Shown in pieces: positions 1 through 64,000 of a stretch of 64,000 bases of DNA (its first letter is position 1; each line of letters opens with the position of its first letter). Under the pieces are notes generated by a model that did no database searches, had not been told where the DNA came from, and saw only the letters and a list, made by a program, of their open reading frames with translations. The DNA comes from a virus. A program made the position numbers and the translations under genes. The stretch is taken from positions 62,001 to 126,000 of the IMG/VR virus record IMGVR_UViG_3300031524_001640. One strand, written 5' to 3'.

Positions 1-19
1 GCGGTTCGCAGAAGAGAAC

Positions 20-652
20 ATGCCTGACCCAGCGCGTGGAATAAAGAAGTCGGAGGCCAGCCCAAAGCACGCTTACGCGCACCTCGATGCATCTAACATC
101 CTGAAACGTATTGTCGAACATGATCCGGCAGAGGCCAACCAGCCCGCGCCGGAGCCGATCGTGCAGCCTGACCCGAAGGTAACGCCGCCAATGACTTGCG
201 ATTGCTGCCACGGAAAGTTGCCGTGTGCTGCACATGGCAGTCCCGCACCGGAGACGACTGACCCCGAAGTAGCACCGCGCAAGAAATGTAACTACGTTGG
301 TGCTCCGGCCATCTTTGCACTCGAAACGGCGTGCCGCCAGCTCACCGAGGCATTCGGCGGTTGGGGGTGCTACCTTGTCGGATCATCCCTTGATCGTCCT
401 GACTGGCGTGATGTAGATGTGCGGTTCATCATGTCGGACGAACAGTTTGCCACAGAGTTTCCCGGCGCTGGTAGATGCTGGGAACAGGATGCGAAGTGGC
501 TGCTGCTGACTGTTGCTATTTCGGAACGGCTGTCAAAGATTACAGGACTTCCGATTGACTTCCAGATTCAACCGAGGACATATGCCAACGAACGACATAG
601 AGGATCACGGATTGCGCTGGGTATGCATATTGGAAAAGAGGAAACAAGATGA
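20..652 (+). CDS. Nucleotidyltransferase-like protein (Pol-beta/MNT fold)
   Basis: This 210-aa protein has a low-complexity Pro/Cys-rich N-terminal half (about residues 1-90, with CDCC at 60-63) and a C-terminal domain resembling minimal nucleotidyltransferases. Visible motifs are G121-S122, then the D131-x-D133 pair and a third acid at D180 in the strand LPIDFQIQ. This GS...DxD...D order is typical of Pol-beta-like nucleotidyltransferases, which move a nucleotide onto a protein, RNA or small molecule; the substrate cannot be read here. The next gene starts inside its stop (ATGA), so the two are probably translationally coupled. The region is clearly GC-richer than the DNA after about position 1080, suggesting transfer. 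The family is inferred from motifs only. Confidence 0.6.
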   Translation: MPDPARGIKKSEASPKHAYAHLDASNILKRIVEHDPAEANQPAPEPIVQPDPKVTPPMTCDCCHGKLPCAAHGSPAPETTDPEVAPRKKCNYVGAPAIFALETACRQLTEAFGGWGCYLVGSSLDRPDWRDVDVRFIMSDEQFATEFPGAGRCWEQDAKWLLLTVAISERLSKITGLPIDFQIQPRTYANERHRGSRIALGMHIGKEETR

Positions 653-1062
653 CTGCCCCGAAGGTAACGCCAGCGGAGCCGATCAAACGATACCGTGTTC
701 TGGTATTCAAAGGCGGCGATGAAATACAAGCTTACGAGCATCCCGAAGGTTCTTTCGTACTCTATCATGACCACGCCGCCTACGCTGCCCATATCGCCGC
801 CCCGCTGGAGGCCGAGAACACCACGCTCAAGGCCCGCGTGGCGGCATGGGAACAGTGGCGAGATTTAGAGAAGGTTCGCAATGCAACGGCACTCGCAGGA
901 GTGAGGGAGGAGAATACCGCGCTCAAGGCCCGCGTCGTAGAGTTGGAGGCGGCATTAGATAAGCTGGCGCGTCTTGGCAACGAACCGGACTTCGGAAATA
1001 GCAGGGGAAACGAGATTGCGCGGGCGGCGCTTGCCGGGAAAGCCAATGGAGGGACGAAGTGA
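649..1062 (+). CDS. Coiled-coil protein of unknown function
   Basis: A 137-aa protein that I do not recognise as a named family. Residues 1-45 form a compact segment (YRVLVFKGG, then Asp/His-rich). From about 50 to 115 it is strongly helical and predicted coiled coil, with two near-identical heptad blocks, ENTTLKARVAAWE and ENTALKARVVELE. Similar short coiled-coil proteins are common in phages and plasmids. It overlaps the preceding stop by four bases (ATGA) and shares its high GC content, so both probably belong to one small transferred cassette. The coding call is safe; the function is unknown. Confidence 0.6.
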   Translation: MTAPKVTPAEPIKRYRVLVFKGGDEIQAYEHPEGSFVLYHDHAAYAAHIAAPLEAENTTLKARVAAWEQWRDLEKVRNATALAGVREENTALKARVVELEAALDKLARLGNEPDFGNSRGNEIARAALAGKANGGTK

Positions 1063-1088
1063 AGCACGAGGACGTGAAGGGATAAACT

Positions 1089-1322
1089 ATGGCATCAGTA
1101 GTTAAAAACAAAAATTATGGCTTATGCGACTTTTGTAAGAGTCTTATTTCTAAAGAGAAAGGTATGTGGGGAATTTGGGTTCATGAGAATGGTCTGAAAT
1201 ATTGCTCAACTCCAATCGCTAAGCCACGAGTAGCTAAACCTACAAAGCCTGACGGACGAAAAGACTCAGATGATGATAATAACTATGACAAATTCGACCC
1301 AATTGACCCAAACTTCTTGTAA
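1089..1322 (+). CDS. Small zinc-finger-like protein
   Basis: A 77-aa hypothetical protein. The N-terminal half has CDFC (residues 14-17) and a third cysteine in KYCS, so it could form a small metal-binding knuckle, although a fourth ligand (perhaps the His in WVHENG) is uncertain. The C-terminal half is charged and disordered (GRKDSDDDNNYDKFDPID). An AAGGG ribosome-binding sequence lies just before the ATG. It is the first gene after the drop from GC-rich to AT-rich DNA. Function unknown. Confidence 0.6.
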   Translation: MASVVKNKNYGLCDFCKSLISKEKGMWGIWVHENGLKYCSTPIAKPRVAKPTKPDGRKDSDDDNNYDKFDPIDPNFL

Positions 1323-1333
1323 AGGGAAATATA

Positions 1334-1627
1334 ATGAGTGATTATGAGTGTCATGGGCAATGTTGTATGAAATTGGATGTACCAGTACACCCGGTACAAA
1401 CGCGAAGAGTGGTACATCAGTCTGCTCGCTGCCCACAAACGGTAACTATACGAGCTTATGAAGTATATTGCGCAGTGTATGGAGAACAAGCAGCCCTCGT
1501 TACAGGAGAATGCCGTGGTGGCTTTAGTGCTGGTGAACTGATAGCTTTCCTATATGCTCATTCATTCCCACAAAAAGAATGGCGAGCACGCGTAGAAGAA
1601 GCATTACACGGTATGACACAGCTATAA
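1334..1627 (+). CDS. Hypothetical protein
   Basis: A 97-aa protein that I do not recognise. It has an N-terminal Cys/His cluster (ECHGQCCMKLDVPVH) that might bind metal and a C-terminal part that looks alpha-helical (GELIAFLYAHSF, WRARVEEALHG). AAGGGA upstream of the ATG is a good ribosome-binding site. It lies in a run of small early genes before the AAA+ ATPase. Confidence 0.55.
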   Translation: MSDYECHGQCCMKLDVPVHPVQTRRVVHQSARCPQTVTIRAYEVYCAVYGEQAALVTGECRGGFSAGELIAFLYAHSFPQKEWRARVEEALHGMTQL

Positions 1628-1654
1628 ATATTAATTGTTAAATGTAGGTACAAT

Positions 1655-1870
1655 ATGAATATATACACAGAACAGTTAGTAATTATAATTATTTTAATAT
1701 GTAGTATGATTGCTGGTATCGCTGGAGCGGACTTCACAAGACTAGGTGGTCATCTTTGGGAGTTCTTCCTCAGTGTAGGATGTTTCTACTTGGCTTTATT
1801 TTTGCTTTGGATAATGCATTATTTAGAATTAGAGAAAGATAAGGAAACAGAAGATGAAGAAATATGTTAA
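1655..1870 (+). CDS. Small two-helix membrane protein
   Basis: This 71-aa protein has two hydrophobic segments, about residues 8-26 (IIIILICSMIAGIAG) and 36-55 (FFLSVGCFYLALFLLWIM), followed by a very acidic tail (ELEKDKETEDEE). It is therefore predicted to sit in the inner membrane with a charged cytoplasmic or periplasmic tail. Candidate roles include early host takeover or a holin-like function, but nothing fixes this and no endolysin is adjacent. It overlaps the next gene by 17 bases. Confidence 0.55.
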   Translation: MNIYTEQLVIIIILICSMIAGIAGADFTRLGGHLWEFFLSVGCFYLALFLLWIMHYLELEKDKETEDEEIC

Positions 1871-2060
1871 AGATGGACTTCCACATGACTTACCAACACC
1901 AAAAGGTACAGTTATAACTACTGGTAAAGGGTGGTATTACATAGAAAAGAATAGCATTGATTTATATGTCCAACCAGAACATGGTAATCTTTACCATACC
2001 AAAATTGGCCGTAATAGGCTATTAAAGATGCTTAGTAAAATGAAACCAGTGAAGAAATAA
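1854..2060 (+). CDS. Small basic hypothetical protein
   Basis: A 68-aa lysine-rich protein (MKKYVKDG at the start, KMKPVKK at the end), probably mostly beta strand (GTVITTGKGWYYIEK, IDLYVQPEHGNLYHTKI). It begins within the 3' end of the membrane-protein gene, with GGAAACAGAAG as the likely ribosome-binding region. The basic character would fit nucleic-acid binding, but this is only an inference. No family recognised. Confidence 0.5.
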   Translation: MKKYVKDGLPHDLPTPKGTVITTGKGWYYIEKNSIDLYVQPEHGNLYHTKIGRNRLLKMLSKMKPVKK

Positions 2061-2078
2061 TATAAGTTAGGTGGCGGT

Positions 2079-2417
2079 ATGCGTTCAGATGAAGATATTA
2101 TACAAGTTAGGATGACTCTTGCAGCTTCTATTAGTCTTGATATGCAACGCATAGAGGAAGATGACTCTTTAGTTTGGCAGCAAGCTTCTGCTGATATGGA
2201 TCTAACAGACCCGGATCAGAAGAAACAAGCTGTCTTTCGTTATTTAGGCTTATACATAGCAAGAGAACTACTACTAACAGGGTGTCCCTCAACAAATGGT
2301 CCTGGAGAAACATGGCCTATAGAAATGGAGATAATAAAGTATGGCATTTGCGACAGTGAAGAAGCAGCAACCGGAACAGCAACCAATCCCGGAGTTCATC
2401 AAGACGATCAAAAGTGA
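2079..2417 (+). CDS. Hypothetical acidic helical protein
   Basis: A 112-aa protein with an N-terminal helical region (RMTLAASISLDMQRIEEDDSLVWQQA) and a segment like a small helical bundle (AVFRYLGLYIARELLLTG). GGTGGCGGT precedes the ATG. Its last 77 bases overlap the start of the AAA+ ATPase gene in another frame; the last 25 residues (EEAATGTATNPGVHQDDQK) look unstructured, so most of the meaning in the overlap may belong to the ATPase. No family recognised. Confidence 0.5.
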   Translation: MRSDEDIIQVRMTLAASISLDMQRIEEDDSLVWQQASADMDLTDPDQKKQAVFRYLGLYIARELLLTGCPSTNGPGETWPIEMEIIKYGICDSEEAATGTATNPGVHQDDQK

Positions 2418-4356
2418 TTATAGATCCAAGATTGCCCACGTATTCATCGTTCATGGTAACATCAACGATTATTGTGACAACACAGGAGCCAGACAACCAA
2501 TTGATCGTACTATAGCGATCGCTATGGACGATAATGTGGCTCGTGAAATTAGAGGCAGTGTGTCTGACAAAGTGGGTCGTGGTATACAAGATGAGCAGGA
2601 AGTAAAAACAAATCGTAATACCACTAGGATATTAGCTTCTTTTAACCTGTCCTCTGGACTAGAGTTTGCTAACAAGAATAGTCACACTGCTTGGGTAGAC
2701 ACTATGAAGTCCTTCTATGGGGAAACGGTAGAGAACTGGCCGGCTGGTTGGGATAAACCTACCCAGATAGAAAATTGTTGTTTAGTTTTACAACGCTGGT
2801 TCATAGCTAATAAAGAAATTCATCGTTCTAACGAGATGAAGATAATGAATAATCAGGCTACTCAACCAGAGTTGTTGTTGACTGTGTTGTTTACCGATGG
2901 TGATTCTTTGTTTCCTCAGGGGGATATAGCACAATTATATGCCGATCGCCCACAGATTGTTCATATCCGTAACTGGGCGAGGGATGAACAGTTAGGTAAC
3001 CGTAATAGAATCATTATTATGACACGTCACTTATCTGAAATCCACGAGTCCCTTCGTGGAGGCGGTGTTGGTATCTCCACTATTCTTATTGGAAAGCCAA
3101 CAATCACAGAACGTGAGGAGTGGCTAACCAACTTCAGCAGAACCATTGAAAATAGTGTAGCTGCTAAGGGCAAACCTATGGTTATAGGTAGTAATGAAGT
3201 CTCCAAGGTGAACTTGGCTACTGGATTTGATCTCCATCAATTTGCTGTTCAATCTGCTGGTATGTCAAGAAGACAGATGGAATTTGTAATCATGAAATCT
3301 TGGCTCACTGGAGAAGCTATCGACTTCCGTTTGGTTCGTGAACAGAAGCAGAGAGCTTTGGAAGATGAATATCAAGGCTTGGTTGAGTTCTTTGAGCCTG
3401 AGTATGGCTTTGAACAAATTGGTGGGCACGAACACTTGAAGAGATATTTCCAGCGTAAAGTTATCATTCCACTACAACAAGGTAATGCTCGTCTATGTAC
3501 CCGTGGTATGTTGATGACTGGACCCCCGGGTACAGGTAAAACTGTCATTGCCAAAGCTCTAGCCAAGGAAGCCAAGATGAACTTTATGATTGGACACTTG
3601 GATCGTCTATTCGGTGGAATTGTAGGTGAAACCGAACAGAAGACACGTAAGTTCTTGGAAGCTGTAGACTCTGCTGCTCCTTGTATTGTATTCCTAGATG
3701 AAATGGATTCAGTACTAAGTTCTGGTAGGACCTCTGCTGGAGATTCTGGAACTTCCGCTAGAGTATTTAACTCTATCATGACTTGGTTGTCAGATGAATC
3801 TAGAACTGGTAGGGTTGTAGTAATCGGTGCTTCTAACCGTCCAGATTTACTTGACGGTGCTCTGATTAGGTCTGGTCGTTTTGATGCCAAGGTGCCAGCG
3901 CTACCCCCTCAGAAGGGTGATAGTAAGGGAAGGCTTGACATCTTGGCTGCGTTACTTCGTAAGCATGGTGTAAAGTTTGCTAAGGAAGTAGCAGCTACAG
4001 AGAAGACAGCTGATAATGGTTTAGGTCGTCTGTTGTATGATAGCAAACGTGTTTGGACTGGTGCTGAGATTGAAGTTGTTCTGAAAGAAGCGTTAGACAA
4101 TGCAGCGTTTGCTGGTAGAGTAAAGTCAGATGGTAAACCAGACTATTCCATGTCAATAGCAGACTGGAATCAGGCTATGGACGATATCCTACCTAACACT
4201 GAAGAAGTTGAACGTATGACGAAGCTATCGCTTATCTACGTTGACCACCTAGGTTATTGCCCACCTGAATGGAGGGCACTAGCCGCCGACAAAGCTGCCT
4301 TGCGTAGAGAACTTGGGATACGTAGCAAGGGTGGTGAGTTCGGAGACGATGATTAA
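2341..4356 (+). CDS. AAA+ ATPase, Cdc48/FtsH-like
   Basis: A 671-aa ATPase. The C-terminal half is a textbook classical AAA module: Walker A GPPGTGKT at residues 394-401, Walker B CIVFLDEMD with D453-E454, then SNRPDLLDGALIRSGRFD carrying the second region of homology and arginine finger, followed by a small helical lid. The first 380 residues contain HVFIVHGNINDYCDN and LFTDGDSLFPQGD, and may be a degenerate AAA-like or substrate-selecting domain. No membrane segment or zinc protease motif is present, so it is not an FtsH protease. Such ATPases remodel or unfold protein complexes using ATP; the target is unknown. GGAG lies 10-14 bases before the start. A strong hairpin follows the stop. Confidence 0.85.
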   Translation: MAFATVKKQQPEQQPIPEFIKTIKSDYRSKIAHVFIVHGNINDYCDNTGARQPIDRTIAIAMDDNVAREIRGSVSDKVGRGIQDEQEVKTNRNTTRILASFNLSSGLEFANKNSHTAWVDTMKSFYGETVENWPAGWDKPTQIENCCLVLQRWFIANKEIHRSNEMKIMNNQATQPELLLTVLFTDGDSLFPQGDIAQLYADRPQIVHIRNWARDEQLGNRNRIIIMTRHLSEIHESLRGGGVGISTILIGKPTITEREEWLTNFSRTIENSVAAKGKPMVIGSNEVSKVNLATGFDLHQFAVQSAGMSRRQMEFVIMKSWLTGEAIDFRLVREQKQRALEDEYQGLVEFFEPEYGFEQIGGHEHLKRYFQRKVIIPLQQGNARLCTRGMLMTGPPGTGKTVIAKALAKEAKMNFMIGHLDRLFGGIVGETEQKTRKFLEAVDSAAPCIVFLDEMDSVLSSGRTSAGDSGTSARVFNSIMTWLSDESRTGRVVVIGASNRPDLLDGALIRSGRFDAKVPALPPQKGDSKGRLDILAALLRKHGVKFAKEVAATEKTADNGLGRLLYDSKRVWTGAEIEVVLKEALDNAAFAGRVKSDGKPDYSMSIADWNQAMDDILPNTEEVERMTKLSLIYVDHLGYCPPEWRALAADKAALRRELGIRSKGGEFGDDD

Positions 4357-4362
4357 CTAAAG

Positions 4363-4388
4363 ATGGCAGTGGTTAGTTCCACTGCCAT
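4363..4388 (+). terminator. Hairpin after the AAA+ ATPase gene
   Basis: A perfect 10-bp inverted repeat (ATGGCAGTGG / CCACTGCCAT) with a 6-base loop begins 6 bases after the TAA. The following sequence, ATTGATTT, is only moderately T-rich. It could be a weak intrinsic terminator or a 3'-end stabiliser for the ATPase message. Confidence 0.6.
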
Positions 4389-4405
4389 ATTGATTTAAGG
4401 AACAG

Positions 4406-4978
4406 ATGTCAGAAGAAACATTAGTATCAAATTATACTTCGCAAGCATTAAATGCTACGATAAACATATATTTGGACAAAAAGTGTATGTTTTATGCAAC
4501 AATAGGAAATCATCGTTATGAAGCTACTTCCTTGGCAGGAATTAAAAAGGCGCTTAGCACAGAATTAGCAAAATGGCCTAATGTACTACAATGGGTTGAT
4601 GTATTAATATTATCCAAAACAGAACCATATCACGATAGGTCTTGTGCAATAGATACCAATTTTTCACACATAACTAGATTTAATAATCAATGGTATCGTT
4701 GTCAATATACACCAGATAATGAGATGGCCCGTGCTAATTATATGATACCTTTCCATGAGATGCCGATATCAGAAGATCCACCGTATCATACAAAAGATAT
4801 TGCTGTGTTACCTTACAGTCGTGACTTGGAAAACAAATTGTTCAATCTGAGGGAGACTTGTAGACTTGTGTGTAGACAAGACATACAAACCATTATTACC
4901 TCTCCGGATACTAATAAAGCTGTTGATTATTGGATTAACTTCTTTGCTTCCAGAGACATAACCAAATATCAAATTTAA
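4406..4978 (+). CDS. Hypothetical protein
   Basis: A 190-aa soluble protein that I do not recognise. The N-terminal third looks like alternating strands and a helix (INIYLDKKCMFYATIGNHRYEATSLAGIKKAL), and the middle is rich in Tyr, His and Asp. No signal peptide, membrane segment or catalytic signature is obvious. It is isolated between a hairpin upstream and an extended -10 promoter downstream, so it may form its own transcription unit. TTAAGGAACAG before the ATG is the ribosome-binding site. Confidence 0.55.
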   Translation: MSEETLVSNYTSQALNATINIYLDKKCMFYATIGNHRYEATSLAGIKKALSTELAKWPNVLQWVDVLILSKTEPYHDRSCAIDTNFSHITRFNNQWYRCQYTPDNEMARANYMIPFHEMPISEDPPYHTKDIAVLPYSRDLENKLFNLRETCRLVCRQDIQTIITSPDTNKAVDYWINFFASRDITKYQI

Positions 4979-4999
4979 TATCTAGAATCCTAGGATATC

Positions 5000-5008
5000 T
5001 GGTATAAT
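5000..5008 (+). promoter_or_regulatory. Extended -10 promoter (TGGTATAAT)
   Basis: TGGTATAAT at 5000-5008 matches the extended -10 consensus TGnTATAAT of host sigma70-type RNA polymerase. No good -35 is visible 16-18 bases upstream, which is normal for extended -10 promoters. It lies about 35 bases before the Cas4-like nuclease gene in a 64-base gap and would drive the nuclease-RecA-primase operon. Confidence 0.55.
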
Positions 5009-5042
5009 TAATATATCTCATTGAAAGAAGCCCAACTAAATA

Positions 5043-5933
5043 ATGGCAGAATTTCGTTTGTTTCCATACATCGATACAGCTCTAGTAGTTCAAGAATCCC
5101 ACGATGCAAGGAGTTCTAATACCCCTGCTATCTGGCCTTCCGAAGCCTCAGCAGACCGTATCGATAAAACTGTATCAAATATTTATGGTACCTGTAGACG
5201 TAAAGCTTACTTACGTATGACAGGTGCCCCAATTACAAACCAAGTTGATCCTATTGGTGCATGGCGTTGGGTTACTGGACGTCTTATAGAAGGTACGTTA
5301 GTAGACCTGTCTAGAGCCACTTCACCTACAATATTCGCTGCTAACGGGGTAAGAACCTTCGTAGAAGAGTTCTATATGCCATTAGAATTAGACTTGGTAG
5401 TTGTAGACCCAATCACTAAGACAGGTTGGATTTGTGAATGTAAAACGTACTATGGCTGGATGGCTGGTAAGGATATAAAGAATGGCAAGCCTAAGATAGA
5501 GAATGTAATGCAGCTTGTCATGTATCTAAACGAAGTCAAGAACGGCGCACGATTAAAAGCACTTATTAAAGAGGGCTTAGAGGATAGAGCTTCAAGCGCA
5601 AGATCTAGAAATCGTATAGAAGCTAATTTAGACATAGTTGAACAGATGAATGACGGCGAGATAGGTGCTAAACTAATTTATATATCTAGAGATGATTGCG
5701 CCCGAACTGAGTTTACTATCAGTATCGCTGAAGACTTTGATGGTGCTCATTACCCAGTAATAGATGGACAGATGTGGAAGATATTCACAGTTGAAAATAT
5801 TTATGAACGGTATAGAACTCTCCAGAACTACTGGTTTAGGGCTAGAGAAGAAGCAGAGCGACGTCTAGCAGAAAAAGGTATCCTACCGCCTCCTAGTTTG
5901 AACCTAGTTAGAGGTAGAGGAGATCAACAATAG
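5043..5933 (+). CDS. Cas4/RecB-like PD-(D/E)XK nuclease, catalytic part
   Basis: This 296-aa protein carries the catalytic core of the Cas4/RecB nuclease superfamily: D117 in LELDLVV, E132-x-K134 in WICECKT and the QxxxY motif Q157-Y161 (QLVMY). An N-terminal cysteine, C51 in GTCRRKAY, sits where Cas4 and AddB enzymes place the first ligand of their 4Fe-4S cluster. The three C-terminal cluster cysteines are absent here and occur instead in the next gene (C84, C87, C93). Known relatives resect DNA ends for recombination; the RecA-like gene two genes downstream fits that. The tail (RAREEAERRLAEKG) is a charged helix. Position after a promoter suggests it heads an operon. Confidence 0.8.
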   Translation: MAEFRLFPYIDTALVVQESHDARSSNTPAIWPSEASADRIDKTVSNIYGTCRRKAYLRMTGAPITNQVDPIGAWRWVTGRLIEGTLVDLSRATSPTIFAANGVRTFVEEFYMPLELDLVVVDPITKTGWICECKTYYGWMAGKDIKNGKPKIENVMQLVMYLNEVKNGARLKALIKEGLEDRASSARSRNRIEANLDIVEQMNDGEIGAKLIYISRDDCARTEFTISIAEDFDGAHYPVIDGQMWKIFTVENIYERYRTLQNYWFRAREEAERRLAEKGILPPPSLNLVRGRGDQQ

Positions 5934-5947
5934 AGAAAATTGTATCT

Positions 5948-6298
5948 ATGGATAATCAAAATAACATACCTTTGGAACTAAATGACACAGAGAAAGCAGC
6001 GAATGCTGCTTATTTAGAACTGCTAGCAGCAGAAGTTCGTTTGCTACCAGACAGTTTCCTTCCACCGGCTGAGTATGAATGGGCTTATTCTCCTACTAAG
6101 GTAGAGACTTTAGCTGCCAGTGGAGAAATAGGGAAGACTAGATATCAAGACTGGAAGAAGAAGAAACTAGGTAAAGATAGAATAGGTGATTGGCAATGTT
6201 TATATTGTGCTTATAAGTCTATCTGTGTACCAAAACAGAACCCTAATTGGGGATACCAGCTTTACGATATTTCTCAGATGGATATAGAAACGGAATAA
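5948..6298 (+). CDS. Cas4-like C-terminal iron-sulphur segment as a separate protein
   Basis: A 116-aa protein whose second half looks like the C-terminus of a Cas4-like nuclease: SFLPPAEYEW, then WQCLYCAYKSIC with C84, C87 and C93 in CxxCx5C spacing. Together with C51 of the preceding nuclease this makes four possible cluster ligands. It lies 14 bases after the nuclease stop in the -1 frame. The two frames overlap openly only at 5918-5933, and no classic slippery heptamer is visible, so it is probably translated from its own ATG and may act as a second subunit. The ribosome-binding site is weak. Role inferred. Confidence 0.65.
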   Translation: MDNQNNIPLELNDTEKAANAAYLELLAAEVRLLPDSFLPPAEYEWAYSPTKVETLAASGEIGKTRYQDWKKKKLGKDRIGDWQCLYCAYKSICVPKQNPNWGYQLYDISQMDIETE

Positions 6299-6305
6299 GA
6301 ATATA

Positions 6306-6749
6306 ATGTTGTATTCGATTTTAGATGTATTAAAGATTAACAAAGAAGAGGATTTGTTCAAAGCTCTTGGAGAATTCGAGACAGAATATAAGGCAACGTT
6401 AAAGCCTTTACAAGATAAACTGAAAATGCAGGTTCTTACCCAAGATGTTCCACAGCTCGAACTACATATGACTTATGTAGAATCTTGGAGAGATAGAGTA
6501 TCTCAGTATTTGTCATTATCCTCTGCATTTGTTGAGCATGGGAAGTCGTCAGACTTCCTATTGCCCTCAAGTAAGGGTGTAGGGGCTGCTGATAAAGAAG
6601 CATACATGAGAAAGATGACTAGTGGTTTCATTCCTATCAAGTTATATTTGGAAGAGCTAATCAGATCATTAGACTCCCGTGTGAATCTATGTAAGAAGAT
6701 ATTAGGTATTGAAGGCGATGGTTTCAACGGTCGCACAAAGTTTAATTAG
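6306..6749 (+). CDS. Hypothetical helical protein between nuclease and RecA genes
   Basis: A 147-aa predominantly alpha-helical protein (EEDLFKALGEFETEYKATLKPLQDKLK; YLEELIRSLDSRVNLCKKIL). I recognise no catalytic motif. It lies between the Cas4-like pair and the RecA-like recombinase with gaps of only 6-7 bases, so it is probably co-translated and may assist recombination, for instance as an adaptor. This is inference from location only. The ribosome-binding site is weak. Confidence 0.6.
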   Translation: MLYSILDVLKINKEEDLFKALGEFETEYKATLKPLQDKLKMQVLTQDVPQLELHMTYVESWRDRVSQYLSLSSAFVEHGKSSDFLLPSSKGVGAADKEAYMRKMTSGFIPIKLYLEELIRSLDSRVNLCKKILGIEGDGFNGRTKFN

Positions 6750-6755
6750 GATATA

Positions 6756-7859
6756 ATGTCAAAGACAAGTAAAAAGAAGATTGAAAACCCTGAACTAGAC
6801 TCCCATTTTGAAAAGGAACTGGCTGAGAATGGTTTAGCTGGGTTCTTCCGTAAGATATGTGACCGCGTAGATATGACTGTGGAAACCTTGACAACAGGTC
6901 TCCCACGTCTAGATAAAAATCTACATAGTGCAAAGCCTGGGTGTCCACTAAGTAGACGTGTAGAAATTTATTCTAAAGACCCAGAAGTAGGTAAGACTTC
7001 AATAGCCCTACAGATAGGAGTTATGTGGCAGAAACTAGGTAAACTAGTTACTATTGTAGATATAGAAGACACTATTACAGAGGAATATTTAGAGGAGCTA
7101 GGTTATATTATGAATCCTACTCTTGAGTCAGGTATACATCCTGTATACCTAGCTAAGGGGTACGACCCAGAAACTGGTGAAACAATGAATGGAGAAAAGA
7201 TAGTTAATTATGTAGGTCTTGTCTCCAGAATTTGTGATTTGGTAATTGTGGATTCAATGGCTGCTTTAGCAAAGAGAGTAGATTTAGAACGAGACCCGTC
7301 AGACCCAGCACAACCGGGTGGTATAGGTAAACTTATGTATGATCACGTTCGTAAGTTTACTCATGTAAGGGCTACTGCCCTATGGATTAATCAAGCATTG
7401 CCACAGATAGGTGGGTATAGTCCTCAGGGAGTACGGTATAAGACCTCTGGTGGTAACGCTATGCCATTCTTTGCTACTATAAGGTTAGAGTTACGATTGG
7501 TCGAAAAGATAAAAGGTAAGAACGATGAGATCATCGGTGTAAAGATAGACGTATACACAGCAAAGAATAAGATCTCTGCTCCTTATAAGCATGTACTACT
7601 TTCTTATATAAATGGTCGTGGATTCTGTCCTATTTGGGATGTATTTGAGACCGCTAAGCAATCTAAAATCATAGAGAAGAGTGGTTCTTGGCTCTCCTTC
7701 GGAAATGTAAAATTGCAAGGGGATCTTGAATTTTACAAACTTATGTGTGAAGACCCAGACTTCCTAGAAACCATTAAAACAGCTATGGCTCCTAAGGAAG
7801 TAGTTGAAAACGACCAAGAAGAAATTGTTAACGAGGTACCTGTAGAAAATGCCGTGTAA
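6756..7859 (+). CDS. RecA-like recombinase with unusual Walker A
   Basis: A 367-aa RecA-family protein that would coat single-stranded DNA and drive strand exchange with ATP. Matches to RecA: RRVEIYSKDPEVGKTSIAL in the P-loop region, VDIEDTITEEYLEELG with E104 at the catalytic glutamate position, Walker B LVIVDSMAAL, SGGNAMPFFATIRLELR in the strand before the core end, NKISAPYKHV and KSGSWLSF near the end. The P-loop is odd: K74-DPEV-G79-K80-T81 has Lys where the first Gly of GxxxxGKT should be. The acidic C-terminal tail (ENDQEEIVNEV) resembles that of bacterial RecA. The downstream gene starts 11 bases before its stop. Confidence 0.85.
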   Translation: MSKTSKKKIENPELDSHFEKELAENGLAGFFRKICDRVDMTVETLTTGLPRLDKNLHSAKPGCPLSRRVEIYSKDPEVGKTSIALQIGVMWQKLGKLVTIVDIEDTITEEYLEELGYIMNPTLESGIHPVYLAKGYDPETGETMNGEKIVNYVGLVSRICDLVIVDSMAALAKRVDLERDPSDPAQPGGIGKLMYDHVRKFTHVRATALWINQALPQIGGYSPQGVRYKTSGGNAMPFFATIRLELRLVEKIKGKNDEIIGVKIDVYTAKNKISAPYKHVLLSYINGRGFCPIWDVFETAKQSKIIEKSGSWLSFGNVKLQGDLEFYKLMCEDPDFLETIKTAMAPKEVVENDQEEIVNEVPVENAV

Positions 7860-8424
7860 CATGGCAGAATATTGTGTTAATTCCCCCTCCAATGCTGGAG
7901 ACAATCAGTTGTGTTCTATTTGTAAATTGTCTCCAGAAGGATCAGATTTAACTGTTAATTGTTGGGAGCCCACTACTCAAGCGCGTAAGACTAATAATCG
8001 TAAGCATCCAGTGTTAGAGAAAGAAAGATTACAGAAGAAACGAGATGACCACTGGAAGAAGGTACGAGATAAGCAAAACTCGGACCCAATACGCAAAAGG
8101 GTGGCTGCCCAAGCTGCTCTTGCTGAAAAAACAACTGAAAAGAATATCATCCGCAGCACACGTAACTCTGGTAGAGTAAATAAAGACGGAGATCATGTAG
8201 CACAAGGCTGTATTACTTTAGATACTAAACACCAATCAGGACGAGAGAATCCTGTGATATGGTTATCAGAACTAGCTAAAGTAGGAGAAGATTCCAAACG
8301 AGCTAGTACTTTATTTGGAGCGTTAGTGATAAGAAACAAATTTAATGTAGGAACTGTTGTATTAGCCGAATCTGATTTTGCTAGGTTAATAAAGTGTCTG
8401 AATCCCAAGGGGAATAATGAGTAA
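7849..8424 (+). CDS. Hypothetical protein with N-terminal cysteine cluster
   Basis: A 191-aa protein. The first 40 residues hold a Cys cluster (MAEYCVNSP, then LCSICKL and VNCWEP) that could be a zinc knuckle. The middle is very basic and helical (RLQKKRDDHWKKVRDKQN). The C-terminal segment (VIWLSELAKVGEDSKRA) looks like a small globular fold. It overlaps the recA-like gene by 11 bases; an alternative start is the ATG at 7861, just after the recA stop. Nucleic-acid binding is plausible but unproven. No family recognised. Confidence 0.55.
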   Translation: MPCNMAEYCVNSPSNAGDNQLCSICKLSPEGSDLTVNCWEPTTQARKTNNRKHPVLEKERLQKKRDDHWKKVRDKQNSDPIRKRVAAQAALAEKTTEKNIIRSTRNSGRVNKDGDHVAQGCITLDTKHQSGRENPVIWLSELAKVGEDSKRASTLFGALVIRNKFNVGTVVLAESDFARLIKCLNPKGNNE

Positions 8425-11071
8425 TGTAAGACATAACCTAGATCAGGTTAAGGAAAGAGTTAAAGAGTATCTACCTCAGTACCTCATTCAGATGGGTGTA
8501 CATGTTAATGGGAGAGGTCTCTTTAAGTGTATTAATCCAAGCCACAGTGATAACAATCCTTCCTGTGGAATAGTACCAGAATCAGACAACAAGGTATTCC
8601 ATTGTTTTGCCTGTCGTTCCGTGGGAAATATCTTCCATGCGGCTGCTTTCCTTGAAGGGAAGCCTCTGTCTGGAGTAGGATTTTTACATGATAACTTAAT
8701 TTATCTAGCTACTCGATTTGGGGTAGAGGTACCTGAGTTTAACCCAACACCAGAAGAAATATATGAAATGGAAATCTATTCCGCATATAGTCATGCTGCT
8801 ATGTACGTGCGGTCATGTACACTATCTGATAGGGTTAAAACTAAGGTAGCTACATTAGGGTGGTCAGCGGATGTAATGTTAAAAACTGGTACTGGGTCTG
8901 TAACTAGCTATGAAGACTACATGTCTCGTATGACTAAACCCACATCTGAAGGTGGGTTTGGCCATAAGTTAGACTTCCTAAGAGAGGTAGACCTCACCCG
9001 TAAAGCATTGTTTAACCCCGATAACTTGATTTTCACGATCAAGGATGAGCATGGCGCACCAGTAGGATTTGCTGCCCGTAACCTCAAGTATGAGGAAGAG
9101 AAAGCAAACTACGATAAGCAGAAGCAAGACATCATCAATCTGAATGGAGAGGATGCTCCACAGTTGAAGGAACTCTGGCACCCAACAAAGTATATTAATA
9201 CTGCTGAGACTGGTATGAAGAATCACATCTATCAGAAATCAAAAAGATTATATAACTTCGATCGTGCTCGTAAGCGGACCCCACCACTTTATGTAGTAGA
9301 GGGTTATTCCGATGCAGTAACAATGGACGCCGCAGGTATCCACAATGTGTGTGCTATAGGTTCAATTAGTTTCACTAAGGAACATTTGAACTTAGTACTT
9401 AATGTTGGTGATAAAAACGGGGAGTCCATAAAGCATATCATCTTCGTGTTAGACGCGGATGATGCTGGTGAAGAAGGAACAAGACGATTCGTAGCTATGC
9501 TTGAAGAGACAATGGCTGGGCATATCGGACTGCGCGTGGAGATTATATCTATGCCAGAGGGAACCGATGACCCGGACGCGTTCATTCGCATGCATGGGCT
9601 AGCGAACGGCGGAGCGGCCCTCCGTAATCTTGAGCACTTAGATATGTTCTCTTGGCGACTTAGGAAGGCTATTAAAGATGGCGAAGACCCGTTAACATTG
9701 TCGGAACGTATAATTCCAATGATAGTTAACGAGCAGAATTATCTACAACGTATGCGCATGTCCGAGCAGTTAGCCAGTCAGACTGGTCTAGACAAGCAAG
9801 GTGTGTGGCGTGAAGTAATGCGTAGGGTAGATGACGACGCTATGCGCTTGGAAGAAGAGAAGGTTCTAATTGCCAAGCGGACCTCTAGTGAATTGGCTAG
9901 GAATTCCAAAGACATACAAAGTATCCTATCTTCTGCTCAAATTCAAGTAGAACTGATTGAGCGTAGAAGATTAGGATATGATCCTTCTAATGTAATGAAG
10001 TCGGTTGAGTATGTATTTGAACAATCTGAAGCTAATATTAGTGGAATTGAACTCATAACTGGGTTCAAACATTTGGATGAAGCCTTGGGTGGCATGCCAA
10101 AAGCAGAAAGTTTCCTCTCTGTGCCAGGAAAGCCAAATCAGGCCAAGACGACATTTCTTCAGAATTTAACTTGGAGGTTGTTGGATAATAATCCAAATGT
10201 TATTGTACTCTTCCATACAGTTGATGATGCATTGAGTGCTTTTGTGCCAAGGATGTTGGGTGGTAGATATAACCTACCTAGCGTGTGGTTCAAACGTTCA
10301 GGTTATTATATGAATGACCCTGTTGGTATAAAGCAAACTCAAGAGTGGTTACAACAACATGATATTACTATGACATTCGAAGAGCTCCATGGCATAGCAA
10401 ATCAATGGATAAGGAAACAGATTGAATCAGAACGTCTAGTATTAGCAGACGTGGTTGGGCTGCCCGGGTCTCTACCAGCGTTAGAAACTTGGGTTAAAAA
10501 TCTGAGACAGAAGTTTCCTGATAAACCATTGATAGTCATAGGTGATAACTTCCACCTGTTTGATCTCCCCGGATATGATATAGGGGAGGGCAAGACGCGT
10601 GAAATGTCTATGTTTATCAAAAGATTAGCCAATCAACAACGTTGTACTTGTATATTCTCCTGTGAACTACCTAAGGAATCATTGAGACCGGGCGTTAGAC
10701 CTAGAGTGTCTAGAATTAAAGGCACATCAGGTGTAGCCTATGACGCAAATGCGAATCTTGGAGTCTACAATGACCTTAAGGATTTGGAGAGTAAAGCTAC
10801 TATATTCTGGACAGATGACAAAGATTTAGATACTGTAATTGGTAATGGTGGGATATGTAATCATGTCCCAAAGAGAAAACCAATAATTGAAATAGTTATA
10901 GATAAATCTAAGTTATCTAGTTTTGATGGAACTATTTATTATAAACTGTGGCCAGAAACTGGTAGGATGGAAGAAGTATCAGATGAAGAACAATCCTTAT
11001 TCAGAAGCAGAGCAGCAGAATACAATGGCTCTGAGATGTCTTCATCGTATGCGACAAATAGGAGAATGTAG
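8417..11071 (+). CDS. Primase-helicase fusion (CHC2 zinc finger, Toprim, RecA-like helicase)
   Basis: An 884-aa replication protein organised like T7 gp4. Residues 30-80 form a CHC2 zinc finger (C38, H43, C63, C66 in FKCINPSH and FHCFAC). The Toprim primase core has E295 in YVVEGYSD and D346-A-D348 in FVLDADDAGEEG. From about 550 a DnaB-type helicase core begins (GFKHLDEALGG), with Walker A G571-KPNQ-A576-K577-T578 and a Walker B strand LIVIGDN. The second P-loop glycine is replaced by Ala, which is unusual. It would make RNA primers and unwind the fork. It overlaps the preceding gene by 8 bases; its TAG shares a base with the next GTG start. Confidence 0.9.
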   Translation: MSNVRHNLDQVKERVKEYLPQYLIQMGVHVNGRGLFKCINPSHSDNNPSCGIVPESDNKVFHCFACRSVGNIFHAAAFLEGKPLSGVGFLHDNLIYLATRFGVEVPEFNPTPEEIYEMEIYSAYSHAAMYVRSCTLSDRVKTKVATLGWSADVMLKTGTGSVTSYEDYMSRMTKPTSEGGFGHKLDFLREVDLTRKALFNPDNLIFTIKDEHGAPVGFAARNLKYEEEKANYDKQKQDIINLNGEDAPQLKELWHPTKYINTAETGMKNHIYQKSKRLYNFDRARKRTPPLYVVEGYSDAVTMDAAGIHNVCAIGSISFTKEHLNLVLNVGDKNGESIKHIIFVLDADDAGEEGTRRFVAMLEETMAGHIGLRVEIISMPEGTDDPDAFIRMHGLANGGAALRNLEHLDMFSWRLRKAIKDGEDPLTLSERIIPMIVNEQNYLQRMRMSEQLASQTGLDKQGVWREVMRRVDDDAMRLEEEKVLIAKRTSSELARNSKDIQSILSSAQIQVELIERRRLGYDPSNVMKSVEYVFEQSEANISGIELITGFKHLDEALGGMPKAESFLSVPGKPNQAKTTFLQNLTWRLLDNNPNVIVLFHTVDDALSAFVPRMLGGRYNLPSVWFKRSGYYMNDPVGIKQTQEWLQQHDITMTFEELHGIANQWIRKQIESERLVLADVVGLPGSLPALETWVKNLRQKFPDKPLIVIGDNFHLFDLPGYDIGEGKTREMSMFIKRLANQQRCTCIFSCELPKESLRPGVRPRVSRIKGTSGVAYDANANLGVYNDLKDLESKATIFWTDDKDLDTVIGNGGICNHVPKRKPIIEIVIDKSKLSSFDGTIYYKLWPETGRMEEVSDEEQSLFRSRAAEYNGSEMSSSYATNRRM

Positions 11072-11580
11072 TGCGGGATTTTATTGTGTATACTTCAAGC
11101 CCAATTAATGGTCTAACATTTTCAGAGGCAACTGGCTGGAGGACTTATGTAGCTAGCCAGCTGTCCCCTTTTAATATTCGATGTGCTTCTCCATTACGAG
11201 ATCAAGAATATCGTAGCTACACAGGGGTATTGGGGTCTACTACCAAAGAAGCTGGCTTATTGACTGCTAGTAGAGCAATTATGACTAGGGACTATTTCGA
11301 CTGTGTTAGGGCAGATATGGTACTAGTAAATTTACTAGGTGCAAAGAGGGTATCTATAGGAACTTGTATGGAGTTAGCTTGGGCTTATCAGGCTCGGATA
11401 CCAGTGGTATTAGTAATGGAACCTTCTAATATACATAATCATCCGATGATTACAGAGTCAGTAGGTTGGATGGTAACAACTCTAGATGAAGGGGTGCACT
11501 TAGTTAAACATGTGTTACTACCTGAAGGGGCTGGGTGTTTAGTAACACAAGCTGATCATGAGTCTGAATCCTGTAGTTAA
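11071..11580 (+). CDS. Nucleoside 2-deoxyribosyltransferase-like protein
   Basis: A 169-aa protein starting at a GTG that overlaps the primase stop (TAGTG). Family features: FIVYTSSPINGLTFSEATGWR at the start, DCVRADMVLVNLLG, then SIGTCMELAWAYQARIPVVLVM, in which E101 occupies the nucleophile position of nucleoside 2-deoxyribosyltransferases, and HNHPMI after it. These enzymes exchange or hydrolyse the base of deoxynucleosides or deoxynucleotides. In phages they are often tied to nucleotide salvage or altered DNA bases. Substrate unknown. The last 23 bases overlap the next gene. Confidence 0.75.
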   Translation: MRDFIVYTSSPINGLTFSEATGWRTYVASQLSPFNIRCASPLRDQEYRSYTGVLGSTTKEAGLLTASRAIMTRDYFDCVRADMVLVNLLGAKRVSIGTCMELAWAYQARIPVVLVMEPSNIHNHPMITESVGWMVTTLDEGVHLVKHVLLPEGAGCLVTQADHESESCS

Positions 11581-12319
11581 TGAAATTGAATTAGACCGGG
11601 TACTGTTATGTCCTATGATGGTACCCGGTATTGATAATAATATGTGGGCTTATGAGTGTGCGTGTGATACGTTACGCTGGGCCATACGTAAGACCTTTGA
11701 TTGTTATAACCTTTCCCTAAAGGAGATACGTGATAAGTATATGTTATTTTGGGACGCTCTATGGTTTAAAACTCATCAGATAGTAAGTAAAGATGATATA
11801 CCATTAAGCGGGCCTTATTGGAAAGGTCCTAGACAGGCTATTAAAACATCTAAGAAAATATATGATTTTCTTAAGCTGTGCTATATCTTAATGCCAGAAC
11901 AACCTTATGAGTTGCCTTTAGAAGGGTATACTATTCAGGGAAGATACAGTCTTGTTCGTAAACGTGGTAAGAATAGCATTGTTATGATATTGGTGTACGA
12001 AGCAGTTGAGCGTAACCATCATTCAAAACCGGAGAGCACACTACCTCAAGCAAGTTCTTTAGCTAGGTATATCCACGTTAAGAATACTTATCATGAATAT
12101 AAGGAAGTGGGTATTTATCATCTTCCTTTGATACATGGGACACCTTGGATTAACAAGTATGTAGAAGAACGTTTGGCAACAAACATGTTAAGATCTATAG
12201 TTAATGTAATAAAGGTTAAACCTTTTTATGCTATCCCGGGCTCACATTGTGAACATTGCTCAACTAAACCTTGTTTGGAGGTACTACGTGAAAAAAACCA
12301 ATTCTTCGGAATCATTTGA
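11558..12319 (+). CDS. Degenerate Cas4/RecB-like (PD-(D/E)XK) protein
   Basis: A 253-aa protein resembling a RecB-family nuclease that has lost its active site. The helical part after CDTLRWAIRKTF (residues 36-47) and KEIRDKYMLFWDALWF resembles the N-terminal helical part of PDDEXK_1 enzymes. The core strands read QGRYSLVRK and IVMILVYEAVERN, where active enzymes have an Asp and a D/E-x-K. The end has CEHCSTKPC (C231, C234, C239), like the iron-sulphur cluster of Cas4/AddB. It may be a structural or regulatory partner of the nuclease at 5043. The family call is from pattern only. Confidence 0.45.
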   Translation: MSLNPVVNEIELDRVLLCPMMVPGIDNNMWAYECACDTLRWAIRKTFDCYNLSLKEIRDKYMLFWDALWFKTHQIVSKDDIPLSGPYWKGPRQAIKTSKKIYDFLKLCYILMPEQPYELPLEGYTIQGRYSLVRKRGKNSIVMILVYEAVERNHHSKPESTLPQASSLARYIHVKNTYHEYKEVGIYHLPLIHGTPWINKYVEERLATNMLRSIVNVIKVKPFYAIPGSHCEHCSTKPCLEVLREKNQFFGII

Positions 12320-12503
12320 CCCAGAGCCAATGAAGATCATTGGTAAAGATGGTCAGATAAAGACTGTAATCATAGGAACAGACGTTACAGAACTCAATCG
12401 TTTACATGTACATGTTATAGATTACGAGCAGCATCCTGTGTGCTTGATCTGTAAGCGTGAACTATCTGAGGAAGAGGTAAATGATGCTATGTACATGTTA
12501 TAG
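12288..12503 (+). CDS. Small hypothetical protein (GTG start)
   Basis: A 71-aa protein. I choose the GTG at 12288 because a strong GGAGG (12277-12281) lies 6 bases upstream; an ATG at 12228 in the same frame would overlap the previous gene by 92 bases with no such site. It has a beta-like N-terminal half (MKIIGKDGQIKTVIIGTDVTELNRLHV) and a CLICKREL knuckle near the end. The 93 bases after it hold no convincing gene. Function unknown. Confidence 0.6.
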   Translation: MKKTNSSESFDPEPMKIIGKDGQIKTVIIGTDVTELNRLHVHVIDYEQHPVCLICKRELSEEEVNDAMYML

Positions 12504-12596
12504 AACGCGAAGAAATCTTATAAGAAGAGGGTAAATTAACGCAGAAATCACTAGATGATGTAAAGCATAACAAATTAATCAAAGAGGAGCTATCTG

Positions 12597-13154
12597 ATGC
12601 CCACGTACGAGCACCAAGAGAATAATGAAAATCAAAAGAGGGGTGTCCAACAGAACCCCACCGATCGTATATCACGAGCGGTAAACCCTATGAACACTCC
12701 GATTGAATGTGAAGAGTGTGGTGGTACTTATTTCTATACAACCTATGCAGAACAGTTTGCAGGTTCTGGATATGGTTCAGTAGAATTTCGTTCACTTAGT
12801 CCTAGTCCTATGCCTATTAGAATCTGTTTATGCGGTCACCCATTAGTACCAAAGCAAACTGCCCAAGGTGGCTCGCAAGTCACTTTATCTAATAGACAAG
12901 CTTTCTTTAATTCCGCTTCTGCAGCTGTTGACCGTCGTAAAAAGCTACGCCCAGATAATTTATTGAAGGTAGTGGCTAGTCAAGCGGACTTTGAATCATT
13001 GAGAAGTTCAATGTCTGACACTCAGATAAAGATACTAGGGCGTATAGAGGAATTAGAAGATAAACTAAAAATGGTAGAAACGAAAACTAAGGCTGAACAA
13101 GTTTTAGAAACTACACCTGAAGCACCTAGGATCACAAAGAAATCAGGAAAATAA
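12597..13154 (+). CDS. Zinc-ribbon and coiled-coil phage protein
   Basis: A 185-aa protein with a zinc-ribbon-like region: C38 and C41 in IECEECGG, then C77 and C79 in IRICLCGHPL. The C-terminal half is helical, with a coiled-coil stretch (QIKILGRIEELEDKLKMVETKTKAEQ). A good GAGGAG ribosome-binding site precedes the ATG. Proteins of this shape occur widely in phages near replication genes, but I know of no assigned role. It may bind nucleic acid or serve as a scaffold. Confidence 0.6.
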   Translation: MPTYEHQENNENQKRGVQQNPTDRISRAVNPMNTPIECEECGGTYFYTTYAEQFAGSGYGSVEFRSLSPSPMPIRICLCGHPLVPKQTAQGGSQVTLSNRQAFFNSASAAVDRRKKLRPDNLLKVVASQADFESLRSSMSDTQIKILGRIEELEDKLKMVETKTKAEQVLETTPEAPRITKKSGK

Positions 13155-13158
13155 CCCC

Positions 13159-13695
13159 ATGGAACAATCGATCTCGTACAGAGACCCAGTTCGAAATGTT
13201 AATCAAGAATATCTAGCAAACCTAGAGATCGTTTCTAATAAGGTTTATCCATTACCGGGAGCAACTTTCGATCGTGTTGGTGAACCTGATAAGCGTTTAC
13301 AACTGTCCCCTTCTAATATCCAGCAGAATAATAAAGTAACATACTTTGAACACATTGCTACTGTGTATCACCGTCCCTCCAAGAAATACTTTGTAGCTTT
13401 CCGTGAAACTATGGATGCTTTGTATGCTAGGCAAACGGATATGAATAAGTATCCGGCATGGTTAATGGATAGCGAGCGGAAGAAGTCAGAGCTAAAGATT
13501 TATATTTATATGGTGAGGGAATCCTCTCCCGGTGTACCTATAATCCCGTCTAAATTACCTACATTATCTACTCATGAGGACTGGTTGGTTCATATAGGAG
13601 ATGGTCCAGATTGGGTATTTGACACTGTAAGTTATTTCTTACTAAAATGTGCTAAAGTGCTTGACGATAGTATGTATCATTCAATTGCAAGATAG
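13159..13695 (+). CDS. Hypothetical protein
   Basis: A 178-aa soluble protein that I do not recognise. It looks mixed alpha/beta, with aromatic-rich strands (KVTYFEHIATVYHRPSKKYFVAF and LKIYIYMVRESSP) and a C-terminal helix (VSYFLLKCAKVLDD). No catalytic or metal-binding signature is visible. It is tightly spaced between its neighbours (4 bases before, 8 after), so it is part of the same operon. Confidence 0.55.
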   Translation: MEQSISYRDPVRNVNQEYLANLEIVSNKVYPLPGATFDRVGEPDKRLQLSPSNIQQNNKVTYFEHIATVYHRPSKKYFVAFRETMDALYARQTDMNKYPAWLMDSERKKSELKIYIYMVRESSPGVPIIPSKLPTLSTHEDWLVHIGDGPDWVFDTVSYFLLKCAKVLDDSMYHSIAR

Positions 13696-13703
13696 GAGAA
13701 CGT

Positions 13704-14264
13704 ATGGCAGTATTAACAGAACGTGTTGACGGTGATCTATGGAAGCGAGTTAAAAATACGTTTTCCGAAGCGTCCTCATACAAAGTAGATTATGATAACA
13801 GTAGTAGGGTTTATCATGTAACCTTATTTTTCTTGTCTGGGCACACACAAATGATTTATTTACCAGAGAGTGCGGTTACGTCTATGTCTACTGGGATGGG
13901 CGCAGATCTGGAAGAACTTTTGTCTTTATATAAAGCAGACCAAGATATATATAAAACTTTACAAATAGCATTCCCAGAAGGGAATTCTTATGGATTCCGC
14001 GTTGTAGGAGACACCACAGAATGGATAGGCAGGATTAATTATCCAGACGGTACCTCACAAGTAGTAGAAGGTAAGGGAACAGAAATAGTTTTAACTCATG
14101 CTAGAAAGTCTGAAACAAATAAACATAGTTCTTATGTTGATTTGCAGAAAGAGCTTATAAACTTTATTGAAGACCCACAAATTCTGAGAGATCGAATGGC
14201 AATGCGTGCCTTATACGGTGCAGAGGAAAGCTTTGATTCTTTATTCGAAGAACGAGAGGAATAG
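13704..14264 (+). CDS. Hypothetical protein
   Basis: A 186-aa protein with an excellent AGGAGA ribosome-binding site. It contains two similar beta-rich halves, each with a strand followed by S/DGxTQ-like turns (YHVTLFFLSGHTQMIYLPES near residue 40 and IGRINYPDGTSQVVEG near residue 112), suggesting an internal duplication. The tail is acidic (ESFDSLFEEREE). Its TAG shares a base with the next GTG start. Function unknown. Confidence 0.55.
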   Translation: MAVLTERVDGDLWKRVKNTFSEASSYKVDYDNSSRVYHVTLFFLSGHTQMIYLPESAVTSMSTGMGADLEELLSLYKADQDIYKTLQIAFPEGNSYGFRVVGDTTEWIGRINYPDGTSQVVEGKGTEIVLTHARKSETNKHSSYVDLQKELINFIEDPQILRDRMAMRALYGAEESFDSLFEEREE

Positions 14265-14590
14265 TGATTCCCCATTGGTTACTAGTAGTTATAGCAATCC
14301 ATATAATGGTGGACTTCTTTGCCTTGAGTGTAGTAGTTGTTGTTATAAACATGCTTTTACACGATTTAAACGAGACTAATGTGAGATTATCATCAAGTAT
14401 AGATGATATTAGAGACACTATTCTAGATGTTGCTGTCTTGTGTGTAGAAGTTGAAGATCTTAAGATTAAGCAAGAAGAGCCTAAGACTAAGCAAGCTGAA
14501 AATATAGTTACTTATGATAACTTGCCTACATCTGACAACCAGCAACAGCCCGACATGATCGATTCATTAACATACGAGAGGTTGTCTTAA
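14264..14590 (+). CDS. Single-pass membrane protein with coiled coil
   Basis: A 108-aa protein starting at a GTG that overlaps the preceding TAG (TAGTG). Residues 5-30 are strongly hydrophobic (WLLVVIAIHIMVDFFALSVV), then a helical, coiled-coil-like stretch (NETNVRLSSSIDDIRDTIL) and a polar tail. The topology resembles spanin- or o-spanin-like small proteins, but no lysis partner is adjacent, so no role is assigned. Confidence 0.5.
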   Translation: MIPHWLLVVIAIHIMVDFFALSVVVVVINMLLHDLNETNVRLSSSIDDIRDTILDVAVLCVEVEDLKIKQEEPKTKQAENIVTYDNLPTSDNQQQPDMIDSLTYERLS

Positions 14591-14592
14591 TA

Positions 14593-14814
14593 ATGGAAGA
14601 TAAGAAGAAAAAGAAGCAGCGTAAAATGCCTTCTGCACCCATAAAAGCACCACAAAGCAACATCAAAGGGATAGGTAAACAAGGAATAACCACTGGTGGA
14701 TTAGTTCCTTCTGTAGTTGCCCCTAGAAGTGGTCAAGGAACCACTCCTAACCCCGGCACTGGCGCTGGGATTATGCGTGGGTGGTTGTCTAATGATCGAA
14801 AGAAAGGCAAGTAG
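14593..14814 (+). CDS. Small basic disordered protein
   Basis: A 73-aa protein that starts with a run of charged residues (MEDKKKKKQRKM) and continues Gly/Pro/Ser-rich (GTTPNPGTGAGIMRG) to a basic end (DRKKGK). It is likely unstructured and may bind nucleic acid. The ATG follows the previous stop by 2 bases. Its TAG overlaps the next GTG. Coding potential rests mainly on packing between neighbours. Confidence 0.45.
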   Translation: MEDKKKKKQRKMPSAPIKAPQSNIKGIGKQGITTGGLVPSVVAPRSGQGTTPNPGTGAGIMRGWLSNDRKKGK

Positions 14815-15341
14815 TGCCAAAGACAACAGCGGAAACAGCCGTCATTTGGTTTAGTCCTATATGTAATTTAGTATTAGCTCGTTTGCAAGCATGGGACGCT
14901 TATTATGATAGTGTCCATGGTTACAAATTAACACTACCTATTATAAGACAAAAGCGGAGTATGTATTATAATGTTAAAGTAGAAGTTATTAGTACACGTA
15001 AGTTTATGGAAGGTACGCAAGTAGTGGATAAACCTACCGCTTATATTCATTCTATTCCATGGACTTTAATAGAACTTGATCATTTAGTCAGGATTGTAAC
15101 TACTTTGCGTCCTAAATCCACCGAAGAAGAAATAGTATTGAAGATGAGGGACTTATGGACAAATCCAAATGGAACTCTATTGTCCGGGGGCTACAAAGTT
15201 CTGGCGTTACCATTTTATCAGGGGGCAATAAAAAGTCTGATAAACATATTAATGGAAGCAAAGAATGGAGTAGTAAATCGGGGGATAGCACAGATAAAGA
15301 ATCAACAATCTTCCAAGGGAAAAGATCTATTCGAGGTGTAA
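14814..15341 (+). CDS. Hypothetical protein, 3' end overlapped by the next gene
   Basis: A 175-aa protein starting at a GTG that shares a base with the previous TAG. The first 110 residues look ordered (helix AETAVIWFSPICNLVLARLQAW, then strands MYYNVKVEVIS). From 15155 the last 62 codons overlap another gene in a different frame for 187 bases; both frames stay open and look plausible. No family recognised. Confidence 0.5.
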   Translation: MPKTTAETAVIWFSPICNLVLARLQAWDAYYDSVHGYKLTLPIIRQKRSMYYNVKVEVISTRKFMEGTQVVDKPTAYIHSIPWTLIELDHLVRIVTTLRPKSTEEEIVLKMRDLWTNPNGTLLSGGYKVLALPFYQGAIKSLINILMEAKNGVVNRGIAQIKNQQSSKGKDLFEV

Positions 15342-15523
15342 ATGAACACAAAGTTACGAGAGAATTTGAGAGTAGAACCTGCGCTAGAAAGACTGCCTTC
15401 CCTAGTAAGAAGACAGCAAATTGGGCTAAGGAGCAGATGGCGGAATCTGGGTTACATGTTTATCGTTGTACAGTAGATCCAAACCATTGGCACATAGGTA
15501 GAAGACATGGAAGATGGGAATAA
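15155..15523 (+). CDS. Small protein with C-terminal YxCxxxxxxWHIG domain
   Basis: A 122-aa protein. The first 65 residues are polar and low complexity. The end resembles a small domain seen in many phage proteins (RKTAFPSKKTANWAKEQ, then VYRC and HWHIGRR). GAGGG 4 bases before the ATG supports this start; no other in-frame start lies before the domain. The first 187 bases overlap the previous gene. Its TAA shares a base with the ATG at 15523. Role unknown, possibly nucleic-acid related. Confidence 0.55.
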   Translation: MDKSKWNSIVRGLQSSGVTILSGGNKKSDKHINGSKEWSSKSGDSTDKESTIFQGKRSIRGVNEHKVTREFESRTCARKTAFPSKKTANWAKEQMAESGLHVYRCTVDPNHWHIGRRHGRWE

Positions 15524-15969
15524 TGGCAGGGATTAAACCTCGAAGTTGTAAAGCTAAGGGAAGAGTTTTCCAGCAACTAGTAAGAGATAAGTTAAGGGAA
15601 GTTGGAAAGATAGTAAACTTAGTTAATGAAGATATTGAAAGCCGAGGCATGGGACAGCCGGGGGTTGATATAATTTTATCTCCAGCGGCCCAACGTGAAC
15701 TTGGTAATCTACAAATTGAATGTAAAAAAGTAGAGAAGTTAAATGTAATAGAAACTTATATGACACATGCTAATAGATACAAAGATATCGAAGGGGAGAA
15801 GCTGCTTATCCATACTAGGAATAGCACTTCTAGCAAGAAAATCCCTGTTCTTGTTACGTTATCCTTGGAAAGCTATCTAGCAATGATAGAAGATATAATT
15901 ATAAAAGATTTTGTTATAAAAGGGTATGAAAATCTAGAAGTAACTGGAAGCAATAATAAATATAAGTAA
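15514..15969 (+). CDS. Small PD-(D/E)XK nuclease
   Basis: A 151-aa protein with a compact restriction-endonuclease-like core: KAKGRVFQQLVRDKL (helix with an early acid position), GQPGVDIIL with D52, and LQIECKKVE with E69-x-K71. The short length fits VRR/Hjr-type phage nucleases that cut branched or flapped DNA, so a recombination or junction-resolving role is likely. An alternative start is the ATG at 15523, which overlaps the previous stop as TAATG, like many junctions here. Specific substrate not known. Confidence 0.65.
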   Translation: MGIMAGIKPRSCKAKGRVFQQLVRDKLREVGKIVNLVNEDIESRGMGQPGVDIILSPAAQRELGNLQIECKKVEKLNVIETYMTHANRYKDIEGEKLLIHTRNSTSSKKIPVLVTLSLESYLAMIEDIIIKDFVIKGYENLEVTGSNNKYK

Positions 15970-15985
15970 ATTATAATAACTTCTT

Positions 15986-16015
15986 TTGACTCAATGAGTT
16001 GTATTAGTGTATAAT
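15986..16015 (+). promoter_or_regulatory. Sigma70-type promoter for the sigma-like gene
   Basis: TTGACT (15986-15991) and a perfect TATAAT (16010-16015) are separated by 18 bases, close to the host sigma70 consensus. The predicted start of transcription near 16022 is about 14 bases before the TTG start codon at 16036. This is the best -35/-10 pair that I see in the window. Confidence 0.75.
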
Positions 16016-16035
16016 AAAGATGTTACTGGGTACAA

Positions 16036-17217
16036 TTGCTTCTGGTGGGGACTAGGAGCAAGTCATTGTATAGAAATTCAAACTTAAGTTCTTCTCACTA
16101 TGCCTCTAAATGGAGGGTTCCAGTTGAGGAGGATTTCAATAACCGTGAAGAAGTTAATCTTCTAGGGGTTACCTATGCTTCTCTACCCCCAGAAGCGGAT
16201 AGGGAAGCTATCCTATTACGATTGATGGAGTATTTTCATGGTTATCTGATGAAATATTTACATATGATCGTTCGTGGTAATATGCCTCCTATAAAGTCTG
16301 CTGCTGGTAGGGATACTGTAGTCTTCCTCAAAACTTTAGTACCAAAGACGATGGATAAACAAACCATCTCTAGGCCCGTCCTTCAGAACGTATGTAAAAC
16401 ACTACACCTAGCATTTAAACAGATGACTTGTGATGATATATATGATATACTTGTCCTATGTTTAATGAGAGCTGTGGATAAGTATGACCCAACGTATACA
16501 GACAAGGTACGAAGGGTACACGAAACAATCAACGAATCGTTTCCAAAACGTAGGGGCAAATCAACAATCGAATTTACAGCAGCGGAAATTACCTCCAGAC
16601 TCGGTTTTGATAGTACTGGCTGTATTCGCTTGCTGGTGCGCAAAGGTTTTCTCTCCAGTGTTGCTGGGCCGAAGAAGAAAATCACAGGATATAAAAGGCT
16701 TTCATGGCCACCCCCCAAGTCCTTTTTCGAGTCTGGGCCGGTTGGTCTCACCTATTTCATCCAGATGTACTTCAGATACTACTTACATGAATACATCTCA
16801 GCAGAAATGTCATCCATCGAGTCCCAAGCAGGCATGTTGCAACTCGATTATAGAAGTGGAAGAGCCCCTGACAATGATGTCTTCTCTTCTAAAGAGTTCG
16901 GGATGCCTAACGCAGACGGTGACTTCACTGATTCCGATGGGCAATCTTGGTCAGCGGATACAGTCTTAATAAGACAACCATTAGACATAAGTGAAATGTC
17001 TTTAGGTTGGGTTCAGGAAACTAATGACAAGTTATTCAGGAACCTAACACCTATGGAAAGGAATATCCTTCGAATGGTGTGGGTTCTTGAATATAGTTGG
17101 AAGGATGTTGGTGCCGTTCTTGGCTGTGATAGCCAAACGGCTAAGAAAAGATATTCTGAAGTCATGCTATATCTTAAAGGACACGCAGTACGCCTTAGAA
17201 AAAAGCCCTCTGTTTAG
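16036..17217 (+). CDS. Sigma-factor-like transcription regulator
   Basis: A 393-aa protein starting at TTG (CTGGG upstream). The C-terminus resembles sigma70 region 4: LTPMERNILRMVWVLEYSWKDVGAVLGC then QTAKKRYSEVMLYLKGH, about residues 336-382. The N-terminal part (LLRLMEYFHGYLMKYLH; DIYDILVLCLMRAVDKYDP) resembles sigma region 2. Between them is a possible extra helix-turn-helix (TAAEITSRLGFDSTGCIRLLVRKG). It would redirect host RNA polymerase, probably to late genes. It is the last gene of the left arm and has its own host-type promoter. A GTG at 16045 is an alternative start. No phage promoter motif for it was recognised. Confidence 0.7.
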   Translation: MLLVGTRSKSLYRNSNLSSSHYASKWRVPVEEDFNNREEVNLLGVTYASLPPEADREAILLRLMEYFHGYLMKYLHMIVRGNMPPIKSAAGRDTVVFLKTLVPKTMDKQTISRPVLQNVCKTLHLAFKQMTCDDIYDILVLCLMRAVDKYDPTYTDKVRRVHETINESFPKRRGKSTIEFTAAEITSRLGFDSTGCIRLLVRKGFLSSVAGPKKKITGYKRLSWPPPKSFFESGPVGLTYFIQMYFRYYLHEYISAEMSSIESQAGMLQLDYRSGRAPDNDVFSSKEFGMPNADGDFTDSDGQSWSADTVLIRQPLDISEMSLGWVQETNDKLFRNLTPMERNILRMVWVLEYSWKDVGAVLGCDSQTAKKRYSEVMLYLKGHAVRLRKKPSV

Positions 17218-17225
17218 AGGGCTTT
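17202..17225. terminator. Bidirectional intrinsic terminator between converging arms
   Basis: A 10-bp stem (AAAGCCCTCT / AGAGGGCTTT) with a 4-base loop GTTT; it overlaps the stop codon of the sigma-like gene. On the - strand it is followed by six T residues, a classic terminator for right-arm transcripts. On the + strand it is followed by the partial T tract TTTACTT. Confidence 0.8.
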
Positions 17226-17246
17226 ACTTATCCAGTAAAAACAAAT

Positions 17247-17283
17247 AACGAAGAACAAATAAATCATTAATTTGTTCTTCGTT
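17247..17283. repeat. 14-bp perfect inverted repeat in the convergent gap
   Basis: AACGAAGAACAAAT and its exact complement flank a 9-base loop. It is a strong AT-rich hairpin in both transcripts, probably part of the termination zone. The remainder of the gap to 17455 is AT-rich, has a short palindrome TTGTTAACAA at 17382-17391, and contains no gene that I can support. Confidence 0.65.
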
Positions 17284-17411
17284 GCTATTTATAGGAAACT
17301 TCTTTATAATCCTTGGTTATATCTCTTACAGATTTGATATCTATTGTATATTGTTATAGTTTTATTTGTTTATTGTTTCTATTGTTAACAAGTGATATCA
17401 AAAAATGCTAC

Positions 17412-17436
17412 TTGAAGTTTCTTCGACCTTTTTTTT
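17412..17436 (+). terminator. Possible backup + strand terminator
   Basis: A weak 6-bp stem (TTGAAG / CTTCGA, one wobble pair) is followed by eight T residues at 17429-17436. It would catch left-arm transcripts that pass the first terminator. The stem is weak, so confidence is limited. Confidence 0.4.
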
Positions 17437-17455
17437 AACCGGATAAGATTGAACC

Positions 17456-18358
17456 CTAATTTGCCCCGATGACCTGCCAATTACTACCGTCTGAAACTAC
17501 CTGTACAAACTGATTCTTGTTAAGAAGTTGATAGTTTGGTAATATATCTATAGTTTGGCTATTAATAGTTATAATGTTCACAATTCCAACATCCGTATCT
17601 GCCTTCTTGATGTAATACACTTTACTTAGAAGGGTGGTAGCGTCCGGCAACGTAATGGTAACCTCTCCTGAACCCGGTGTACACAATAGCAGCCCATCTG
17701 TGATAAGGAGTGGGCGGTCCACATTTGTTGAGGCTATAGAAAGACTTGGAGGTGTGACCCAAACCACAGCACTACCTGTAGAGGTAAGAATTTGACCATT
17801 GACCCCTACTGAAGCTTCTGAATCTTTAAGTGTGCTAGTAATTGAAACATTAGGAACGACTAGATCTTCAATGGATAAAACACCATTAACATCAATCCCA
17901 CTGTTTAACACACCAGCGAAAGCTCCTTGATTATTCCACTGCAGTTGACCGTTGTTGCCACCTGCGGTAGTCGCTTGTGGGTTAATAGTGGCTACGATGT
18001 TTCCATTACCAACATCAGTAAAATTAACGCTAGCACTATTTTGTAGATTCAGTAATGTTTGTGAAGAACCATTTGCGTTGTTAACCTGAAGAACTACACC
18101 GGCATTACTTCCTTTGGAGGTTGTTATACTGCTTAGAGCAGTTTGCACGACAGCAAGTGCAGACTTTAAGTCATCTATCTGGCTCTGTACCACTAAAGCA
18201 TATTGGCTTAGGGTAGTTGTCATCCCTCTTACTTCACGAGACAAAGTCTGGGTGACCCCATACGCTCCAGTGGGCAAACCTTGCCCGTCTAAAGCAGCCA
18301 CCTGCTGTGTTAAAGCGTCTACCATCTGTGATAGCTGTTGTGTTGTATAGTCACTCAT
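17456..18358 (-). CDS. Tail fibre protein with shared C-terminal tip module
   Basis: A 300-aa fibre-type protein, last gene of the right arm. Residues 1-85 form a helical/coiled-coil shaft base (QLSQMVDALTQQVAALDG; QSQIDDLKSALAVVQTAL). Then come Gly/Asn/Thr-rich beta segments. The final 95 residues (GEVTITLPDATTLLSKVYYIKKADT through SDGSNWQVIGAN) are homologous to the end of the fibre gene at 23528-24691. Such a shared tip probably contacts the host surface or trimerises the fibre. Function inferred from composition and context. Confidence 0.65.
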   Translation of the reverse strand: MSDYTTQQLSQMVDALTQQVAALDGQGLPTGAYGVTQTLSREVRGMTTTLSQYALVVQSQIDDLKSALAVVQTALSSITTSKGSNAGVVLQVNNANGSSQTLLNLQNSASVNFTDVGNGNIVATINPQATTAGGNNGQLQWNNQGAFAGVLNSGIDVNGVLSIEDLVVPNVSITSTLKDSEASVGVNGQILTSTGSAVVWVTPPSLSIASTNVDRPLLITDGLLLCTPGSGEVTITLPDATTLLSKVYYIKKADTDVGIVNIITINSQTIDILPNYQLLNKNQFVQVVSDGSNWQVIGAN

Positions 18359-18367
18359 TAGTTTTCT

Positions 18368-18898
18368 CTACTGATGGAGTAGAGCTCCTTCCTTACCTAA
18401 ATATTGCCTACTATTTAAAAGACTAGAGCCCATCTCTTGAGCTGCCTTCTGCCGCATTGTATATGCTATTTCATTATCTTCGTAGTTACCACCGAAATGC
18501 ATTCGTTTTTGGTATTCACCAACGTCTTTGAACTCAGTGACAGCAGATTCTACATTTCTTCTAATGCTCTTGTCCATACCAATATTAACCGCTGCACCCA
18601 CTACACCACCAATTACTGCTCCTAAACCCGGAATTGGGATTATCGCCTGTCCTAAAGTTGCAAATGCTGTTACTGTGGCATAACCTGTTACTGCTGTAGC
18701 AGCAGCACCAAGACCAGAGGCGACTTTGTTGCCTCTTTTACCATATATCGTAGACGCAGCTATATCTGTTAAAGCTATAAAGGGGAAAACTCTTTTAGCA
18801 AATGCCCCAAACTTATCATGCTGAGCAAATATTTGCAGTGCGCCTTCGCCTACATCTCCAACTTGTCCTAATGTATAGCTACCTATTGGTGTGAACAT
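18368..18898 (-). CDS. Gly/Ala-rich membrane-active virion protein
   Basis: A 176-aa protein with hydrophobic, glycine-rich segments at about 36-50 (RVFPFIALTDIAAS), 60-85 (ASGLGAAATAVTGYATVTAFATLG) and 88-107 (IPIPGLGAVIGGVVGAAVNIG), which resembles an insertion helix pair. The C-terminal tail (YTMRQKAAQEMGSSLLNSRQYLG) is helical and resembles the ends of phage internal or tail-tip proteins. It could help DNA pass the inner membrane. It sits between two genes with 2-10 base gaps. No named family assigned. Confidence 0.55.
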   Translation of the reverse strand: MFTPIGSYTLGQVGDVGEGALQIFAQHDKFGAFAKRVFPFIALTDIAASTIYGKRGNKVASGLGAAATAVTGYATVTAFATLGQAIIPIPGLGAVIGGVVGAAVNIGMDKSIRRNVESAVTEFKDVGEYQKRMHFGGNYEDNEIAYTMRQKAAQEMGSSLLNSRQYLGKEGALLHQ

Positions 18899-18900
18899 AT

Positions 18901-19317
18901 TTATCCTTGATTAGCTAGAGTTTTTAGCATAGCTCTTACTCTATTAGGCTCTTTCTTTACTTCACATTCCCAAATAACTATTAGATCATAGCCACGATTC
19001 CTGAAATAGGCGTATCGTCGACCATCTTTTATCTGTGCTATTTTCTGATTTTGGGTTGGCTCCTTATTACAAATCATACAGCCGTGCCAATAACAACCAT
19101 TTAATTCTACTATAGTGCGTGGAGGTAGGAAAACATCTACGTGGCATCTTCCTATTGCTTTCTCTCGCACAAATGGGATTTCTTCCTCTTTTAACCACCC
19201 ACCTACTGTGATTTCTAAACTACTTCTAGGTCTTCGCCGATTAGCTTTACGTATCGCGCTATATGGTATAGATTTGCGTGGAGGACGTCTTATCTTCGGC
19301 TTTCTAATTCTTCCCAT
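18901..19317 (-). CDS. Vsr-like (EDxHD) endonuclease
   Basis: A 138-aa protein clearly related to very-short-patch-repair endonucleases: SSLEITVGGWLKEEEIPF with E35, CHVDVFLPPRTIVELNGCYWHGC with D61 and H78 in the metal-dependent core, then RYAYFRNRGYDLIVIWECEVKK. The first 30 residues are very basic (RIRKPKIRRPPRK), suited to DNA binding. In phages, free-standing EDxHD enzymes often act as homing endonucleases; a repair role is less likely without a nearby methyltransferase. It lies inside the fibre cluster beside GC-rich imported genes. Confidence 0.8.
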   Translation of the reverse strand: MGRIRKPKIRRPPRKSIPYSAIRKANRRRPRSSLEITVGGWLKEEEIPFVREKAIGRCHVDVFLPPRTIVELNGCYWHGCMICNKEPTQNQKIAQIKDGRRYAYFRNRGYDLIVIWECEVKKEPNRVRAMLKTLANQG

Positions 19318-19345
19318 AGCCCTCTTTATATAATTTATACATTAA

Positions 19346-20317
19346 TTACCAACTACTCTCGGAACTAACAGCACCAGTACTACTCATTGTACCAGTGAAC
19401 GGTCCATAAACGGTTCCACTTCGAACGTTAGCAGCACCCGGATCAGCTGGCACCACCGTAGCATGGCTATTTACAACCCCAAGCGTATAACTAGCATCCT
19501 TCGGATAGAGAATGTAACTAGTAGCTGAAGGGGTAAATAGAACTGGAGTCAGTGCACCCAGTCCTTTTAATCCATTAATCAATGAGCCTGTGAGTGTAAT
19601 AGTGGAAGTACCAGTATTACATCCTGTAGCTGCAGTTGTATTTGAACCTATGCAGTTGCCAATAATAGTAGTTGCCCCGGTCCCCACAAGATTCATACCA
19701 TAGGATGATCCACTTCCGCTACCTGCGGTCACGTTGCCAATTATGGTTGTAAGACCATTTCCAGACACACTGTAATACCCATAAGTTGACGATGTTGTCC
19801 CACCTGTTATACCACCAATAATATATAGAGCCACCGTTCCATGAGTGGTAGATACACCATAAGCGGAAGCTACACTGCCTCCAGTGATATAACCGCATAT
19901 AGTTCCACCACCACTGGTTCCTGACACAACTAGCGCTGGTGATTTAGTGGCTGTGACGTTCATATGTGTAATGATATTGGTTGCAGTTGCATAAGTGAAT
20001 CCACCACCATTCGTCGTGTTCGTCTGAATGGTTGGAGTAGTGCCCCCAGTGCCACATACTCCAGCGCTGGCTCCGCTCCAGCCTGACCCCGGTTCGGTGG
20101 TGATGGCGATAGCAGAACAGCCGTTGGAGTCGAAGACATCCGTGCTCGTACCACTGCCCCAAGCCAGCGTTGCTCCACTCCCAGTGACGCAGTTTCCTCC
20201 GGAAGTGGCGTGCCACGTAATTGCGCTAGCATTGGCTGTCCCACTATCCGCATACCAAGTCGCCGCATGAAGAGCTCCAGCACATAGTATTATACAAATT
20301 AAGAGTAGTTGTTTCAT
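19346..20317 (-). CDS. Signal-peptide-bearing beta-repeat fibre or surface protein
   Basis: A 323-aa protein with a clear bacterial signal peptide (MKQLLLICIILCAGALHA, cut near ALHA-A). The mature part is almost all Gly, Thr, Ser and Ala and has repeating short strands (TTIIGNVTAGSGSG, TTIIGNCIGSN, ALYIIGGITGGT), suggesting a beta-helix. Cysteines occur in pairs (NCVTG, NGCS, GVCGTG), unusual for a virion protein and consistent with a periplasmic or extracellular origin. The DNA is GC-rich compared with the rest. It may be an exported fibre accessory or an imported host-like gene. No family recognised. Confidence 0.6.
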   Translation of the reverse strand: MKQLLLICIILCAGALHAATWYADSGTANASAITWHATSGGNCVTGSGATLAWGSGTSTDVFDSNGCSAIAITTEPGSGWSGASAGVCGTGGTTPTIQTNTTNGGGFTYATATNIITHMNVTATKSPALVVSGTSGGGTICGYITGGSVASAYGVSTTHGTVALYIIGGITGGTTSSTYGYYSVSGNGLTTIIGNVTAGSGSGSSYGMNLVGTGATTIIGNCIGSNTTAATGCNTGTSTITLTGSLINGLKGLGALTPVLFTPSATSYILYPKDASYTLGVVNSHATVVPADPGAANVRSGTVYGPFTGTMSSTGAVSSESSW

Positions 20318-20324
20318 AAATCTC

Positions 20325-23300
20325 CTATCTCGTTGTTGTCATTGTGCAACGGAGTACCGTACTAATTCCATCTGCCACAAAGGTCCAGTTTGTCCAAGCG
20401 TTCGATGCAATGGTGTAATGAGTTCCGCTCACCGTACCACTTGCCCATGAATTTGTTGCTGTGACTGCCCCAGTCAATAAGGCATTAGCGCTATTGTCCG
20501 CTACGTTTCCAGTCGAAGAACCGTTGTTATCCGAGTAGCATTTAACGGCTGTAGCTGTGTACGTTACCCCGTAGACATTAAGACATCGCGCTGGTAAATT
20601 ATATGTGCCGGCTGTAATCGCAGCCCCACCATTCCATAATCCTACTGAGCATGGTTCTATAGTATATTGTGTTGGAAGTGTATAAACCGCAGGCGCGACC
20701 CATGATCTCACACCGGCAGTAGTAGACGAAAGATAATAATTATTCGCAGCCGGAAGACCTAAGTACCCTTCCGAGCCACCCGATGCACCAAGCATCGAAC
20801 ATCCTACTGCACTACTTGTCGCTGTGTTACAAGCAAAGCTAGTACCGTATGGATAACTGGGATTGTTAGCCACTGTGATTCCAGCGCCGTTATTCAGGCC
20901 TAGTGTGTTTTGCGCAGCGTTGGCGCTTCCGTTTGTCGTAAAGGTACTGGGCGGAAGTGTCAACCCCTTCGACGTTAAGCTGGACATGTTCATGTAAGAT
21001 GCCGCAGCACCCGGCACGGACATGAAGTTATAGGTAAATGCCGGATTCGTTCCGGTGCCCATTGCGCCTTGGAGGTAGCCACAGAAATTTGCCGCCGCCG
21101 ACCCATTCCAGCCCGATCCGCACAGGCCCAGGTAGTAACTGTTTATATTTGCTCCGCTGGTAGCCACGCCGGCAGGCCCAGCGTAGATGCTCTGGAAAGT
21201 TTGATTAGCACTCCACGGGTTGCTTATTGTGTAATCTGCAAGGGTTGGCGAAGCTATTGGACTAAATTGCCCAACTGGATTCCAATAAATGCCTCCGTTT
21301 ACAATCAACGAGATACCAGAGTGGGCTGAGAGTGTGGAGGGTATGTGGGCATCAAGTATAGCCCCTCCTGATGCAGTGATCGAGCTACCTGTTGAGCTGT
21401 TGTTGTAAATCCAGAATGGGCCGAGATTGCCAGTCAACGCAGGAAGCACGACAGCGTTCCCATTCGTTAGGACTGCACCAGAAGTGGACGATAGAGTGAC
21501 AGTGCCTGCATCAGAGACTTGGTTCAGAGCAAGAGAAGTCGGTGCAGAAGAACCACTAGTTCCACTGAAAGCACCAATTGGGTTGTAGTAAATACCCGAA
21601 TTGACTACAAAAGAAACTCCAGTACCCGGTGCGATTGGAAATAACGCTGAAAGATGTGGATTGGCTACTGCCCCACCTGTAAAGGAAACCGCACTACTTA
21701 CTAAACCGTTATTAAAGACCCAGAATGGTCCAACATTTCCAGTCATCGCCGGAAATATAAGAGGTTGGCCGTTTGACAGCACAACCCCAGAAGTCGGAGT
21801 CAGAGTAAACGTAGCGCTTGGCGTGACTTGACTCAAGTTTAATGAGCTGGTTGTAGATGAAGACGAGTTCGCGGACCCACTGCCTCCTGGCAACTTCATC
21901 ATATGGTTATAAGCCAAGGACATCTGCCAGTAACCGCCTGTAATGCCCGTTGTTGGGTCGTTCCCATTTGGATGGAAGTCGTCGTGGTGTTGCTTCGACG
22001 TAGACCCTACATCTGCTGTGGTAGTCCACGCGACTGAGTTAAACCCCGGCTGGCTAAATGTTATAGTGTTACCAGAGATACTATTAACGCTCCAGAAGTG
22101 GGTGTTTGAAAGTTCTGTGTGCGTCGTGGTTCCCCAGATCGTGTGATAGTCACCGACATACACCCCAGCGGGGATCGGCAACGTCGAAACCACCGTCAGA
22201 ACCGATACGCCATCGTAGGCCGTAGTGCTGATCGGGACATACGCGTTGTCGAGATAGAAACTGGCTACGTCGCTACACCCAAGCGGCTGGATCGGACTTG
22301 CCGGGAAGCTCGCGTAATCTCCCGCAAGGCCGCATACATAATAGGCATTCAATCCATCGTTCTGTACTAAGGAAAGGTCAGTCTGAATCATTCCGTCATA
22401 AACATTGGTGGGGTCTGATGGATATGTCTCTGTTCTCGTTACTCCGCCTTCCCAAAGGCTAGGTGGCCCGCCTGCAACTGGGGTAGATGCTGCGATACCT
22501 GTTCCGGGTGTTGCTGCAGCGATAAAACTGAATCCCATGCCAGAGCCGGTCGCTCCAGTAACTGTGAAGGTAAGAATATGAAAACCAGCGGACACTGGGT
22601 ATCGCCCTGCCAATGGTGCTGATTGTGGTCCTCCACTCGTTCCAATAGGTGGGGCGAAGACATTGTTGTGTGTGCATATACAATTTCCAGCGGTTCCGGG
22701 GTTACCACTGTTTAATGTATCAACTGTTATACCATCTATGGCGAGAGTCGCCTGACCACTATTTCCATCCAATTGTTCATACTGAACATATATTGGTCCG
22801 CCAGTTGTCGTGATCGGAACAGTGAGCGTGGACCCGTTCGCGTTCGACTCAAGCGTCGGAGCTAGTGTGCCAATGCGAGATGTATTCAGTACCCAAGTCC
22901 CACTCTGTACAATCGCTCCATTTGTGGCTTGGACTGTATTACTCAACGGGATTAAAGCACGCGATAGAACGGCAAGATGTGATTTTACAAAGATAGCTTT
23001 TTGGTTCACTGATGAACCATAGTTAGCACCATCATTTAAACCGTCTTGCAAGGTCATTCGTGGTGCTGCTCCATAGGCGAATGGACCTAGTGGGTACAGT
23101 TGTAACTGAGCCACATCGGGCATCATAGAACCGTCCCAAGCAACGATGTTCGTTACGCCGGGTGTCTGCAAACCAAGAAAGTAATTGAATCCGTTTCCAT
23201 CGTCGATATTGTTCCCGCCGTAAGCTCCCTTGGCTGTTGAGTCGCCCATTGCAAGTAGCCCGGAAGGTTGCCATCCTGAAATATTCGATGAATTAAAATT

Positions 23301-23528
23301 ACCGGTTGCATCGAGTTCAGCTAACTTTGTCCAGTTTGCCGAAGTAGTACAAGGACTAGCATTACACTTATATAACCCAGTCCCAGAAACATTAAACAAC
23401 GATCCCTGAGCAGCTCCTGTGGGTAGACTGCTGCCATAACGAATAGGGGTAGACACACCACCTTGCTGACCTAATAGAGTAAGGCTAGCAAATATAGTAA
23501 ATATCGCGATGCGTAGTAGATTTTTCAT
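20325..23528 (-). CDS. Tail fibre/spike with signal peptide and SGNH (GDSL) esterase domain
   Basis: A 1067-aa protein. Residues 1-20 look like a signal peptide (MKNLLRIAIFTIFASLTLLGQ). Then SLFNVSGTGLYKCN, followed by an SGNH hydrolase: LLAMGDSTAKG with Ser97 and a late HHDDFHPNG with D516 and H519 as the DxxH pair. A jelly-roll-like insert lies between (VYVQYEQLDGNS-type strands, about 220-340). Residues 560-760 hold two related repeats, each ending SGIYYNP/GGIYWNP. Such enzymes remove acetyl groups from surface polysaccharides during adsorption. GC-rich relative to the window. Confidence 0.7.
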   Translation of the reverse strand: MKNLLRIAIFTIFASLTLLGQQGGVSTPIRYGSSLPTGAAQGSLFNVSGTGLYKCNASPCTTSANWTKLAELDATGNFNSSNISGWQPSGLLAMGDSTAKGAYGGNNIDDGNGFNYFLGLQTPGVTNIVAWDGSMMPDVAQLQLYPLGPFAYGAAPRMTLQDGLNDGANYGSSVNQKAIFVKSHLAVLSRALIPLSNTVQATNGAIVQSGTWVLNTSRIGTLAPTLESNANGSTLTVPITTTGGPIYVQYEQLDGNSGQATLAIDGITVDTLNSGNPGTAGNCICTHNNVFAPPIGTSGGPQSAPLAGRYPVSAGFHILTFTVTGATGSGMGFSFIAAATPGTGIAASTPVAGGPPSLWEGGVTRTETYPSDPTNVYDGMIQTDLSLVQNDGLNAYYVCGLAGDYASFPASPIQPLGCSDVASFYLDNAYVPISTTAYDGVSVLTVVSTLPIPAGVYVGDYHTIWGTTTHTELSNTHFWSVNSISGNTITFSQPGFNSVAWTTTADVGSTSKQHHDDFHPNGNDPTTGITGGYWQMSLAYNHMMKLPGGSGSANSSSSTTSSLNLSQVTPSATFTLTPTSGVVLSNGQPLIFPAMTGNVGPFWVFNNGLVSSAVSFTGGAVANPHLSALFPIAPGTGVSFVVNSGIYYNPIGAFSGTSGSSAPTSLALNQVSDAGTVTLSSTSGAVLTNGNAVVLPALTGNLGPFWIYNNSSTGSSITASGGAILDAHIPSTLSAHSGISLIVNGGIYWNPVGQFSPIASPTLADYTISNPWSANQTFQSIYAGPAGVATSGANINSYYLGLCGSGWNGSAAANFCGYLQGAMGTGTNPAFTYNFMSVPGAAASYMNMSSLTSKGLTLPPSTFTTNGSANAAQNTLGLNNGAGITVANNPSYPYGTSFACNTATSSAVGCSMLGASGGSEGYLGLPAANNYYLSSTTAGVRSWVAPAVYTLPTQYTIEPCSVGLWNGGAAITAGTYNLPARCLNVYGVTYTATAVKCYSDNNGSSTGNVADNSANALLTGAVTATNSWASGTVSGTHYTIASNAWTNWTFVADGISTVLRCTMTTTR
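21250..21850 (-). repeat. Two tandem ~95-residue repeats in the esterase fibre
   Basis: The encoded repeats align across their length: SLNLSQVTPSATFTL / SLALNQVSDAGTVTL at the start, LTGNVGPFWVFNN / LTGNLGPFWIYNN in the middle, and VVNSGIYYNPIG / IVNGGIYWNPVG at the end. They are probably stacked beta domains in the shaft. Boundaries are approximate. Confidence 0.7.
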
Positions 23529-24691
23529 TAATTAGCTCCGATTACTTGCCAGTTGCTACCGTCACTCACGACTTGTACAAACTGACCTTTGTTAACCAAA
23601 TTGTATCCTATATTAGAATCAATCGTTTGACTGCTAGTTGTAATAATATTTACTGATCCAACACCAGTATCAACCTTTTTAATGTAGTATACATACGAAG
23701 CGTATGGAACTGCGCTAGGTAGTGTTAAGGTTATCCCACCTGAACCAGAAGTACAAAGGAAAACACTGTTCGTTGCAGAAGTAATATTACGATTAGAATT
23801 TAACGGGACCGTAGTAGCACCTGTAGTAGGTACAATAGGTGCTGGTGTATTTGGCGATATTGGATACATATTACCAGTGGCATCTACAGTAAAACTCTGT
23901 GATGTAGTAGAACCAGGCGTTGTACTTATCGCGGCTGCGTTATGTACATTACTGGGCCAAGTAAAAGCGTGTCCTCCTACACCTTGTTGTGTTATTAAAA
24001 ATGTAACTACTTGCGCGCTTGATTGATTAATTACTACTGGCGCTGTTACATCACCACTTAGTGCCATTTGGAAGGTGAGTAATCCACTAGAAGGAGAACA
24101 ATCAAAGGTTGGGGTGGCAGAATACGGCACTTCTGTTAAGGCTCTTGGTAATACGTTTGATCCTCCGGCCCCTAATCCTGCTACTACTTCTATGGCATTA
24201 ATCTCTGCTTCCAAATTCTGTATGGTATTTAATATAGAGGTTATCTGCCCAGAAAAGTTATTTAATACCGCTGAAACATCATTCTGGTTGGTGGTAGCCA
24301 ATCTAGATTGTAGCGCTGCTAACTGAACCGTTTGATTACTAAGGGTAGTCTTAAACGTTTGTAACATACCATTTAATACTCTTAATGAGTCTGCTATACT
24401 TAGTGGGGAACCATTGGAAAAGAATAGTGAACTTGTATCACTAGTATCGCAATAGATAGTTCTACCTTCTACCCCAACTGGATCCGAAATTGGCAACATC
24501 GCGGTATTAGGTAGAGAATTGAGTAAAACACGGACGGTATCATTTAAGAACGATACTACCGCCGCCAGATCGGTTAATTGCTCTCTTTCACAATCATTAT
24601 AATCTTGTGAAGAGGGAGACCCATTTAAGGGAGCCGTTCTTAGAGTGGACACAAGCTCAATTGTTTCAAGATTTAGTGGTGATGTAGACAT
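23528..24691 (-). CDS. Tail fibre protein sharing a C-terminal tip with the 17456 gene
   Basis: A 387-aa fibre-type protein. The N-terminal part (NDCEREQLTDLAAVVSFLND) probably attaches to the baseplate. A coiled coil runs about 105-165 (LRVLNGMLQTFKTTLSNQTVQLAALQSRLA and ITSILNTIQNLEAEINAIEVV). Beta-rich segments follow, then the tip module GGITLTLPSAVPYASYVYYIKKVDT through SDGSNWQVIGAN, matching the end of the gene at 17456. Its last base overlaps the start of the esterase-fibre gene. A possible extended -10 (TGGTATACT on the - strand, 24707-24715) lies just upstream, but it is weak. Confidence 0.65.
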   Translation of the reverse strand: MSTSPLNLETIELVSTLRTAPLNGSPSSQDYNDCEREQLTDLAAVVSFLNDTVRVLLNSLPNTAMLPISDPVGVEGRTIYCDTSDTSSLFFSNGSPLSIADSLRVLNGMLQTFKTTLSNQTVQLAALQSRLATTNQNDVSAVLNNFSGQITSILNTIQNLEAEINAIEVVAGLGAGGSNVLPRALTEVPYSATPTFDCSPSSGLLTFQMALSGDVTAPVVINQSSAQVVTFLITQQGVGGHAFTWPSNVHNAAAISTTPGSTTSQSFTVDATGNMYPISPNTPAPIVPTTGATTVPLNSNRNITSATNSVFLCTSGSGGITLTLPSAVPYASYVYYIKKVDTGVGSVNIITTSSQTIDSNIGYNLVNKGQFVQVVSDGSNWQVIGAN

Positions 24692-24719
24692 TATCTATTC
24701 CTAAATAGTATACCAAGAT

Positions 24720-26393
24720 TTAATACTCTTGGAGAGTCGCCCCATAGAACACTGGGCTGGAAGCTATGTCTTCCGTGTCAAATTTGACCTGTAGAGCAGC
24801 AGTTATCGTTGCTGGGCCACAAGTATAAGTTATTGTATAAGAGGAACCGAAGTTCGCGAATGGATTACTAGAAATTATATAAGGTTGCCACCCGCTGGAA
24901 CCCTCGACTAAGCCAATATAAGTTCCTAATAGGTTCTGCTGCGCCCCATAAGAAGGAACTAATCCTGGAGCTAAATCTATAGTTTCTCCAGTAGCATCAG
25001 ATACTACGTGAACAGTATTTAAATAAGTATTTAATGGTAGTTCTGTACACAGTATGCCAGCGTATTCACAAGTGAATATAGCTGGGCGCCCTTCCCCGAA
25101 AGAGGAAACCGTAGCCCCAATAGTGGTAGGCCAGCTTGGTTCCTCGCTACCTGTTGTACCCGCTGATGTGACTTGGTAAACGAATCCATTATCAACAGAG
25201 GGTCTAACAATCATTCCTAATGGATATAAAGTACGCGACATAAAGGTCCCATTCGGGTATGATGTTAATTCTGCTGTACCAGAAACTATCATAAGACCGG
25301 GTGTAGTTGGCCATCTAGGCTCTCCAGTAGCTTGTAATACACCACCATAAGGAGCTTGATAAGCGAATCCGTTAGGTATAGTTGGGACGACAAACTGTCC
25401 GGGTGTTAATGATAACCCATTTAAAAATGTAGAGTACTCTAATGATACATCTGAAACATTCTGTATAGAAATAACGCTTGTCCCCGGTAATGGAATAGGG
25501 GTATTCGGAGTAACTTCTACAAATGGTGCTTGTGCCGACCCCTCTGGCGTTAATGACAAATAATAAGAAATTCTAGGGGTAGTATCTGTTATAAGCATTG
25601 CTTGAGATGATTCTGGAATAAAAGTCAATGAATTCATCATCAAGAAGGACTGTAAAGAATATTCTATACCAGTAGCATTGAAGTTAGTCAGTCCAAACGT
25701 AAAACTATACCCATTTGGGGTATCTGCCATTACTGGTGTTATCTGGAGGGTGAAATACTTTACGTCCATTGAGGGAAACCAAGCACTAACAGTATAACCA
25801 CTTAAATCTATTGATGTAGCCTGTGTATAATTTACTCCATCTGAGGAAGCACTAGCAGTCATAACCGGTGTAGAAGATATTGCTGATATATCTACAACAA
25901 TTACATTAAGATTAACTGGATTATCTAATGTTATGCTAAAAGATCCAGTTGGTATAGCCCCACTTGTAGTTACAGTCCATAAAGTATTAGTGTCATCTAA
26001 GGTTTGTACCGTTCCTATATTAGATGAAAATACTGTTGAGGCTACGGATGCAGTTACGAAGTTTGGTCTCTGCTTAAGTGTGGAGCTTTGTGAATCTATA
26101 CGAACTGTGGCACTAGATTGTGTTTGATCCACAGAAAACATGTCACCAACACTGAAGTTAGCATAAATACCATAGGTATCCAACCTATTTGCCCGCTGTC
26201 TATGAGCATCTATAGCCGACATCCTACGATTTAAATCTATCAAAGTGGTTGTATTAGTATTACCTAACTCACTAAGTGTTAACGTACCTTGGTTTACCAG
26301 CGATTGCAGAGCTTCTAGATAAGTAGAAGCACTTGCTTGTTCTCCTAATACAAACGTTGGTAAACTTATCGGGGTTATAGATGGGGTTGACAT
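24720..26393 (-). CDS. Baseplate/fibre protein with two WP-type binding repeats
   Basis: A 557-aa structural protein. After a helical N-terminus (LNRRMSAIDAHRQRANRLD) comes a discoidin-like jelly roll (NLNVIVVDISAISSTPVMTASASSDG). Residues about 340-425 hold two copies of a short module, PNGFAYQAPYGG...GEPRWPTTPG and DNGFVYQVTSAG...EEPSWPTTIG, a type found in phage tail proteins and thought to bind carbohydrate. It belongs to a run of similar large peripheral proteins. Exact place in the baseplate unknown. Confidence 0.6.
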   Translation of the reverse strand: MSTPSITPISLPTFVLGEQASASTYLEALQSLVNQGTLTLSELGNTNTTTLIDLNRRMSAIDAHRQRANRLDTYGIYANFSVGDMFSVDQTQSSATVRIDSQSSTLKQRPNFVTASVASTVFSSNIGTVQTLDDTNTLWTVTTSGAIPTGSFSITLDNPVNLNVIVVDISAISSTPVMTASASSDGVNYTQATSIDLSGYTVSAWFPSMDVKYFTLQITPVMADTPNGYSFTFGLTNFNATGIEYSLQSFLMMNSLTFIPESSQAMLITDTTPRISYYLSLTPEGSAQAPFVEVTPNTPIPLPGTSVISIQNVSDVSLEYSTFLNGLSLTPGQFVVPTIPNGFAYQAPYGGVLQATGEPRWPTTPGLMIVSGTAELTSYPNGTFMSRTLYPLGMIVRPSVDNGFVYQVTSAGTTGSEEPSWPTTIGATVSSFGEGRPAIFTCEYAGILCTELPLNTYLNTVHVVSDATGETIDLAPGLVPSYGAQQNLLGTYIGLVEGSSGWQPYIISSNPFANFGSSYTITYTCGPATITAALQVKFDTEDIASSPVFYGATLQEY

Positions 26394-26395
26394 AT

Positions 26396-27880
26396 TTAAA
26401 CCTTTTCAAACCTTGCTTCGTATAGCAAAGGTGTATAATAGCTCTGAAGATCAGAGATAGAAGCGGCTCCAAGAGCACTTGTAACATAGCTAACTACTAT
26501 ATTAGTCTGTGGTCCAGAAAAAGATAGAATTTGATTTGCAAAATTATACTGTACGGTAGTTAGATACACATTTCCCATTTTGACTTGTAATGTGCTCGGT
26601 AGTGGTATCTCTCTGAGTGGCACTGGTCCGACAATAGAACTAAACGTCAATACTCTCTGACTAGTTCCGTTACCTAACGGGATATACGTAGTGTTACTTA
26701 AGGTATAATTAGCGGAACTTGCTGGATCTAGAACATTGCTATTAACAGTCTGAGCAGACATATTAAATGCTTGTGTATTCCTATTTAGTATAGCTCTATA
26801 CCATAGGTATCCTGTTGGAATCGTTATAATATCCCCCGGAATAACTGGGATATAAGTAGAACTATTGTAACTTATTTGATGACTCACAGAAACCATCGGG
26901 GACCACGTCAGTTGATTCGTAGTAAATTCTACAGTTCCTACAGGTCCAAGCATGCGATTACCCACAAATGTTGCAGAAGGACCATATTGTAATTGGTATA
27001 TCGATAGGTTTCTTAACCCAATAACCCCCATCCCAGAGGTATCCTCTATTACCATACGCAATGTAGAGGCGTGTCTTGGTGGGAAATCTAATATTAGCTC
27101 TCCTAAATACTTTCCCGTTATTCCGTCTAATAGAATAGAGTCTTGATTGATATCTAGTAGAACGTCCTCATATAAAGTACCGTCTGGAGATGTAGCTAAC
27201 GTGGTTATGTTCATTCCATTGTATTCATCCAGCGTCAATATAAGTCTATTTATTACCTGTGAGCTTGGAAAGTTTAATAACAATTCCAATTCTGTGCCAT
27301 TCCAAACCATAGATGTTTGTACTTTACCATCTGTCAAATTAGTTAATGATGAGGACGAATCTAATACTCCAACAGAATTTGAACCTATTGTTATAGTTGG
27401 AGATATTGTAGTGGTATTCAGAACTGGTAAGGTAGCAACTCCAGCAGAGAAATCTACATTGGCTGTTGTAGCCGTTGTGTTTGTATTATCAGCATTAACA
27501 AAGTCTTCTACATACTTGACTGTTGTACTCTGATATATCTTTTCTCTAATGAACTGCCGTAATTGATTCTGGCTCGCCGCAGCTAAATTACATACCCTAG
27601 CTGCTGCACTCTCTACCACTAGTATTTCACTTAATATATCTTGTGCGTCTTGATTCAATTGAATGAGATTAGTAGAAGTATCCCCCACTATAGCTGGACC
27701 GGCTGTCATAGCTTTTATAGGTTGCATATTATTGCCCAGGGCTATGACATTATTTACCAAGCTGTAAACTGCTGCTTGATAGTCCTCCTTAGTCGAATAA
27801 TCTAACGCCCTAAGAATTGGGGCTATCCTATTCAATCTATTCATTAATAGTGTTTGAGTTGAATCGCTGCTATTAAACAT
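26396..27880 (-). CDS. Baseplate-peripheral structural protein
   Basis: A 494-aa structural protein. The first 130 residues are helical (LNRIAPILRALDYSTKEDYQAAVYSLVNNVIALGNN; ESAAARVCNLAAASQNQLRQFI). A jelly-roll-like domain follows (VINRLILTLDEYNGMNITTLATSPDGTLYEDV), similar in plan to its neighbours at 24720 and 27873. The start overlaps the previous gene by 8 bases. No specific family recognised; probably a fibre-anchoring protein. Confidence 0.55.
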   Translation of the reverse strand: MFNSSDSTQTLLMNRLNRIAPILRALDYSTKEDYQAAVYSLVNNVIALGNNMQPIKAMTAGPAIVGDTSTNLIQLNQDAQDILSEILVVESAAARVCNLAAASQNQLRQFIREKIYQSTTVKYVEDFVNADNTNTTATTANVDFSAGVATLPVLNTTTISPTITIGSNSVGVLDSSSSLTNLTDGKVQTSMVWNGTELELLLNFPSSQVINRLILTLDEYNGMNITTLATSPDGTLYEDVLLDINQDSILLDGITGKYLGELILDFPPRHASTLRMVIEDTSGMGVIGLRNLSIYQLQYGPSATFVGNRMLGPVGTVEFTTNQLTWSPMVSVSHQISYNSSTYIPVIPGDIITIPTGYLWYRAILNRNTQAFNMSAQTVNSNVLDPASSANYTLSNTTYIPLGNGTSQRVLTFSSIVGPVPLREIPLPSTLQVKMGNVYLTTVQYNFANQILSFSGPQTNIVVSYVTSALGAASISDLQSYYTPLLYEARFEKV

Positions 27881-29906
27881 TTGAGGTCACCTGAATCAAG
27901 AATTTCTGTATTAAAGCATCCGTAGATCTGTGGATAAAAGATATCCATACATCTACATTATTAATATCAGCGTGTGGCACAGTTGATGCTAGTGGAAAAC
28001 AGAAACAACTAGGAGTAGCTATAAGTATCCCTGATAAGTTTTCATCTACTATAACACCATTACCATTATAAGCCTTATAATATAAGTAACAACTATAGGT
28101 TCCTGAACCTAAACAATCAAACCTCATTATTTCAGGTGCACCATTAAAACTATAAGGACCAGAAGAGAATACAGTGGGAACTGTACTGCTTCTATCCTCT
28201 CCATATATGTTTTCAAATCCAAATTCATATAATACCCCGTCATATTGTACAGGAGACGGTGGCAGACTCCTCTGCACAGCATAAGGTAAAAGTGGTTGTA
28301 CCTGCGCCATAATAGAACGTCTTAATTGATCATTTGGGTTGACGGAGTAAATCTCGAAAGTGTAATTCTGCTGATAGAAGGTTAATATAGCTTGTTTTAC
28401 TATTTGCCTTGGAAAGTTTATAGTCAATTCTCTATCTAATATAGTGTTTCCTTGGAATATAGTCGTTGTGTTCTCAAAATCTACTATAGATACGTTTGTT
28501 AATATTGTTGGGTACTCAGTATACGTTGATAGGTGTACACCAGTCATGTAAGTAGGTTGCTCAAATTGTACTGTTAAAGTAGCTGTAGCACCTACATTTG
28601 TATCCGCTTGATTATTTACTAGTAGATATAGCTCGTAGGGTAGTGGCTTTACTAGGGACATATAAACCCCAGTAGCATTCCCCTCTTCATCTGTTATTGG
28701 GAAAGAATAGTTGGGTCCCCAAGGAATTGGAGGAAATAGAGTTTCTGTATCAGGATATGGCCTATCAATATCCAGCATGATTGGTTCACTCCAATCTACT
28801 TGATTTACTGAGCATTGATACGATGGGTACATCTCTGTGAACATTACCGTGAAAGAACTAGGTAAGTCTATAGAGGTTAAAGTTCCTGCCAATACACTTG
28901 CCCCTCCCTGTTCTGAGTCACCACCTAATGGACCAATCCATCCTTGTAATGTATAATCTGTGCCTTCTGAATAGAAAGTGGTATCACTGAAAACATTAAC
29001 GTTATTTAATGAGAACGGATAAGAATTAGCTGATAATGTAACGCTACTACTAGATGCAACATTGCTAAAAGATCTTTGTACCTGTCTAGGTGTAAATAAT
29101 ATTCTTACATAAGTAGGGATCATCCCACCTATAGTAGATCCAGAGAGCTGTATATAATTACTAATGTTTATTGAACCACCGGGCAAATTGATGGGGAATT
29201 GGATAGTAGCATTTATTTTATTATACGTAACCAATGGATATGGTTCTAACAATGATAGCTCTGTCCAATCGTCCCCATCTAATTGTTCTACCTGCGCATT
29301 TCCAGCGTTGTACCCCCAAGTCATATCGTTTATACTTATTTTAGTGACTGGGGAGCTCGGTATTAATCCACCACCTATTAACCCAGTAGATGTTGATAAA
29401 TATGTATTTATCTCTGGAGAGGGGGTATATATAATTCCTGTATTTGGATCTTTTAATGGTATATCATTAGATATCTTCCCTAATCCCATAGTGAAATCCC
29501 ATTGGGCGGTTTGAGCACCGCCAAGCTGTGGCATAGATTTACACCAAGCATCAATAGAACCAGCACTAATTAATTGGTCTAGTAGGGAGGTATCCTTCTT
29601 GATAACGCTGATAAGTGCATTCGCGGTTGTTGTAAATGAAGAAACTTCTTGTGCTAGGGATGCGTATCTAATAGCTAATAGCTGTAATGGCCGATTTAGG
29701 TAATCATCAGTTACCCGCTGTCCGGCAGAATCTGTAGGTAATGCTGCAAACGACTGTGCTTCAGCTATTAATTGTTGTATAGTAGCTGTGTCAAATGTTG
29801 CATTACCAGAATAATCGCCTGCTTGAACCGCTTGTGATAGCAAGTTCAATAGACCTTGGTAATACCAAGTAGCTAATTGTGATTCGTATGCCCCTAATAA
29901 TTGCAT
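27873..29906 (-). CDS. Large baseplate/fibre structural protein
   Basis: A 677-aa structural protein. The N-terminal 125 residues are helical (ESQLATWYYQGLLNLLSQAVQAGD, DDYLNRPLQLLAIRYASLAQEVSSF). The rest is beta-rich and aromatic, with a jelly-roll-like part (YMTGVHLSTYTEYPTILTNVSIVDF) like those of the two genes after it. The shared plan suggests that these three are distant paralogues forming the outer baseplate. No enzyme signature seen. Confidence 0.55.
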   Translation of the reverse strand: MQLLGAYESQLATWYYQGLLNLLSQAVQAGDYSGNATFDTATIQQLIAEAQSFAALPTDSAGQRVTDDYLNRPLQLLAIRYASLAQEVSSFTTTANALISVIKKDTSLLDQLISAGSIDAWCKSMPQLGGAQTAQWDFTMGLGKISNDIPLKDPNTGIIYTPSPEINTYLSTSTGLIGGGLIPSSPVTKISINDMTWGYNAGNAQVEQLDGDDWTELSLLEPYPLVTYNKINATIQFPINLPGGSINISNYIQLSGSTIGGMIPTYVRILFTPRQVQRSFSNVASSSSVTLSANSYPFSLNNVNVFSDTTFYSEGTDYTLQGWIGPLGGDSEQGGASVLAGTLTSIDLPSSFTVMFTEMYPSYQCSVNQVDWSEPIMLDIDRPYPDTETLFPPIPWGPNYSFPITDEEGNATGVYMSLVKPLPYELYLLVNNQADTNVGATATLTVQFEQPTYMTGVHLSTYTEYPTILTNVSIVDFENTTTIFQGNTILDRELTINFPRQIVKQAILTFYQQNYTFEIYSVNPNDQLRRSIMAQVQPLLPYAVQRSLPPSPVQYDGVLYEFGFENIYGEDRSSTVPTVFSSGPYSFNGAPEIMRFDCLGSGTYSCYLYYKAYNGNGVIVDENLSGILIATPSCFCFPLASTVPHADINNVDVWISFIHRSTDALIQKFLIQVTSNV

Positions 29907-29907
29907 T

Positions 29908-30060
29908 CTAAAGTTCCAGTGCCTCTAAAGCCCGATCTAGTTGGTTTTTATATACTGAGTGTTGAGGTCTATTCTTAGGATAGTCTCTTTCTGCTTGCCT
30001 TAGCAGTTTTGCTGCCTCAGCTATATCTTTATATTTCTTCAGAATCTCTTTTGATTCCAT
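29908..30060 (-). CDS. Small 50-aa helical protein
   Basis: A 50-residue gene in the gap between two structural genes, starting MESKEILKKYKDIAEAAK and ending DRALEALEL. It has a strong AGGAG ribosome-binding site 5 bases before the ATG, and its stop lies 1 base from the next gene. The sequence is a highly charged single helix with heptad-like spacing, so it may pair with a neighbouring structural protein. It is short enough to be missed by length filters. Confidence 0.7.
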   Translation of the reverse strand: MESKEILKKYKDIAEAAKLLRQAERDYPKNRPQHSVYKNQLDRALEALEL

Positions 30061-30068
30061 TCTTACTC

Positions 30069-30620
30069 CTATATAACATCAAAATCAACATTTAAGTTGA
30101 CACTAATCATTTGTAACTGATCTGCTAACTCAGGAATGGTAACTTGGACAATCATAGAAGCCATATCATAAGGTCCTAGAACCCCATCAGCACCACCTGT
30201 GCCAACAGCTATCTCTGGTAATATTATCCAAGTTGACGGATCCCCGATATAACCATGTGTTTGATCAAATAATGTGAAAGTCTTACCACCATCAAAACTA
30301 ATTTGAACTCCACCCGGAGATGTAATATTTTCTGTCCATGGAATAACCTCCGAGTTATTACTTGGTCCTTGTATAAATGCTAATTGATCTGTGTCACCTC
30401 CTAAATAAAATCTTACGTTAGTAAAAGTCTCTAATGTATGTAAATCAACGGAAGATGAAGTCATTGTTATGGCTGTTCCTTGTGTCGTTGTTCCAGGAAA
30501 GCTTACTGGTAGAGAAAGACCTGTCAATACTTTTGTACCTGATGAATTAAACCCCACTACTTGAGTCCCATTTATCCACCAATTTATATATACTTGTGGT
30601 ACATGTGTTATTATTAGCAT
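30069..30620 (-). CDS. Beta-rich structural protein
   Basis: A 183-aa beta-rich protein (YINWWINGTQVVGF; VQISFDGGKTFTLFD) with a hydrophobic strand at the end (QMISVNLNVDFDVI). No signal peptide or catalytic motif. The plan SFDGGKTF is typical of Ig-like or jelly-roll virion decorations. It sits in the baseplate/fibre run with an 8-base gap to the preceding gene. Exact role unknown. Confidence 0.55.
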   Translation of the reverse strand: MLIITHVPQVYINWWINGTQVVGFNSSGTKVLTGLSLPVSFPGTTTQGTAITMTSSSVDLHTLETFTNVRFYLGGDTDQLAFIQGPSNNSEVIPWTENITSPGGVQISFDGGKTFTLFDQTHGYIGDPSTWIILPEIAVGTGGADGVLGPYDMASMIVQVTIPELADQLQMISVNLNVDFDVI

Positions 30621-30628
30621 ATTATCGC

Positions 30629-32305
30629 CTATGGGAATATAGTTTCATTACCCTTTTGGTCATAGTACCTTATACTTGCCATAGTTCCCATTGGTAATAT
30701 AGAGGATACCACACTTGATACATCTGCTGCTGAAATAGTATCTGTTCCATTACTTTGTACGCCTGTTCCATCTGGTGATAGCGGTAGGTAAAGAACTACA
30801 ACACCACCTATTGGCCATGGCTTCCCGTCCCAATAACCCAAGTCCCAGAAGTTCACAGCTTGTGGTACATCTTGGTGTATAATGGCTAACCCACCACCTC
30901 TTACTCTTACATCCTCTACTGTGAACTGATCTATACCAACTGCAGTTCCAGAAACAACTACTCCAAATAAAGTCCCAGTGACTGACGGGTTAGTGTCGTT
31001 AGTCAACAACGGGATGCTGCCTTCTTGAGCATCGAATGGGTATACCGCATAAAAGATATTCTTAGTCGGTATCGCCGGGTCATTCTTATAATAAATATTT
31101 ATTACATTATTCTTTACCAATGGATTTGTGTATGGGTTTACATCCAAATCTATCATTAGGTAGTTTGGTTCCATATACGTATAGAAACCAAATACGATAT
31201 CAGTTGGGTCTAACGTTACAGACAAGTCTACTCTAGCCTTATAAAAGTCTGTTGTTGAGGCAGAAAGCATACCACGAGTCCAGTTGTACATTGATCCTTT
31301 AGTTTGTATCTCTGTTGTTCCTGTAGTTTGCGCGCTGGCCATTCCTTCTAAAGCATATTTGAATGAGTTATCAGCATTAAACACTAATATATCAGGTAAA
31401 TAATCTGGGTTCATCCCCGGGCGCTCGAACTCAACTAATGTAGTATCTAATACTTTACCGCTTACCCAAGTTCCCAACATATATGGTTTATATGGTTGGA
31501 AAGGCATCTTTGCCCACTCAGCAGGGAAAGCTGACACCGAATACCCTATTCTCAAATACCAAGGTGTATTTGGTGAGGAGTTATAGGGAGGAAATACTTG
31601 ATATCCTGACGGTTGTAAGAATCTAATAGCTGCTGTAGACGGTAAGTACATTGTTATGGTTTGAGCATTATTATAATCATACTGAGTAGCTGATGTAGCG
31701 CTACCCGGTGTCAATACTGGGGTATACTTTAGTAACGTAGTCGATACGTAGTTACCTGCTGGATTAACGTATCTAATCCTATATGGTTTTCCATCACAGC
31801 TGTGGTATAAGCAGGAATCAACTATCTCGAATGGTTGATTAGTGACTATATTACCAGAGATATCTAATAGTGTAGCATTAGTTACGCCTGAAGGCAACTG
31901 GTGAAAGTAATAAAGTGGAGTCCCAGCGATATTTGTGCTAATAGCAAATTGAGTAGTCAGTTCAAAGTATTGATTCTTAACGACATAATCAGTATAATCA
32001 GAGATAATTACAGATACCCCATAGTCTATTGCCCCTGCTGTAATCGGGAAATGAGGAACGGGATCCGTAATATCTTGTACAGACGGCACCCACACCCCTA
32101 ATTGGCCCGGCCCTAACGTAGGAGCTGTAGAAGATAAAGGAATATTATCTATATTAGTAATCTGTGCTGGTGTGTTTATAGGCGTAGACACGTAGGCTAT
32201 CGCTACCGACTTTGTAGGTGGTAGTATCTGACTATAGTAGAAATTTACTATTCCTTCATTCATTACAGCTCGTGGAGGAACAGGGGGTCTTGATATATTT
32301 GTCAT
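30629..32305 (-). CDS. Structural protein of the baseplate/fibre run
   Basis: A 558-aa protein, mostly beta strands rich in Tyr, Pro and Thr (RIRYVNPAGNYVSTTLLKYTP; WYLRIGYSVSAFPAEWA; SVTLDPTDIVFGFYTYMEPN). No coiled coil, signal peptide or enzyme motif stands out. Its neighbours are a DUF4815/gp53-like fibre upstream in transcription and small structural genes downstream. Likely a fibre shaft or adaptor; no family recognised. Confidence 0.55.
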   Translation of the reverse strand: MTNISRPPVPPRAVMNEGIVNFYYSQILPPTKSVAIAYVSTPINTPAQITNIDNIPLSSTAPTLGPGQLGVWVPSVQDITDPVPHFPITAGAIDYGVSVIISDYTDYVVKNQYFELTTQFAISTNIAGTPLYYFHQLPSGVTNATLLDISGNIVTNQPFEIVDSCLYHSCDGKPYRIRYVNPAGNYVSTTLLKYTPVLTPGSATSATQYDYNNAQTITMYLPSTAAIRFLQPSGYQVFPPYNSSPNTPWYLRIGYSVSAFPAEWAKMPFQPYKPYMLGTWVSGKVLDTTLVEFERPGMNPDYLPDILVFNADNSFKYALEGMASAQTTGTTEIQTKGSMYNWTRGMLSASTTDFYKARVDLSVTLDPTDIVFGFYTYMEPNYLMIDLDVNPYTNPLVKNNVINIYYKNDPAIPTKNIFYAVYPFDAQEGSIPLLTNDTNPSVTGTLFGVVVSGTAVGIDQFTVEDVRVRGGGLAIIHQDVPQAVNFWDLGYWDGKPWPIGGVVVLYLPLSPDGTGVQSNGTDTISAADVSSVVSSILPMGTMASIRYYDQKGNETIFP

Positions 32306-32312
32306 GACTCTT

Positions 32313-34031
32313 CTAGTAACCTATAGCAAGCCAGAAGAAAGTAAGAGGCCATGCACCAAAACCAGATTCTCCACCATTGCAACTGAATGCGTAGTTAAAC
32401 CCAGAAAGAGCAGCTGCAGGACTGGCATCGGGGGCAAGCGCCCCTGTTGCCTCATTTGTATGATCACCGAATCCGACTCCTGTTGGATAAGGATTCACAA
32501 GCTGAATTCCTGTATAAACTCTTGCCATGGGAAAAGGAATATTCGGTGCAGAGAAACTCACAGAACCGTTGATGTTGAACTCCACAGGGGGTGTAATCGT
32601 CACAGTGCCCCACTGAACAAGCAAATTTACTCCAGGAGTAGATGTTGGAATATTTATATAACCATTAGCAGACTGTAACCAAGGGAACATTGGTTCTACA
32701 AGACTTGGGATCTGTTCTATATTTGGAGCGTCTATATCGTGAGCTACCAGCCCGTGTGGATTACAGTGACTAATCTGATTTACATGAGTGGCTAATACTG
32801 AAGCTACGCTAGACATATGACCAAGGGATTGACTCGGTAATGTAACCACAGTAAGAGCCTCAGTTCCATTTGCCGCTGTTGCTACGTTTACATTAGCCAA
32901 AGAAGACCACACATCACCATCATGATTCAAGCTAACAAGGTTTTCAGTGGTGTTTTGAACACCAAATGCTGGGTCATCTGGAGCTCCAGCCCCAGCAGTT
33001 CCTCTTGCTAATTGGAACCCTCCAGTGCTAGCAGTGACTAATGGTTGATGAGATTGGTATATACCAGCGTCAGTACCTAGACCTAACTGGGTTCCTACGT
33101 GTTGGAGTGGTGCCGCCCCAACCATACTAGGGGTTGGGATAGGATGGACGTTTGTTGGACCAAGGGTAGCCCCTTGGTGAGCGCCGTAAGCCGCTTGTAG
33201 GATCAAGAACTGATTCTTAAGCCAGTTCCATCCATCTTCAAGGCATTGTGTGGCCACTTGAAGTAGAATTTTGGTGGCACTGACCCCTTGGGTATCTGTG
33301 TATACCGTTGTTCCATCCGTATTAGAATCACTAGAAGCTGTAGGAGCGTAAACAGTAGAATTAGTAACTGATAGAGGTAATGGTACGCGAGCGTCCGAAT
33401 TGCGTGGGTCGCTATTTGCTACAGCAACTCCATTAGTTTCATAAGTAGATAAAGATACCAGCCCAGAAGTGGTATTAGAAGCTAGAGCTTGTGGTATGAC
33501 ATTATCAACTGGCACACTTACTAAGGTACTACCATTAGCCGCAAAGGTAGCCACTATAATTGGAGAAGTATTCTTTGCTATCTGAGTGCCAACTATAGAA
33601 GCCGAAGAGGTATCAATAGCAGAGAATGATAACTGTAGTTCCCCAGCTGGGGATACTAAGGAAGTGTCAAGAGTATTCGGTACAGAGACTATTACCCAAT
33701 TTAGATAAATATTCGTCTGTGATAAAGATAGATTCAATGAAATAGGTGGAAATTCTGGACCTATATCTGTCGTGACAGTTTTGATATTCTCAAACCTATC
33801 GCGTACAAATACACGCATTGGGTTAACACCATCAGCAGAAGTATAAGTTACGGTATACCCGCTTATACTACAGACAGCATTTAATAAAGCTCCTTGCTTA
33901 TATATAGCACTTAATGCATTAGAATTTGCGTTGTTCCCTATAACTTGTAATTCATTCAATTCACTAGCATCTAGAATATATTCTGGTTGGAACGTTATCG
34001 ACCTGTATCTAGTTGGGTCATAAGTAGACAT
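32313..34031 (-). CDS. Tail fibre protein (DUF4815-like N-terminus, gp53-like C-terminus)
   Basis: A 572-aa fibre. The N-terminus (SITFQPEYILDASELNELQVIG) resembles the attachment end of DUF4815-type fibres. The middle has helical and His-rich stretches (LGHMSSVASVLATHVNQISHCNPHG). The C-terminus (NGYINIPTSTPGVNLLVQWGTVTI, ending TFFWLAIGY) matches the gp53-like fibre tip seen in many phages, where strands ending in WIAIGY make a trimeric receptor-binding head. It is a good candidate for a main receptor-binding protein. Confidence 0.7.
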   Translation of the reverse strand: MSTYDPTRYRSITFQPEYILDASELNELQVIGNNANSNALSAIYKQGALLNAVCSISGYTVTYTSADGVNPMRVFVRDRFENIKTVTTDIGPEFPPISLNLSLSQTNIYLNWVIVSVPNTLDTSLVSPAGELQLSFSAIDTSSASIVGTQIAKNTSPIIVATFAANGSTLVSVPVDNVIPQALASNTTSGLVSLSTYETNGVAVANSDPRNSDARVPLPLSVTNSTVYAPTASSDSNTDGTTVYTDTQGVSATKILLQVATQCLEDGWNWLKNQFLILQAAYGAHQGATLGPTNVHPIPTPSMVGAAPLQHVGTQLGLGTDAGIYQSHQPLVTASTGGFQLARGTAGAGAPDDPAFGVQNTTENLVSLNHDGDVWSSLANVNVATAANGTEALTVVTLPSQSLGHMSSVASVLATHVNQISHCNPHGLVAHDIDAPNIEQIPSLVEPMFPWLQSANGYINIPTSTPGVNLLVQWGTVTITPPVEFNINGSVSFSAPNIPFPMARVYTGIQLVNPYPTGVGFGDHTNEATGALAPDASPAAALSGFNYAFSCNGGESGFGAWPLTFFWLAIGY

Positions 34032-34034
34032 TAA

Positions 34035-36476
34035 TTATACTCCCGGAAATCTAACATTTGGAGGTCCATTTTTGGTCCATCCCAAACGATATTGATTAAG
34101 GACACCTTGTATTGTGTCGTTAAGGGTCAACCAAGGAGTTACCTGATTGGATTCGTCCTGGCATACACACTGTAACATGATGGTATTAGAAACTACATTA
34201 GACCCACTCAATTGAAGCTGAATGGTTGGGCGTTGGGTAAATACTACAAAATAAGCCCCTAACCCAGTTGGAGTAGGTAAAGATGTAGCATATTGTATGT
34301 ACTTAACCTCTCCATTAAAATCTTCAGAAGATTGGTTATGCCCGTTTATATCATAAACATTAATAGGATAAGTTGGTACAGAAGGTAATGGGTTTAGTAT
34401 TGATATATCAGGTGATGGGAAATGGGTAGTTGTGTCTAACCACGTCACTCTCATGCCGTTAGTAGCGTATCCTATTGCACCGGGAGTCCCTGTAGTTGCC
34501 CAAGGGACCTGTCCTAATAAAGGATTTGCTCCTACCATACCTAATTGAGGCTGATTATCTAAAACTGTATAAGTAGTTATTGTCCAATAGTTGGGAGCGT
34601 TCAAAGAGTTCCAGACTTGTCCCACCTGTACCACCTCTGGAAGGACTAAAGTATCATTTGTATTAGTGATAGTAAACGTACCACCAAGAGAACCAACACT
34701 AATTGGTGTTGGAGCAGCTATATTTGGTATCCAAATGCCCGGATTAGTAGCCGGCGTATATATAAGATTGGCTGAGCCATCTGCTCCAGTTACTACAGTA
34801 ACCGGTTCGATAGTCGGATCTATATAATTAAGTGTGCCCTTCCAATTATCTGGGTCAACTATAACGTTCAATGTTGCGTTGGGTACTGGTGTTATATTAT
34901 CATTGCTATATGCGGTAACTGTCAATAAAGTGTAATCAAAACCGTAATATATAGGACCATACGCTATTAGACCTATAATACTGCTTAGTGTCTCTGGGAT
35001 TCCTATCCTAGGTTTATCACAAGCTAACTGTAGTGAAGCAACTTGTTGTCTACGGTGCTGTAAATAAACATATCCAGAGGATACACCACTAAACGCTGGA
35101 TTCAAATCTATACCAATTTCTGTTGTAGTAACCCCAGTATTCTTTTCATAGGATACTGCTATAGCAGGGCTACATTTTGCGTATACACCTTGTCCAACGT
35201 TGGCATTCTTAATAGATGAACCTGAACCAGTGGTAGAAGTTATAGTTATTGTCCCAGAAGATTGATTAAATACAAATTTATCAGCATATAATGGGAGTAA
35301 AGGCTCCCCAGAAACTGAGTCTACACCGGGATCAGCATATACCAAGGAGATGTTGTATATTGGATATACTGGTATATTGAAATAATCTACTGGATTACCA
35401 CTTATTGTCCCCAATAACAAAGTTTGTGTTGTAGGTTGTGGTGTATTTAACGTAATAGAATTAGTACTTCTATTTAGTGTATAGTATAGGGTTGGTAGAT
35501 CCGTCCTAGGGGTGTTGTCTGGGTTAACTAGAGTACAAGCATACCTATACTCTAAGTTCTTTTCATAGAAGTTCTGTCTATCTAACGCCCAAGTCCCAAC
35601 AAATATTGGTGTTTGTGGAGTTGGGGCATAAGGTAAAGTAAATGTTAGATTTGGACCATAGGACGGATAAAACCTCAAATCTGGTTCAGCAGGCAAATAA
35701 TAACCGTTAACGCCAGTGAAATAGCAACCATGATTAACTTCCAAGTGAATGTTATCGTCTGAAGTTTGGATAAGGTCTAATGGCTCTAGATCGTCGTTAC
35801 AGCCAATTCCAGCTATAAAATCATCCATTATCGCAGAAGTGTTTTGGTCCCAACTTGTTGGAATAAAAGATGTTGCATTCCTTGTGTCTTCACCTCTCCA
35901 CCTATATTGACCAACTATAAACCCCGGCATAGTTGATGGGATCTGTCTATTAGTTGCCAACAACCTAGTAGAAATTGATAATCCTGCATCGCATCTGAAA
36001 ACATAGCAAGGAGCTGTGGGTGAGGTCTGACTAGCTCCTAATGTGGTTCCATTAAGCATTATTAGAGATGACGCCTGTATACCCCAACTATTAAAATCTT
36101 GTTCGGCTCCAGCTGCCACAGTAACTTGTATATTTACTGGTACAACAGTCCCACTGGATATGTGATTGGAACTTAGAATTACTGGCATTCCTGACACACC
36201 GAATGGGTTATCACCAACAGACAAAGATACAATTATCCCGTTTGCTAAGTTTGGCCCGAATGGATAAATAATTATGTTTGATCCGGGTGTAACCACACCA
36301 CCGCTAGAAGTTGTATTCGAGCTTACCCAAGTAACATTATCTGTATCACCAAGATATATAGTAGTTGTCTTGGTATAACCATATTCTGGAACAAGGAACT
36401 TCTTTGGTATCCCACCACCAATAGGAAGAGATAGAGTGTTATTTATAGCGTCATAGCTTTTATAGAATCCGATCAT
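34035..36476 (-). CDS. Large baseplate-associated structural protein with Ig-like domain
   Basis: An 813-aa beta-rich protein. About residues 520-600 form a Big_1/Ig-like domain (SNDNITPVPNATLNVIVDPD; VVTGADGSANLIYTP), a fold used by phages to bind surfaces. The rest contains many Tyr/Pro strands without a recognisable enzyme motif. The gap to the following gene is 3 bases, to the preceding gene none. Probably a fibre network component. Confidence 0.55.
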   Translation of the reverse strand: MIGFYKSYDAINNTLSLPIGGGIPKKFLVPEYGYTKTTTIYLGDTDNVTWVSSNTTSSGGVVTPGSNIIIYPFGPNLANGIIVSLSVGDNPFGVSGMPVILSSNHISSGTVVPVNIQVTVAAGAEQDFNSWGIQASSLIMLNGTTLGASQTSPTAPCYVFRCDAGLSISTRLLATNRQIPSTMPGFIVGQYRWRGEDTRNATSFIPTSWDQNTSAIMDDFIAGIGCNDDLEPLDLIQTSDDNIHLEVNHGCYFTGVNGYYLPAEPDLRFYPSYGPNLTFTLPYAPTPQTPIFVGTWALDRQNFYEKNLEYRYACTLVNPDNTPRTDLPTLYYTLNRSTNSITLNTPQPTTQTLLLGTISGNPVDYFNIPVYPIYNISLVYADPGVDSVSGEPLLPLYADKFVFNQSSGTITITSTTGSGSSIKNANVGQGVYAKCSPAIAVSYEKNTGVTTTEIGIDLNPAFSGVSSGYVYLQHRRQQVASLQLACDKPRIGIPETLSSIIGLIAYGPIYYGFDYTLLTVTAYSNDNITPVPNATLNVIVDPDNWKGTLNYIDPTIEPVTVVTGADGSANLIYTPATNPGIWIPNIAAPTPISVGSLGGTFTITNTNDTLVLPEVVQVGQVWNSLNAPNYWTITTYTVLDNQPQLGMVGANPLLGQVPWATTGTPGAIGYATNGMRVTWLDTTTHFPSPDISILNPLPSVPTYPINVYDINGHNQSSEDFNGEVKYIQYATSLPTPTGLGAYFVVFTQRPTIQLQLSGSNVVSNTIMLQCVCQDESNQVTPWLTLNDTIQGVLNQYRLGWTKNGPPNVRFPGV

Positions 36477-37277
36477 TTATTTAGTCCAGTACGACCTATC
36501 TCTCGTCATTACGTCATTCAATATTTCCATAGCTTGTTGTGTTAGTATCGAACCGTTTGTAGCTATAGTAGCAAAAGCTGGGTCAGTAAGACCAAACATA
36601 CCCACATCACTTACAACTACATCAAAAGGCATCGCTACGTACACATAAGTTATAGTAGCTTCTACAGGAACTTCTGATGAGAATAGTATGGTACTACCAT
36701 GTATTGTGTATGAAGGCACAGCCATATTAAATGTTATGGTGCTAATTTGAGGGTTTTTCTGCTGGAATGTATGAGACCAACCATCTACTGATTCCTGTGT
36801 CCATAAATAATTTGTTTGTTTTGATAAACATAGAGCCAATCTATCTTGAATAAGTGTTGCTGTAACCCCGCTAGTTGTCGTTGTTATATTTATATCAGAC
36901 ACTATATTGGATAACATCCTCCAAGACCAAACATTATCTTGGGCTATAGTTAGTAATGGAGAAGAGACATACTGTATACTTCCGTTCAGACTTGTAATTA
37001 CTAACCCAGATATTGAGCAAGTTACAACAACGGGTGTTGTTGCTGTCAATTGTATCCCAACATAAGTGCTCAATCCTAGCTCTGTGGCTATACGTTGTAA
37101 CATAGAGGCATACGCGTAGTTCTGTGGGATATTCCCCATGACAGTTACCCGCTTCATAAACTCTGATGCTGACTCACCCGGCAATCGTGTCAGCCCAACG
37201 TTTACACCCAGCATATCAACATAAGTAGTACTATTTACTGGCGTTATGGTCTCTGGGCCAAGATAAAATGTTGACAT
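36477..37277 (-). CDS. Baseplate protein following the J-like wedge genes
   Basis: A 266-aa protein. The N-terminus contains GLTRLPGESASEFMKRVTVMG followed by YAYASMLQRIATELGLSTYVGI, a pattern common in phage baseplate/tail proteins (P-G-E-xx-xx-F-xx-R, then a helix to an EhG-L turn). The C-terminal half is beta-rich. Its start overlaps the previous stop by one base. Candidate partner of the J-like protein; unproven. Confidence 0.55.
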   Translation of the reverse strand: MSTFYLGPETITPVNSTTYVDMLGVNVGLTRLPGESASEFMKRVTVMGNIPQNYAYASMLQRIATELGLSTYVGIQLTATTPVVVTCSISGLVITSLNGSIQYVSSPLLTIAQDNVWSWRMLSNIVSDINITTTTSGVTATLIQDRLALCLSKQTNYLWTQESVDGWSHTFQQKNPQISTITFNMAVPSYTIHGSTILFSSEVPVEATITYVYVAMPFDVVVSDVGMFGLTDPAFATIATNGSILTQQAMEILNDVMTRDRSYWTK

Positions 37278-38827
37278 TAATTGGTTACCTCTATACTGTC
37301 ATAATTCTTTGTAACATAGATGGCTTGATTAGCTATATCTAATATGTAAGAATCATAAGTAAACATCACCGGTATCGCATAAGATCCTGTCCATATCCAA
37401 GCTTGATCAAAACTATCAAAACAAATACCAGCGACCTGAGGAACGAATGGGACTGGTAACGACACTTGTGGCGCTAGAGCCAAATTATTATATAAGACGG
37501 ACTCCTTTGTTATAGCCCCAGTAATATCTTGACATTCCAAAGTAATTGTATAAGTTCCAGTATTAATTAATGGGAAGGTATGTTTGGTTGGGTAACCACT
37601 ACGCCAACCAAAAGATACTTTAAACGATGTAAAAGCACCACTATTCGTTATGCTATATTGTGTTCCGTTTGGATCCAACACAGACCATCTATATTTGAGA
37701 ATCTGTGCACCTGTATATAAAACAGGAAGAAGGTTCACCCATCTCTGCTGTGAAGGATCTTTTGAAGTATCTAAGTGTGCGTTTATTCCACAGACTGGCT
37801 GAACCTGTATAGCCGTGGCTGTTAAATTAGTTGGTAGGGGTTCCCTTCTATCAATATAGATTATTGAAGATTCGGTGACCGCGAATAAACCATATGTATT
37901 TGGTTCTACAACCACATCTACCAAATCTAAATCAGTTGAATATGTATTACATATTTCTAACCCTGTATCTAGCCCTCTGATATACACTTCACTTAATAAG
38001 TTTCCCTGAATCTTCCAATATCTAGGAATATTTTCATCCCTATAGGCGTGATTCACGTATGGTCTATCTGGATCTGGACATGCGGGTAGATTAAATGGGA
38101 AACACCAACAAGTTAATGTGGCACCATTAGGCATACCCCTAACAGTAATGTTATCTATAACTTCCCAACGTAGATCAGAAGTGAAAGCCCCTTGTGAGAC
38201 TGTAGTTACAAGGGATTCTTGATATGTACTTCTTTGCTGTGTCCATACCGGTCTAGGATACAATTCTCCAGTTATAAGAATCTCTATTGATCCAGTGTTT
38301 ACCCCCATATTATCTAACCAGAATGTTATGTTATTTGGTATAGGCATAACCAGTGGTCCAGATTGTTGTGTCAGCGGGTTATTATAGGAATCTAAAGATC
38401 CTGTCATCCTTATCATAACTGCGTTTGATAAAGGCACAGAAGACCTAGTGGTATCAACCAAAATTCCTGTTGGAATGGGTAATGTGTCATCAAAAGGGGT
38501 TAGAGTTATAGTCTGAGACCCTAATGTCCCGGTTACACTATGTAAAACTGGTAGGATAGTAGATGCAGACACAGTATTAGTTAAATCAAGAGATGGTGGC
38601 AAAGCAGCCATAAAATATCTACCCATATTGTCTATATTTAATGGAACCTTCATTGGGTTGGCTGCGTTAATTTCCCTTGATACGCGCATGTTTGTACTCT
38701 CTCTTGCGCAAGCAGCAAGATTCAGCATTTGTGAATCAATTGTGTAAGGTTGTTGTGCTACACGAACATCCTTTGGATCAAAACAATTGAGAAGCACTTG
38801 AGTAAGATGGGATTTATAATTAGGCAT
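37277..38827 (-). CDS. Baseplate/tail structural protein with PKD-like segment
   Basis: A 516-aa structural protein. It starts with HLTQVLLNCFDPKDVRVAQQ, a helical anchor-like motif, and has a PKD/Ig-like stretch about residues 375-450 (KYRWSVLDPNGTQYSIT; INTGTYTITLECQD). It is directly after the Baseplate_J gene in transcription order, where many myophages encode gpI-like or wedge proteins. I cannot assign it to a named family. Confidence 0.55.
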   Translation of the reverse strand: MPNYKSHLTQVLLNCFDPKDVRVAQQPYTIDSQMLNLAACARESTNMRVSREINAANPMKVPLNIDNMGRYFMAALPPSLDLTNTVSASTILPVLHSVTGTLGSQTITLTPFDDTLPIPTGILVDTTRSSVPLSNAVMIRMTGSLDSYNNPLTQQSGPLVMPIPNNITFWLDNMGVNTGSIEILITGELYPRPVWTQQRSTYQESLVTTVSQGAFTSDLRWEVIDNITVRGMPNGATLTCWCFPFNLPACPDPDRPYVNHAYRDENIPRYWKIQGNLLSEVYIRGLDTGLEICNTYSTDLDLVDVVVEPNTYGLFAVTESSIIYIDRREPLPTNLTATAIQVQPVCGINAHLDTSKDPSQQRWVNLLPVLYTGAQILKYRWSVLDPNGTQYSITNSGAFTSFKVSFGWRSGYPTKHTFPLINTGTYTITLECQDITGAITKESVLYNNLALAPQVSLPVPFVPQVAGICFDSFDQAWIWTGSYAIPVMFTYDSYILDIANQAIYVTKNYDSIEVTN

Positions 38828-38828
38828 T

Positions 38829-40034
38829 TTATGAATTACTAATAGATAGAGCTATTGGATTTGGTATAGATTGTTCCACAACAACGCGCTCACCAAGAGC
38901 TGGGGTATAATCTGTAACTAAGAATCTACTGTATCGTGTGTTATCTGTTCTATCTCTCCAGATAAATATATTTTGTAATGGTTTATTAGGACTACCTATG
39001 TCTAATATGTTTTGACTGGCGTTCATCATAACATCTGATATCTCATTTATAACTAACGTGTTACCAACTCCTAAGTTATTTATATAGCTTGCTGCCGCTG
39101 TTGCCGCTGCTGCCATAGCGGCGTTCTGCTCTGCTAACGAGAGCCCTTTTATTGGGGTAACTGTTGTCTCCAAACTTATACCAATCAAATCTGGTGCTAG
39201 TGCTAACCCAGTCAATGGGAACGCTGTATTGGCATTAATAATTGCTTGAACCTGTTGAAGTAATGCAATAGATACGTTTGGTGATATCCCGTACACATAT
39301 ACATTAAAGGTTCCTGCTAATGATTCAAATACAATATCTTGAACCCCTGTTACCTGCAGTAATGAAAAAGTTAAATCAGCTCGTGCCGCCCCACCAGTTC
39401 CTTGCAGCTTAAGATTTATTCTATATCTATAACTATCGTCATCTTCAACATCTCTACCAGAGACGACCCCATAGTTATTTGTTACTAACAAAGATCCATA
39501 TATGGAATTAACATAGTTAGTAAAATTACTATAAATATATGTATTAGCAGCAGAGTTCCCACCAGAACCTGACACACTACAGGTAACGCTTATGTTTTGT
39601 AAAGATGACGTGGCTGAGAGAGCGGTTTCGTAATCAACTGTGTAAAAAGGATCAGATGGGTTACCATCACTAATAGCAGTGCCAGTAGGTATGATTATAT
39701 CATTACCATTATTAATATCCCCAAAAGTTCCACTAGCCACATAGAACTGGAAGTTGTCATCTGTCATGTCTGAAGAAGCGTCTTGTGCAGGGATTCTAAT
39801 TACGCCGTAAATAGAACCTATAAAATCTAGATTCTTACCAGTAGCCGTGGTTAAGAAGCTCTGGGTGATCATATTAAATACTCGAAGTTCAGATGAAGAC
39901 GAGATTGACGCCACAGCGTCAGCCCAAGCTCTTGCTTTGCCACCAGCAGTAGTTTGTCTCACCCCACTATTCGATAATCCATTCAGAATAGTCTGTGAAA
40001 TTTGAGTGGAAGTGTATGGAACTTGAATAGACAT
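38829..40034 (-). CDS. Baseplate J-like wedge protein
   Basis: A 401-aa member of the Baseplate_J family (P2 gpJ, T4 gp6-like). Marker segments: ATGKNLDFIGSIYGVIR near residue 65, NDIIIPTGTAISDG near 110, SGSGGNSAANTY near 160, and SGRDVEDDDSYRYRINLKLQG near 200, which is the family hallmark before the DxDYRxRI strand. It forms the wedges that hold the baseplate in its closed state and release the sheath. It follows the gp25-like gene, overlapping by one base, the usual order in contractile tails. Confidence 0.85.
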   Translation of the reverse strand: MSIQVPYTSTQISQTILNGLSNSGVRQTTAGGKARAWADAVASISSSSELRVFNMITQSFLTTATGKNLDFIGSIYGVIRIPAQDASSDMTDDNFQFYVASGTFGDINNGNDIIIPTGTAISDGNPSDPFYTVDYETALSATSSLQNISVTCSVSGSGGNSAANTYIYSNFTNYVNSIYGSLLVTNNYGVVSGRDVEDDDSYRYRINLKLQGTGGAARADLTFSLLQVTGVQDIVFESLAGTFNVYVYGISPNVSIALLQQVQAIINANTAFPLTGLALAPDLIGISLETTVTPIKGLSLAEQNAAMAAAATAAASYINNLGVGNTLVINEISDVMMNASQNILDIGSPNKPLQNIFIWRDRTDNTRYSRFLVTDYTPALGERVVVEQSIPNPIALSISNS

Positions 40035-40486
40035 TAGAGTATTACCACCGTTAGTGTAGACCCACTTTTATCTGTTGTTGCTGTTGCCACCATTGTACCA
40101 GCTACATATACAAATGCCTGTACCATATCACCAGTAACTAACGTTCTAATTGATATAGCCCCTGCTGGTAGAAATGAAGAAGTTAGAGAACTAATTATTC
40201 TACGACTTAAGGATGTTGTTAGTTCTGAACTAATAACTTGTCCCATAAAACTCTGTAAATCTGCTCCAATATTGTATAAAGCCCATCCTCTATAATCAGC
40301 CTTAAGTCTAGACTGGATGATATCCTTTATACTTTCCATATTGGTTGTTGTTAGAGAGATGTCACCAGTGGCATCCATTAATACTCCACCTCCCCCGGAC
40401 ATCCATCGATAATCAGCTATTATCTCAGTCGTAGAGTTTGGGTTATTAGGAGATGGGGGTATTAACGTTGTTATAGTAGTAGCCAT
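40034..40486 (-). CDS. gp25-like baseplate wedge protein
   Basis: A 150-aa protein directly before Baseplate_J. The motif ESIKDIIQSRLKADYRGWALYNIGADLQSFMGQ has the shape of the gp25/DUF2634 wedge family (helix, L-K/T turn, then a Y-G-like stretch), which links sheath to wedges. The identity rests on position and this partial match; conserved gp25 glutamates are not obvious. The ends are beta-rich (GTMVATATTDKSGSTLTVVIL). Confidence 0.55.
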   Translation of the reverse strand: MATTITTLIPPSPNNPNSTTEIIADYRWMSGGGGVLMDATGDISLTTTNMESIKDIIQSRLKADYRGWALYNIGADLQSFMGQVISSELTTSLSRRIISSLTSSFLPAGAISIRTLVTGDMVQAFVYVAGTMVATATTDKSGSTLTVVIL

Positions 40487-40908
40487 TATAGTCCTACAGC
40501 CCCTTCTGCAGCACCAACAATACCTGATAACCCACTAGAAGCTCTAATTAGCTTCGGAGTGGCGGATTTAAACATTGGCACTGGTGTAACAGCACTAGAG
40601 GGTAACATTGATAGATTGAGTGGATTAAGTGTCCAGTATCCACCACCAAATGATATCTGTTGAGGCATAGCTGATAAGCTCATTGGACCAGAAATAGTAA
40701 CTCCTAGCTCTGGGCTAACAGTTATAACATGCTTCTGATCCCCAACCATAGCCAAACCATTCTGCTGAGCAATGATATATGGCTGTCCAGTATAACTATT
40801 ACCAGCCATCATCTTTTGTGGCGATAGGGCTGGTGTTTTATTAGTAGAAGTACTAGTTGGTTGTGTTTCTAGGTTTACAGCAAAGGTCTTTTGTATTGAA
40901 TCTGACAT
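40486..40908 (-). CDS. Baseplate-associated hypothetical protein
   Basis: A 140-aa protein. I choose the ATG at 40908 (MSDSIQKTF) rather than one six codons upstream, because GGAAGG lies just before it and the ATG overlaps the previous TAA (TAATG), the common junction here. The middle (KHVITVSPELGVTISG) looks like beta structure; the end is Gly/Ala-rich. Similar short proteins before gp25 can be hub or puncturing-tip parts. No family recognised. Confidence 0.55.
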   Translation of the reverse strand: MSDSIQKTFAVNLETQPTSTSTNKTPALSPQKMMAGNSYTGQPYIIAQQNGLAMVGDQKHVITVSPELGVTISGPMSLSAMPQQISFGGGYWTLNPLNLSMLPSSAVTPVPMFKSATPKLIRASSGLSGIVGAAEGAVGL

Positions 40909-41510
40909 TACACACCTTCCGGACATTGATGGTCATCAGTTGGTACTCTTGGGACATTGAAGAAGAAGTTCGCTCTTTGTAAGGTGCCACCAAAAGGAGT
41001 TCCTTGAAAGGTATCACCAAACAATTGTTCACAAGGGATATCTGTCACTACTATTTGATCACTTTCCTTTAGTGCACCACGTTGGAAATATTCATTCTCG
41101 TTTCCAACTGGTACATAAGGGTATTCACAACAATTTATATAACTAGTATCAAAGGAATCAGATAATATATCATTGTTTACTACCTGCCCGTTATTAACAA
41201 TAGGTGAGTTATCTTTTAATTTGGCTACCCAAACTAATATAGAGTTTCCATCATTCCAATATACTGGATTTACGAGAGAGGTGCTTGTGGTATCGCCATC
41301 CCGTTCGTTACCAGTTAACGCAAGTAATGGGTAGGATTCAGCCCCAGTATCTGGGACCGGTCCTGTGGCAAGCGACAAATCGGGTGGTACGTTCTTATTT
41401 AGACTCTGCCAATACCTACGTGGGCACTGTGGTTTCCCATCAGTTCCTGCTGCTACATTCTGATTTTTACAAGTTGAACAGGGGCTAACTATAGCCAACG
41501 CTGATCCCAT
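40908..41510 (-). CDS. Hypothetical baseplate-region protein with Cys pairs
   Basis: A 200-aa protein. It has Cys pairs near the start (SPCSTCKNQ, QCPRR), in the middle (YINCCEYPYV) and at the end (HQCPEG), which could bind a metal such as zinc or iron. Metal-binding proteins next to a hub gene are sometimes tail-tip proteins, but this one has no repeated HxH motif. The start follows GAGGTG. Function unknown. Confidence 0.5.
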   Translation of the reverse strand: MGSALAIVSPCSTCKNQNVAAGTDGKPQCPRRYWQSLNKNVPPDLSLATGPVPDTGAESYPLLALTGNERDGDTTSTSLVNPVYWNDGNSILVWVAKLKDNSPIVNNGQVVNNDILSDSFDTSYINCCEYPYVPVGNENEYFQRGALKESDQIVVTDIPCEQLFGDTFQGTPFGGTLQRANFFFNVPRVPTDDHQCPEGV

Positions 41511-41560
41511 TATTACACCTCTATTTAGTATAGCTTAAAAGACTAAGAACAACAATAGAT

Positions 41561-44500
41561 TTATGAGTTCTGATTCCAATGCCCCATAATATTAGATACG
41601 TAAGTTTGTGTCTGTGTTGGCCATTGCGTGCCCTTATCTAGATGGTGCTGGAGAGCTCCCGGCCCCATATTGTAAGCGGCTAGTGCTAATGGCCAAGTAT
41701 GAAACTTATCATATAATTGCAACATATACGTTATACCACCCTGTATATTCTGTTCAGGAACATAAGGGTCTACATGTAAACCAGCAGCTGTACTTGGTAG
41801 TAATTGAAATAACCCTATAGCTTTCCCCCATTTAGTCATTGGACCTATAGCATTTGGGTTAAGAGTAGATTCTTGCTGTGCCTGAGCTATGGCTAAGTCT
41901 ACAGGCATCGCTTGGTTTTCGGGTCTAGCAGCTACTTTACGAATTAATGCTATGATTGCTTGTTTATCACTAGATATTTTAGATCGTGGTCTAGGTGAAA
42001 TAGGGGGAACAGGATTTGGTGTCATAGTTGGGTCCTGCAAAGATGGTGTTATGCTTTGTTTTATTTCCTGCCAAGTGCTCATTAATGGAGCTATTTCATC
42101 AGTATAAAATTGTATCCAATGATCCTTTAACCAATATACTATATCACCTGCTCGATATCCTTGTAAACCACCCACCCAAGGGTTACCAAATCTCATAAGT
42201 GGAAACACCATACATAGATTCATTCTTGTAGAGATATTTATAGCTGTAGCAAATGCCCTACCAGCAACCATTACTGCTACAACATCCCCTATAGGACCGC
42301 CAAAGATGGCTGCTGCCGTTCCACCAGCTACTACTCCCAGTAATGTTGGTGTAGTTACACCAATGGCCGTTGTAGCGTCTCCATAAGCTTGACTATACCC
42401 ATTTATTATCTGGGTCGCGTTAGCCCAAGCCCAACGATATCCATTCAATAACCCCATGGAAGCAGCATCATTAACTATTATCAACGCTCTAGGCTTAATA
42501 ATAGTAATAAACCCCATTTCCTGATTGAATGTGTGAATTACGGAGTCTACTTCTACGGGACCCATCATACCAGTTGCTGGGTCTGTTATAACTACAACAT
42601 CCCAAGGCTCAATTTCTGGTGTGCCTTTAATAATTAATTCACCATAATACATCTTTCCACATTCTTCTCTTAAGAAGCTCTGGATAGTTGCTAGACGCAT
42701 TGGCTCATTACCACCACTTTTTAAATTCTTATCCACAGACTCCACAAGCTCGTCAGCGTCTAATACCCGTTGGTGATGACTTGGTATCATCTCATTTATA
42801 CATAGAGTGTCATCAGATAACTTTATTGTATTGAAGAATTTATCAGATAATTTTATACCGTTGTGGATTATGGATTCGTGGTCTATGTAATTCCATCTAC
42901 GAACTGGTTGAATACGTAACGCCTCATTAACTTTACCGATAGTCCCGTTTATCTTTAGAGTTAAATAATATTCAAGTGAGTTACGAAGATAATTCACCTC
43001 TGTTCTAAAAGACTGCATCTGATAGTTTTGTACCCCTGGCCACCATGATAATAAATCGTTTCCAGTTCTGTTTATCATAGTATTTAGAGAGTCTAATTGT
43101 TGGAAATAAACATTAGGGTCTTTTGTACTATCTATCTTGTTCATAAATGTGTTTACATAAGTGTCCCCAGGCTGCACGCCGGGTAACACTGGTATGAGAT
43201 AGTTATATAGCATGGCTGCTGTTTGAGACCTACCTTGTTGGTGATCCCACCAATCTGCAAAGATAGGTTTAGCTACAGCAGGCTGTAGCTTCATTGCAGT
43301 AAGTTCCCCTAAGATTAAATCTCTAGAATAATAGAAATCATTAGGATGTCCAAATATACAAGTAGCATTTGCCTGATATGGGAACCCATATTGTCTAACT
43401 GCTAGAACGTAATCTGGGTACCTACGTCCTACATCTTTGATATAGAACCAAGGTGTGCGTGCTGTTCCCCCTTTAATATGATAAACAGGCTTTGTACAAC
43501 CGGGCTGTTCGAATGTCCAACTTCTAGTAACTGGGAACTTACCAACAACTTCTGTTCCACTATAATTAACCAAATGATTAACTAATATGTTAGCTCCAGA
43601 CCTATCATAACTATTATTAAGTGTCGAAGCAATTGGTCCAGTGCCTCCTAAGGCAGCAAGCGTGTCACTCCATGTAAACCCTTTTACATAACGATCAGGT
43701 AAACCACCAATCTGCCATTTTCCAAAATGTCTTGCCTGACTTATCTTAAGAATCGCTTTTATTACATTGGAAGCGTCACCATCCCCAGATAAATTCAGCC
43801 ATCCGCCGTAAGCTGGAGCTCTAACGTAAGTTAATCCCGCCCATAAATCACGAAATGCCATCATTGGCTGGAATTTAACTAGCCGTATAGCAGCGTCAGT
43901 AACACTATTAATTATGTTACCAACAAGACCGGGCACAGAAAAACCATCGCTGCTAACTTCGTCTGACATAGAGGTATCCAACTCAGTCAAATAGCTTTGA
44001 GCTACAAGAGTTATAATCCCGTCTTCTTCATCTATTTGTGTGACTTGTCCAACAAATACTGGGTATAACCCGTCTGGATTATTAGAATAACCAAGACGTA
44101 CTTGTATCTTTGATCCAGTTTGTAATGGGTAATACCGCAATGGCACCTTAGGTTGGTTTGTAACGAACGTTTCTCCGGGGGAGTTTAAACTACCTTGACC
44201 CTCTTGATAGTTATGATTGCCCATTCTACCAGCCATTACAGCACCCGGCATACCTCCTGGGTTAACCGTTGGTGACCCGTCAAGGGAAGTAGGGACCTTA
44301 ACATCATTGCTTAATTCCCATTCTCTCTTACCTTGTACAGAGTTATCGAATAATCTATATGACAACATACCAGATAGGTTTGTAATTCTTATCACAGCAG
44401 TATCAGGCTTGTCCCTATACTTAATCATTTCCATATCAATTACAGAGGCATAAGAATAGAAATTATCATAACAATAGAAAATACTAGTGTTCTTATCCTC

Positions 44501-46756
44501 CATAAGAAATAATTTGAATGTTGGGAAACATCCCCTCATACTATATTTTGGTATATTAGAACGTAGGAGCATACCAGAAACATTACCTTCTTGTATACCA
44601 AAATCTGAAAGATCAGTTGGTATTGTTGTTCCCTGACCCTGCTGATTTTTTGTATTAAAAGCTTTGAATCCAGTTAACATTACAGATAAATTCTGTTCCA
44701 TTTGCTGGGCAGCTGTTGTTAATAGCACATTGGAATAATCAATGAAATATTCAGCCGGGTCCCCATCATAAATCCCTAAGTCCCTATAACATCCATGTTT
44801 ACCATTAGATGGGTCAGACCCGGGACTATATAAACCTTGTGCTTGTGTCGATGAATCAAGAGAGTCTTTGAAAGATTTCGAACGAGCTATTTGATCCAAG
44901 TTATTCGACATTACTCGGTCATTTGCTGCCAATAGTTCAAATGCCTTCTGCCATATCTGATCTTTCATGGCTTGGGTTACTTGTGGGTCATATTTCTGTT
45001 GGATAGCTAAATCTGCTTGATACCTAGTTGGATCATTCTGACTAGACAAAGTATTTAGTCGTGTTAACACCCAATAGTCTGTATAAGACATTACGTATCC
45101 AGGGCTGTTCTTAGCGGCTAACCAAGGCCAATAACTGCTATCGAAGGGTGTACTACCATAACCAGCCGTTCCGGGCAGCCTACTTACAGTAGCACTTAAT
45201 GGGCTTTCTTCCTTAAGTGTTAAGAATAGATTAGCCTGCTCAGTAGGGGTCAACGATACCCCACTAGGCATTGGTATACTAGGCAATGTCTTTAAAGTAG
45301 ACGCTGTTGTTGGGTCTGTAGATAATAAAAGATTCGCTAAATATTTATCGTCGTAGCCATTCCAAGCGTTACGAAAAGCTACAAGCTTTTGCATTCCTGA
45401 TTGCTCAGCTTGAGTTAGCCCAGCAGTTAAGGCTGGGGACCTAATATAACTACTCAATTGTTGTGTATAATGGTCACTACCATATACAGTAAATGGATCT
45501 AATAACTCATAGTAGTTTTCATATTGTCTAGCCATGAGGGTACAAGATAATCTACCAGCAGAATTCTGTATAGTAGATACATCAAATTCTGCTACGTTAA
45601 GCCCCCATACTCCTAGCATATTAAGGAACTGATTACGAACTAGGATAGCCTGCCTATTATAAATACTAGCAGCAGATTTCCAAGAACGGAATTGTAAGAA
45701 TTGTTTCTTCAACTCATTTATCATTCCAGTTAAACCAGTTACCCCTAGGGATTCAGCGCTATCAGATTCCATACCCATAGAGATAACGGTAGTTGCTGGG
45801 CCTATATGTTGATATGTAGGATATTGATAATTAGCTAATGGTAATTGAGCAAACTGATTTACAAATACAACGGAGAGATTGGTAGGAAATAAGCCTTCCT
45901 CAGAGCTTGAGCCATCTGAAGAATCTAGATGTAATCTATTCTCCTTATATCTATAAGTCATATCATCTGTGAAATGGTCACACTTCCATTCATCAACATC
46001 TAAATCGCTTGGAGCAGCAACAGGGAGCCCTGGTTGTGGCATATAAGTCCGCCAAATAAAACTCGTATCTTCCGGGTCTTGCTCCTGCCATGGGCTGTAT
46101 TCCCCTTCTTGTGGAGCATCTAAATTATTTTCTTTCCATTCATTCAAATACTTCTTAAAAGCATCTGATTGAGTGGCGTCTACCGGCAAACCACCAGTGC
46201 CTACATAAGCGAAGTCTTTGGTAAATGGAAGATAATTAAATAATGTCATAACTAGTTGACACTTTAATCCATCTACTATATCCTCTGAAGTTGATACCTT
46301 AAATTGACGGAGAGCAAAAGCTAAACGAACATATTTAGTACTATCAGTAACAGCTATTCCTGAATATGAAGATTCGTCATTCCTCGATGAAATAACTGAA
46401 CGTACAAGATCATTCTCCACTTCTACAAATGGAGCAGCTTTCATCATAGCTACAATGGTGCGTACATCCTCCCATTGAGCCCAATGTGGGTCATCATTCT
46501 CTGAGAAACTTGGGGAATCAGAATAATTCTGAGGGTTTTCCTCATATACTGCTGTCCAAGATACCGTCACATCCCAACGAGCGAATCCACTTTCGTTTAT
46601 GTATGGGAACTTAGCTCTTAAAGCAGTAAGTTCGTCTACATTAGAGGTCTTATGGATATTAATATCCTCTGGTGGAATCTTTAATATCACATTTCCAATA
46701 CGAAAATAACCACTTTCTGGATCGTCTAGTTGTGGGTTACTAATTGTTATACTCAT
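41561..46756 (-). CDS. Giant baseplate hub with C-terminal lytic transglycosylase
   Basis: A 1731-aa protein. The final 140 residues form an SLT lytic transglycosylase: AIAQAQQESTLNPNAIG with catalytic E1629, KAIGLFQLLPSTAAGLHVDPY, NIQGGITYMLQLYDKF and LALAAYNMGPGAL. It cuts peptidoglycan glycan strands so the tail can reach the membrane. The middle (about 850-910: LQTGSKIQVRLGYS, PVFVGQVTQIDEEDG) is like the hub domains of gpD/gp44 proteins. The N-terminus is likely structural. About residues 1500-1550 include a hydrophobic Gly/Ala segment. Fusing hub and lysozyme in so long a chain is unusual. The ATG overlaps the previous stop. Confidence 0.8.
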   Translation of the reverse strand: MSITISNPQLDDPESGYFRIGNVILKIPPEDINIHKTSNVDELTALRAKFPYINESGFARWDVTVSWTAVYEENPQNYSDSPSFSENDDPHWAQWEDVRTIVAMMKAAPFVEVENDLVRSVISSRNDESSYSGIAVTDSTKYVRLAFALRQFKVSTSEDIVDGLKCQLVMTLFNYLPFTKDFAYVGTGGLPVDATQSDAFKKYLNEWKENNLDAPQEGEYSPWQEQDPEDTSFIWRTYMPQPGLPVAAPSDLDVDEWKCDHFTDDMTYRYKENRLHLDSSDGSSSEEGLFPTNLSVVFVNQFAQLPLANYQYPTYQHIGPATTVISMGMESDSAESLGVTGLTGMINELKKQFLQFRSWKSAASIYNRQAILVRNQFLNMLGVWGLNVAEFDVSTIQNSAGRLSCTLMARQYENYYELLDPFTVYGSDHYTQQLSSYIRSPALTAGLTQAEQSGMQKLVAFRNAWNGYDDKYLANLLLSTDPTTASTLKTLPSIPMPSGVSLTPTEQANLFLTLKEESPLSATVSRLPGTAGYGSTPFDSSYWPWLAAKNSPGYVMSYTDYWVLTRLNTLSSQNDPTRYQADLAIQQKYDPQVTQAMKDQIWQKAFELLAANDRVMSNNLDQIARSKSFKDSLDSSTQAQGLYSPGSDPSNGKHGCYRDLGIYDGDPAEYFIDYSNVLLTTAAQQMEQNLSVMLTGFKAFNTKNQQGQGTTIPTDLSDFGIQEGNVSGMLLRSNIPKYSMRGCFPTFKLFLMEDKNTSIFYCYDNFYSYASVIDMEMIKYRDKPDTAVIRITNLSGMLSYRLFDNSVQGKREWELSNDVKVPTSLDGSPTVNPGGMPGAVMAGRMGNHNYQEGQGSLNSPGETFVTNQPKVPLRYYPLQTGSKIQVRLGYSNNPDGLYPVFVGQVTQIDEEDGIITLVAQSYLTELDTSMSDEVSSDGFSVPGLVGNIINSVTDAAIRLVKFQPMMAFRDLWAGLTYVRAPAYGGWLNLSGDGDASNVIKAILKISQARHFGKWQIGGLPDRYVKGFTWSDTLAALGGTGPIASTLNNSYDRSGANILVNHLVNYSGTEVVGKFPVTRSWTFEQPGCTKPVYHIKGGTARTPWFYIKDVGRRYPDYVLAVRQYGFPYQANATCIFGHPNDFYYSRDLILGELTAMKLQPAVAKPIFADWWDHQQGRSQTAAMLYNYLIPVLPGVQPGDTYVNTFMNKIDSTKDPNVYFQQLDSLNTMINRTGNDLLSWWPGVQNYQMQSFRTEVNYLRNSLEYYLTLKINGTIGKVNEALRIQPVRRWNYIDHESIIHNGIKLSDKFFNTIKLSDDTLCINEMIPSHHQRVLDADELVESVDKNLKSGGNEPMRLATIQSFLREECGKMYYGELIIKGTPEIEPWDVVVITDPATGMMGPVEVDSVIHTFNQEMGFITIIKPRALIIVNDAASMGLLNGYRWAWANATQIINGYSQAYGDATTAIGVTTPTLLGVVAGGTAAAIFGGPIGDVVAVMVAGRAFATAINISTRMNLCMVFPLMRFGNPWVGGLQGYRAGDIVYWLKDHWIQFYTDEIAPLMSTWQEIKQSITPSLQDPTMTPNPVPPISPRPRSKISSDKQAIIALIRKVAARPENQAMPVDLAIAQAQQESTLNPNAIGPMTKWGKAIGLFQLLPSTAAGLHVDPYVPEQNIQGGITYMLQLYDKFHTWPLALAAYNMGPGALQHHLDKGTQWPTQTQTYVSNIMGHWNQNS

Positions 46757-49700
46757 TATTGTTCGTCTCTTATCTCTCTGATGCGTTCTCTATTTCTGAG
46801 ACTTCCTAACTTATTATTTACTTTATAATTAATCGTGGCGTTTACATCACCATTACTAGACATCATAGCAGCAGCTCTAGAATAGTCAGCACCTTGTCTA
46901 GCACTGTCAGTTACAATCGTAGCTTCTACGTTTGAGGTTCTATTCATTGGAGCCACCATTGTAGTTCTCACTCCTTTTTCTACATATCTAACTGATTTAG
47001 GAGGATTAGTTGGTGCCATAGACCCCGTAATTGGCTCTCCGGGTATTGCTCCGTCAGTTCCTATACGTTCTTCCGGTCTATGCCCACTTGGTCTAGACAT
47101 CTTAGCTGTTGCTAATTGCTTTGGATTCCTAGGTCTATTAAATAGTAAACCAGCCCCAGCAGCAATAGCTAAACCTACACCAAGAACTTTACCTGAATCT
47201 CCACGGAAGAGTTCGGTAACAGTTGAAGCGATAGATCTCATAGAAGCACCAGCCGCAGCTTTTGTATTGATAGTTCCTAAATCGGCTGCGCTACTCATAG
47301 CCATAAATGCTTTACGGAATGTTGGTGGAACACTAGCTTCTAACTTATTGTATATCTCTCTAGTAACTTTCTTTCCACCAGTAAGAACACCACTTGTTAT
47401 ATCTACCCAATTCTCAGTTTCTCTAGTGGCACCTTTCATTAAGTCTTCACTGGCTGTTATTCCTTCGGGCGTTTCTAACCATCTAGCAGCTGCATTAACT
47501 TTACCACCACCTTTTGCTATTTCTTCAGGAAGGGGTTGTGGAATATTAAATCTCTTTCCCATTACAGGATTCCAATCAACTGGAACTAGAATACCTTCCT
47601 TTAATACAGCCCGCCTTAACATTTCAGCACCTTGTTTTATACTACCTTCAGCGCCACTCGTGCCAAGTTTAAATGATTCCTTAACTTCATTTGCTATATT
47701 CATAGCCATTTGTTTATTGAACAAAGTCTGAGTCTTACGAGCATCAATAGGCGCTTGACGTAATCTTTTTGCTATATCTGTTAAATAATCACGCACTACC
47801 TCATTATTCTTAAATGCTGGAGATCTCTCTATGTGAGCTAACATTCTACCAGAAGCAAGGGATAACGTACCAGTAGCCTCTGCTGCAGACCTATTAGCTA
47901 CAGCGGCTTCTAGATTAGACATTAGCGCAAGTTTCTTAGCTAGTCTCTCAGCTAAGTCTTTTTGTACCGGATTTCTTACTGAGGCACTTTCGTCAGCTGA
48001 GCCCATTAACGCACGGAAGTTTTCTACTCTTCTAGCTTGTCTACCACCGGGTGCCATTACCCTTAGAGCTTCTGCTTCACCTGTTGAACCAGCAGCATAA
48101 TAATGTAGGTTGGCTGGATCAAGGTCATCATCAGCACCTATTAACATACGAACTATTTCATTGATACTAAAGAACTTGGTTCCTTTTAAATGTTTATCTT
48201 CTATTACTTTAACTGCAACCGCATCTCCATAAGGCTGGCGTCCGAGTAAAGCAGTGCCAAATCCTTGCTTTTCTATACCTTGTTGTATACTGGCGGGTAG
48301 CGCTTTTAATTCTTCTGAGGAGATACCTACTATGAAAGGTTCAGCGGTTCCTCCACGGGTCGTGATGTATCCAGATCTACCTAATGGATCATAGCTACGT
48401 GGTCTCCAAGCACTATTCTTCCCTGTTAATAGGTCATCGTGAATAGCATCTATTATTCCTTGGGTTGAACCGCCTTTTCGTTTAATACCCTCTATTAACG
48501 CGTCTCTAGCTTCGATATTACCAGCTTTTTCCTCGTTATAAATATTATGTAATTGATTTTGCCAGTCATGAGTTTGGTAACCTACGCCTTTCTCTTTATT
48601 ATATTCTGGGCTTATAGACATATAAGCATCAGTCCCCGGGACAGGTATGAACTGTGGTTTACCCTCTTTGTCTAGGTATTTTACTCTAAAGTTTTCCTTA
48701 TATCTTGAATCGGATGGATCAAATATAGTTCCATGACGCCCCTCAGGTCTTGATAGCTTTGCGCTACCTAAGAAAGCTTTATCTAAATCTACTACTACAT
48801 CTTCACTTTCACGCATAGGTTTGGTGTAATCATTATCTTGAAGATATTGACCGTATAGCATACTCATTTCTGGGTCGCCTTCGCCAACAGTTTGTAGGCG
48901 ATTCCGAAGCTCAGCAGCCATAACTCTCTTATCCCCTAGGTTTGAGAAAGTATCGTAATCATGAGTTACTGTGGCATGTTCTGGAAGATTAATATTAGCA
49001 TGAGCCCAAGTTCTAACGTTTACATTTACACCATTACGTAGCATATAAGCTTCAAGACTCTTACCTGCTTGTACGTCATCTGTTATACCACTACCTGTTT
49101 TATTATACCACCCTTGATAGACTTTATACCCAAGACCCTTCTTGCTTCTTATAGAAGCTGTAGCATCAGCCATAATCTTATCTATAACGCTGTTAAGTTC
49201 CTCCATATTAGCGATCTTAGCTTCTCTAGAGGCAAATTGCTTACGAATAAACTCGTGCTGGAAGATCATTTGTCCATCAGTATAGTCTACACCAACTTTA
49301 GCTAGTTGTTCTGTAGCAGAACTTATTAATTCTTCTCCAACAGCTTTATTTCGTGAACTTATATTATGTAGGGTATCCTCTGCTATAGACATACGAAGCA
49401 ACATTGGGTCCATCTTATTTTGAGCATAAGTCCAATCAGCAATACCGTTAACGGTATATTTATCTATTACATCTCCCGTTCTTGTTGTTTTTCTGAAATC
49501 ATTTATTGCTGAAAGCATAGTCTGGAAATTACCTTGATAGGTACCTGTATGGAATTCTCCCTTTACACCGAAAGTATCATGTTTCGCTGCGTCCATACCT
49601 TGATAATGTTCCATTATTATATGATAAGTAGACTCATCTGCAGCCTTGGTAGAAAGTATCTTTCCACCAGAATCAGGGCTCACAACTTTATTTTGTCTAG

Positions 49701-51681
49701 TACCAAATTTGAAATCATCTTCGACATCTTTACCAACCCAATCCTCAGGATTGAAATGCATCTGATCTACTTCATAAGTGGTCGTATACTTTAGTCTACC
49801 AGTCTTCGCTAGCGCGTCTGATATGATGATATCGGTCTCACCAAGGCTACCAATTTGTTCGAATATAGTAGCACCATACCCTAGTTTGGGCTTACCAAAT
49901 TTATCAAGCTTTGTCTTACTTCTATAGAAATGTTCTATGTCATTAAAAGCTTTTTCAGCTTTTGCTGGAGAGATATTCATTTCCATAGCTCGTTCTATAA
50001 ACAATGGCTTATAAGCTTGTGCTTCCTCCCAAGTCTTATACATACCAAAATCACCAAGGAGTGTCTTCTCTTGAGGAGAAATACCAGCAAGTCTCATATT
50101 GAATTCTGGTACTTCCTTGGTACCAAGGAACTCTTCATAAGCTGTAGTCGAGACCTTTGGTTTAAGATCTAGTCCATTCTTATTCTGTACGAATTCGTAC
50201 GATACACCTTTAGATAGAGAACGATAGTTCCAATCCTGCTTTGTTACGTCTGCCACTCCGCCCATAGCAAAATCTTCCATCTTACGCAATTGATAAACTC
50301 TATTACCCCAAGCAGACTCCGGCCCCATCATAGACACAGTTCCACTATTGATTAATTTCCTCTCGAAATCTGACTGAAATAGTGGGTCTAACTTTTCAAA
50401 GCTTACAGCCTCATCACCCATTTTGAATCTAGGTAGAGAAGTTAATACAGCAGCTTGTGATTTTAATCTAACCTGATTTTCTCCGGCGAAATTCTTGCCA
50501 AATCTAGATCCAGCTTGAGAGTATATCGCCTCTGTATCTGCTGGGTCGTGAGCTGTGAAGAATACAGCACGATTAATATCCCCCATCAATTGTTTTTCAG
50601 TATAGTCATTACCTTCGGTAACCATCTTAGCTACCCACTCATCAATACGATATATCTTTCCATCATAATCCATAACAGAGCGAGCTGTTCCTATGTATGG
50701 ACCAATACGAACAGCCCCATTAGCATCTGGAATAGGTATACGTATACTCTGTTCTACATCTTTCATTGTTCTGACAAAATCAATATAGGAAGCATCAGCG
50801 GTGCTGCCGTCTATAACTCCTTGAGAAACTAATTTTACCTGAAGGTTTAACTTATCAAGGTTAGACCTATTCTTTAGGATATTGCTAACTCCACCTGCTC
50901 CGGCATTACTCAATTTCTCTTCAATAGCCTCTGACCACGAGCCAACTTGTAAGTTAGTGACTACATCTGGTGGAAAGAAGGTGGCCCCTGCTGGTACAAA
51001 AGCACCTTGATCTACTAACCCTTCTATTCTATCCATATTACTTTGTAATCTTCTTGGGAATCTGGTATCTCCTCTGCCCTTGAAGAACTCAGCAATCTCT
51101 AACATTTTGTCGTCTGACATAGATACGTTGGTTCTATTATCTTTATCAAGCAACCCTTCTAGAACTTTTGGTGTACTAATCCAATCATAAGGCGTCATAG
51201 CATCCTGTGCTGAAGACACAACTGCTTGTGACATCATTCTTCTGTTCTGATCAGTTGCCTTAAGAAGACCTGTGGCTCTACTGTATAAGTTATTTATGTC
51301 TTCTATTGGTCGAGCCTTTGCTAATCCCATAGAATATCTAGCTTGAGCTTCTTCAACAGTTCGTATACCAACAGTACCATCCTCTGCAAGCTTAGATAAA
51401 TCAGAACCAACAATATTATGTGCTGTATTAAATATAGGATTCTTAGCAGTACTCATAGTAGCATGGAAAACAGACTCAGCTTCTGTCTTAGCCGTGCTGA
51501 ATAGCTTTGGTAACATCTCTGCCCCAGCGAACAGTATTGGGGTAGTAATCATCGCTGTCCTGAAATAGCCACGATCTTCGCTGTCATAGAAGAATGGGAC
51601 GATAGCAGAAGCTGCTAATACGCCATGATGACGTTTTATTAAGTTTGCAACAGACAGTACTGTAGAACTGATTATAGTCAT
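46756..51681 (-). CDS. Giant virion protein (1641 aa) with RNA-polymerase-barrel-like motifs
   Basis: A 1641-aa protein, probably inside the virion. N-terminal hydrophobic segments lie near 17-30 and 40-56, another near 1498-1515 (VLGVGLAIAAGAGLLF). The C-terminal tail (NATINYKVNN) resembles tape-measure ends. Residues 1090-1215 contain, in order, YDPLGRSGYIT (R1102), LLGRQPYG (R1148, P1150) and GADDDLDPANLHYY (D1184, D1186, D1188). Order and spacing resemble beta-prime GRSVIT, LNRAP and NADFDGDQMAVH of RNA polymerase, but the glycine in DFDGD is Leu here. It could be an ejected polymerase, a dead relative or chance. Otherwise unrecognised. Confidence 0.6.
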   Translation of the reverse strand: MTIISSTVLSVANLIKRHHGVLAASAIVPFFYDSEDRGYFRTAMITTPILFAGAEMLPKLFSTAKTEAESVFHATMSTAKNPIFNTAHNIVGSDLSKLAEDGTVGIRTVEEAQARYSMGLAKARPIEDINNLYSRATGLLKATDQNRRMMSQAVVSSAQDAMTPYDWISTPKVLEGLLDKDNRTNVSMSDDKMLEIAEFFKGRGDTRFPRRLQSNMDRIEGLVDQGAFVPAGATFFPPDVVTNLQVGSWSEAIEEKLSNAGAGGVSNILKNRSNLDKLNLQVKLVSQGVIDGSTADASYIDFVRTMKDVEQSIRIPIPDANGAVRIGPYIGTARSVMDYDGKIYRIDEWVAKMVTEGNDYTEKQLMGDINRAVFFTAHDPADTEAIYSQAGSRFGKNFAGENQVRLKSQAAVLTSLPRFKMGDEAVSFEKLDPLFQSDFERKLINSGTVSMMGPESAWGNRVYQLRKMEDFAMGGVADVTKQDWNYRSLSKGVSYEFVQNKNGLDLKPKVSTTAYEEFLGTKEVPEFNMRLAGISPQEKTLLGDFGMYKTWEEAQAYKPLFIERAMEMNISPAKAEKAFNDIEHFYRSKTKLDKFGKPKLGYGATIFEQIGSLGETDIIISDALAKTGRLKYTTTYEVDQMHFNPEDWVGKDVEDDFKFGTRQNKVVSPDSGGKILSTKAADESTYHIIMEHYQGMDAAKHDTFGVKGEFHTGTYQGNFQTMLSAINDFRKTTRTGDVIDKYTVNGIADWTYAQNKMDPMLLRMSIAEDTLHNISSRNKAVGEELISSATEQLAKVGVDYTDGQMIFQHEFIRKQFASREAKIANMEELNSVIDKIMADATASIRSKKGLGYKVYQGWYNKTGSGITDDVQAGKSLEAYMLRNGVNVNVRTWAHANINLPEHATVTHDYDTFSNLGDKRVMAAELRNRLQTVGEGDPEMSMLYGQYLQDNDYTKPMRESEDVVVDLDKAFLGSAKLSRPEGRHGTIFDPSDSRYKENFRVKYLDKEGKPQFIPVPGTDAYMSISPEYNKEKGVGYQTHDWQNQLHNIYNEEKAGNIEARDALIEGIKRKGGSTQGIIDAIHDDLLTGKNSAWRPRSYDPLGRSGYITTRGGTAEPFIVGISSEELKALPASIQQGIEKQGFGTALLGRQPYGDAVAVKVIEDKHLKGTKFFSINEIVRMLIGADDDLDPANLHYYAAGSTGEAEALRVMAPGGRQARRVENFRALMGSADESASVRNPVQKDLAERLAKKLALMSNLEAAVANRSAAEATGTLSLASGRMLAHIERSPAFKNNEVVRDYLTDIAKRLRQAPIDARKTQTLFNKQMAMNIANEVKESFKLGTSGAEGSIKQGAEMLRRAVLKEGILVPVDWNPVMGKRFNIPQPLPEEIAKGGGKVNAAARWLETPEGITASEDLMKGATRETENWVDITSGVLTGGKKVTREIYNKLEASVPPTFRKAFMAMSSAADLGTINTKAAAGASMRSIASTVTELFRGDSGKVLGVGLAIAAGAGLLFNRPRNPKQLATAKMSRPSGHRPEERIGTDGAIPGEPITGSMAPTNPPKSVRYVEKGVRTTMVAPMNRTSNVEATIVTDSARQGADYSRAAAMMSSNGDVNATINYKVNNKLGSLRNRERIREIRDEQ

Positions 51682-51696
51682 TACGATCCAAAATTA

Positions 51697-51742
51697 GGTG
51701 GCTTAATTTGGCTGGGCCTGTAATTACAGGATTCAAGCCACC
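51697..51742 (-). terminator. Nested hairpin between the small gene and the 1641-aa giant
   Basis: An 8-bp outer stem (GGTGGCTT 51697-51704 / AAGCCACC 51735-51742) encloses the palindrome CCTGTAATTACAGG (51717-51730). No T tract follows on the - strand, so RNA processing or attenuation is as likely as true termination. Confidence 0.45.
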
Positions 51743-51748
51743 ATGAAA

Positions 51749-52150
51749 TTAAACAGAACCCGCTTTATCACTAGAATACCAAGCTAGGACATAATCCACG
51801 CTTGCTGTACAAGAAAGAGTTCCTACTGAGGTTTCTTCACCAGATAACTCACCGGTTACGTCATATTTTTTAAGGCTAAACTCAAATGATAGTGCACCAT
51901 TAGGGGCTATTTCTAATCCGACATCTCTGGTGTGAGAAGCCCACATTAAACCAACTCCCCCGTCGTGTAGAGGGAGTATTTTAGGAAATGTTAACTTACT
52001 ATCCTCTATATCTCTCAATATAACTTCTAACGTTTTCATCGCCTTAATTTTGATGGCTGGGCAATTATGGCCATCCCAATTCTTGCGAAATCGTTTTAGA
52101 TGAGTTATAGCATTGTCAGTGGAGGTAACTGATATTATTTGTTCTTCCAT
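51749..52150 (-). CDS. Hypothetical protein (RKNWDGH family-like)
   Basis: A 133-aa soluble protein. Its core FRKNWDGHNCPAIKIKAMKTLEVILRD, followed by FPKILPLHDGGVGLMW and VGLEIAPNGALSFEF, matches a small family found in bacteria, phages and plasmids whose members share L-xx-NWDG, P-xxx-dG-Gi-xleW and eI-xxxG features. I know of no settled function. It lies immediately after the ClpB-like ATPase and may be its adaptor, an inference from position only. Confidence 0.6.
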   Translation of the reverse strand: MEEQIISVTSTDNAITHLKRFRKNWDGHNCPAIKIKAMKTLEVILRDIEDSKLTFPKILPLHDGGVGLMWASHTRDVGLEIAPNGALSFEFSLKKYDVTGELSGEETSVGTLSCTASVDYVLAWYSSDKAGSV

Positions 52151-53215
52151 CTAAGCCTCTATTTCAAGACATTCTGGTAGCTTATCTATTATTTCACAAG
52201 GAATTTTATCAAAGTATAGGGAACCGTTTCTAACTGAAACTCTTACAACATCACCAAGATTAATCTGTGAGCTAAGAAGCATACTACTAATAGGAACCAC
52301 AATGTTCTTTTCTAATACTCGTCTTAATTCTCTAGCGCCGTACTCTGTGCTTATACCTAATCCTAGTAAGTAGTCTTCAGCCTGTTTATCCAAGATTATG
52401 ACAAACTTCCGAAGATTATTAGAATTTAATATTCGTCTCTGTATATGATCTACTTCTATGCGAAGAATCTGTCTAATCTGTTCTTCTTTTAGGCTCTTAA
52501 AAACGATAACTTTATCTAGACGATTAATGAATTCTGGTGAAAAGTCCTTACGCATGGCGTTTACAGCAACATCACAAAGCTTTATATCTAACTTTGTATC
52601 TTCCTTACCAGTATCAAACCCCATAGGTTTAATCAAATTTCTCATTGATCTAGCACCTACGTTAGATGTCATAAATATTATACTACTGGTAAAATCTACG
52701 TCTATTCCACTACTTATACGTAGTATGCCTTTATCCATTACTCCTAGTAAAAGCTCTCTAAAAGACTGGTGTGCTTTCTCAAGCTCATCGAATAAAACAA
52801 CTGATAACTTTACATCTTTGGTATGACATTTATTTAATCGTTCTTGAGTTATAAATGGAATTGATTCTTTATGTCCCACATATCCGGGAGGAGACCCAGT
52901 GAGTTTAGCGATATCGTGTGATTGCTGAAACTCGGCACAGTTAATTTTAATACAAGACGAGTCACTATCTAGAAGAACTTCTGTTACTACTTCCACCAAT
53001 CTTGTCTTTCCAACGCCGGTGGGTCCTAGAAATAATACATTAGCAATTGGTTTGTTGGGGGCTTGTAAGCCGGCCATATAAGTACCAATTACCTCAGTTA
53101 CTTTCTTAATAGCGTCTTCTTGTCCAATTACATTCTTTAGAAGATTGTTCTCAAATTCGATAGCATCTCCACATCGTAGATCAGGATCCAGCGTTACCGC
53201 TTTGGCTGGTTTCAT
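52151..53215 (-). CDS. ClpB/ClpA-like AAA+ unfoldase (single D2-type module)
   Basis: A 354-aa ATPase equal to the second (D2) module of Clp/Hsp100 proteins. Features in order: VIGQEDAIKKV, Walker A GPTGVGKT at 64-71, LTGSPPGYVGH with the pore-loop GYVG at 111-114, Walker B VVLFDELEKAH with D143-E144, sensor-1 MTSNVGA, SPEFINRLD with the arginine finger R232, and the lid GISTEYGARELRRVLEK. No N domain, D1 or ClpB middle coil is present, so it is shorter than bacterial ClpB. It would thread or refold proteins. Its position between two giant virion genes suggests that it helps assemble or unfold them. Confidence 0.85.
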   Translation of the reverse strand: MKPAKAVTLDPDLRCGDAIEFENNLLKNVIGQEDAIKKVTEVIGTYMAGLQAPNKPIANVLFLGPTGVGKTRLVEVVTEVLLDSDSSCIKINCAEFQQSHDIAKLTGSPPGYVGHKESIPFITQERLNKCHTKDVKLSVVLFDELEKAHQSFRELLLGVMDKGILRISSGIDVDFTSSIIFMTSNVGARSMRNLIKPMGFDTGKEDTKLDIKLCDVAVNAMRKDFSPEFINRLDKVIVFKSLKEEQIRQILRIEVDHIQRRILNSNNLRKFVIILDKQAEDYLLGLGISTEYGARELRRVLEKNIVVPISSMLLSSQINLGDVVRVSVRNGSLYFDKIPCEIIDKLPECLEIEA

Positions 53216-53229
53216 TTACCCTCCCGGGA

Positions 53230-56200
53230 CTAATCATAATTCTCCGGATTACGTCGCATATCTTTTAGCAACTCTTCAGTCTGATCCACGTTTACATTAA
53301 TGGTAGCGCTACCCCTACTATCTTGAGATGGGTGACCACTAGTGAAAGGGTTAGCATTAGGATTCTTAGCTGCTAGCATAAGTCGCTCAACTTGTCTTCT
53401 AATCTGTTCTTCCGAACGATCGTTTCCAGACGTTAACTCTTGTACTGCACCATCTACATAAGGTTTACGCCAAAGTAATGAAGCTCTATCATCAAATATA
53501 TTGAAGTCATGGTAATCACGACCTTCCATCTCTATAATCTTTAGCTTTACGTCTTCATAATCAATGTTTGGGTCCCATAACGCTGAATCTGATTCAGGAA
53601 CTGATAATCCAGTCTTCGCGAAGAAATCAGATATCTCTAAGGACCTTTCATAATCACCATAATCGAGCTTTGTTGTTGCTTTCTTGAAACGATCAAGACC
53701 TTCTTTATTCACAAGGCGACCACCAGAGAACTGTATATTAGTCTCCTTGCCTTCAGACTCTGCTATCTGTGCCTCTTTACCAGCCCACTGAGCTTCTAAA
53801 GCTCTAGCCATTTCATCTGGCACCACATCTAGTATCTTCTGTCTTTCCTCATCGTCAGTAGAATTTACAAATTCTTTGAAGTATCTAGTATCACGATCAG
53901 GCAGTGTGGAGCCTAGGAAAGTGGTGGACCCAGTAAGATTTGCACCTATAGCTGTCCTACTAGCCTTACTAGTATACCTGCCACGACTCTCAGAGTCGGT
54001 AGAAGCTAAATTCAAATCTCGTAGATAATCTAACATATCTACCATAGTATTTAAATTCCGCTTTTCTACTGTTGCCTCTGGAATAAATACTTCTCCGCTT
54101 ACCCTATGTAATAGCCCATGGTAATACGGAGCCAAGAAGTCTTTAATCGGCTTATCCCACCTACGCATACGAGTTCCGACAGTTTCTTGATCTACGTACT
54201 GAGCTAGCGCTGAACGTTCTTGCCACAGCTTGGTATGATAAGGTGTAGGTAACCATCTAAGGGGGTTCCACCAAGGTGCTTCTTCAGCGAATGAGGCTTC
54301 TTCTGCGTACCTTCCTAGTAATCTTTCTGCTGGATTGAACATAGCTTGCCATTCAGCCCCAGCAGAAGCTTTATCGTAGGTACCGTAACCCTCACCAACT
54401 ATAGCTTTATTGATGTTTAATCCATCTATTTCTAATACAGATCGTATATTAGTTTCTTTATCTAAAGCCCCTTTCTGGAAAGTAGCCGTTACTTTTGTGC
54501 CAGCAGTGAAAGTATCTGATAAGAATTTATCTAGCTCAGCTCTTCTTACATCTATTTCCTTAGCAGCATCCTCCTTCGTCATATCATTATATTGTGATAA
54601 TACAACGGCAGACATATCTGCAGCAGTAGTAGAAACGCCGCTCATTCTAAATATACGACCCGGATATTCATTTAACTCTACACCAGCTGAGCCTAGAGCT
54701 TTTACTGTTCCAGTGGTTTCTTCTACATCCTTTGAGAACCTCTGCTCCTCTGTCCGAATAACTGATTTGCGCATCTTATTAGCGCGAGCCATAATACTCT
54801 CATACTCAGCTAAACTTTCTGTATCTCCTCTGATGTCCTTCCTAACCTTTCCTTTGAAGATAGCAAACTCTCTAGAATATGGTGCTACATCCCCTAAGAT
54901 ACGTAATTTCTCCATATCTGGGTAATCCTCTGGACTGACACCTTCTAGTTCTGGGTGTAGAGCTGCATAACCCTCACCCGGCAGACGAGCGAATCCAGTT
55001 GAAATCTTTACATAAGGGTCACCTGTTCTGAAGTTAATAAAATAATCCTCTCCAGGAAGCCAAGAAGGCATTTTATTCTTAATACTATTAGCCTGAAGTA
55101 ACTTTCCTTCGTTCTGTACGAAACGACGGAAAGGTTCAGAATATCCAAATAATTCAAAGTCAGGACTTACACCAGATACAGCACCTAGTTCTAGCTCGTA
55201 GTATTTACGACTATAATTAGTCATTTGTCGGGAACCTTGGAACTTTACATTCTCACCCATAGATCCATATCCAGGGAAAGTTTTATTCCATAAGCTACGC
55301 CCGATAAAGCCCGGCAATCCAACGAATTCAGTAGCAGCTTTAATTGATCTTTGAGCTGTGTCACCTAAAGAGAATTCTGATGTTGGTTCTGCTGCTGGTA
55401 ATGCTTTAGGACCTCTCGGTTCTAGACGAGTTGACCCTAATGTATAGTCAGTTGTATCCCACTCTGGATGCATCTTCCTGATTGGTTTTACAATTTGACC
55501 AATAGTAGAAGCTAATAGTGGTCCTACTAATGGAACATTAGTAAACGCAGGTGAAGTCTCTGGGTATGGCCTATCCTCATAATGCTTTTCTTCTAGGAAA
55601 TAAGGATCTCTTAACCAGCGTAATGGATGAAGTATCGGGTTATGTCTCCAGTACTCTTTCTCTGATCCATATAAAGCCTTCTTCTCTGCTTGTGCGCGCC
55701 ATAGAACAGACCAGTGTGGGCGATACTCCTTTACACGACCACCTTCTAACGCTGTGGTTCCCATATCCCACCAGCGACCAGCTTTTATTTCTACTGGATC
55801 CTCACCAGAGTATGTCCGTTGTAGTTCTTCCTTTGTTTTCCTAGACCCAATCATCCCCGGAATGAAGGGAAGCATTAGCGCTAGTCCAATAGCTACACCA
55901 ACAGCACCCTTATTCTCACGGTTTAGGATACCTAAGATTGACTTTTGTCCGGGGGCGGAGAAGAATTTACTTCCTGAACGAAGTAACTCTGCTGCTTTTT
56001 CTCCCTTTGTGTATCTAGTTCTTAATACATTAGAGTATTGAAGTACCCCACCAACAAAGGCTCCAGATACTGGTAAGGCTAATGGACCGTACTGTGGACC
56101 GGGTACAATCTGTTCATATTTATCTGTTACACCACGCAGAAAATGATCAGTAAGGGAAGCATGGGCTAATCTAAAGCGCTGGAACGTATCTAATGCTATA

Positions 56201-58206
56201 CCGCTTAAAGAATGGCCAGTTTTATAATCTATGTAAGGAAGGGCTAATCCAACTAATAGAGCTGCTGGAGCGAATCTCTTAGTAAGAAGCTGGTTAACTA
56301 AACCACCCTCACCTATTATAGGGACGTGAAAAGCTTTATTCCACGTACCTTCTTTTAATCCTAACCCTATATCAGATAATAATCTCTGTACACGTTCGGC
56401 TTGACTAAGAGCTGTTCTATTAGCAGTTTCGGCGAAATTAAATAATTTGCCTCTACTCTTTATATTAACTAGATATGGTTGGAAGACACCTTCTACTTCT
56501 TCGCCAACACTGATAGCACCTTTATAACCAGTTGGTTCTTGTGAATGACGAAGGCGACCAAAGTTCTTTGTAATAGTTTCCCAAGGAGTACTCTCTTTTA
56601 GGAAAGTTACAGGAACATTTTCAAGAGGTTTGTTGTATCTATAACTAGAACTAGATAGACTTCCACGCTTTGTAAAACGGGCACGGACGTCTCCTCCGTA
56701 TCCCTCAAGTTCCATATAAGGACCATAATCAGTCCTTATAAAATTCAACCCTTTTTGGGAACGTAAATCTACATTAGAACCAGTAAATAGGCGATCAAAA
56801 TGTTCACCTAACTCAGTATATTTACCACCCTGTCCTACTAATTCACTATAACCAACGTGTAATTTACTAGGAGTAGTATAAGAACTTATGTATTGACTAA
56901 TACCAAAAGTTCTACCAATTTTAAATGGGCTGTAATCTTCTAATGTACTTACAAAGCTGTGTAGTTTATCTACAGAGAAAGGTCCTTTTCCTGGAACGAT
57001 AACCTTACGGAAATAGGAATACCCTGCTGCAGCAAAGCCAGCTGCGCCAAGAGCTTTATAATTTAAGCTACTATTATCTTCTCCTAGTCCGTGCCATCCA
57101 GAACCAAACGAGGTGTGTTTGTGTCTGGAATCCTTGGCTTTACCATTATCTGATAAACCAACAATAGTAGTCTGTCTAGAGGATCTGGTACTGAATGCTA
57201 AGCCCGCTGCTATTGCAGCGGCGGCTCCTGCTAGTAAAGCAAACCCATTTAGTGGTCTTATGTCACCGATAACTTCTGTTACTTCTTTTATAGAAGATGC
57301 TTCGGTTCTCCAAGCACCATACATCGCTTTGATGTGCTCTAGAGTCAGACCGTTTGTAATTACAGCCTCGTATATCATTCTCTCTAATGCTACATCTGCG
57401 GCTGCACGATGAAGTTCTTCTCCAAGACCTAGCATTCTAGCTATCTTAGAAGCTTTCCAACCCGGAACGTTCTTTAAATCTTCAGAACTCTTAAGTTCTA
57501 ATGTAAGATCAAATGTTCTGGCACGAGCCTTATCTGTAAGATGACGCATTAAGTCAGGATTCTGCGAAGCATGCGTCCATACTTGTTTAAACAACTCGTC
57601 TTCTAAGCTTACAAACTGTATCTTATTAGTAGCATAGGCTTTATCAAAGAATTCTACATATTTATTTAGAGAGGAGTATCTAGCTGCAGAGGCTTTAAGA
57701 GAAGCAATGTCATATTTTACATTCCATCCAGCAAGCTGAATAGGACCACCAGCTTTTATAGATTTTCCTTGCACAGCTTGGAAGAGTCTTCTTAGCTGTT
57801 GCTCCTCTGTAAGAGTGGCGTACTTTAAAGCATCTGCTGCAATGTCATTAGAAAACTTGTCTAAGAATATAGGAAATTCAACATTCTTAACGATATCTCT
57901 ATAAGGTAGGATATGATTCTTATCTAGGAATAGTTTTGTATAACCAGAACCTTTCTTATATACCTTAGATCCATCAGCAGAAAATTTCCTATATGCCTTA
58001 GATTCTTCAATATGCATCTGAAGGATTTGGTTATTAACAAAGGCAGTAGAAAAAGCTGAAGTGCCGTAAGCACCTTCTTTGGAAGCTTCGAAGATCCCTC
58101 TGATAGAAAACTTTCCTTCTAGACGATTGAGCTCTTCCCAATTAGTGTGGGAGGTTTCAATATCTAGGATAAACATATTCTTCTTAGGCTTCCGTGCTTT
58201 TGCCAT
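53230..58206 (-). CDS. Giant tape-measure-like virion protein with N-terminal DEDDh exonuclease domain
   Basis: A 1658-aa protein after the chaperone-like genes, where tape measures lie. Residues 10-290 form a DnaQ-type exonuclease: FILDIETS (D15, E17), AGWNVKYDIASL (N162, D166), ELHRAAADVALERMIYEA (H266, D271): all five DEDDh residues. Hydrophobic segments follow near 321-340, 385-400, 675-690, 745-765 and 795-815. Residues 1160-1285 resemble a staphylococcal nuclease (RIFRMSGVSTTAA with R1184/R1187, TNIRSVLEIDG with R1255, LNINKAIVGEGYGTY), but the catalytic DTPE reads STTA. The C-terminus (SATINVNV) is tape-measure-like. It probably sets tail length and is ejected with the DNA. Confidence 0.7.
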   Translation of the reverse strand: MAKARKPKKNMFILDIETSHTNWEELNRLEGKFSIRGIFEASKEGAYGTSAFSTAFVNNQILQMHIEESKAYRKFSADGSKVYKKGSGYTKLFLDKNHILPYRDIVKNVEFPIFLDKFSNDIAADALKYATLTEEQQLRRLFQAVQGKSIKAGGPIQLAGWNVKYDIASLKASAARYSSLNKYVEFFDKAYATNKIQFVSLEDELFKQVWTHASQNPDLMRHLTDKARARTFDLTLELKSSEDLKNVPGWKASKIARMLGLGEELHRAAADVALERMIYEAVITNGLTLEHIKAMYGAWRTEASSIKEVTEVIGDIRPLNGFALLAGAAAAIAAGLAFSTRSSRQTTIVGLSDNGKAKDSRHKHTSFGSGWHGLGEDNSSLNYKALGAAGFAAAGYSYFRKVIVPGKGPFSVDKLHSFVSTLEDYSPFKIGRTFGISQYISSYTTPSKLHVGYSELVGQGGKYTELGEHFDRLFTGSNVDLRSQKGLNFIRTDYGPYMELEGYGGDVRARFTKRGSLSSSSYRYNKPLENVPVTFLKESTPWETITKNFGRLRHSQEPTGYKGAISVGEEVEGVFQPYLVNIKSRGKLFNFAETANRTALSQAERVQRLLSDIGLGLKEGTWNKAFHVPIIGEGGLVNQLLTKRFAPAALLVGLALPYIDYKTGHSLSGIALDTFQRFRLAHASLTDHFLRGVTDKYEQIVPGPQYGPLALPVSGAFVGGVLQYSNVLRTRYTKGEKAAELLRSGSKFFSAPGQKSILGILNRENKGAVGVAIGLALMLPFIPGMIGSRKTKEELQRTYSGEDPVEIKAGRWWDMGTTALEGGRVKEYRPHWSVLWRAQAEKKALYGSEKEYWRHNPILHPLRWLRDPYFLEEKHYEDRPYPETSPAFTNVPLVGPLLASTIGQIVKPIRKMHPEWDTTDYTLGSTRLEPRGPKALPAAEPTSEFSLGDTAQRSIKAATEFVGLPGFIGRSLWNKTFPGYGSMGENVKFQGSRQMTNYSRKYYELELGAVSGVSPDFELFGYSEPFRRFVQNEGKLLQANSIKNKMPSWLPGEDYFINFRTGDPYVKISTGFARLPGEGYAALHPELEGVSPEDYPDMEKLRILGDVAPYSREFAIFKGKVRKDIRGDTESLAEYESIMARANKMRKSVIRTEEQRFSKDVEETTGTVKALGSAGVELNEYPGRIFRMSGVSTTAADMSAVVLSQYNDMTKEDAAKEIDVRRAELDKFLSDTFTAGTKVTATFQKGALDKETNIRSVLEIDGLNINKAIVGEGYGTYDKASAGAEWQAMFNPAERLLGRYAEEASFAEEAPWWNPLRWLPTPYHTKLWQERSALAQYVDQETVGTRMRRWDKPIKDFLAPYYHGLLHRVSGEVFIPEATVEKRNLNTMVDMLDYLRDLNLASTDSESRGRYTSKASRTAIGANLTGSTTFLGSTLPDRDTRYFKEFVNSTDDEERQKILDVVPDEMARALEAQWAGKEAQIAESEGKETNIQFSGGRLVNKEGLDRFKKATTKLDYGDYERSLEISDFFAKTGLSVPESDSALWDPNIDYEDVKLKIIEMEGRDYHDFNIFDDRASLLWRKPYVDGAVQELTSGNDRSEEQIRRQVERLMLAAKNPNANPFTSGHPSQDSRGSATINVNVDQTEELLKDMRRNPENYD

Positions 58207-58727
58207 TACTTTTTCCTTCTATTTCTATGTAATGCTTCTCTTTTAACATCTTCTGGAATTGATGGGGCTTTAACTTCATTAGGGTTATTTGGTTCTGCTA
58301 GCCGGCCCAATACCTTCTCTGCTCTTGCTAACATATCAAAGAAAGTTATTGGATCCCAATCTTCCATTTCTTCGAATCTATATTTAAATGCTGCAGCTAT
58401 CAAGCACTTCGCTGTTTCTAGATAACTAGATTCTAATCTCTGTCTAGATAAATATAATTGACCTTTTATATCATCATAGGTACCATTGAATGGGTTAGTA
58501 CTTAGCTGTTGTATAGCAACGTATGCTACTATTCCCGCTGGCACAAATTGTGGGAGTGGCCCATCTAGCATCACTAGTTTGTATACATCTAAATAAGCCC
58601 CCATAGGATAAGAAAACCTAGAAGAGGCTCCTAGGTATGATGGTTCTATTCTACGATATTCTGCCCAAGTTAGGTTGCGCCACTTGACAGTATAGCCGTC
58701 AGGCCATGTCGCTTGATAAATAATCAT
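58206..58727 (-). CDS. Tail assembly chaperone-like protein 2
   Basis: A 173-aa helical protein (YLGASSRFSYPMGAYLDVYKLVM; ETAKCLIAAAFKYRF) with a basic tail (DVKREALHRNRRKK). Just before a tape-measure-like gene myophages usually encode two chaperones that coat the tape measure; this gene and 58814-59302 have the expected sizes and order. They are not joined by an evident frameshift: an 86-base gap with a hairpin separates them. Its ATG is separated from the giant gene by a one-base stop/start overlap. Assignment is by position. Confidence 0.5.
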   Translation of the reverse strand: MIIYQATWPDGYTVKWRNLTWAEYRRIEPSYLGASSRFSYPMGAYLDVYKLVMLDGPLPQFVPAGIVAYVAIQQLSTNPFNGTYDDIKGQLYLSRQRLESSYLETAKCLIAAAFKYRFEEMEDWDPITFFDMLARAEKVLGRLAEPNNPNEVKAPSIPEDVKREALHRNRRKK

Positions 58728-58739
58728 TGTATGTAATTA

Positions 58740-58761
58740 GGTGGGTGTTGAGACACCCACC
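58740..58761 (-). terminator. GC-rich hairpin between chaperone-like genes
   Basis: A 9-bp stem (GGTGGGTGT / ACACCCACC) with a 4-base loop TGAG in the 86-base gap. On the - strand it lies directly downstream of the first chaperone-like gene. It lacks a following T tract, so it may dampen transcription into the giant genes or protect the upstream message. Confidence 0.55.
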
Positions 58762-58813
58762 ATCCTTATTCCTTATTTCATAGACCCTAATGAATCGAAG
58801 TCAAGTATAATTT

Positions 58814-59302
58814 CTACAACTCAGCAGACAAAACTTCAAAAGCAGTTGGATCCATAAAATCAGACAACCAACTTATGAGATTGAATAGTGTACTTGGTAG
58901 GCCAGCAGAACCAGTACGTAACATCTCAGCAGTCATCTTTCCATCTGACGCAGCATTAGTCCATAAAATACAATGAGCAGCGATTAACAGCTGTAATTCA
59001 AATTCTACCTTAGCTGCTTGTTGTTCTTGTGAAAGGTTTGCTCCTAGATTGGTGGGGATTGAGCTTTGAATGCGTTGTAGTTCCATTGCCCCAACGGCCC
59101 TTACAATGAATACACGCTTACCACCATCTGGGGTAAACACTCTCAATCTGTTATTAGGGGTTTGTGTCTTCCAAGTTTCGATTTGAACCTTACTTGGGGA
59201 TCCATTAATAGTTGCTAGGAACTCGTAAGGATCTGAAAACTTCTTTTGTGTTGCGGCTTCGTTAGCCTCAACAATGTTGTCGACTACATCTACGTCGCTC
59301 AT
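58814..59302 (-). CDS. Tail assembly chaperone-like protein 1
   Basis: A 162-aa soluble protein: an N-terminal acidic stretch (MSDVDVVDNIVEANEAA), a beta segment (LRVFTPDGGKRVFIVRAV) and a helical C-terminal half (AKVEFELQLLIAAHCILWTNA). Size and location fit the first tail chaperone before the tape measure. GGAGATC before the ATG is a good ribosome-binding site. Family not directly recognised. Confidence 0.5.
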   Translation of the reverse strand: MSDVDVVDNIVEANEAATQKKFSDPYEFLATINGSPSKVQIETWKTQTPNNRLRVFTPDGGKRVFIVRAVGAMELQRIQSSIPTNLGANLSQEQQAAKVEFELQLLIAAHCILWTNAASDGKMTAEMLRTGSAGLPSTLFNLISWLSDFMDPTAFEVLSAEL

Positions 59303-59352
59303 CGGAGATCTCCTTTATCTTATTTACTCTCGCTATATTTTGCGTCCATAAT

Positions 59353-60672
59353 TTAGCGAACTTTACGAGCAATGAAAGAATAATCATCAGTTATAGGATT
59401 TCCACCATTGTCGTATGTTTGTGAATTACCGGTTAATACACACTTTTCTAACTTGCGTGTTATTGTTCTACTTCCATGTGTAATATTTATAACTATATCA
59501 AACATTATATCACTATATACAGCATTAAACATATCTTGATGCCCAACTAATTGTGAACTAGCCGTAGCTTGCAACTGACTCACCGCTGAAGGTGGAAGAT
59601 TGGATAACATACTAGTTTGTTGCTGTATAAGGGTTTGCAATTGTTGATTAATAGTTTCTTGAACTATAACACTACCAGAAGCTGCAGCTTGTGCTTGTGT
59701 CTGTAATGTAGCTATACTTTGATTTATAGCTTGTAATTGAGCTGTTTGTTGACTATTAGCTGTAGGTGTGGCAAAGACTATGTTATTATACTCTTGTAAG
59801 GCTACATATAGATAGCCCTCATGAACAAAGTTAATAGACAACCCACCTTGAACTAATGAACGTCCCTGACCAATAGCGTCATAGAATCTACTGTGATAAC
59901 CATAGATAGGTAGTTTATTATCTTGCATATAGAAGTGAACTACACTTACTTCATCTATAAATAAATTACCTATGTATATCCTAGCGTTGTTGCCAGTGCT
60001 ATACGTCCCATCACTACTATCAGCAGCAACCCAATTAGGATCTGTATAAGACATTGGGCTAGGGGCAGCAGAAACCGCTGGAATTGGTTGTGCACTACCA
60101 TTAGCTGTTGGTTTGGAAGCTACTGCTGTTTCAGAGCCCGGGTCATTTGACAATACCATCTGAATGGTAGTAGAAGTAGCGGGACTGACTACATTTACTG
60201 TAGAGGTATTAGTAACACACCCAGATTGGGTTACAACTATTGTAGCTGTCCCGATTGGAGAACTTATAAAAATACTACCAGTTGCGTCTGTTGTGCCAGA
60301 GGATACCCAAGACCCAATAGTAACAGTAACAGAGGCAGAAGCACCGTTAGTTGTTGGTGTACATATAATAGTTAATATAGAGCCACCACTAGGAGTTGAC
60401 GGAGTTAGATTGGCAATAATTGGTGTTTCTGTATTAACAGTTAATTCTTGTATTTCAGTCTGGAAACTAGTGGCAGACAGTGTAAATTGATGGCTGTCGC
60501 TTGGCTGCTGTTCTCCACTAGCTGTGGTAGTAACAAGCGTAGAAATAGTAATCGTGGTAGTCCCTGAAGAATCGGTAGTGCCACCCGTTACACCATCTAC
60601 AAAGACAGTAGCCCCATTGATAGGGTTACCATTATTATCATTAACCGTTACTGGAACTGTATAAGTGGGCAT
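59353..60672 (-). CDS. Tube-like structural protein with two N-terminal Ig-like domains
   Basis: A 439-aa protein. Residues 1-90 and 98-170 look like CarboxypepD-regulatory/Ig-like domains (NDNNGNPINGATVFVDGV; SWVSSGTTDATGSIFI). Residues about 215-290 (NNARIYIGNLFIDEVSVVHFYMQD, then IYGYHSRFYDAIGQGRSLVQGGLSINF) follow the plan of the two tube-like proteins upstream. A helical Gln/Ala stretch follows (TAQLQAINQSIATLQTQAQAA), then a beta end. It may be an adaptor or terminator in the tube, carrying exposed Ig-like arms. Confidence 0.6.
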   Translation of the reverse strand: MPTYTVPVTVNDNNGNPINGATVFVDGVTGGTTDSSGTTTITISTLVTTTASGEQQPSDSHQFTLSATSFQTEIQELTVNTETPIIANLTPSTPSGGSILTIICTPTTNGASASVTVTIGSWVSSGTTDATGSIFISSPIGTATIVVTQSGCVTNTSTVNVVSPATSTTIQMVLSNDPGSETAVASKPTANGSAQPIPAVSAAPSPMSYTDPNWVAADSSDGTYSTGNNARIYIGNLFIDEVSVVHFYMQDNKLPIYGYHSRFYDAIGQGRSLVQGGLSINFVHEGYLYVALQEYNNIVFATPTANSQQTAQLQAINQSIATLQTQAQAAASGSVIVQETINQQLQTLIQQQTSMLSNLPPSAVSQLQATASSQLVGHQDMFNAVYSDIMFDIVINITHGSRTITRKLEKCVLTGNSQTYDNGGNPITDDYSFIARKVR

Positions 60673-60674
60673 TA

Positions 60675-61724
60675 TTACATTACCGGGGTGCTATTAATAG
60701 GGATAACTTGTGAAGGGTTGCCATTAACATTTCCATACTTTTGTACCTTACCCATAGGTGTTGGTTGTGAAGAAGTGTTTGGATTGCCATGCTTTGGCAT
60801 ATTAAATACACTGCTCATATTCACAGGCAGCAGGGGTGTAAAATCCTCACACATAAACGATACGGTTTGTTCAGATAACATATCCTGTATAGAGTATACC
60901 ACACCATCCGTTACAAATTGAACACCTAATAAACTTCTTGAAGAAGCGTAACCTTGTTCATTACTAAAGAAAATAGACATATCAAATGGGGGTAACTGAT
61001 CTACTTTTAGGTAGGTACTATCTTTTGAAAGGTCATTACCATTGTATGCGCCTGACTGTAAGAACTTCATTAGGACTTCTACAGTAAATTGTGTCATTAC
61101 CATCGTCCCAGCTATAGTCCTAGTACCACGAGTAAACCCTTTAGGATTTATATATCCTAGTGCTCTTACTGGAGCTTTTTCTCTATGTATAGAAATAGAT
61201 AAGGTGGTACACTCTATCAACTGCTTCGCGTATTTAGGTGCGGCGCTCCCTTGTTGCTGGAATGCTAGATTACTAATTCCTATCATTATCTTAACATCAG
61301 AACCTGTATAAGAGACAACCCCGCTATAAGGATTTGGAGAGTTTGATTTTAATGGGGATACCGCTGGGTTTATCTGACCTGCCTTAGTAGTGGGGTCAAA
61401 GGTCATTTGGGTGCCAGATCCCATATTTATATAACCATAAGTGGAAGGAACTACCACGTTTCCGTCTATATCATTCACACTACAAGTTGGTCCACCGCTA
61501 TTAAGACGAAGAGCTTGTACCACAGGGTTGGTATAGTAGTTTCCTTGTGTAATTTGTGGGGTTATATTAGAAGGGGCAGTCTGGCTTATAACAGGCGAAG
61601 CGCCGCCAGACAGTACTGAAGAATACTGTAGATTACTAATACTTGTTTGATTACCAACAGAATAACCGCTGGTTGACCAAGAAGTGTAAGAGGTATAAGA
61701 GGAAAATGCATCGGGCATAGGCAT
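60675..61724 (-). CDS. Tail-tube-like protein, copy 2
   Basis: A 349-aa protein. The core VKIMIGISNLAF, LIECTTLSISIHREKAPVRALGYINPKGFTRGTRTIAGTMVMTQF matches the repeated fold of the protein at 61788, where the same strand-turn order occurs. Such REKAPV...TRGxRxIAGT motifs belong to tail-tube/tube-terminator proteins of large myophages. The first 120 residues and the tail (after PMGKVQKYGNVNG) are low-complexity. It is probably a minor tube or completion protein. Its gap to the following gene is 2 bases. Confidence 0.6.
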   Translation of the reverse strand: MPMPDAFSSYTSYTSWSTSGYSVGNQTSISNLQYSSVLSGGASPVISQTAPSNITPQITQGNYYTNPVVQALRLNSGGPTCSVNDIDGNVVVPSTYGYINMGSGTQMTFDPTTKAGQINPAVSPLKSNSPNPYSGVVSYTGSDVKIMIGISNLAFQQQGSAAPKYAKQLIECTTLSISIHREKAPVRALGYINPKGFTRGTRTIAGTMVMTQFTVEVLMKFLQSGAYNGNDLSKDSTYLKVDQLPPFDMSIFFSNEQGYASSRSLLGVQFVTDGVVYSIQDMLSEQTVSFMCEDFTPLLPVNMSSVFNMPKHGNPNTSSQPTPMGKVQKYGNVNGNPSQVIPINSTPVM

Positions 61725-61730
61725 CCTATT

Positions 61731-61757
61731 GGGCCGTCATCTTCATGATAACGGCCC
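61731..61757 (-). terminator. Hairpin between the tube-like genes
   Basis: A 7-bp stem (GGGCCGT / ACGGCCC) with a 13-base loop, followed upstream in the gap by a second short stem (CGGGC 61761-61765 / GCCCG 61774-61778). The pair may lower read-through after the first tube gene. Confidence 0.45.
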
Positions 61758-61787
61758 TATCGGGCTATTGGTGGCCCGGAAAAGGGG

Positions 61788-62498
61788 TTAGCCCCCAACT
61801 AGGTTTTCAAACGGAGTCTGAACGGCAGCCCATGGTTCAACTAAGCGGGCTACAAATGTTGCTTGCATCTCGGTTACGGCGTCGTCGATAGACACACCAG
61901 AACCTTCATTAAGAATTTCTACACCGAAGATTCTCATTCCACTAGCAGCACCCATTTCATTGTTAGCTACTAGAGTGATATCAAATGGCAGAATTTGGTC
62001 TGAATACCAAGGCGAAGCTAGAGATTTTAAAGCTGATACAGATGTAATTGGAACTGAATCCAAAGCATCGATTGTAGACGCAGCAGAATTAGCAATTCCC
62101 CCGGTGTTAATCGTACGGACTAACGCTTGATTAAAGATAGCTGTCTGATTCAACAAGCTGGTAGACGCAGTGCTATACTGAGGACGAATGTCTTCAGAGT
62201 TAGCAACGAACATTCCATTCGCTTGATAGAAAACGTTCAGCAAAGCGTGACGATCGAAATTAACCCAGATCAAGCTTCCAGCGATACCACGCTTGTTGCG
62301 ACTGAATGCTCTTGGATCTGGGGATCCCATCGTATAGATAGGAGCCTTTTCGCGAGTCACACTATAAGAAACCGCCTGGAGTTCTGCGAACTGATACGTG
62401 CCGATACAGGCCATAATATCAGAACCAGAAAATGAATTATAAGACCTGGATATTTCTGATTCTAATGGACCACCAGGTAGTGTTGATGCTGTTGACAT
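61788..62498 (-). CDS. Tail tube protein candidate
   Basis: A 236-aa protein, the best candidate for the main tail tube. The segment IMACIGTYQFAELQAVSYSVTREKAPIYTMGSPDPRAFSRNKRGIAGSLIWVNFDRHALL fits a pattern typical of large-phage tube proteins; the end (FGVEILNEGSGVSIDDAVTEMQATFVARLVEPWA) is a beta-rich interface. Order sheath, small protein, tube fits contractile tails. Good RBS (GGAGAAAC) before the ATG. Confidence 0.65.
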   Translation of the reverse strand: MSTASTLPGGPLESEISRSYNSFSGSDIMACIGTYQFAELQAVSYSVTREKAPIYTMGSPDPRAFSRNKRGIAGSLIWVNFDRHALLNVFYQANGMFVANSEDIRPQYSTASTSLLNQTAIFNQALVRTINTGGIANSAASTIDALDSVPITSVSALKSLASPWYSDQILPFDITLVANNEMGAASGMRIFGVEILNEGSGVSIDDAVTEMQATFVARLVEPWAAVQTPFENLVGG

Positions 62499-62537
62499 TG
62501 TTTCTCCTATATTATTTGTGACTCGCTACGGAATTCA

Positions 62538-63011
62538 TTAAAGACCAACTAAATTCTTAAATAGAGGTCGTCTAAATGAGCTAGGTACCATTGTATCTGC
62601 GATACCAGCGTTATATTTTGCTGCTGCCCCCATACGTTCAAATCCAGCACCCCAAGAATTTCTCATCCCACCTGCTCCAGATCTACCTTGGTTCCAAGCA
62701 CCTCTCCCAGCTCCATAAGCATACCTGCCTAGACCACCAAGTGCTGCGCCTTTTAAACCAGCAGCAGCCCAGTCGTTACCATTATTAAAAGCATAATCTT
62801 GCGCTACACCAGCAGCGGCACCACCAGCAGCGTACATTCCGACAGATTTAAGGGAAGTGCCAGTTATACCAGACCGCCCGCCCGCTGTTACAGTCTTAGC
62901 ATAAGATAATGACTCTTTGACAAGTGGGGCTGACATGGCATAGGATATAGTACTTTTTAGTTTACCGAAAGCTCGGCTAGCATTCATATAAACACTATCT
63001 GCGAAAGCCAT
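62538..63011 (-). CDS. Gly/Ala-rich virion protein
   Basis: A 157-aa protein rich in Gly, Ala and aromatic residues (GMYAAGGAAAGVAQDYAF; GLKGAALGGLGRYAYGAGRGAW). It has a basic/helical N-terminus. The composition resembles internal or membrane-active virion peptides. It is placed between sheath and tube genes, separated from the sheath by a strong hairpin. No family recognised. Confidence 0.55.
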   Translation of the reverse strand: MAFADSVYMNASRAFGKLKSTISYAMSAPLVKESLSYAKTVTAGGRSGITGTSLKSVGMYAAGGAAAGVAQDYAFNNGNDWAAAGLKGAALGGLGRYAYGAGRGAWNQGRSGAGGMRNSWGAGFERMGAAAKYNAGIADTMVPSSFRRPLFKNLVGL

Positions 63012-63025
63012 ATTTATATCTCGAT

Positions 63026-63056
63026 AGACTCTCTAGGATAATATCCTAGAGAGTCT
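63026..63056 (-). terminator. Strong hairpin after the sheath gene
   Basis: A nearly uninterrupted inverted repeat, AGACTCTCTAGGATA / TATCCTAGAGAGTCT, 15 bases per arm with one base between. The T tract is weak, so it may be a read-through terminator or an RNA-processing site that sets a high sheath level relative to downstream genes. Confidence 0.6.
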
Positions 63057-63069
63057 TGATTTGGAAGGA

Positions 63070-64000
63070 TTAGGAACGGCTAATACCAACAGTTGCTGTT
63101 AGCTGAACCAGCTCGTCTGCTGGGTAGAAGTTGACGTAGATATTGGCGTGTCCAATACGTTGTTCTGCTTGTGTTACACTTACCACAAAGCTATAACGAC
63201 TGATATATCCGCGCTTCTGTAGGTTTGTCAATGCTGAATCCAATGCTGTTTGCATTGCTGTCAACTGTAGACCATCTGTTGAAGACTCACCGATATAAGG
63301 ATCGGCTGTAACACGAATTGTATCAACAACCAAGCCCTTAATACGCTGGCGAAGCAGGTTATGATAATCGCTAAGATCCGTAGCAATAGTAAAGCCATGA
63401 AGCATTACTGGCAGAATTCCATTTCCCTTGAACCTTAATACGTTAACACCAGCCCAAGTTAGAGAATCCATCTGTGCGAAGGAAGCTTTCCATAGCTGAA
63501 CTGCGTTCACCGGTTTGTTAGTCAGGTTTGATTTCTCATCTAATGCTGAAGCGATACCTGCCACATAACCCGCTAGATTAGTACAGTAGTTTGTAGCGTA
63601 TCCATTGCTAATTACACCTTGATCTGCGAATACGTGGATATAAGCACCGATGTCAACATTATTACCATTAGCATCCTGAACAACTATGCCGTCATACTCA
63701 CCAACAGTGGTTGCGAATAATCCACCAGCACGCCCAATAGAACTATCCGTACAAAGAACACTTAGATTAGACGGAACAGTTCCAACTATGGTAGGTATAC
63801 CTAATATACCATTACCTGCTGTGATAACTTCATTCGTAACAACTGGGCTATACTGAGGTAGATAGCCTATCCAATTACGGGTGTCTATAAGTGAGAAGCT
63901 ATTTGGTCCTGTAGTACCAATAAAGCCAATACAAGTTCCAGACTGACCAATTGTTTCTTGGACATAACAGAAGTTAGCTAGTAAGTACTCAAAATGAACT
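63070..64000 (-). CDS. Tail sheath protein, C-terminal part (runs off the window)
   Basis: The frame stays open from its stop at 63070 to the right edge, so only about 310 codons are seen; the real start lies beyond 64000. The visible end has sheath-family hallmarks: NVDIGAYIHVFADQGV, AGIASALDEKSNLTNKPVN, LTWAGVNVLRFKGNGILPVMLHGFTIAT, SDYHNLLRQRIKGLVVDTIR and PADELVQLTATVGISRS. An in-frame GTG at 63564 is internal, not a start. Sheath subunits contract to drive the tube through the envelope. Confidence 0.75.
   Translation of the reverse strand, partial: VHFEYLLANFCYVQETIGQSGTCIGFIGTTGPNSFSLIDTRNWIGYLPQYSPVVTNEVITAGNGILGIPTIVGTVPSNLSVLCTDSSIGRAGGLFATTVGEYDGIVVQDANGNNVDIGAYIHVFADQGVISNGYATNYCTNLAGYVAGIASALDEKSNLTNKPVNAVQLWKASFAQMDSLTWAGVNVLRFKGNGILPVMLHGFTIATDLSDYHNLLRQRIKGLVVDTIRVTADPYIGESSTDGLQLTAMQTALDSALTNLQKRGYISRYSFVVSVTQAEQRIGHANIYVNFYPADELVQLTATVGISRS

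Follow-up and report, generated by a model that had tools for sequence, protein, structure and literature searches.

Gene order of the tail module

The window, the stretch of 64,000 nucleotides analysed here, lies in a virus record of 142,806 bases (G000). A tail module is encoded on its minus strand in the order: two genes at the position of tail-assembly chaperones, a 1658-aa protein, an AAA+ ATPase, a 133-aa gene, a 1641-aa protein and a 1731-aa protein (Table 1). The ORF of the 1658-aa protein begins with an ATG that overlaps the stop of the upstream gene (TAATG) and has an AGGA-like site just 5' of it, which supports that the ORF is real; since the ATG overlaps that stop, use of this start would make the motif-bearing region described below the true N-terminus. 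Family searches gave no informative match for the 173-aa gene and none above a cut-off for the 162-aa gene. A protein identical to the 1658-aa one is encoded by a 215,291-base IMG/VR record, and the same exonuclease fusion, in diverged form, was found on contigs from five other IMG/VR data sets. The loci of this protein family were gathered by scans with protein alignments; scans of viral contigs with the single 1658-aa protein returned identical or near copies only.

Table 1 Features of the tail module, with the predicted exonuclease domain and its motifs (positions in the window)
Feature	Position	Strand	Basis or remark
162-aa gene, second chaperone-position gene	58814..59302	-	position
173-aa gene just upstream of the 1658-aa gene, tail-assembly chaperone position	58206..58727	-	position compared with ME3_33/34 and the two-gene chaperonin of 0305phi8-36
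Whole 1658-aa protein	53230..58206	-	homologue of the gp145-position virion structural protein (0305phi8-36-like phages) with predicted N-terminal exonuclease; tblastn, alignment
Predicted DEDDh exonuclease domain, residues about 11-290	57337..58176	-	A6 alignment, AF2 model, VIA-align
Exo I motif, D15 and E17 codons (FILDIETS)	58156..58164	-	D and E in 20/20 A6 rows; model strand 11-19
Exo II motif, N162 to D166 (AGWNVKYD)	57709..57723	-	N and D in 20/20 rows; strand 156-160, helix 163-174
Exo III motif, H266 to D271 (HRAAAD), DEDDh type	57394..57411	-	H in 20/20, D in 19/20 rows; helix 268-284
Hydrophobic stretch (residues 318-341) immediately following the exonuclease domain, candidate membrane helix	57184..57255	-	hydropathy
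Conserved linker, residues 342-374	57085..57183	-	R..RQT.I.GL...G.....RH..T.FGSG[WY].GL
AAA+ ATPase	52151-53215	-	between 1658-aa protein and 133-aa gene
133-aa gene		-	between AAA+ ATPase and 1641-aa protein
1641-aa protein, tape-measure (gp146) position	46756..51681	-	gene order
1731-aa protein	41561-46756	-	endolysin-like PHROG matches

Exonuclease motifs of the 1658-aa protein

The first-pass annotation had read a DEDDh exonuclease domain into residues 1-300 of the 1658-aa protein. FILDIETS, AGWNVKYD and HRAAADVA were indeed found where it had placed them, D15, E17, D166, H266 and D271 were confirmed, and the domain as such is backed by motifs, profile comparison and fold. For the alignment A6, rows of the 1658-aa family were combined with rows of the protein encoded at the neighbouring tape-measure position of related phages (16 of the 20 rows); the choice of rows was guided by trial alignments, and the near-copies L111, L108 and L063, the partial L034 and L004 were left out. 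The six motif columns (D15, E17, N162, D166, H266 and D271) align unanchored in the 20 rows, the sole exception being a gap at D271 in L030. In A5, the second strand of the 1658-aa-family rows was aligned inconsistently and, therefore, A6 (without the partial row L034) was folded instead.

A motif expression for DEDDh enzymes matched 28 of 3336 ORFs (111 loci; ORFs of 100 aa or more, near-copies included), each of which encodes a protein of the 1658-aa family or its neighbour, and there was no match in any of 20 shuffles or in the reversed ORFs. A looser expression matched 34 of the 3336 ORFs, again from the same two proteins only; its matches averaged 0.3 in the shuffles and numbered 1 in the reversed ORFs. 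Family members had already been seen when the two expressions were drawn up.

D15, E17, D166, H266 and D271 are kept in four lineages, represented by the window, L008, L089 and L090. Pairwise identity across these lineages amounted to 21.5-24.5% in the exonuclease domain and to 44.0-47.7% in the core, except for the pair L089/L090 (73% and 84%, respectively). For this pair dN/dS was 0.105 in the exonuclease region, at a dS of 1.87 that is near saturation, and 0.069 in the core. By these comparisons, the domain evolves faster than the core.

Profile and fold comparison

Searches of the 1658-aa protein and of its first 310 residues against Pfam, NCBIfam and PHROGs gave no exonuclease match. The cut-off of RNase_T (PF00929) was passed neither by the window domain nor by those of L008, L089 and L090, for which the Pfam search returned no match; a phmmer search of the PDB with the 1658-aa protein had no hit up to E 10, and tblastn of residues 1-290 against phage records had no match at E 10. 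The failure with PF00929 is a limit of one family model and, therefore, we file the domain under the DEDDh superfamily and not under PF00929. A profile search for RNase_T, proposed in the first-pass annotation, was thus negative for curated families, but custom profiles did reach DEDDh enzymes. With A6 as query, the top PDB matches were DnaQ (8h18, 3.8e-8), a DEDDh protein (8fyc, 5.4e-8) and a Cas2-DEDDh protein (8fy9, 1.2e-7), followed by RNase T; among the best 60 of 102 matches one was plainly unrelated, a dynein regulatory protein with an E of 0.14. The profile A4, which contains 1658-aa-family rows only, found RNase T (2f96) in third place with an E of 0.33 and with Exo I and Exo II in register, the two matches above it being unrelated.

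Further tests used profiles from which the rows of the other protein had been excluded. A four-row profile of the 1658-aa-type protein put RNase_T-family ORFs on ranks 1-9 of 153 (best E 4.4e-5), and in a search of the 3336 ORFs with a neighbour-protein profile the 1658-aa-type protein of the L008 group came next after the neighbours themselves (E 0.0034), followed by that of the window (E 0.22). In profile-profile comparison of the four rows, p was 3.1e-7 against the neighbour domain (reversed control 0.36) and 2.6e-5 against DEDDh proteins (reversed control 0.73); for these values, the alignment of the 1658-aa-family rows was taken from A6, in which the neighbour rows are included. When the rows were aligned separately, Exo III was misaligned and p amounted to 0.0018 to the neighbour (26 columns) and 0.0038 to DEDDh proteins.

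The AF2 model of A6, which depends on the 16 neighbour-protein rows, had a pLDDT of 68.0 and a pTM of 0.65 and arranged strands and helices in the order of DnaQ. A first model from A4 (5 rows) was dropped; its pLDDT was 46.4 and its Foldseek matches were meaningless. Foldseek matches of the A6 model were weak: none reached 0.001, the best had an E of 0.64 (RNase T, 3nh1) and cytochrome P450 reductases were mixed in, and against BFVD the best was an RNase H-like fragment (E 0.048), followed by a DEDDh protein (0.11). VIA-align, supplied with 337 chains from Foldseek, superimposed 138-168 residues with Z 11.0-9.3 and rmsd 2.8-4.8, and the 50 listed entries were without exception DEDD exonucleases, or polymerases whose exonuclease domain was the part aligned, so that the structure prediction and fold comparison also proposed at the outset came out in favour of the domain. 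Fold and profile neighbours include RNase T, a TREX1 homologue and Cap18. Judged by the model, residues 1-300 are predicted to adopt an RNase H-like exonuclease fold; sequence and model together identify them as a DEDDh (DnaQ/RNase T-type) exonuclease domain with intact catalytic residues and, by inference, exonuclease activity.

Neither G000 nor its 215,291-base relative contains another match to the RNase_T family and, therefore, the domain is not visibly a duplicate of a phage replication gene. Such a match elsewhere in the record was present in two of the seven records searched.

Candidate membrane helix, linker and distribution of the domain

By hydropathy, the candidate membrane helix after the exonuclease domain is present in all four exonuclease-bearing lineages, as is the linker that follows it. 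The FGSG motif of the linker was found in 11 of the 3336 ORFs, all of them exonuclease-bearing copies of the 1658-aa-family protein, and was not found in the four exonuclease-less representatives of the window clade; domain, candidate helix and linker co-occur in this clade (4/8 representatives).

N-terminal DEDDh motifs recur in the group L007/L008/L014 as well as in L089 and L090; where members of that group were compared, they agreed to more than 99%. In L009/L012/L013/L015/L091, L011, L027, L092 and the record G007, the protein begins after the domain. After clustering at 90% (73 representatives), the exonuclease was present on the 1658-aa-family protein of four. A core tree, into which 67 of the 73 entered, recovered the window clade as eight rows with a support of 100/100, four with and four without the domain, and placed L008, which has it, as sister to L015, which does not (100/98); tree label statistics, which ignored unlabelled rows, were set aside. 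The simplest account would be that the domain was gained in the ancestor of the clade and then repeatedly lost. A recent exchange of the exonuclease module between L008 and L014, considered on the basis of synonymous change far below that of the core, was rejected because a locus-wide scan showed the opposite, with a background of about 99-100% and a diverged stretch in the 3' half of the gene.

Assignment of the two large tail proteins

A tblastn search of 50,697 phage records with the 1658-aa protein returned four records, namely MTATph1, ME3 (two records of one phage) and KLEB27-3, with E 1e-47 to ME3_35 and 7e-25 to MTATph1; the matches cover residues 672-1360. By their names these are Moorella phage MTATph1, Acinetobacter phage ME3 and Bacillus phage KLEB27-3. 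The homologues are annotated as "virion structural protein" (ME3_35) and "structural protein" (KLEB27-3), and the annotations record homology of ME3_35 with the 0305phi8-36 virion structural protein YP_001429636 and of ME3_37 with the 0305phi8-36 hub YP_001429638. In 0305phi8-36, the tape measure was assigned to orf146 and the hub is gp147, and the split chaperonin genes 143/144 lie one gene away from the tape measure (PMC2147016). If the hub YP_001429638 is set as gp147 and the accession numbers are counted back from it, YP_001429636 becomes gp145. Counted in this way along the gene order, the 1658-aa protein would be the homologue of the gp145-position protein, and the 1641-aa protein would stand at the tape-measure position.

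The first-pass annotation had described the 1658-aa protein as tape-measure-like and as placed where tape measures lie. Its gene does lie just downstream of the tail chaperone genes, which were themselves recognised by position, but the protein matches ME3_35 and YP_001429636 and is not the counterpart of orf146; in its homologous core and in gene order it agrees with the virion structural protein at the gp145 position. To call this gene a tape measure is therefore probably wrong. A jackhmmer search from the 1641-aa protein found homologues in the window clade only (6 of 67 neighbour proteins), a restriction expected of fast-changing tape measures and consistent with the assignment. Residue composition and hydropathy did not tell the 1658-aa and the 1641-aa protein apart as tape measure, and the tail lengths of ME3, MTATph1 and KLEB27-3, sought in the literature to decide the matter, were not found.

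DEDDh domains on the neighbouring protein

A reference profile was made from 18 RNase_T-family ORFs of bacterial genomes and related phages, the first eight rows being picked by motif and two (L133, L144) being badly trimmed. Over all ORFs of the loci, its best matches were to the tape-measure-position protein of other phages and not to the 1658-aa-type protein (L096, L033, L035 and others; L033 with an E of 1.8e-6). A profile of these tape-measure-position domains found 22 ORFs at E below 1e-3. With the A6 profile (E at most 0.01), a DEDDh domain was detected on the neighbour in 19 of 67 representatives with a visible neighbour; most of the 19 had helped to make the profile, L002, L004 and L104 had not. 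L107 is a twentieth by motif. Four neighbour domains used as queries against phage records found KLEB27-3 (gp034) and MTATph1 (CDS0027) only, which are the named phages among the carriers.

The neighbour domain is located at about residues 80-500 and, in MTATph1, at about residues 859-1085, not near the N-terminus. A hydrophobic helix beside the domain was not present in any of 16 neighbour proteins examined. The window's own 1641-aa protein had no match to the A6 profile at E 0.01. For L090, selection by position gave a 1005-aa ORF, and by sequence the homologue of the neighbour is a 1727-aa ORF farther along; neither has an exonuclease domain. The fusion of an exonuclease with a tape measure, put forward in the first-pass annotation for the 1658-aa protein, thus probably does not apply to that protein, but is borne out on the tape-measure-position gene of related phages. 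The sequence comparisons suggest a common descent of the two kinds of domain.

No representative of the 73 carries the exonuclease on both genes. Mutual exclusion as a sign of one function was given no weight, since zero overlap (4 and 19 of 73) would arise by chance in about a quarter of cases, and the representatives counted are related rows.

Discussion

In the mechanism that we propose, the exonuclease would be built into a long contractile tail by way of the gp145-like structural protein and would leave with the tail contents at genome entry. The candidate helix might then hold it at the inner membrane. There, as infection begins, it could act at the site of entry and trim nucleic acid that is single-stranded or frayed, be it of the host or of a defence, or the ends of the incoming genome. 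The DEDDh domain that related phages have on the tape-measure-position neighbour may play the same part. In placing the enzyme in the tail we rely on the core, whose homologues carry virion-protein annotations, and on the gene, which lies beside the tape-measure gene. The catalytic residues, kept in 4/4 lineages despite the low identity of the domain, support this reading. The lambda tape measure helps the genome across the inner membrane and comes close to SNIPE, an inner-membrane host nuclease that associates with it at injection (PMC13190303), so that an enzyme on a tail-lumen protein would be rightly placed. Against the proposal count the lack of the domain in four of eight clade representatives and in record G007, and the negative curated-family and phmmer searches together with the weak Foldseek matches. 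A folded domain of the size of the exonuclease may, moreover, not fit the tail lumen. On balance, we regard it as an even call that DEDDh domain, candidate helix and linker on the gp145-like protein make up a tail-borne exonuclease acting at genome entry. The wider picture is more tentative: a jumbo-phage lineage would have a DEDDh exonuclease built into its tail, carried by the protein at the tape-measure position or, in the window clade, by the one next to it together with a candidate helix, and this enzyme, among the first to reach the cell and held at the entry pore, might clear nucleic acids harmful to the entering genome.

The exonuclease could, instead, act within the infected cell during assembly or packaging, where it might, for example, trim nucleic acid entering the tail, or a genome end that protrudes when head and tail join, and be at most a passenger of the virion. 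The overlap of its start codon with the stop of a chaperone-position gene, by which translation is probably coupled, would suit such a role, as would the fact that all the domains found are borne by one or the other of two neighbouring proteins of the tail module. The patchy presence in close relatives fits an optional function better, however, and there is no specific pointer to an assembly role, which we consider unlikely. Somewhat less likely still is that the injected enzyme serves counter-defence only, degrading defence signals or products (single-stranded DNA of retrons, oligonucleotides, cut ends) rather than nucleic acid generally: the same presence and absence among close relatives resembles that of an accessory conflict gene, and RNase T, a TREX1 homologue and Cap18 are among the fold neighbours, but the data do not single out this function from the broader action at genome entry. 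That the fold has been kept as a structural or nucleic-acid-binding module without catalysis, as its faster evolution relative to the core might indicate, is improbable, because structure alone would not require the five catalytic residues to be kept in the window, L008, L089 and L090. A chance look-alike of the motifs in a long protein, to which the negative single-sequence and curated-family searches could point, is contradicted by the motif controls, the profile-profile comparison with its reversed controls, the PDB profile search and the fold comparison, and we give it hardly any credence.

An exonuclease on a tape measure or tail protein was not described in the literature searched, which comprised mainly titles and the beginnings of abstracts outside subscription journals and preprints. 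In the accessible text of PMC7824862, the one passage on an "exonuclease domain" concerns DNA polymerases, and that of PMC10684548 mentions mosaic tape measures, with no exonuclease on them. If the enzyme is in the virion, it offers a direct test of whether a phage brings its own nuclease to the membrane at injection, where SNIPE attacks (PMC13190303). A tail-borne exonuclease would then be the counterpart to host nucleases that attack DNA at injection. In a large jumbo-phage lineage, the proteins at the gp145 and tape-measure positions, most of which have annotations as structural or hypothetical, gain a predicted biochemical activity, the catalytic domain being located on either of two tail genes that lie side by side.

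Like DnaQ epsilon, RNase T, ExoI, TREX and Pfam RNase_T, the window domain has Exo I DxE, Exo II N..(F/Y)D and Exo III HxxxxD in this order; unlike these enzymes, it has more than 100 extra residues between Exo I and Exo II, lacks a curated family match and is fused to a giant virion structural protein. With the gp145-position proteins ME3_35, MTATph1 CDS0026 and KLEB27-3 gp031/gp033 the 1658-aa protein shares a homologous core and the slot between the chaperone-position genes and the tape-measure-position gene, but these have neither exonuclease domain nor FGSG linker. The tape-measure-position DEDDh proteins (KLEB27-3 gp034, MTATph1 CDS0027, L033, L100 and others) have the same type of exonuclease and the same catalytic columns; their domain, in contrast, resides on the next protein and has no adjacent hydrophobic helix. 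Tape measures with cell-wall enzyme domains, that is, with an enzyme in a tail-lumen protein, are known from T5 and phiIPLA35. In both cases a tail protein carries the enzyme, but those domains cut the cell wall whereas the window domain is predicted to be a nuclease. DEDDh enzymes and enzyme domains on tail proteins are each known, and it is their combination that seems to be new.

An AAA+ ATPase gene within the tail module

The AAA+ ATPase encoded in the window, which resembles the second domain of ClpB, has its gene between the pair of giant tail genes. At L011, a locus of the same giant-protein family, the giant protein lacks the exonuclease, yet it is followed by a gene similar in sequence to the ATPase (Table). 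Therefore, ATPase and exonuclease are not linked in occurrence.

Table. Genes and ORFs in and around the giant gene.
Feature	Location	Strand	Remarks
AAA+ ATPase, ClpB second domain-like	window 52151-53215	-	PF07724 1e-32, ClpB_D2-small 1.7e-15
Gene similar in sequence to AAA+ ATPase	L011 13868-14953		after giant protein
Giant gene of KLEB27-3	L004 9118-16271		annotated in two parts
Interspersed ORF	L011 8755-9345		among chaperone-position genes
Interspersed ORF	L021 6875-7516		among chaperone-position genes

Further exonuclease candidates on the tape-measure-position protein

The top viral structure match of the exonuclease model, BFVD A0A8S5RKK9 (E 0.048), is a 1009-aa fragment from virus sp. 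ctEQ64 named YprB ribonuclease H-like, and it could be a further member of the exonuclease-bearing kind of tape-measure-position protein. Unlike others of more than 2,200 aa, the 2682-aa tape-measure-position protein of L103 had no detectable exonuclease; the domain may be too diverged for detection.

Possible exchange and interruption around the giant gene

The L008 and L014 phages are approximately 99-100% identical across most of a 24.8-kb locus, but diverge by 2-10% within the giant gene's 3' half (L008 12001-14700), which looks like recombination inside the gene; a second divergent stretch lies close to the locus end. In Bacillus phage KLEB27-3, the giant gene is annotated as gp031 and gp033 with gp032 in the middle, as if split by an inserted gene. 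At L090, an additional large ORF (1005-aa frame, 14802) separates the giant from the tape-measure-position protein. On inspection by eye, the interspersed ORFs of L011 and L021 look like homing-type endonucleases, with HNH-like and GIY-YIG-like motifs.
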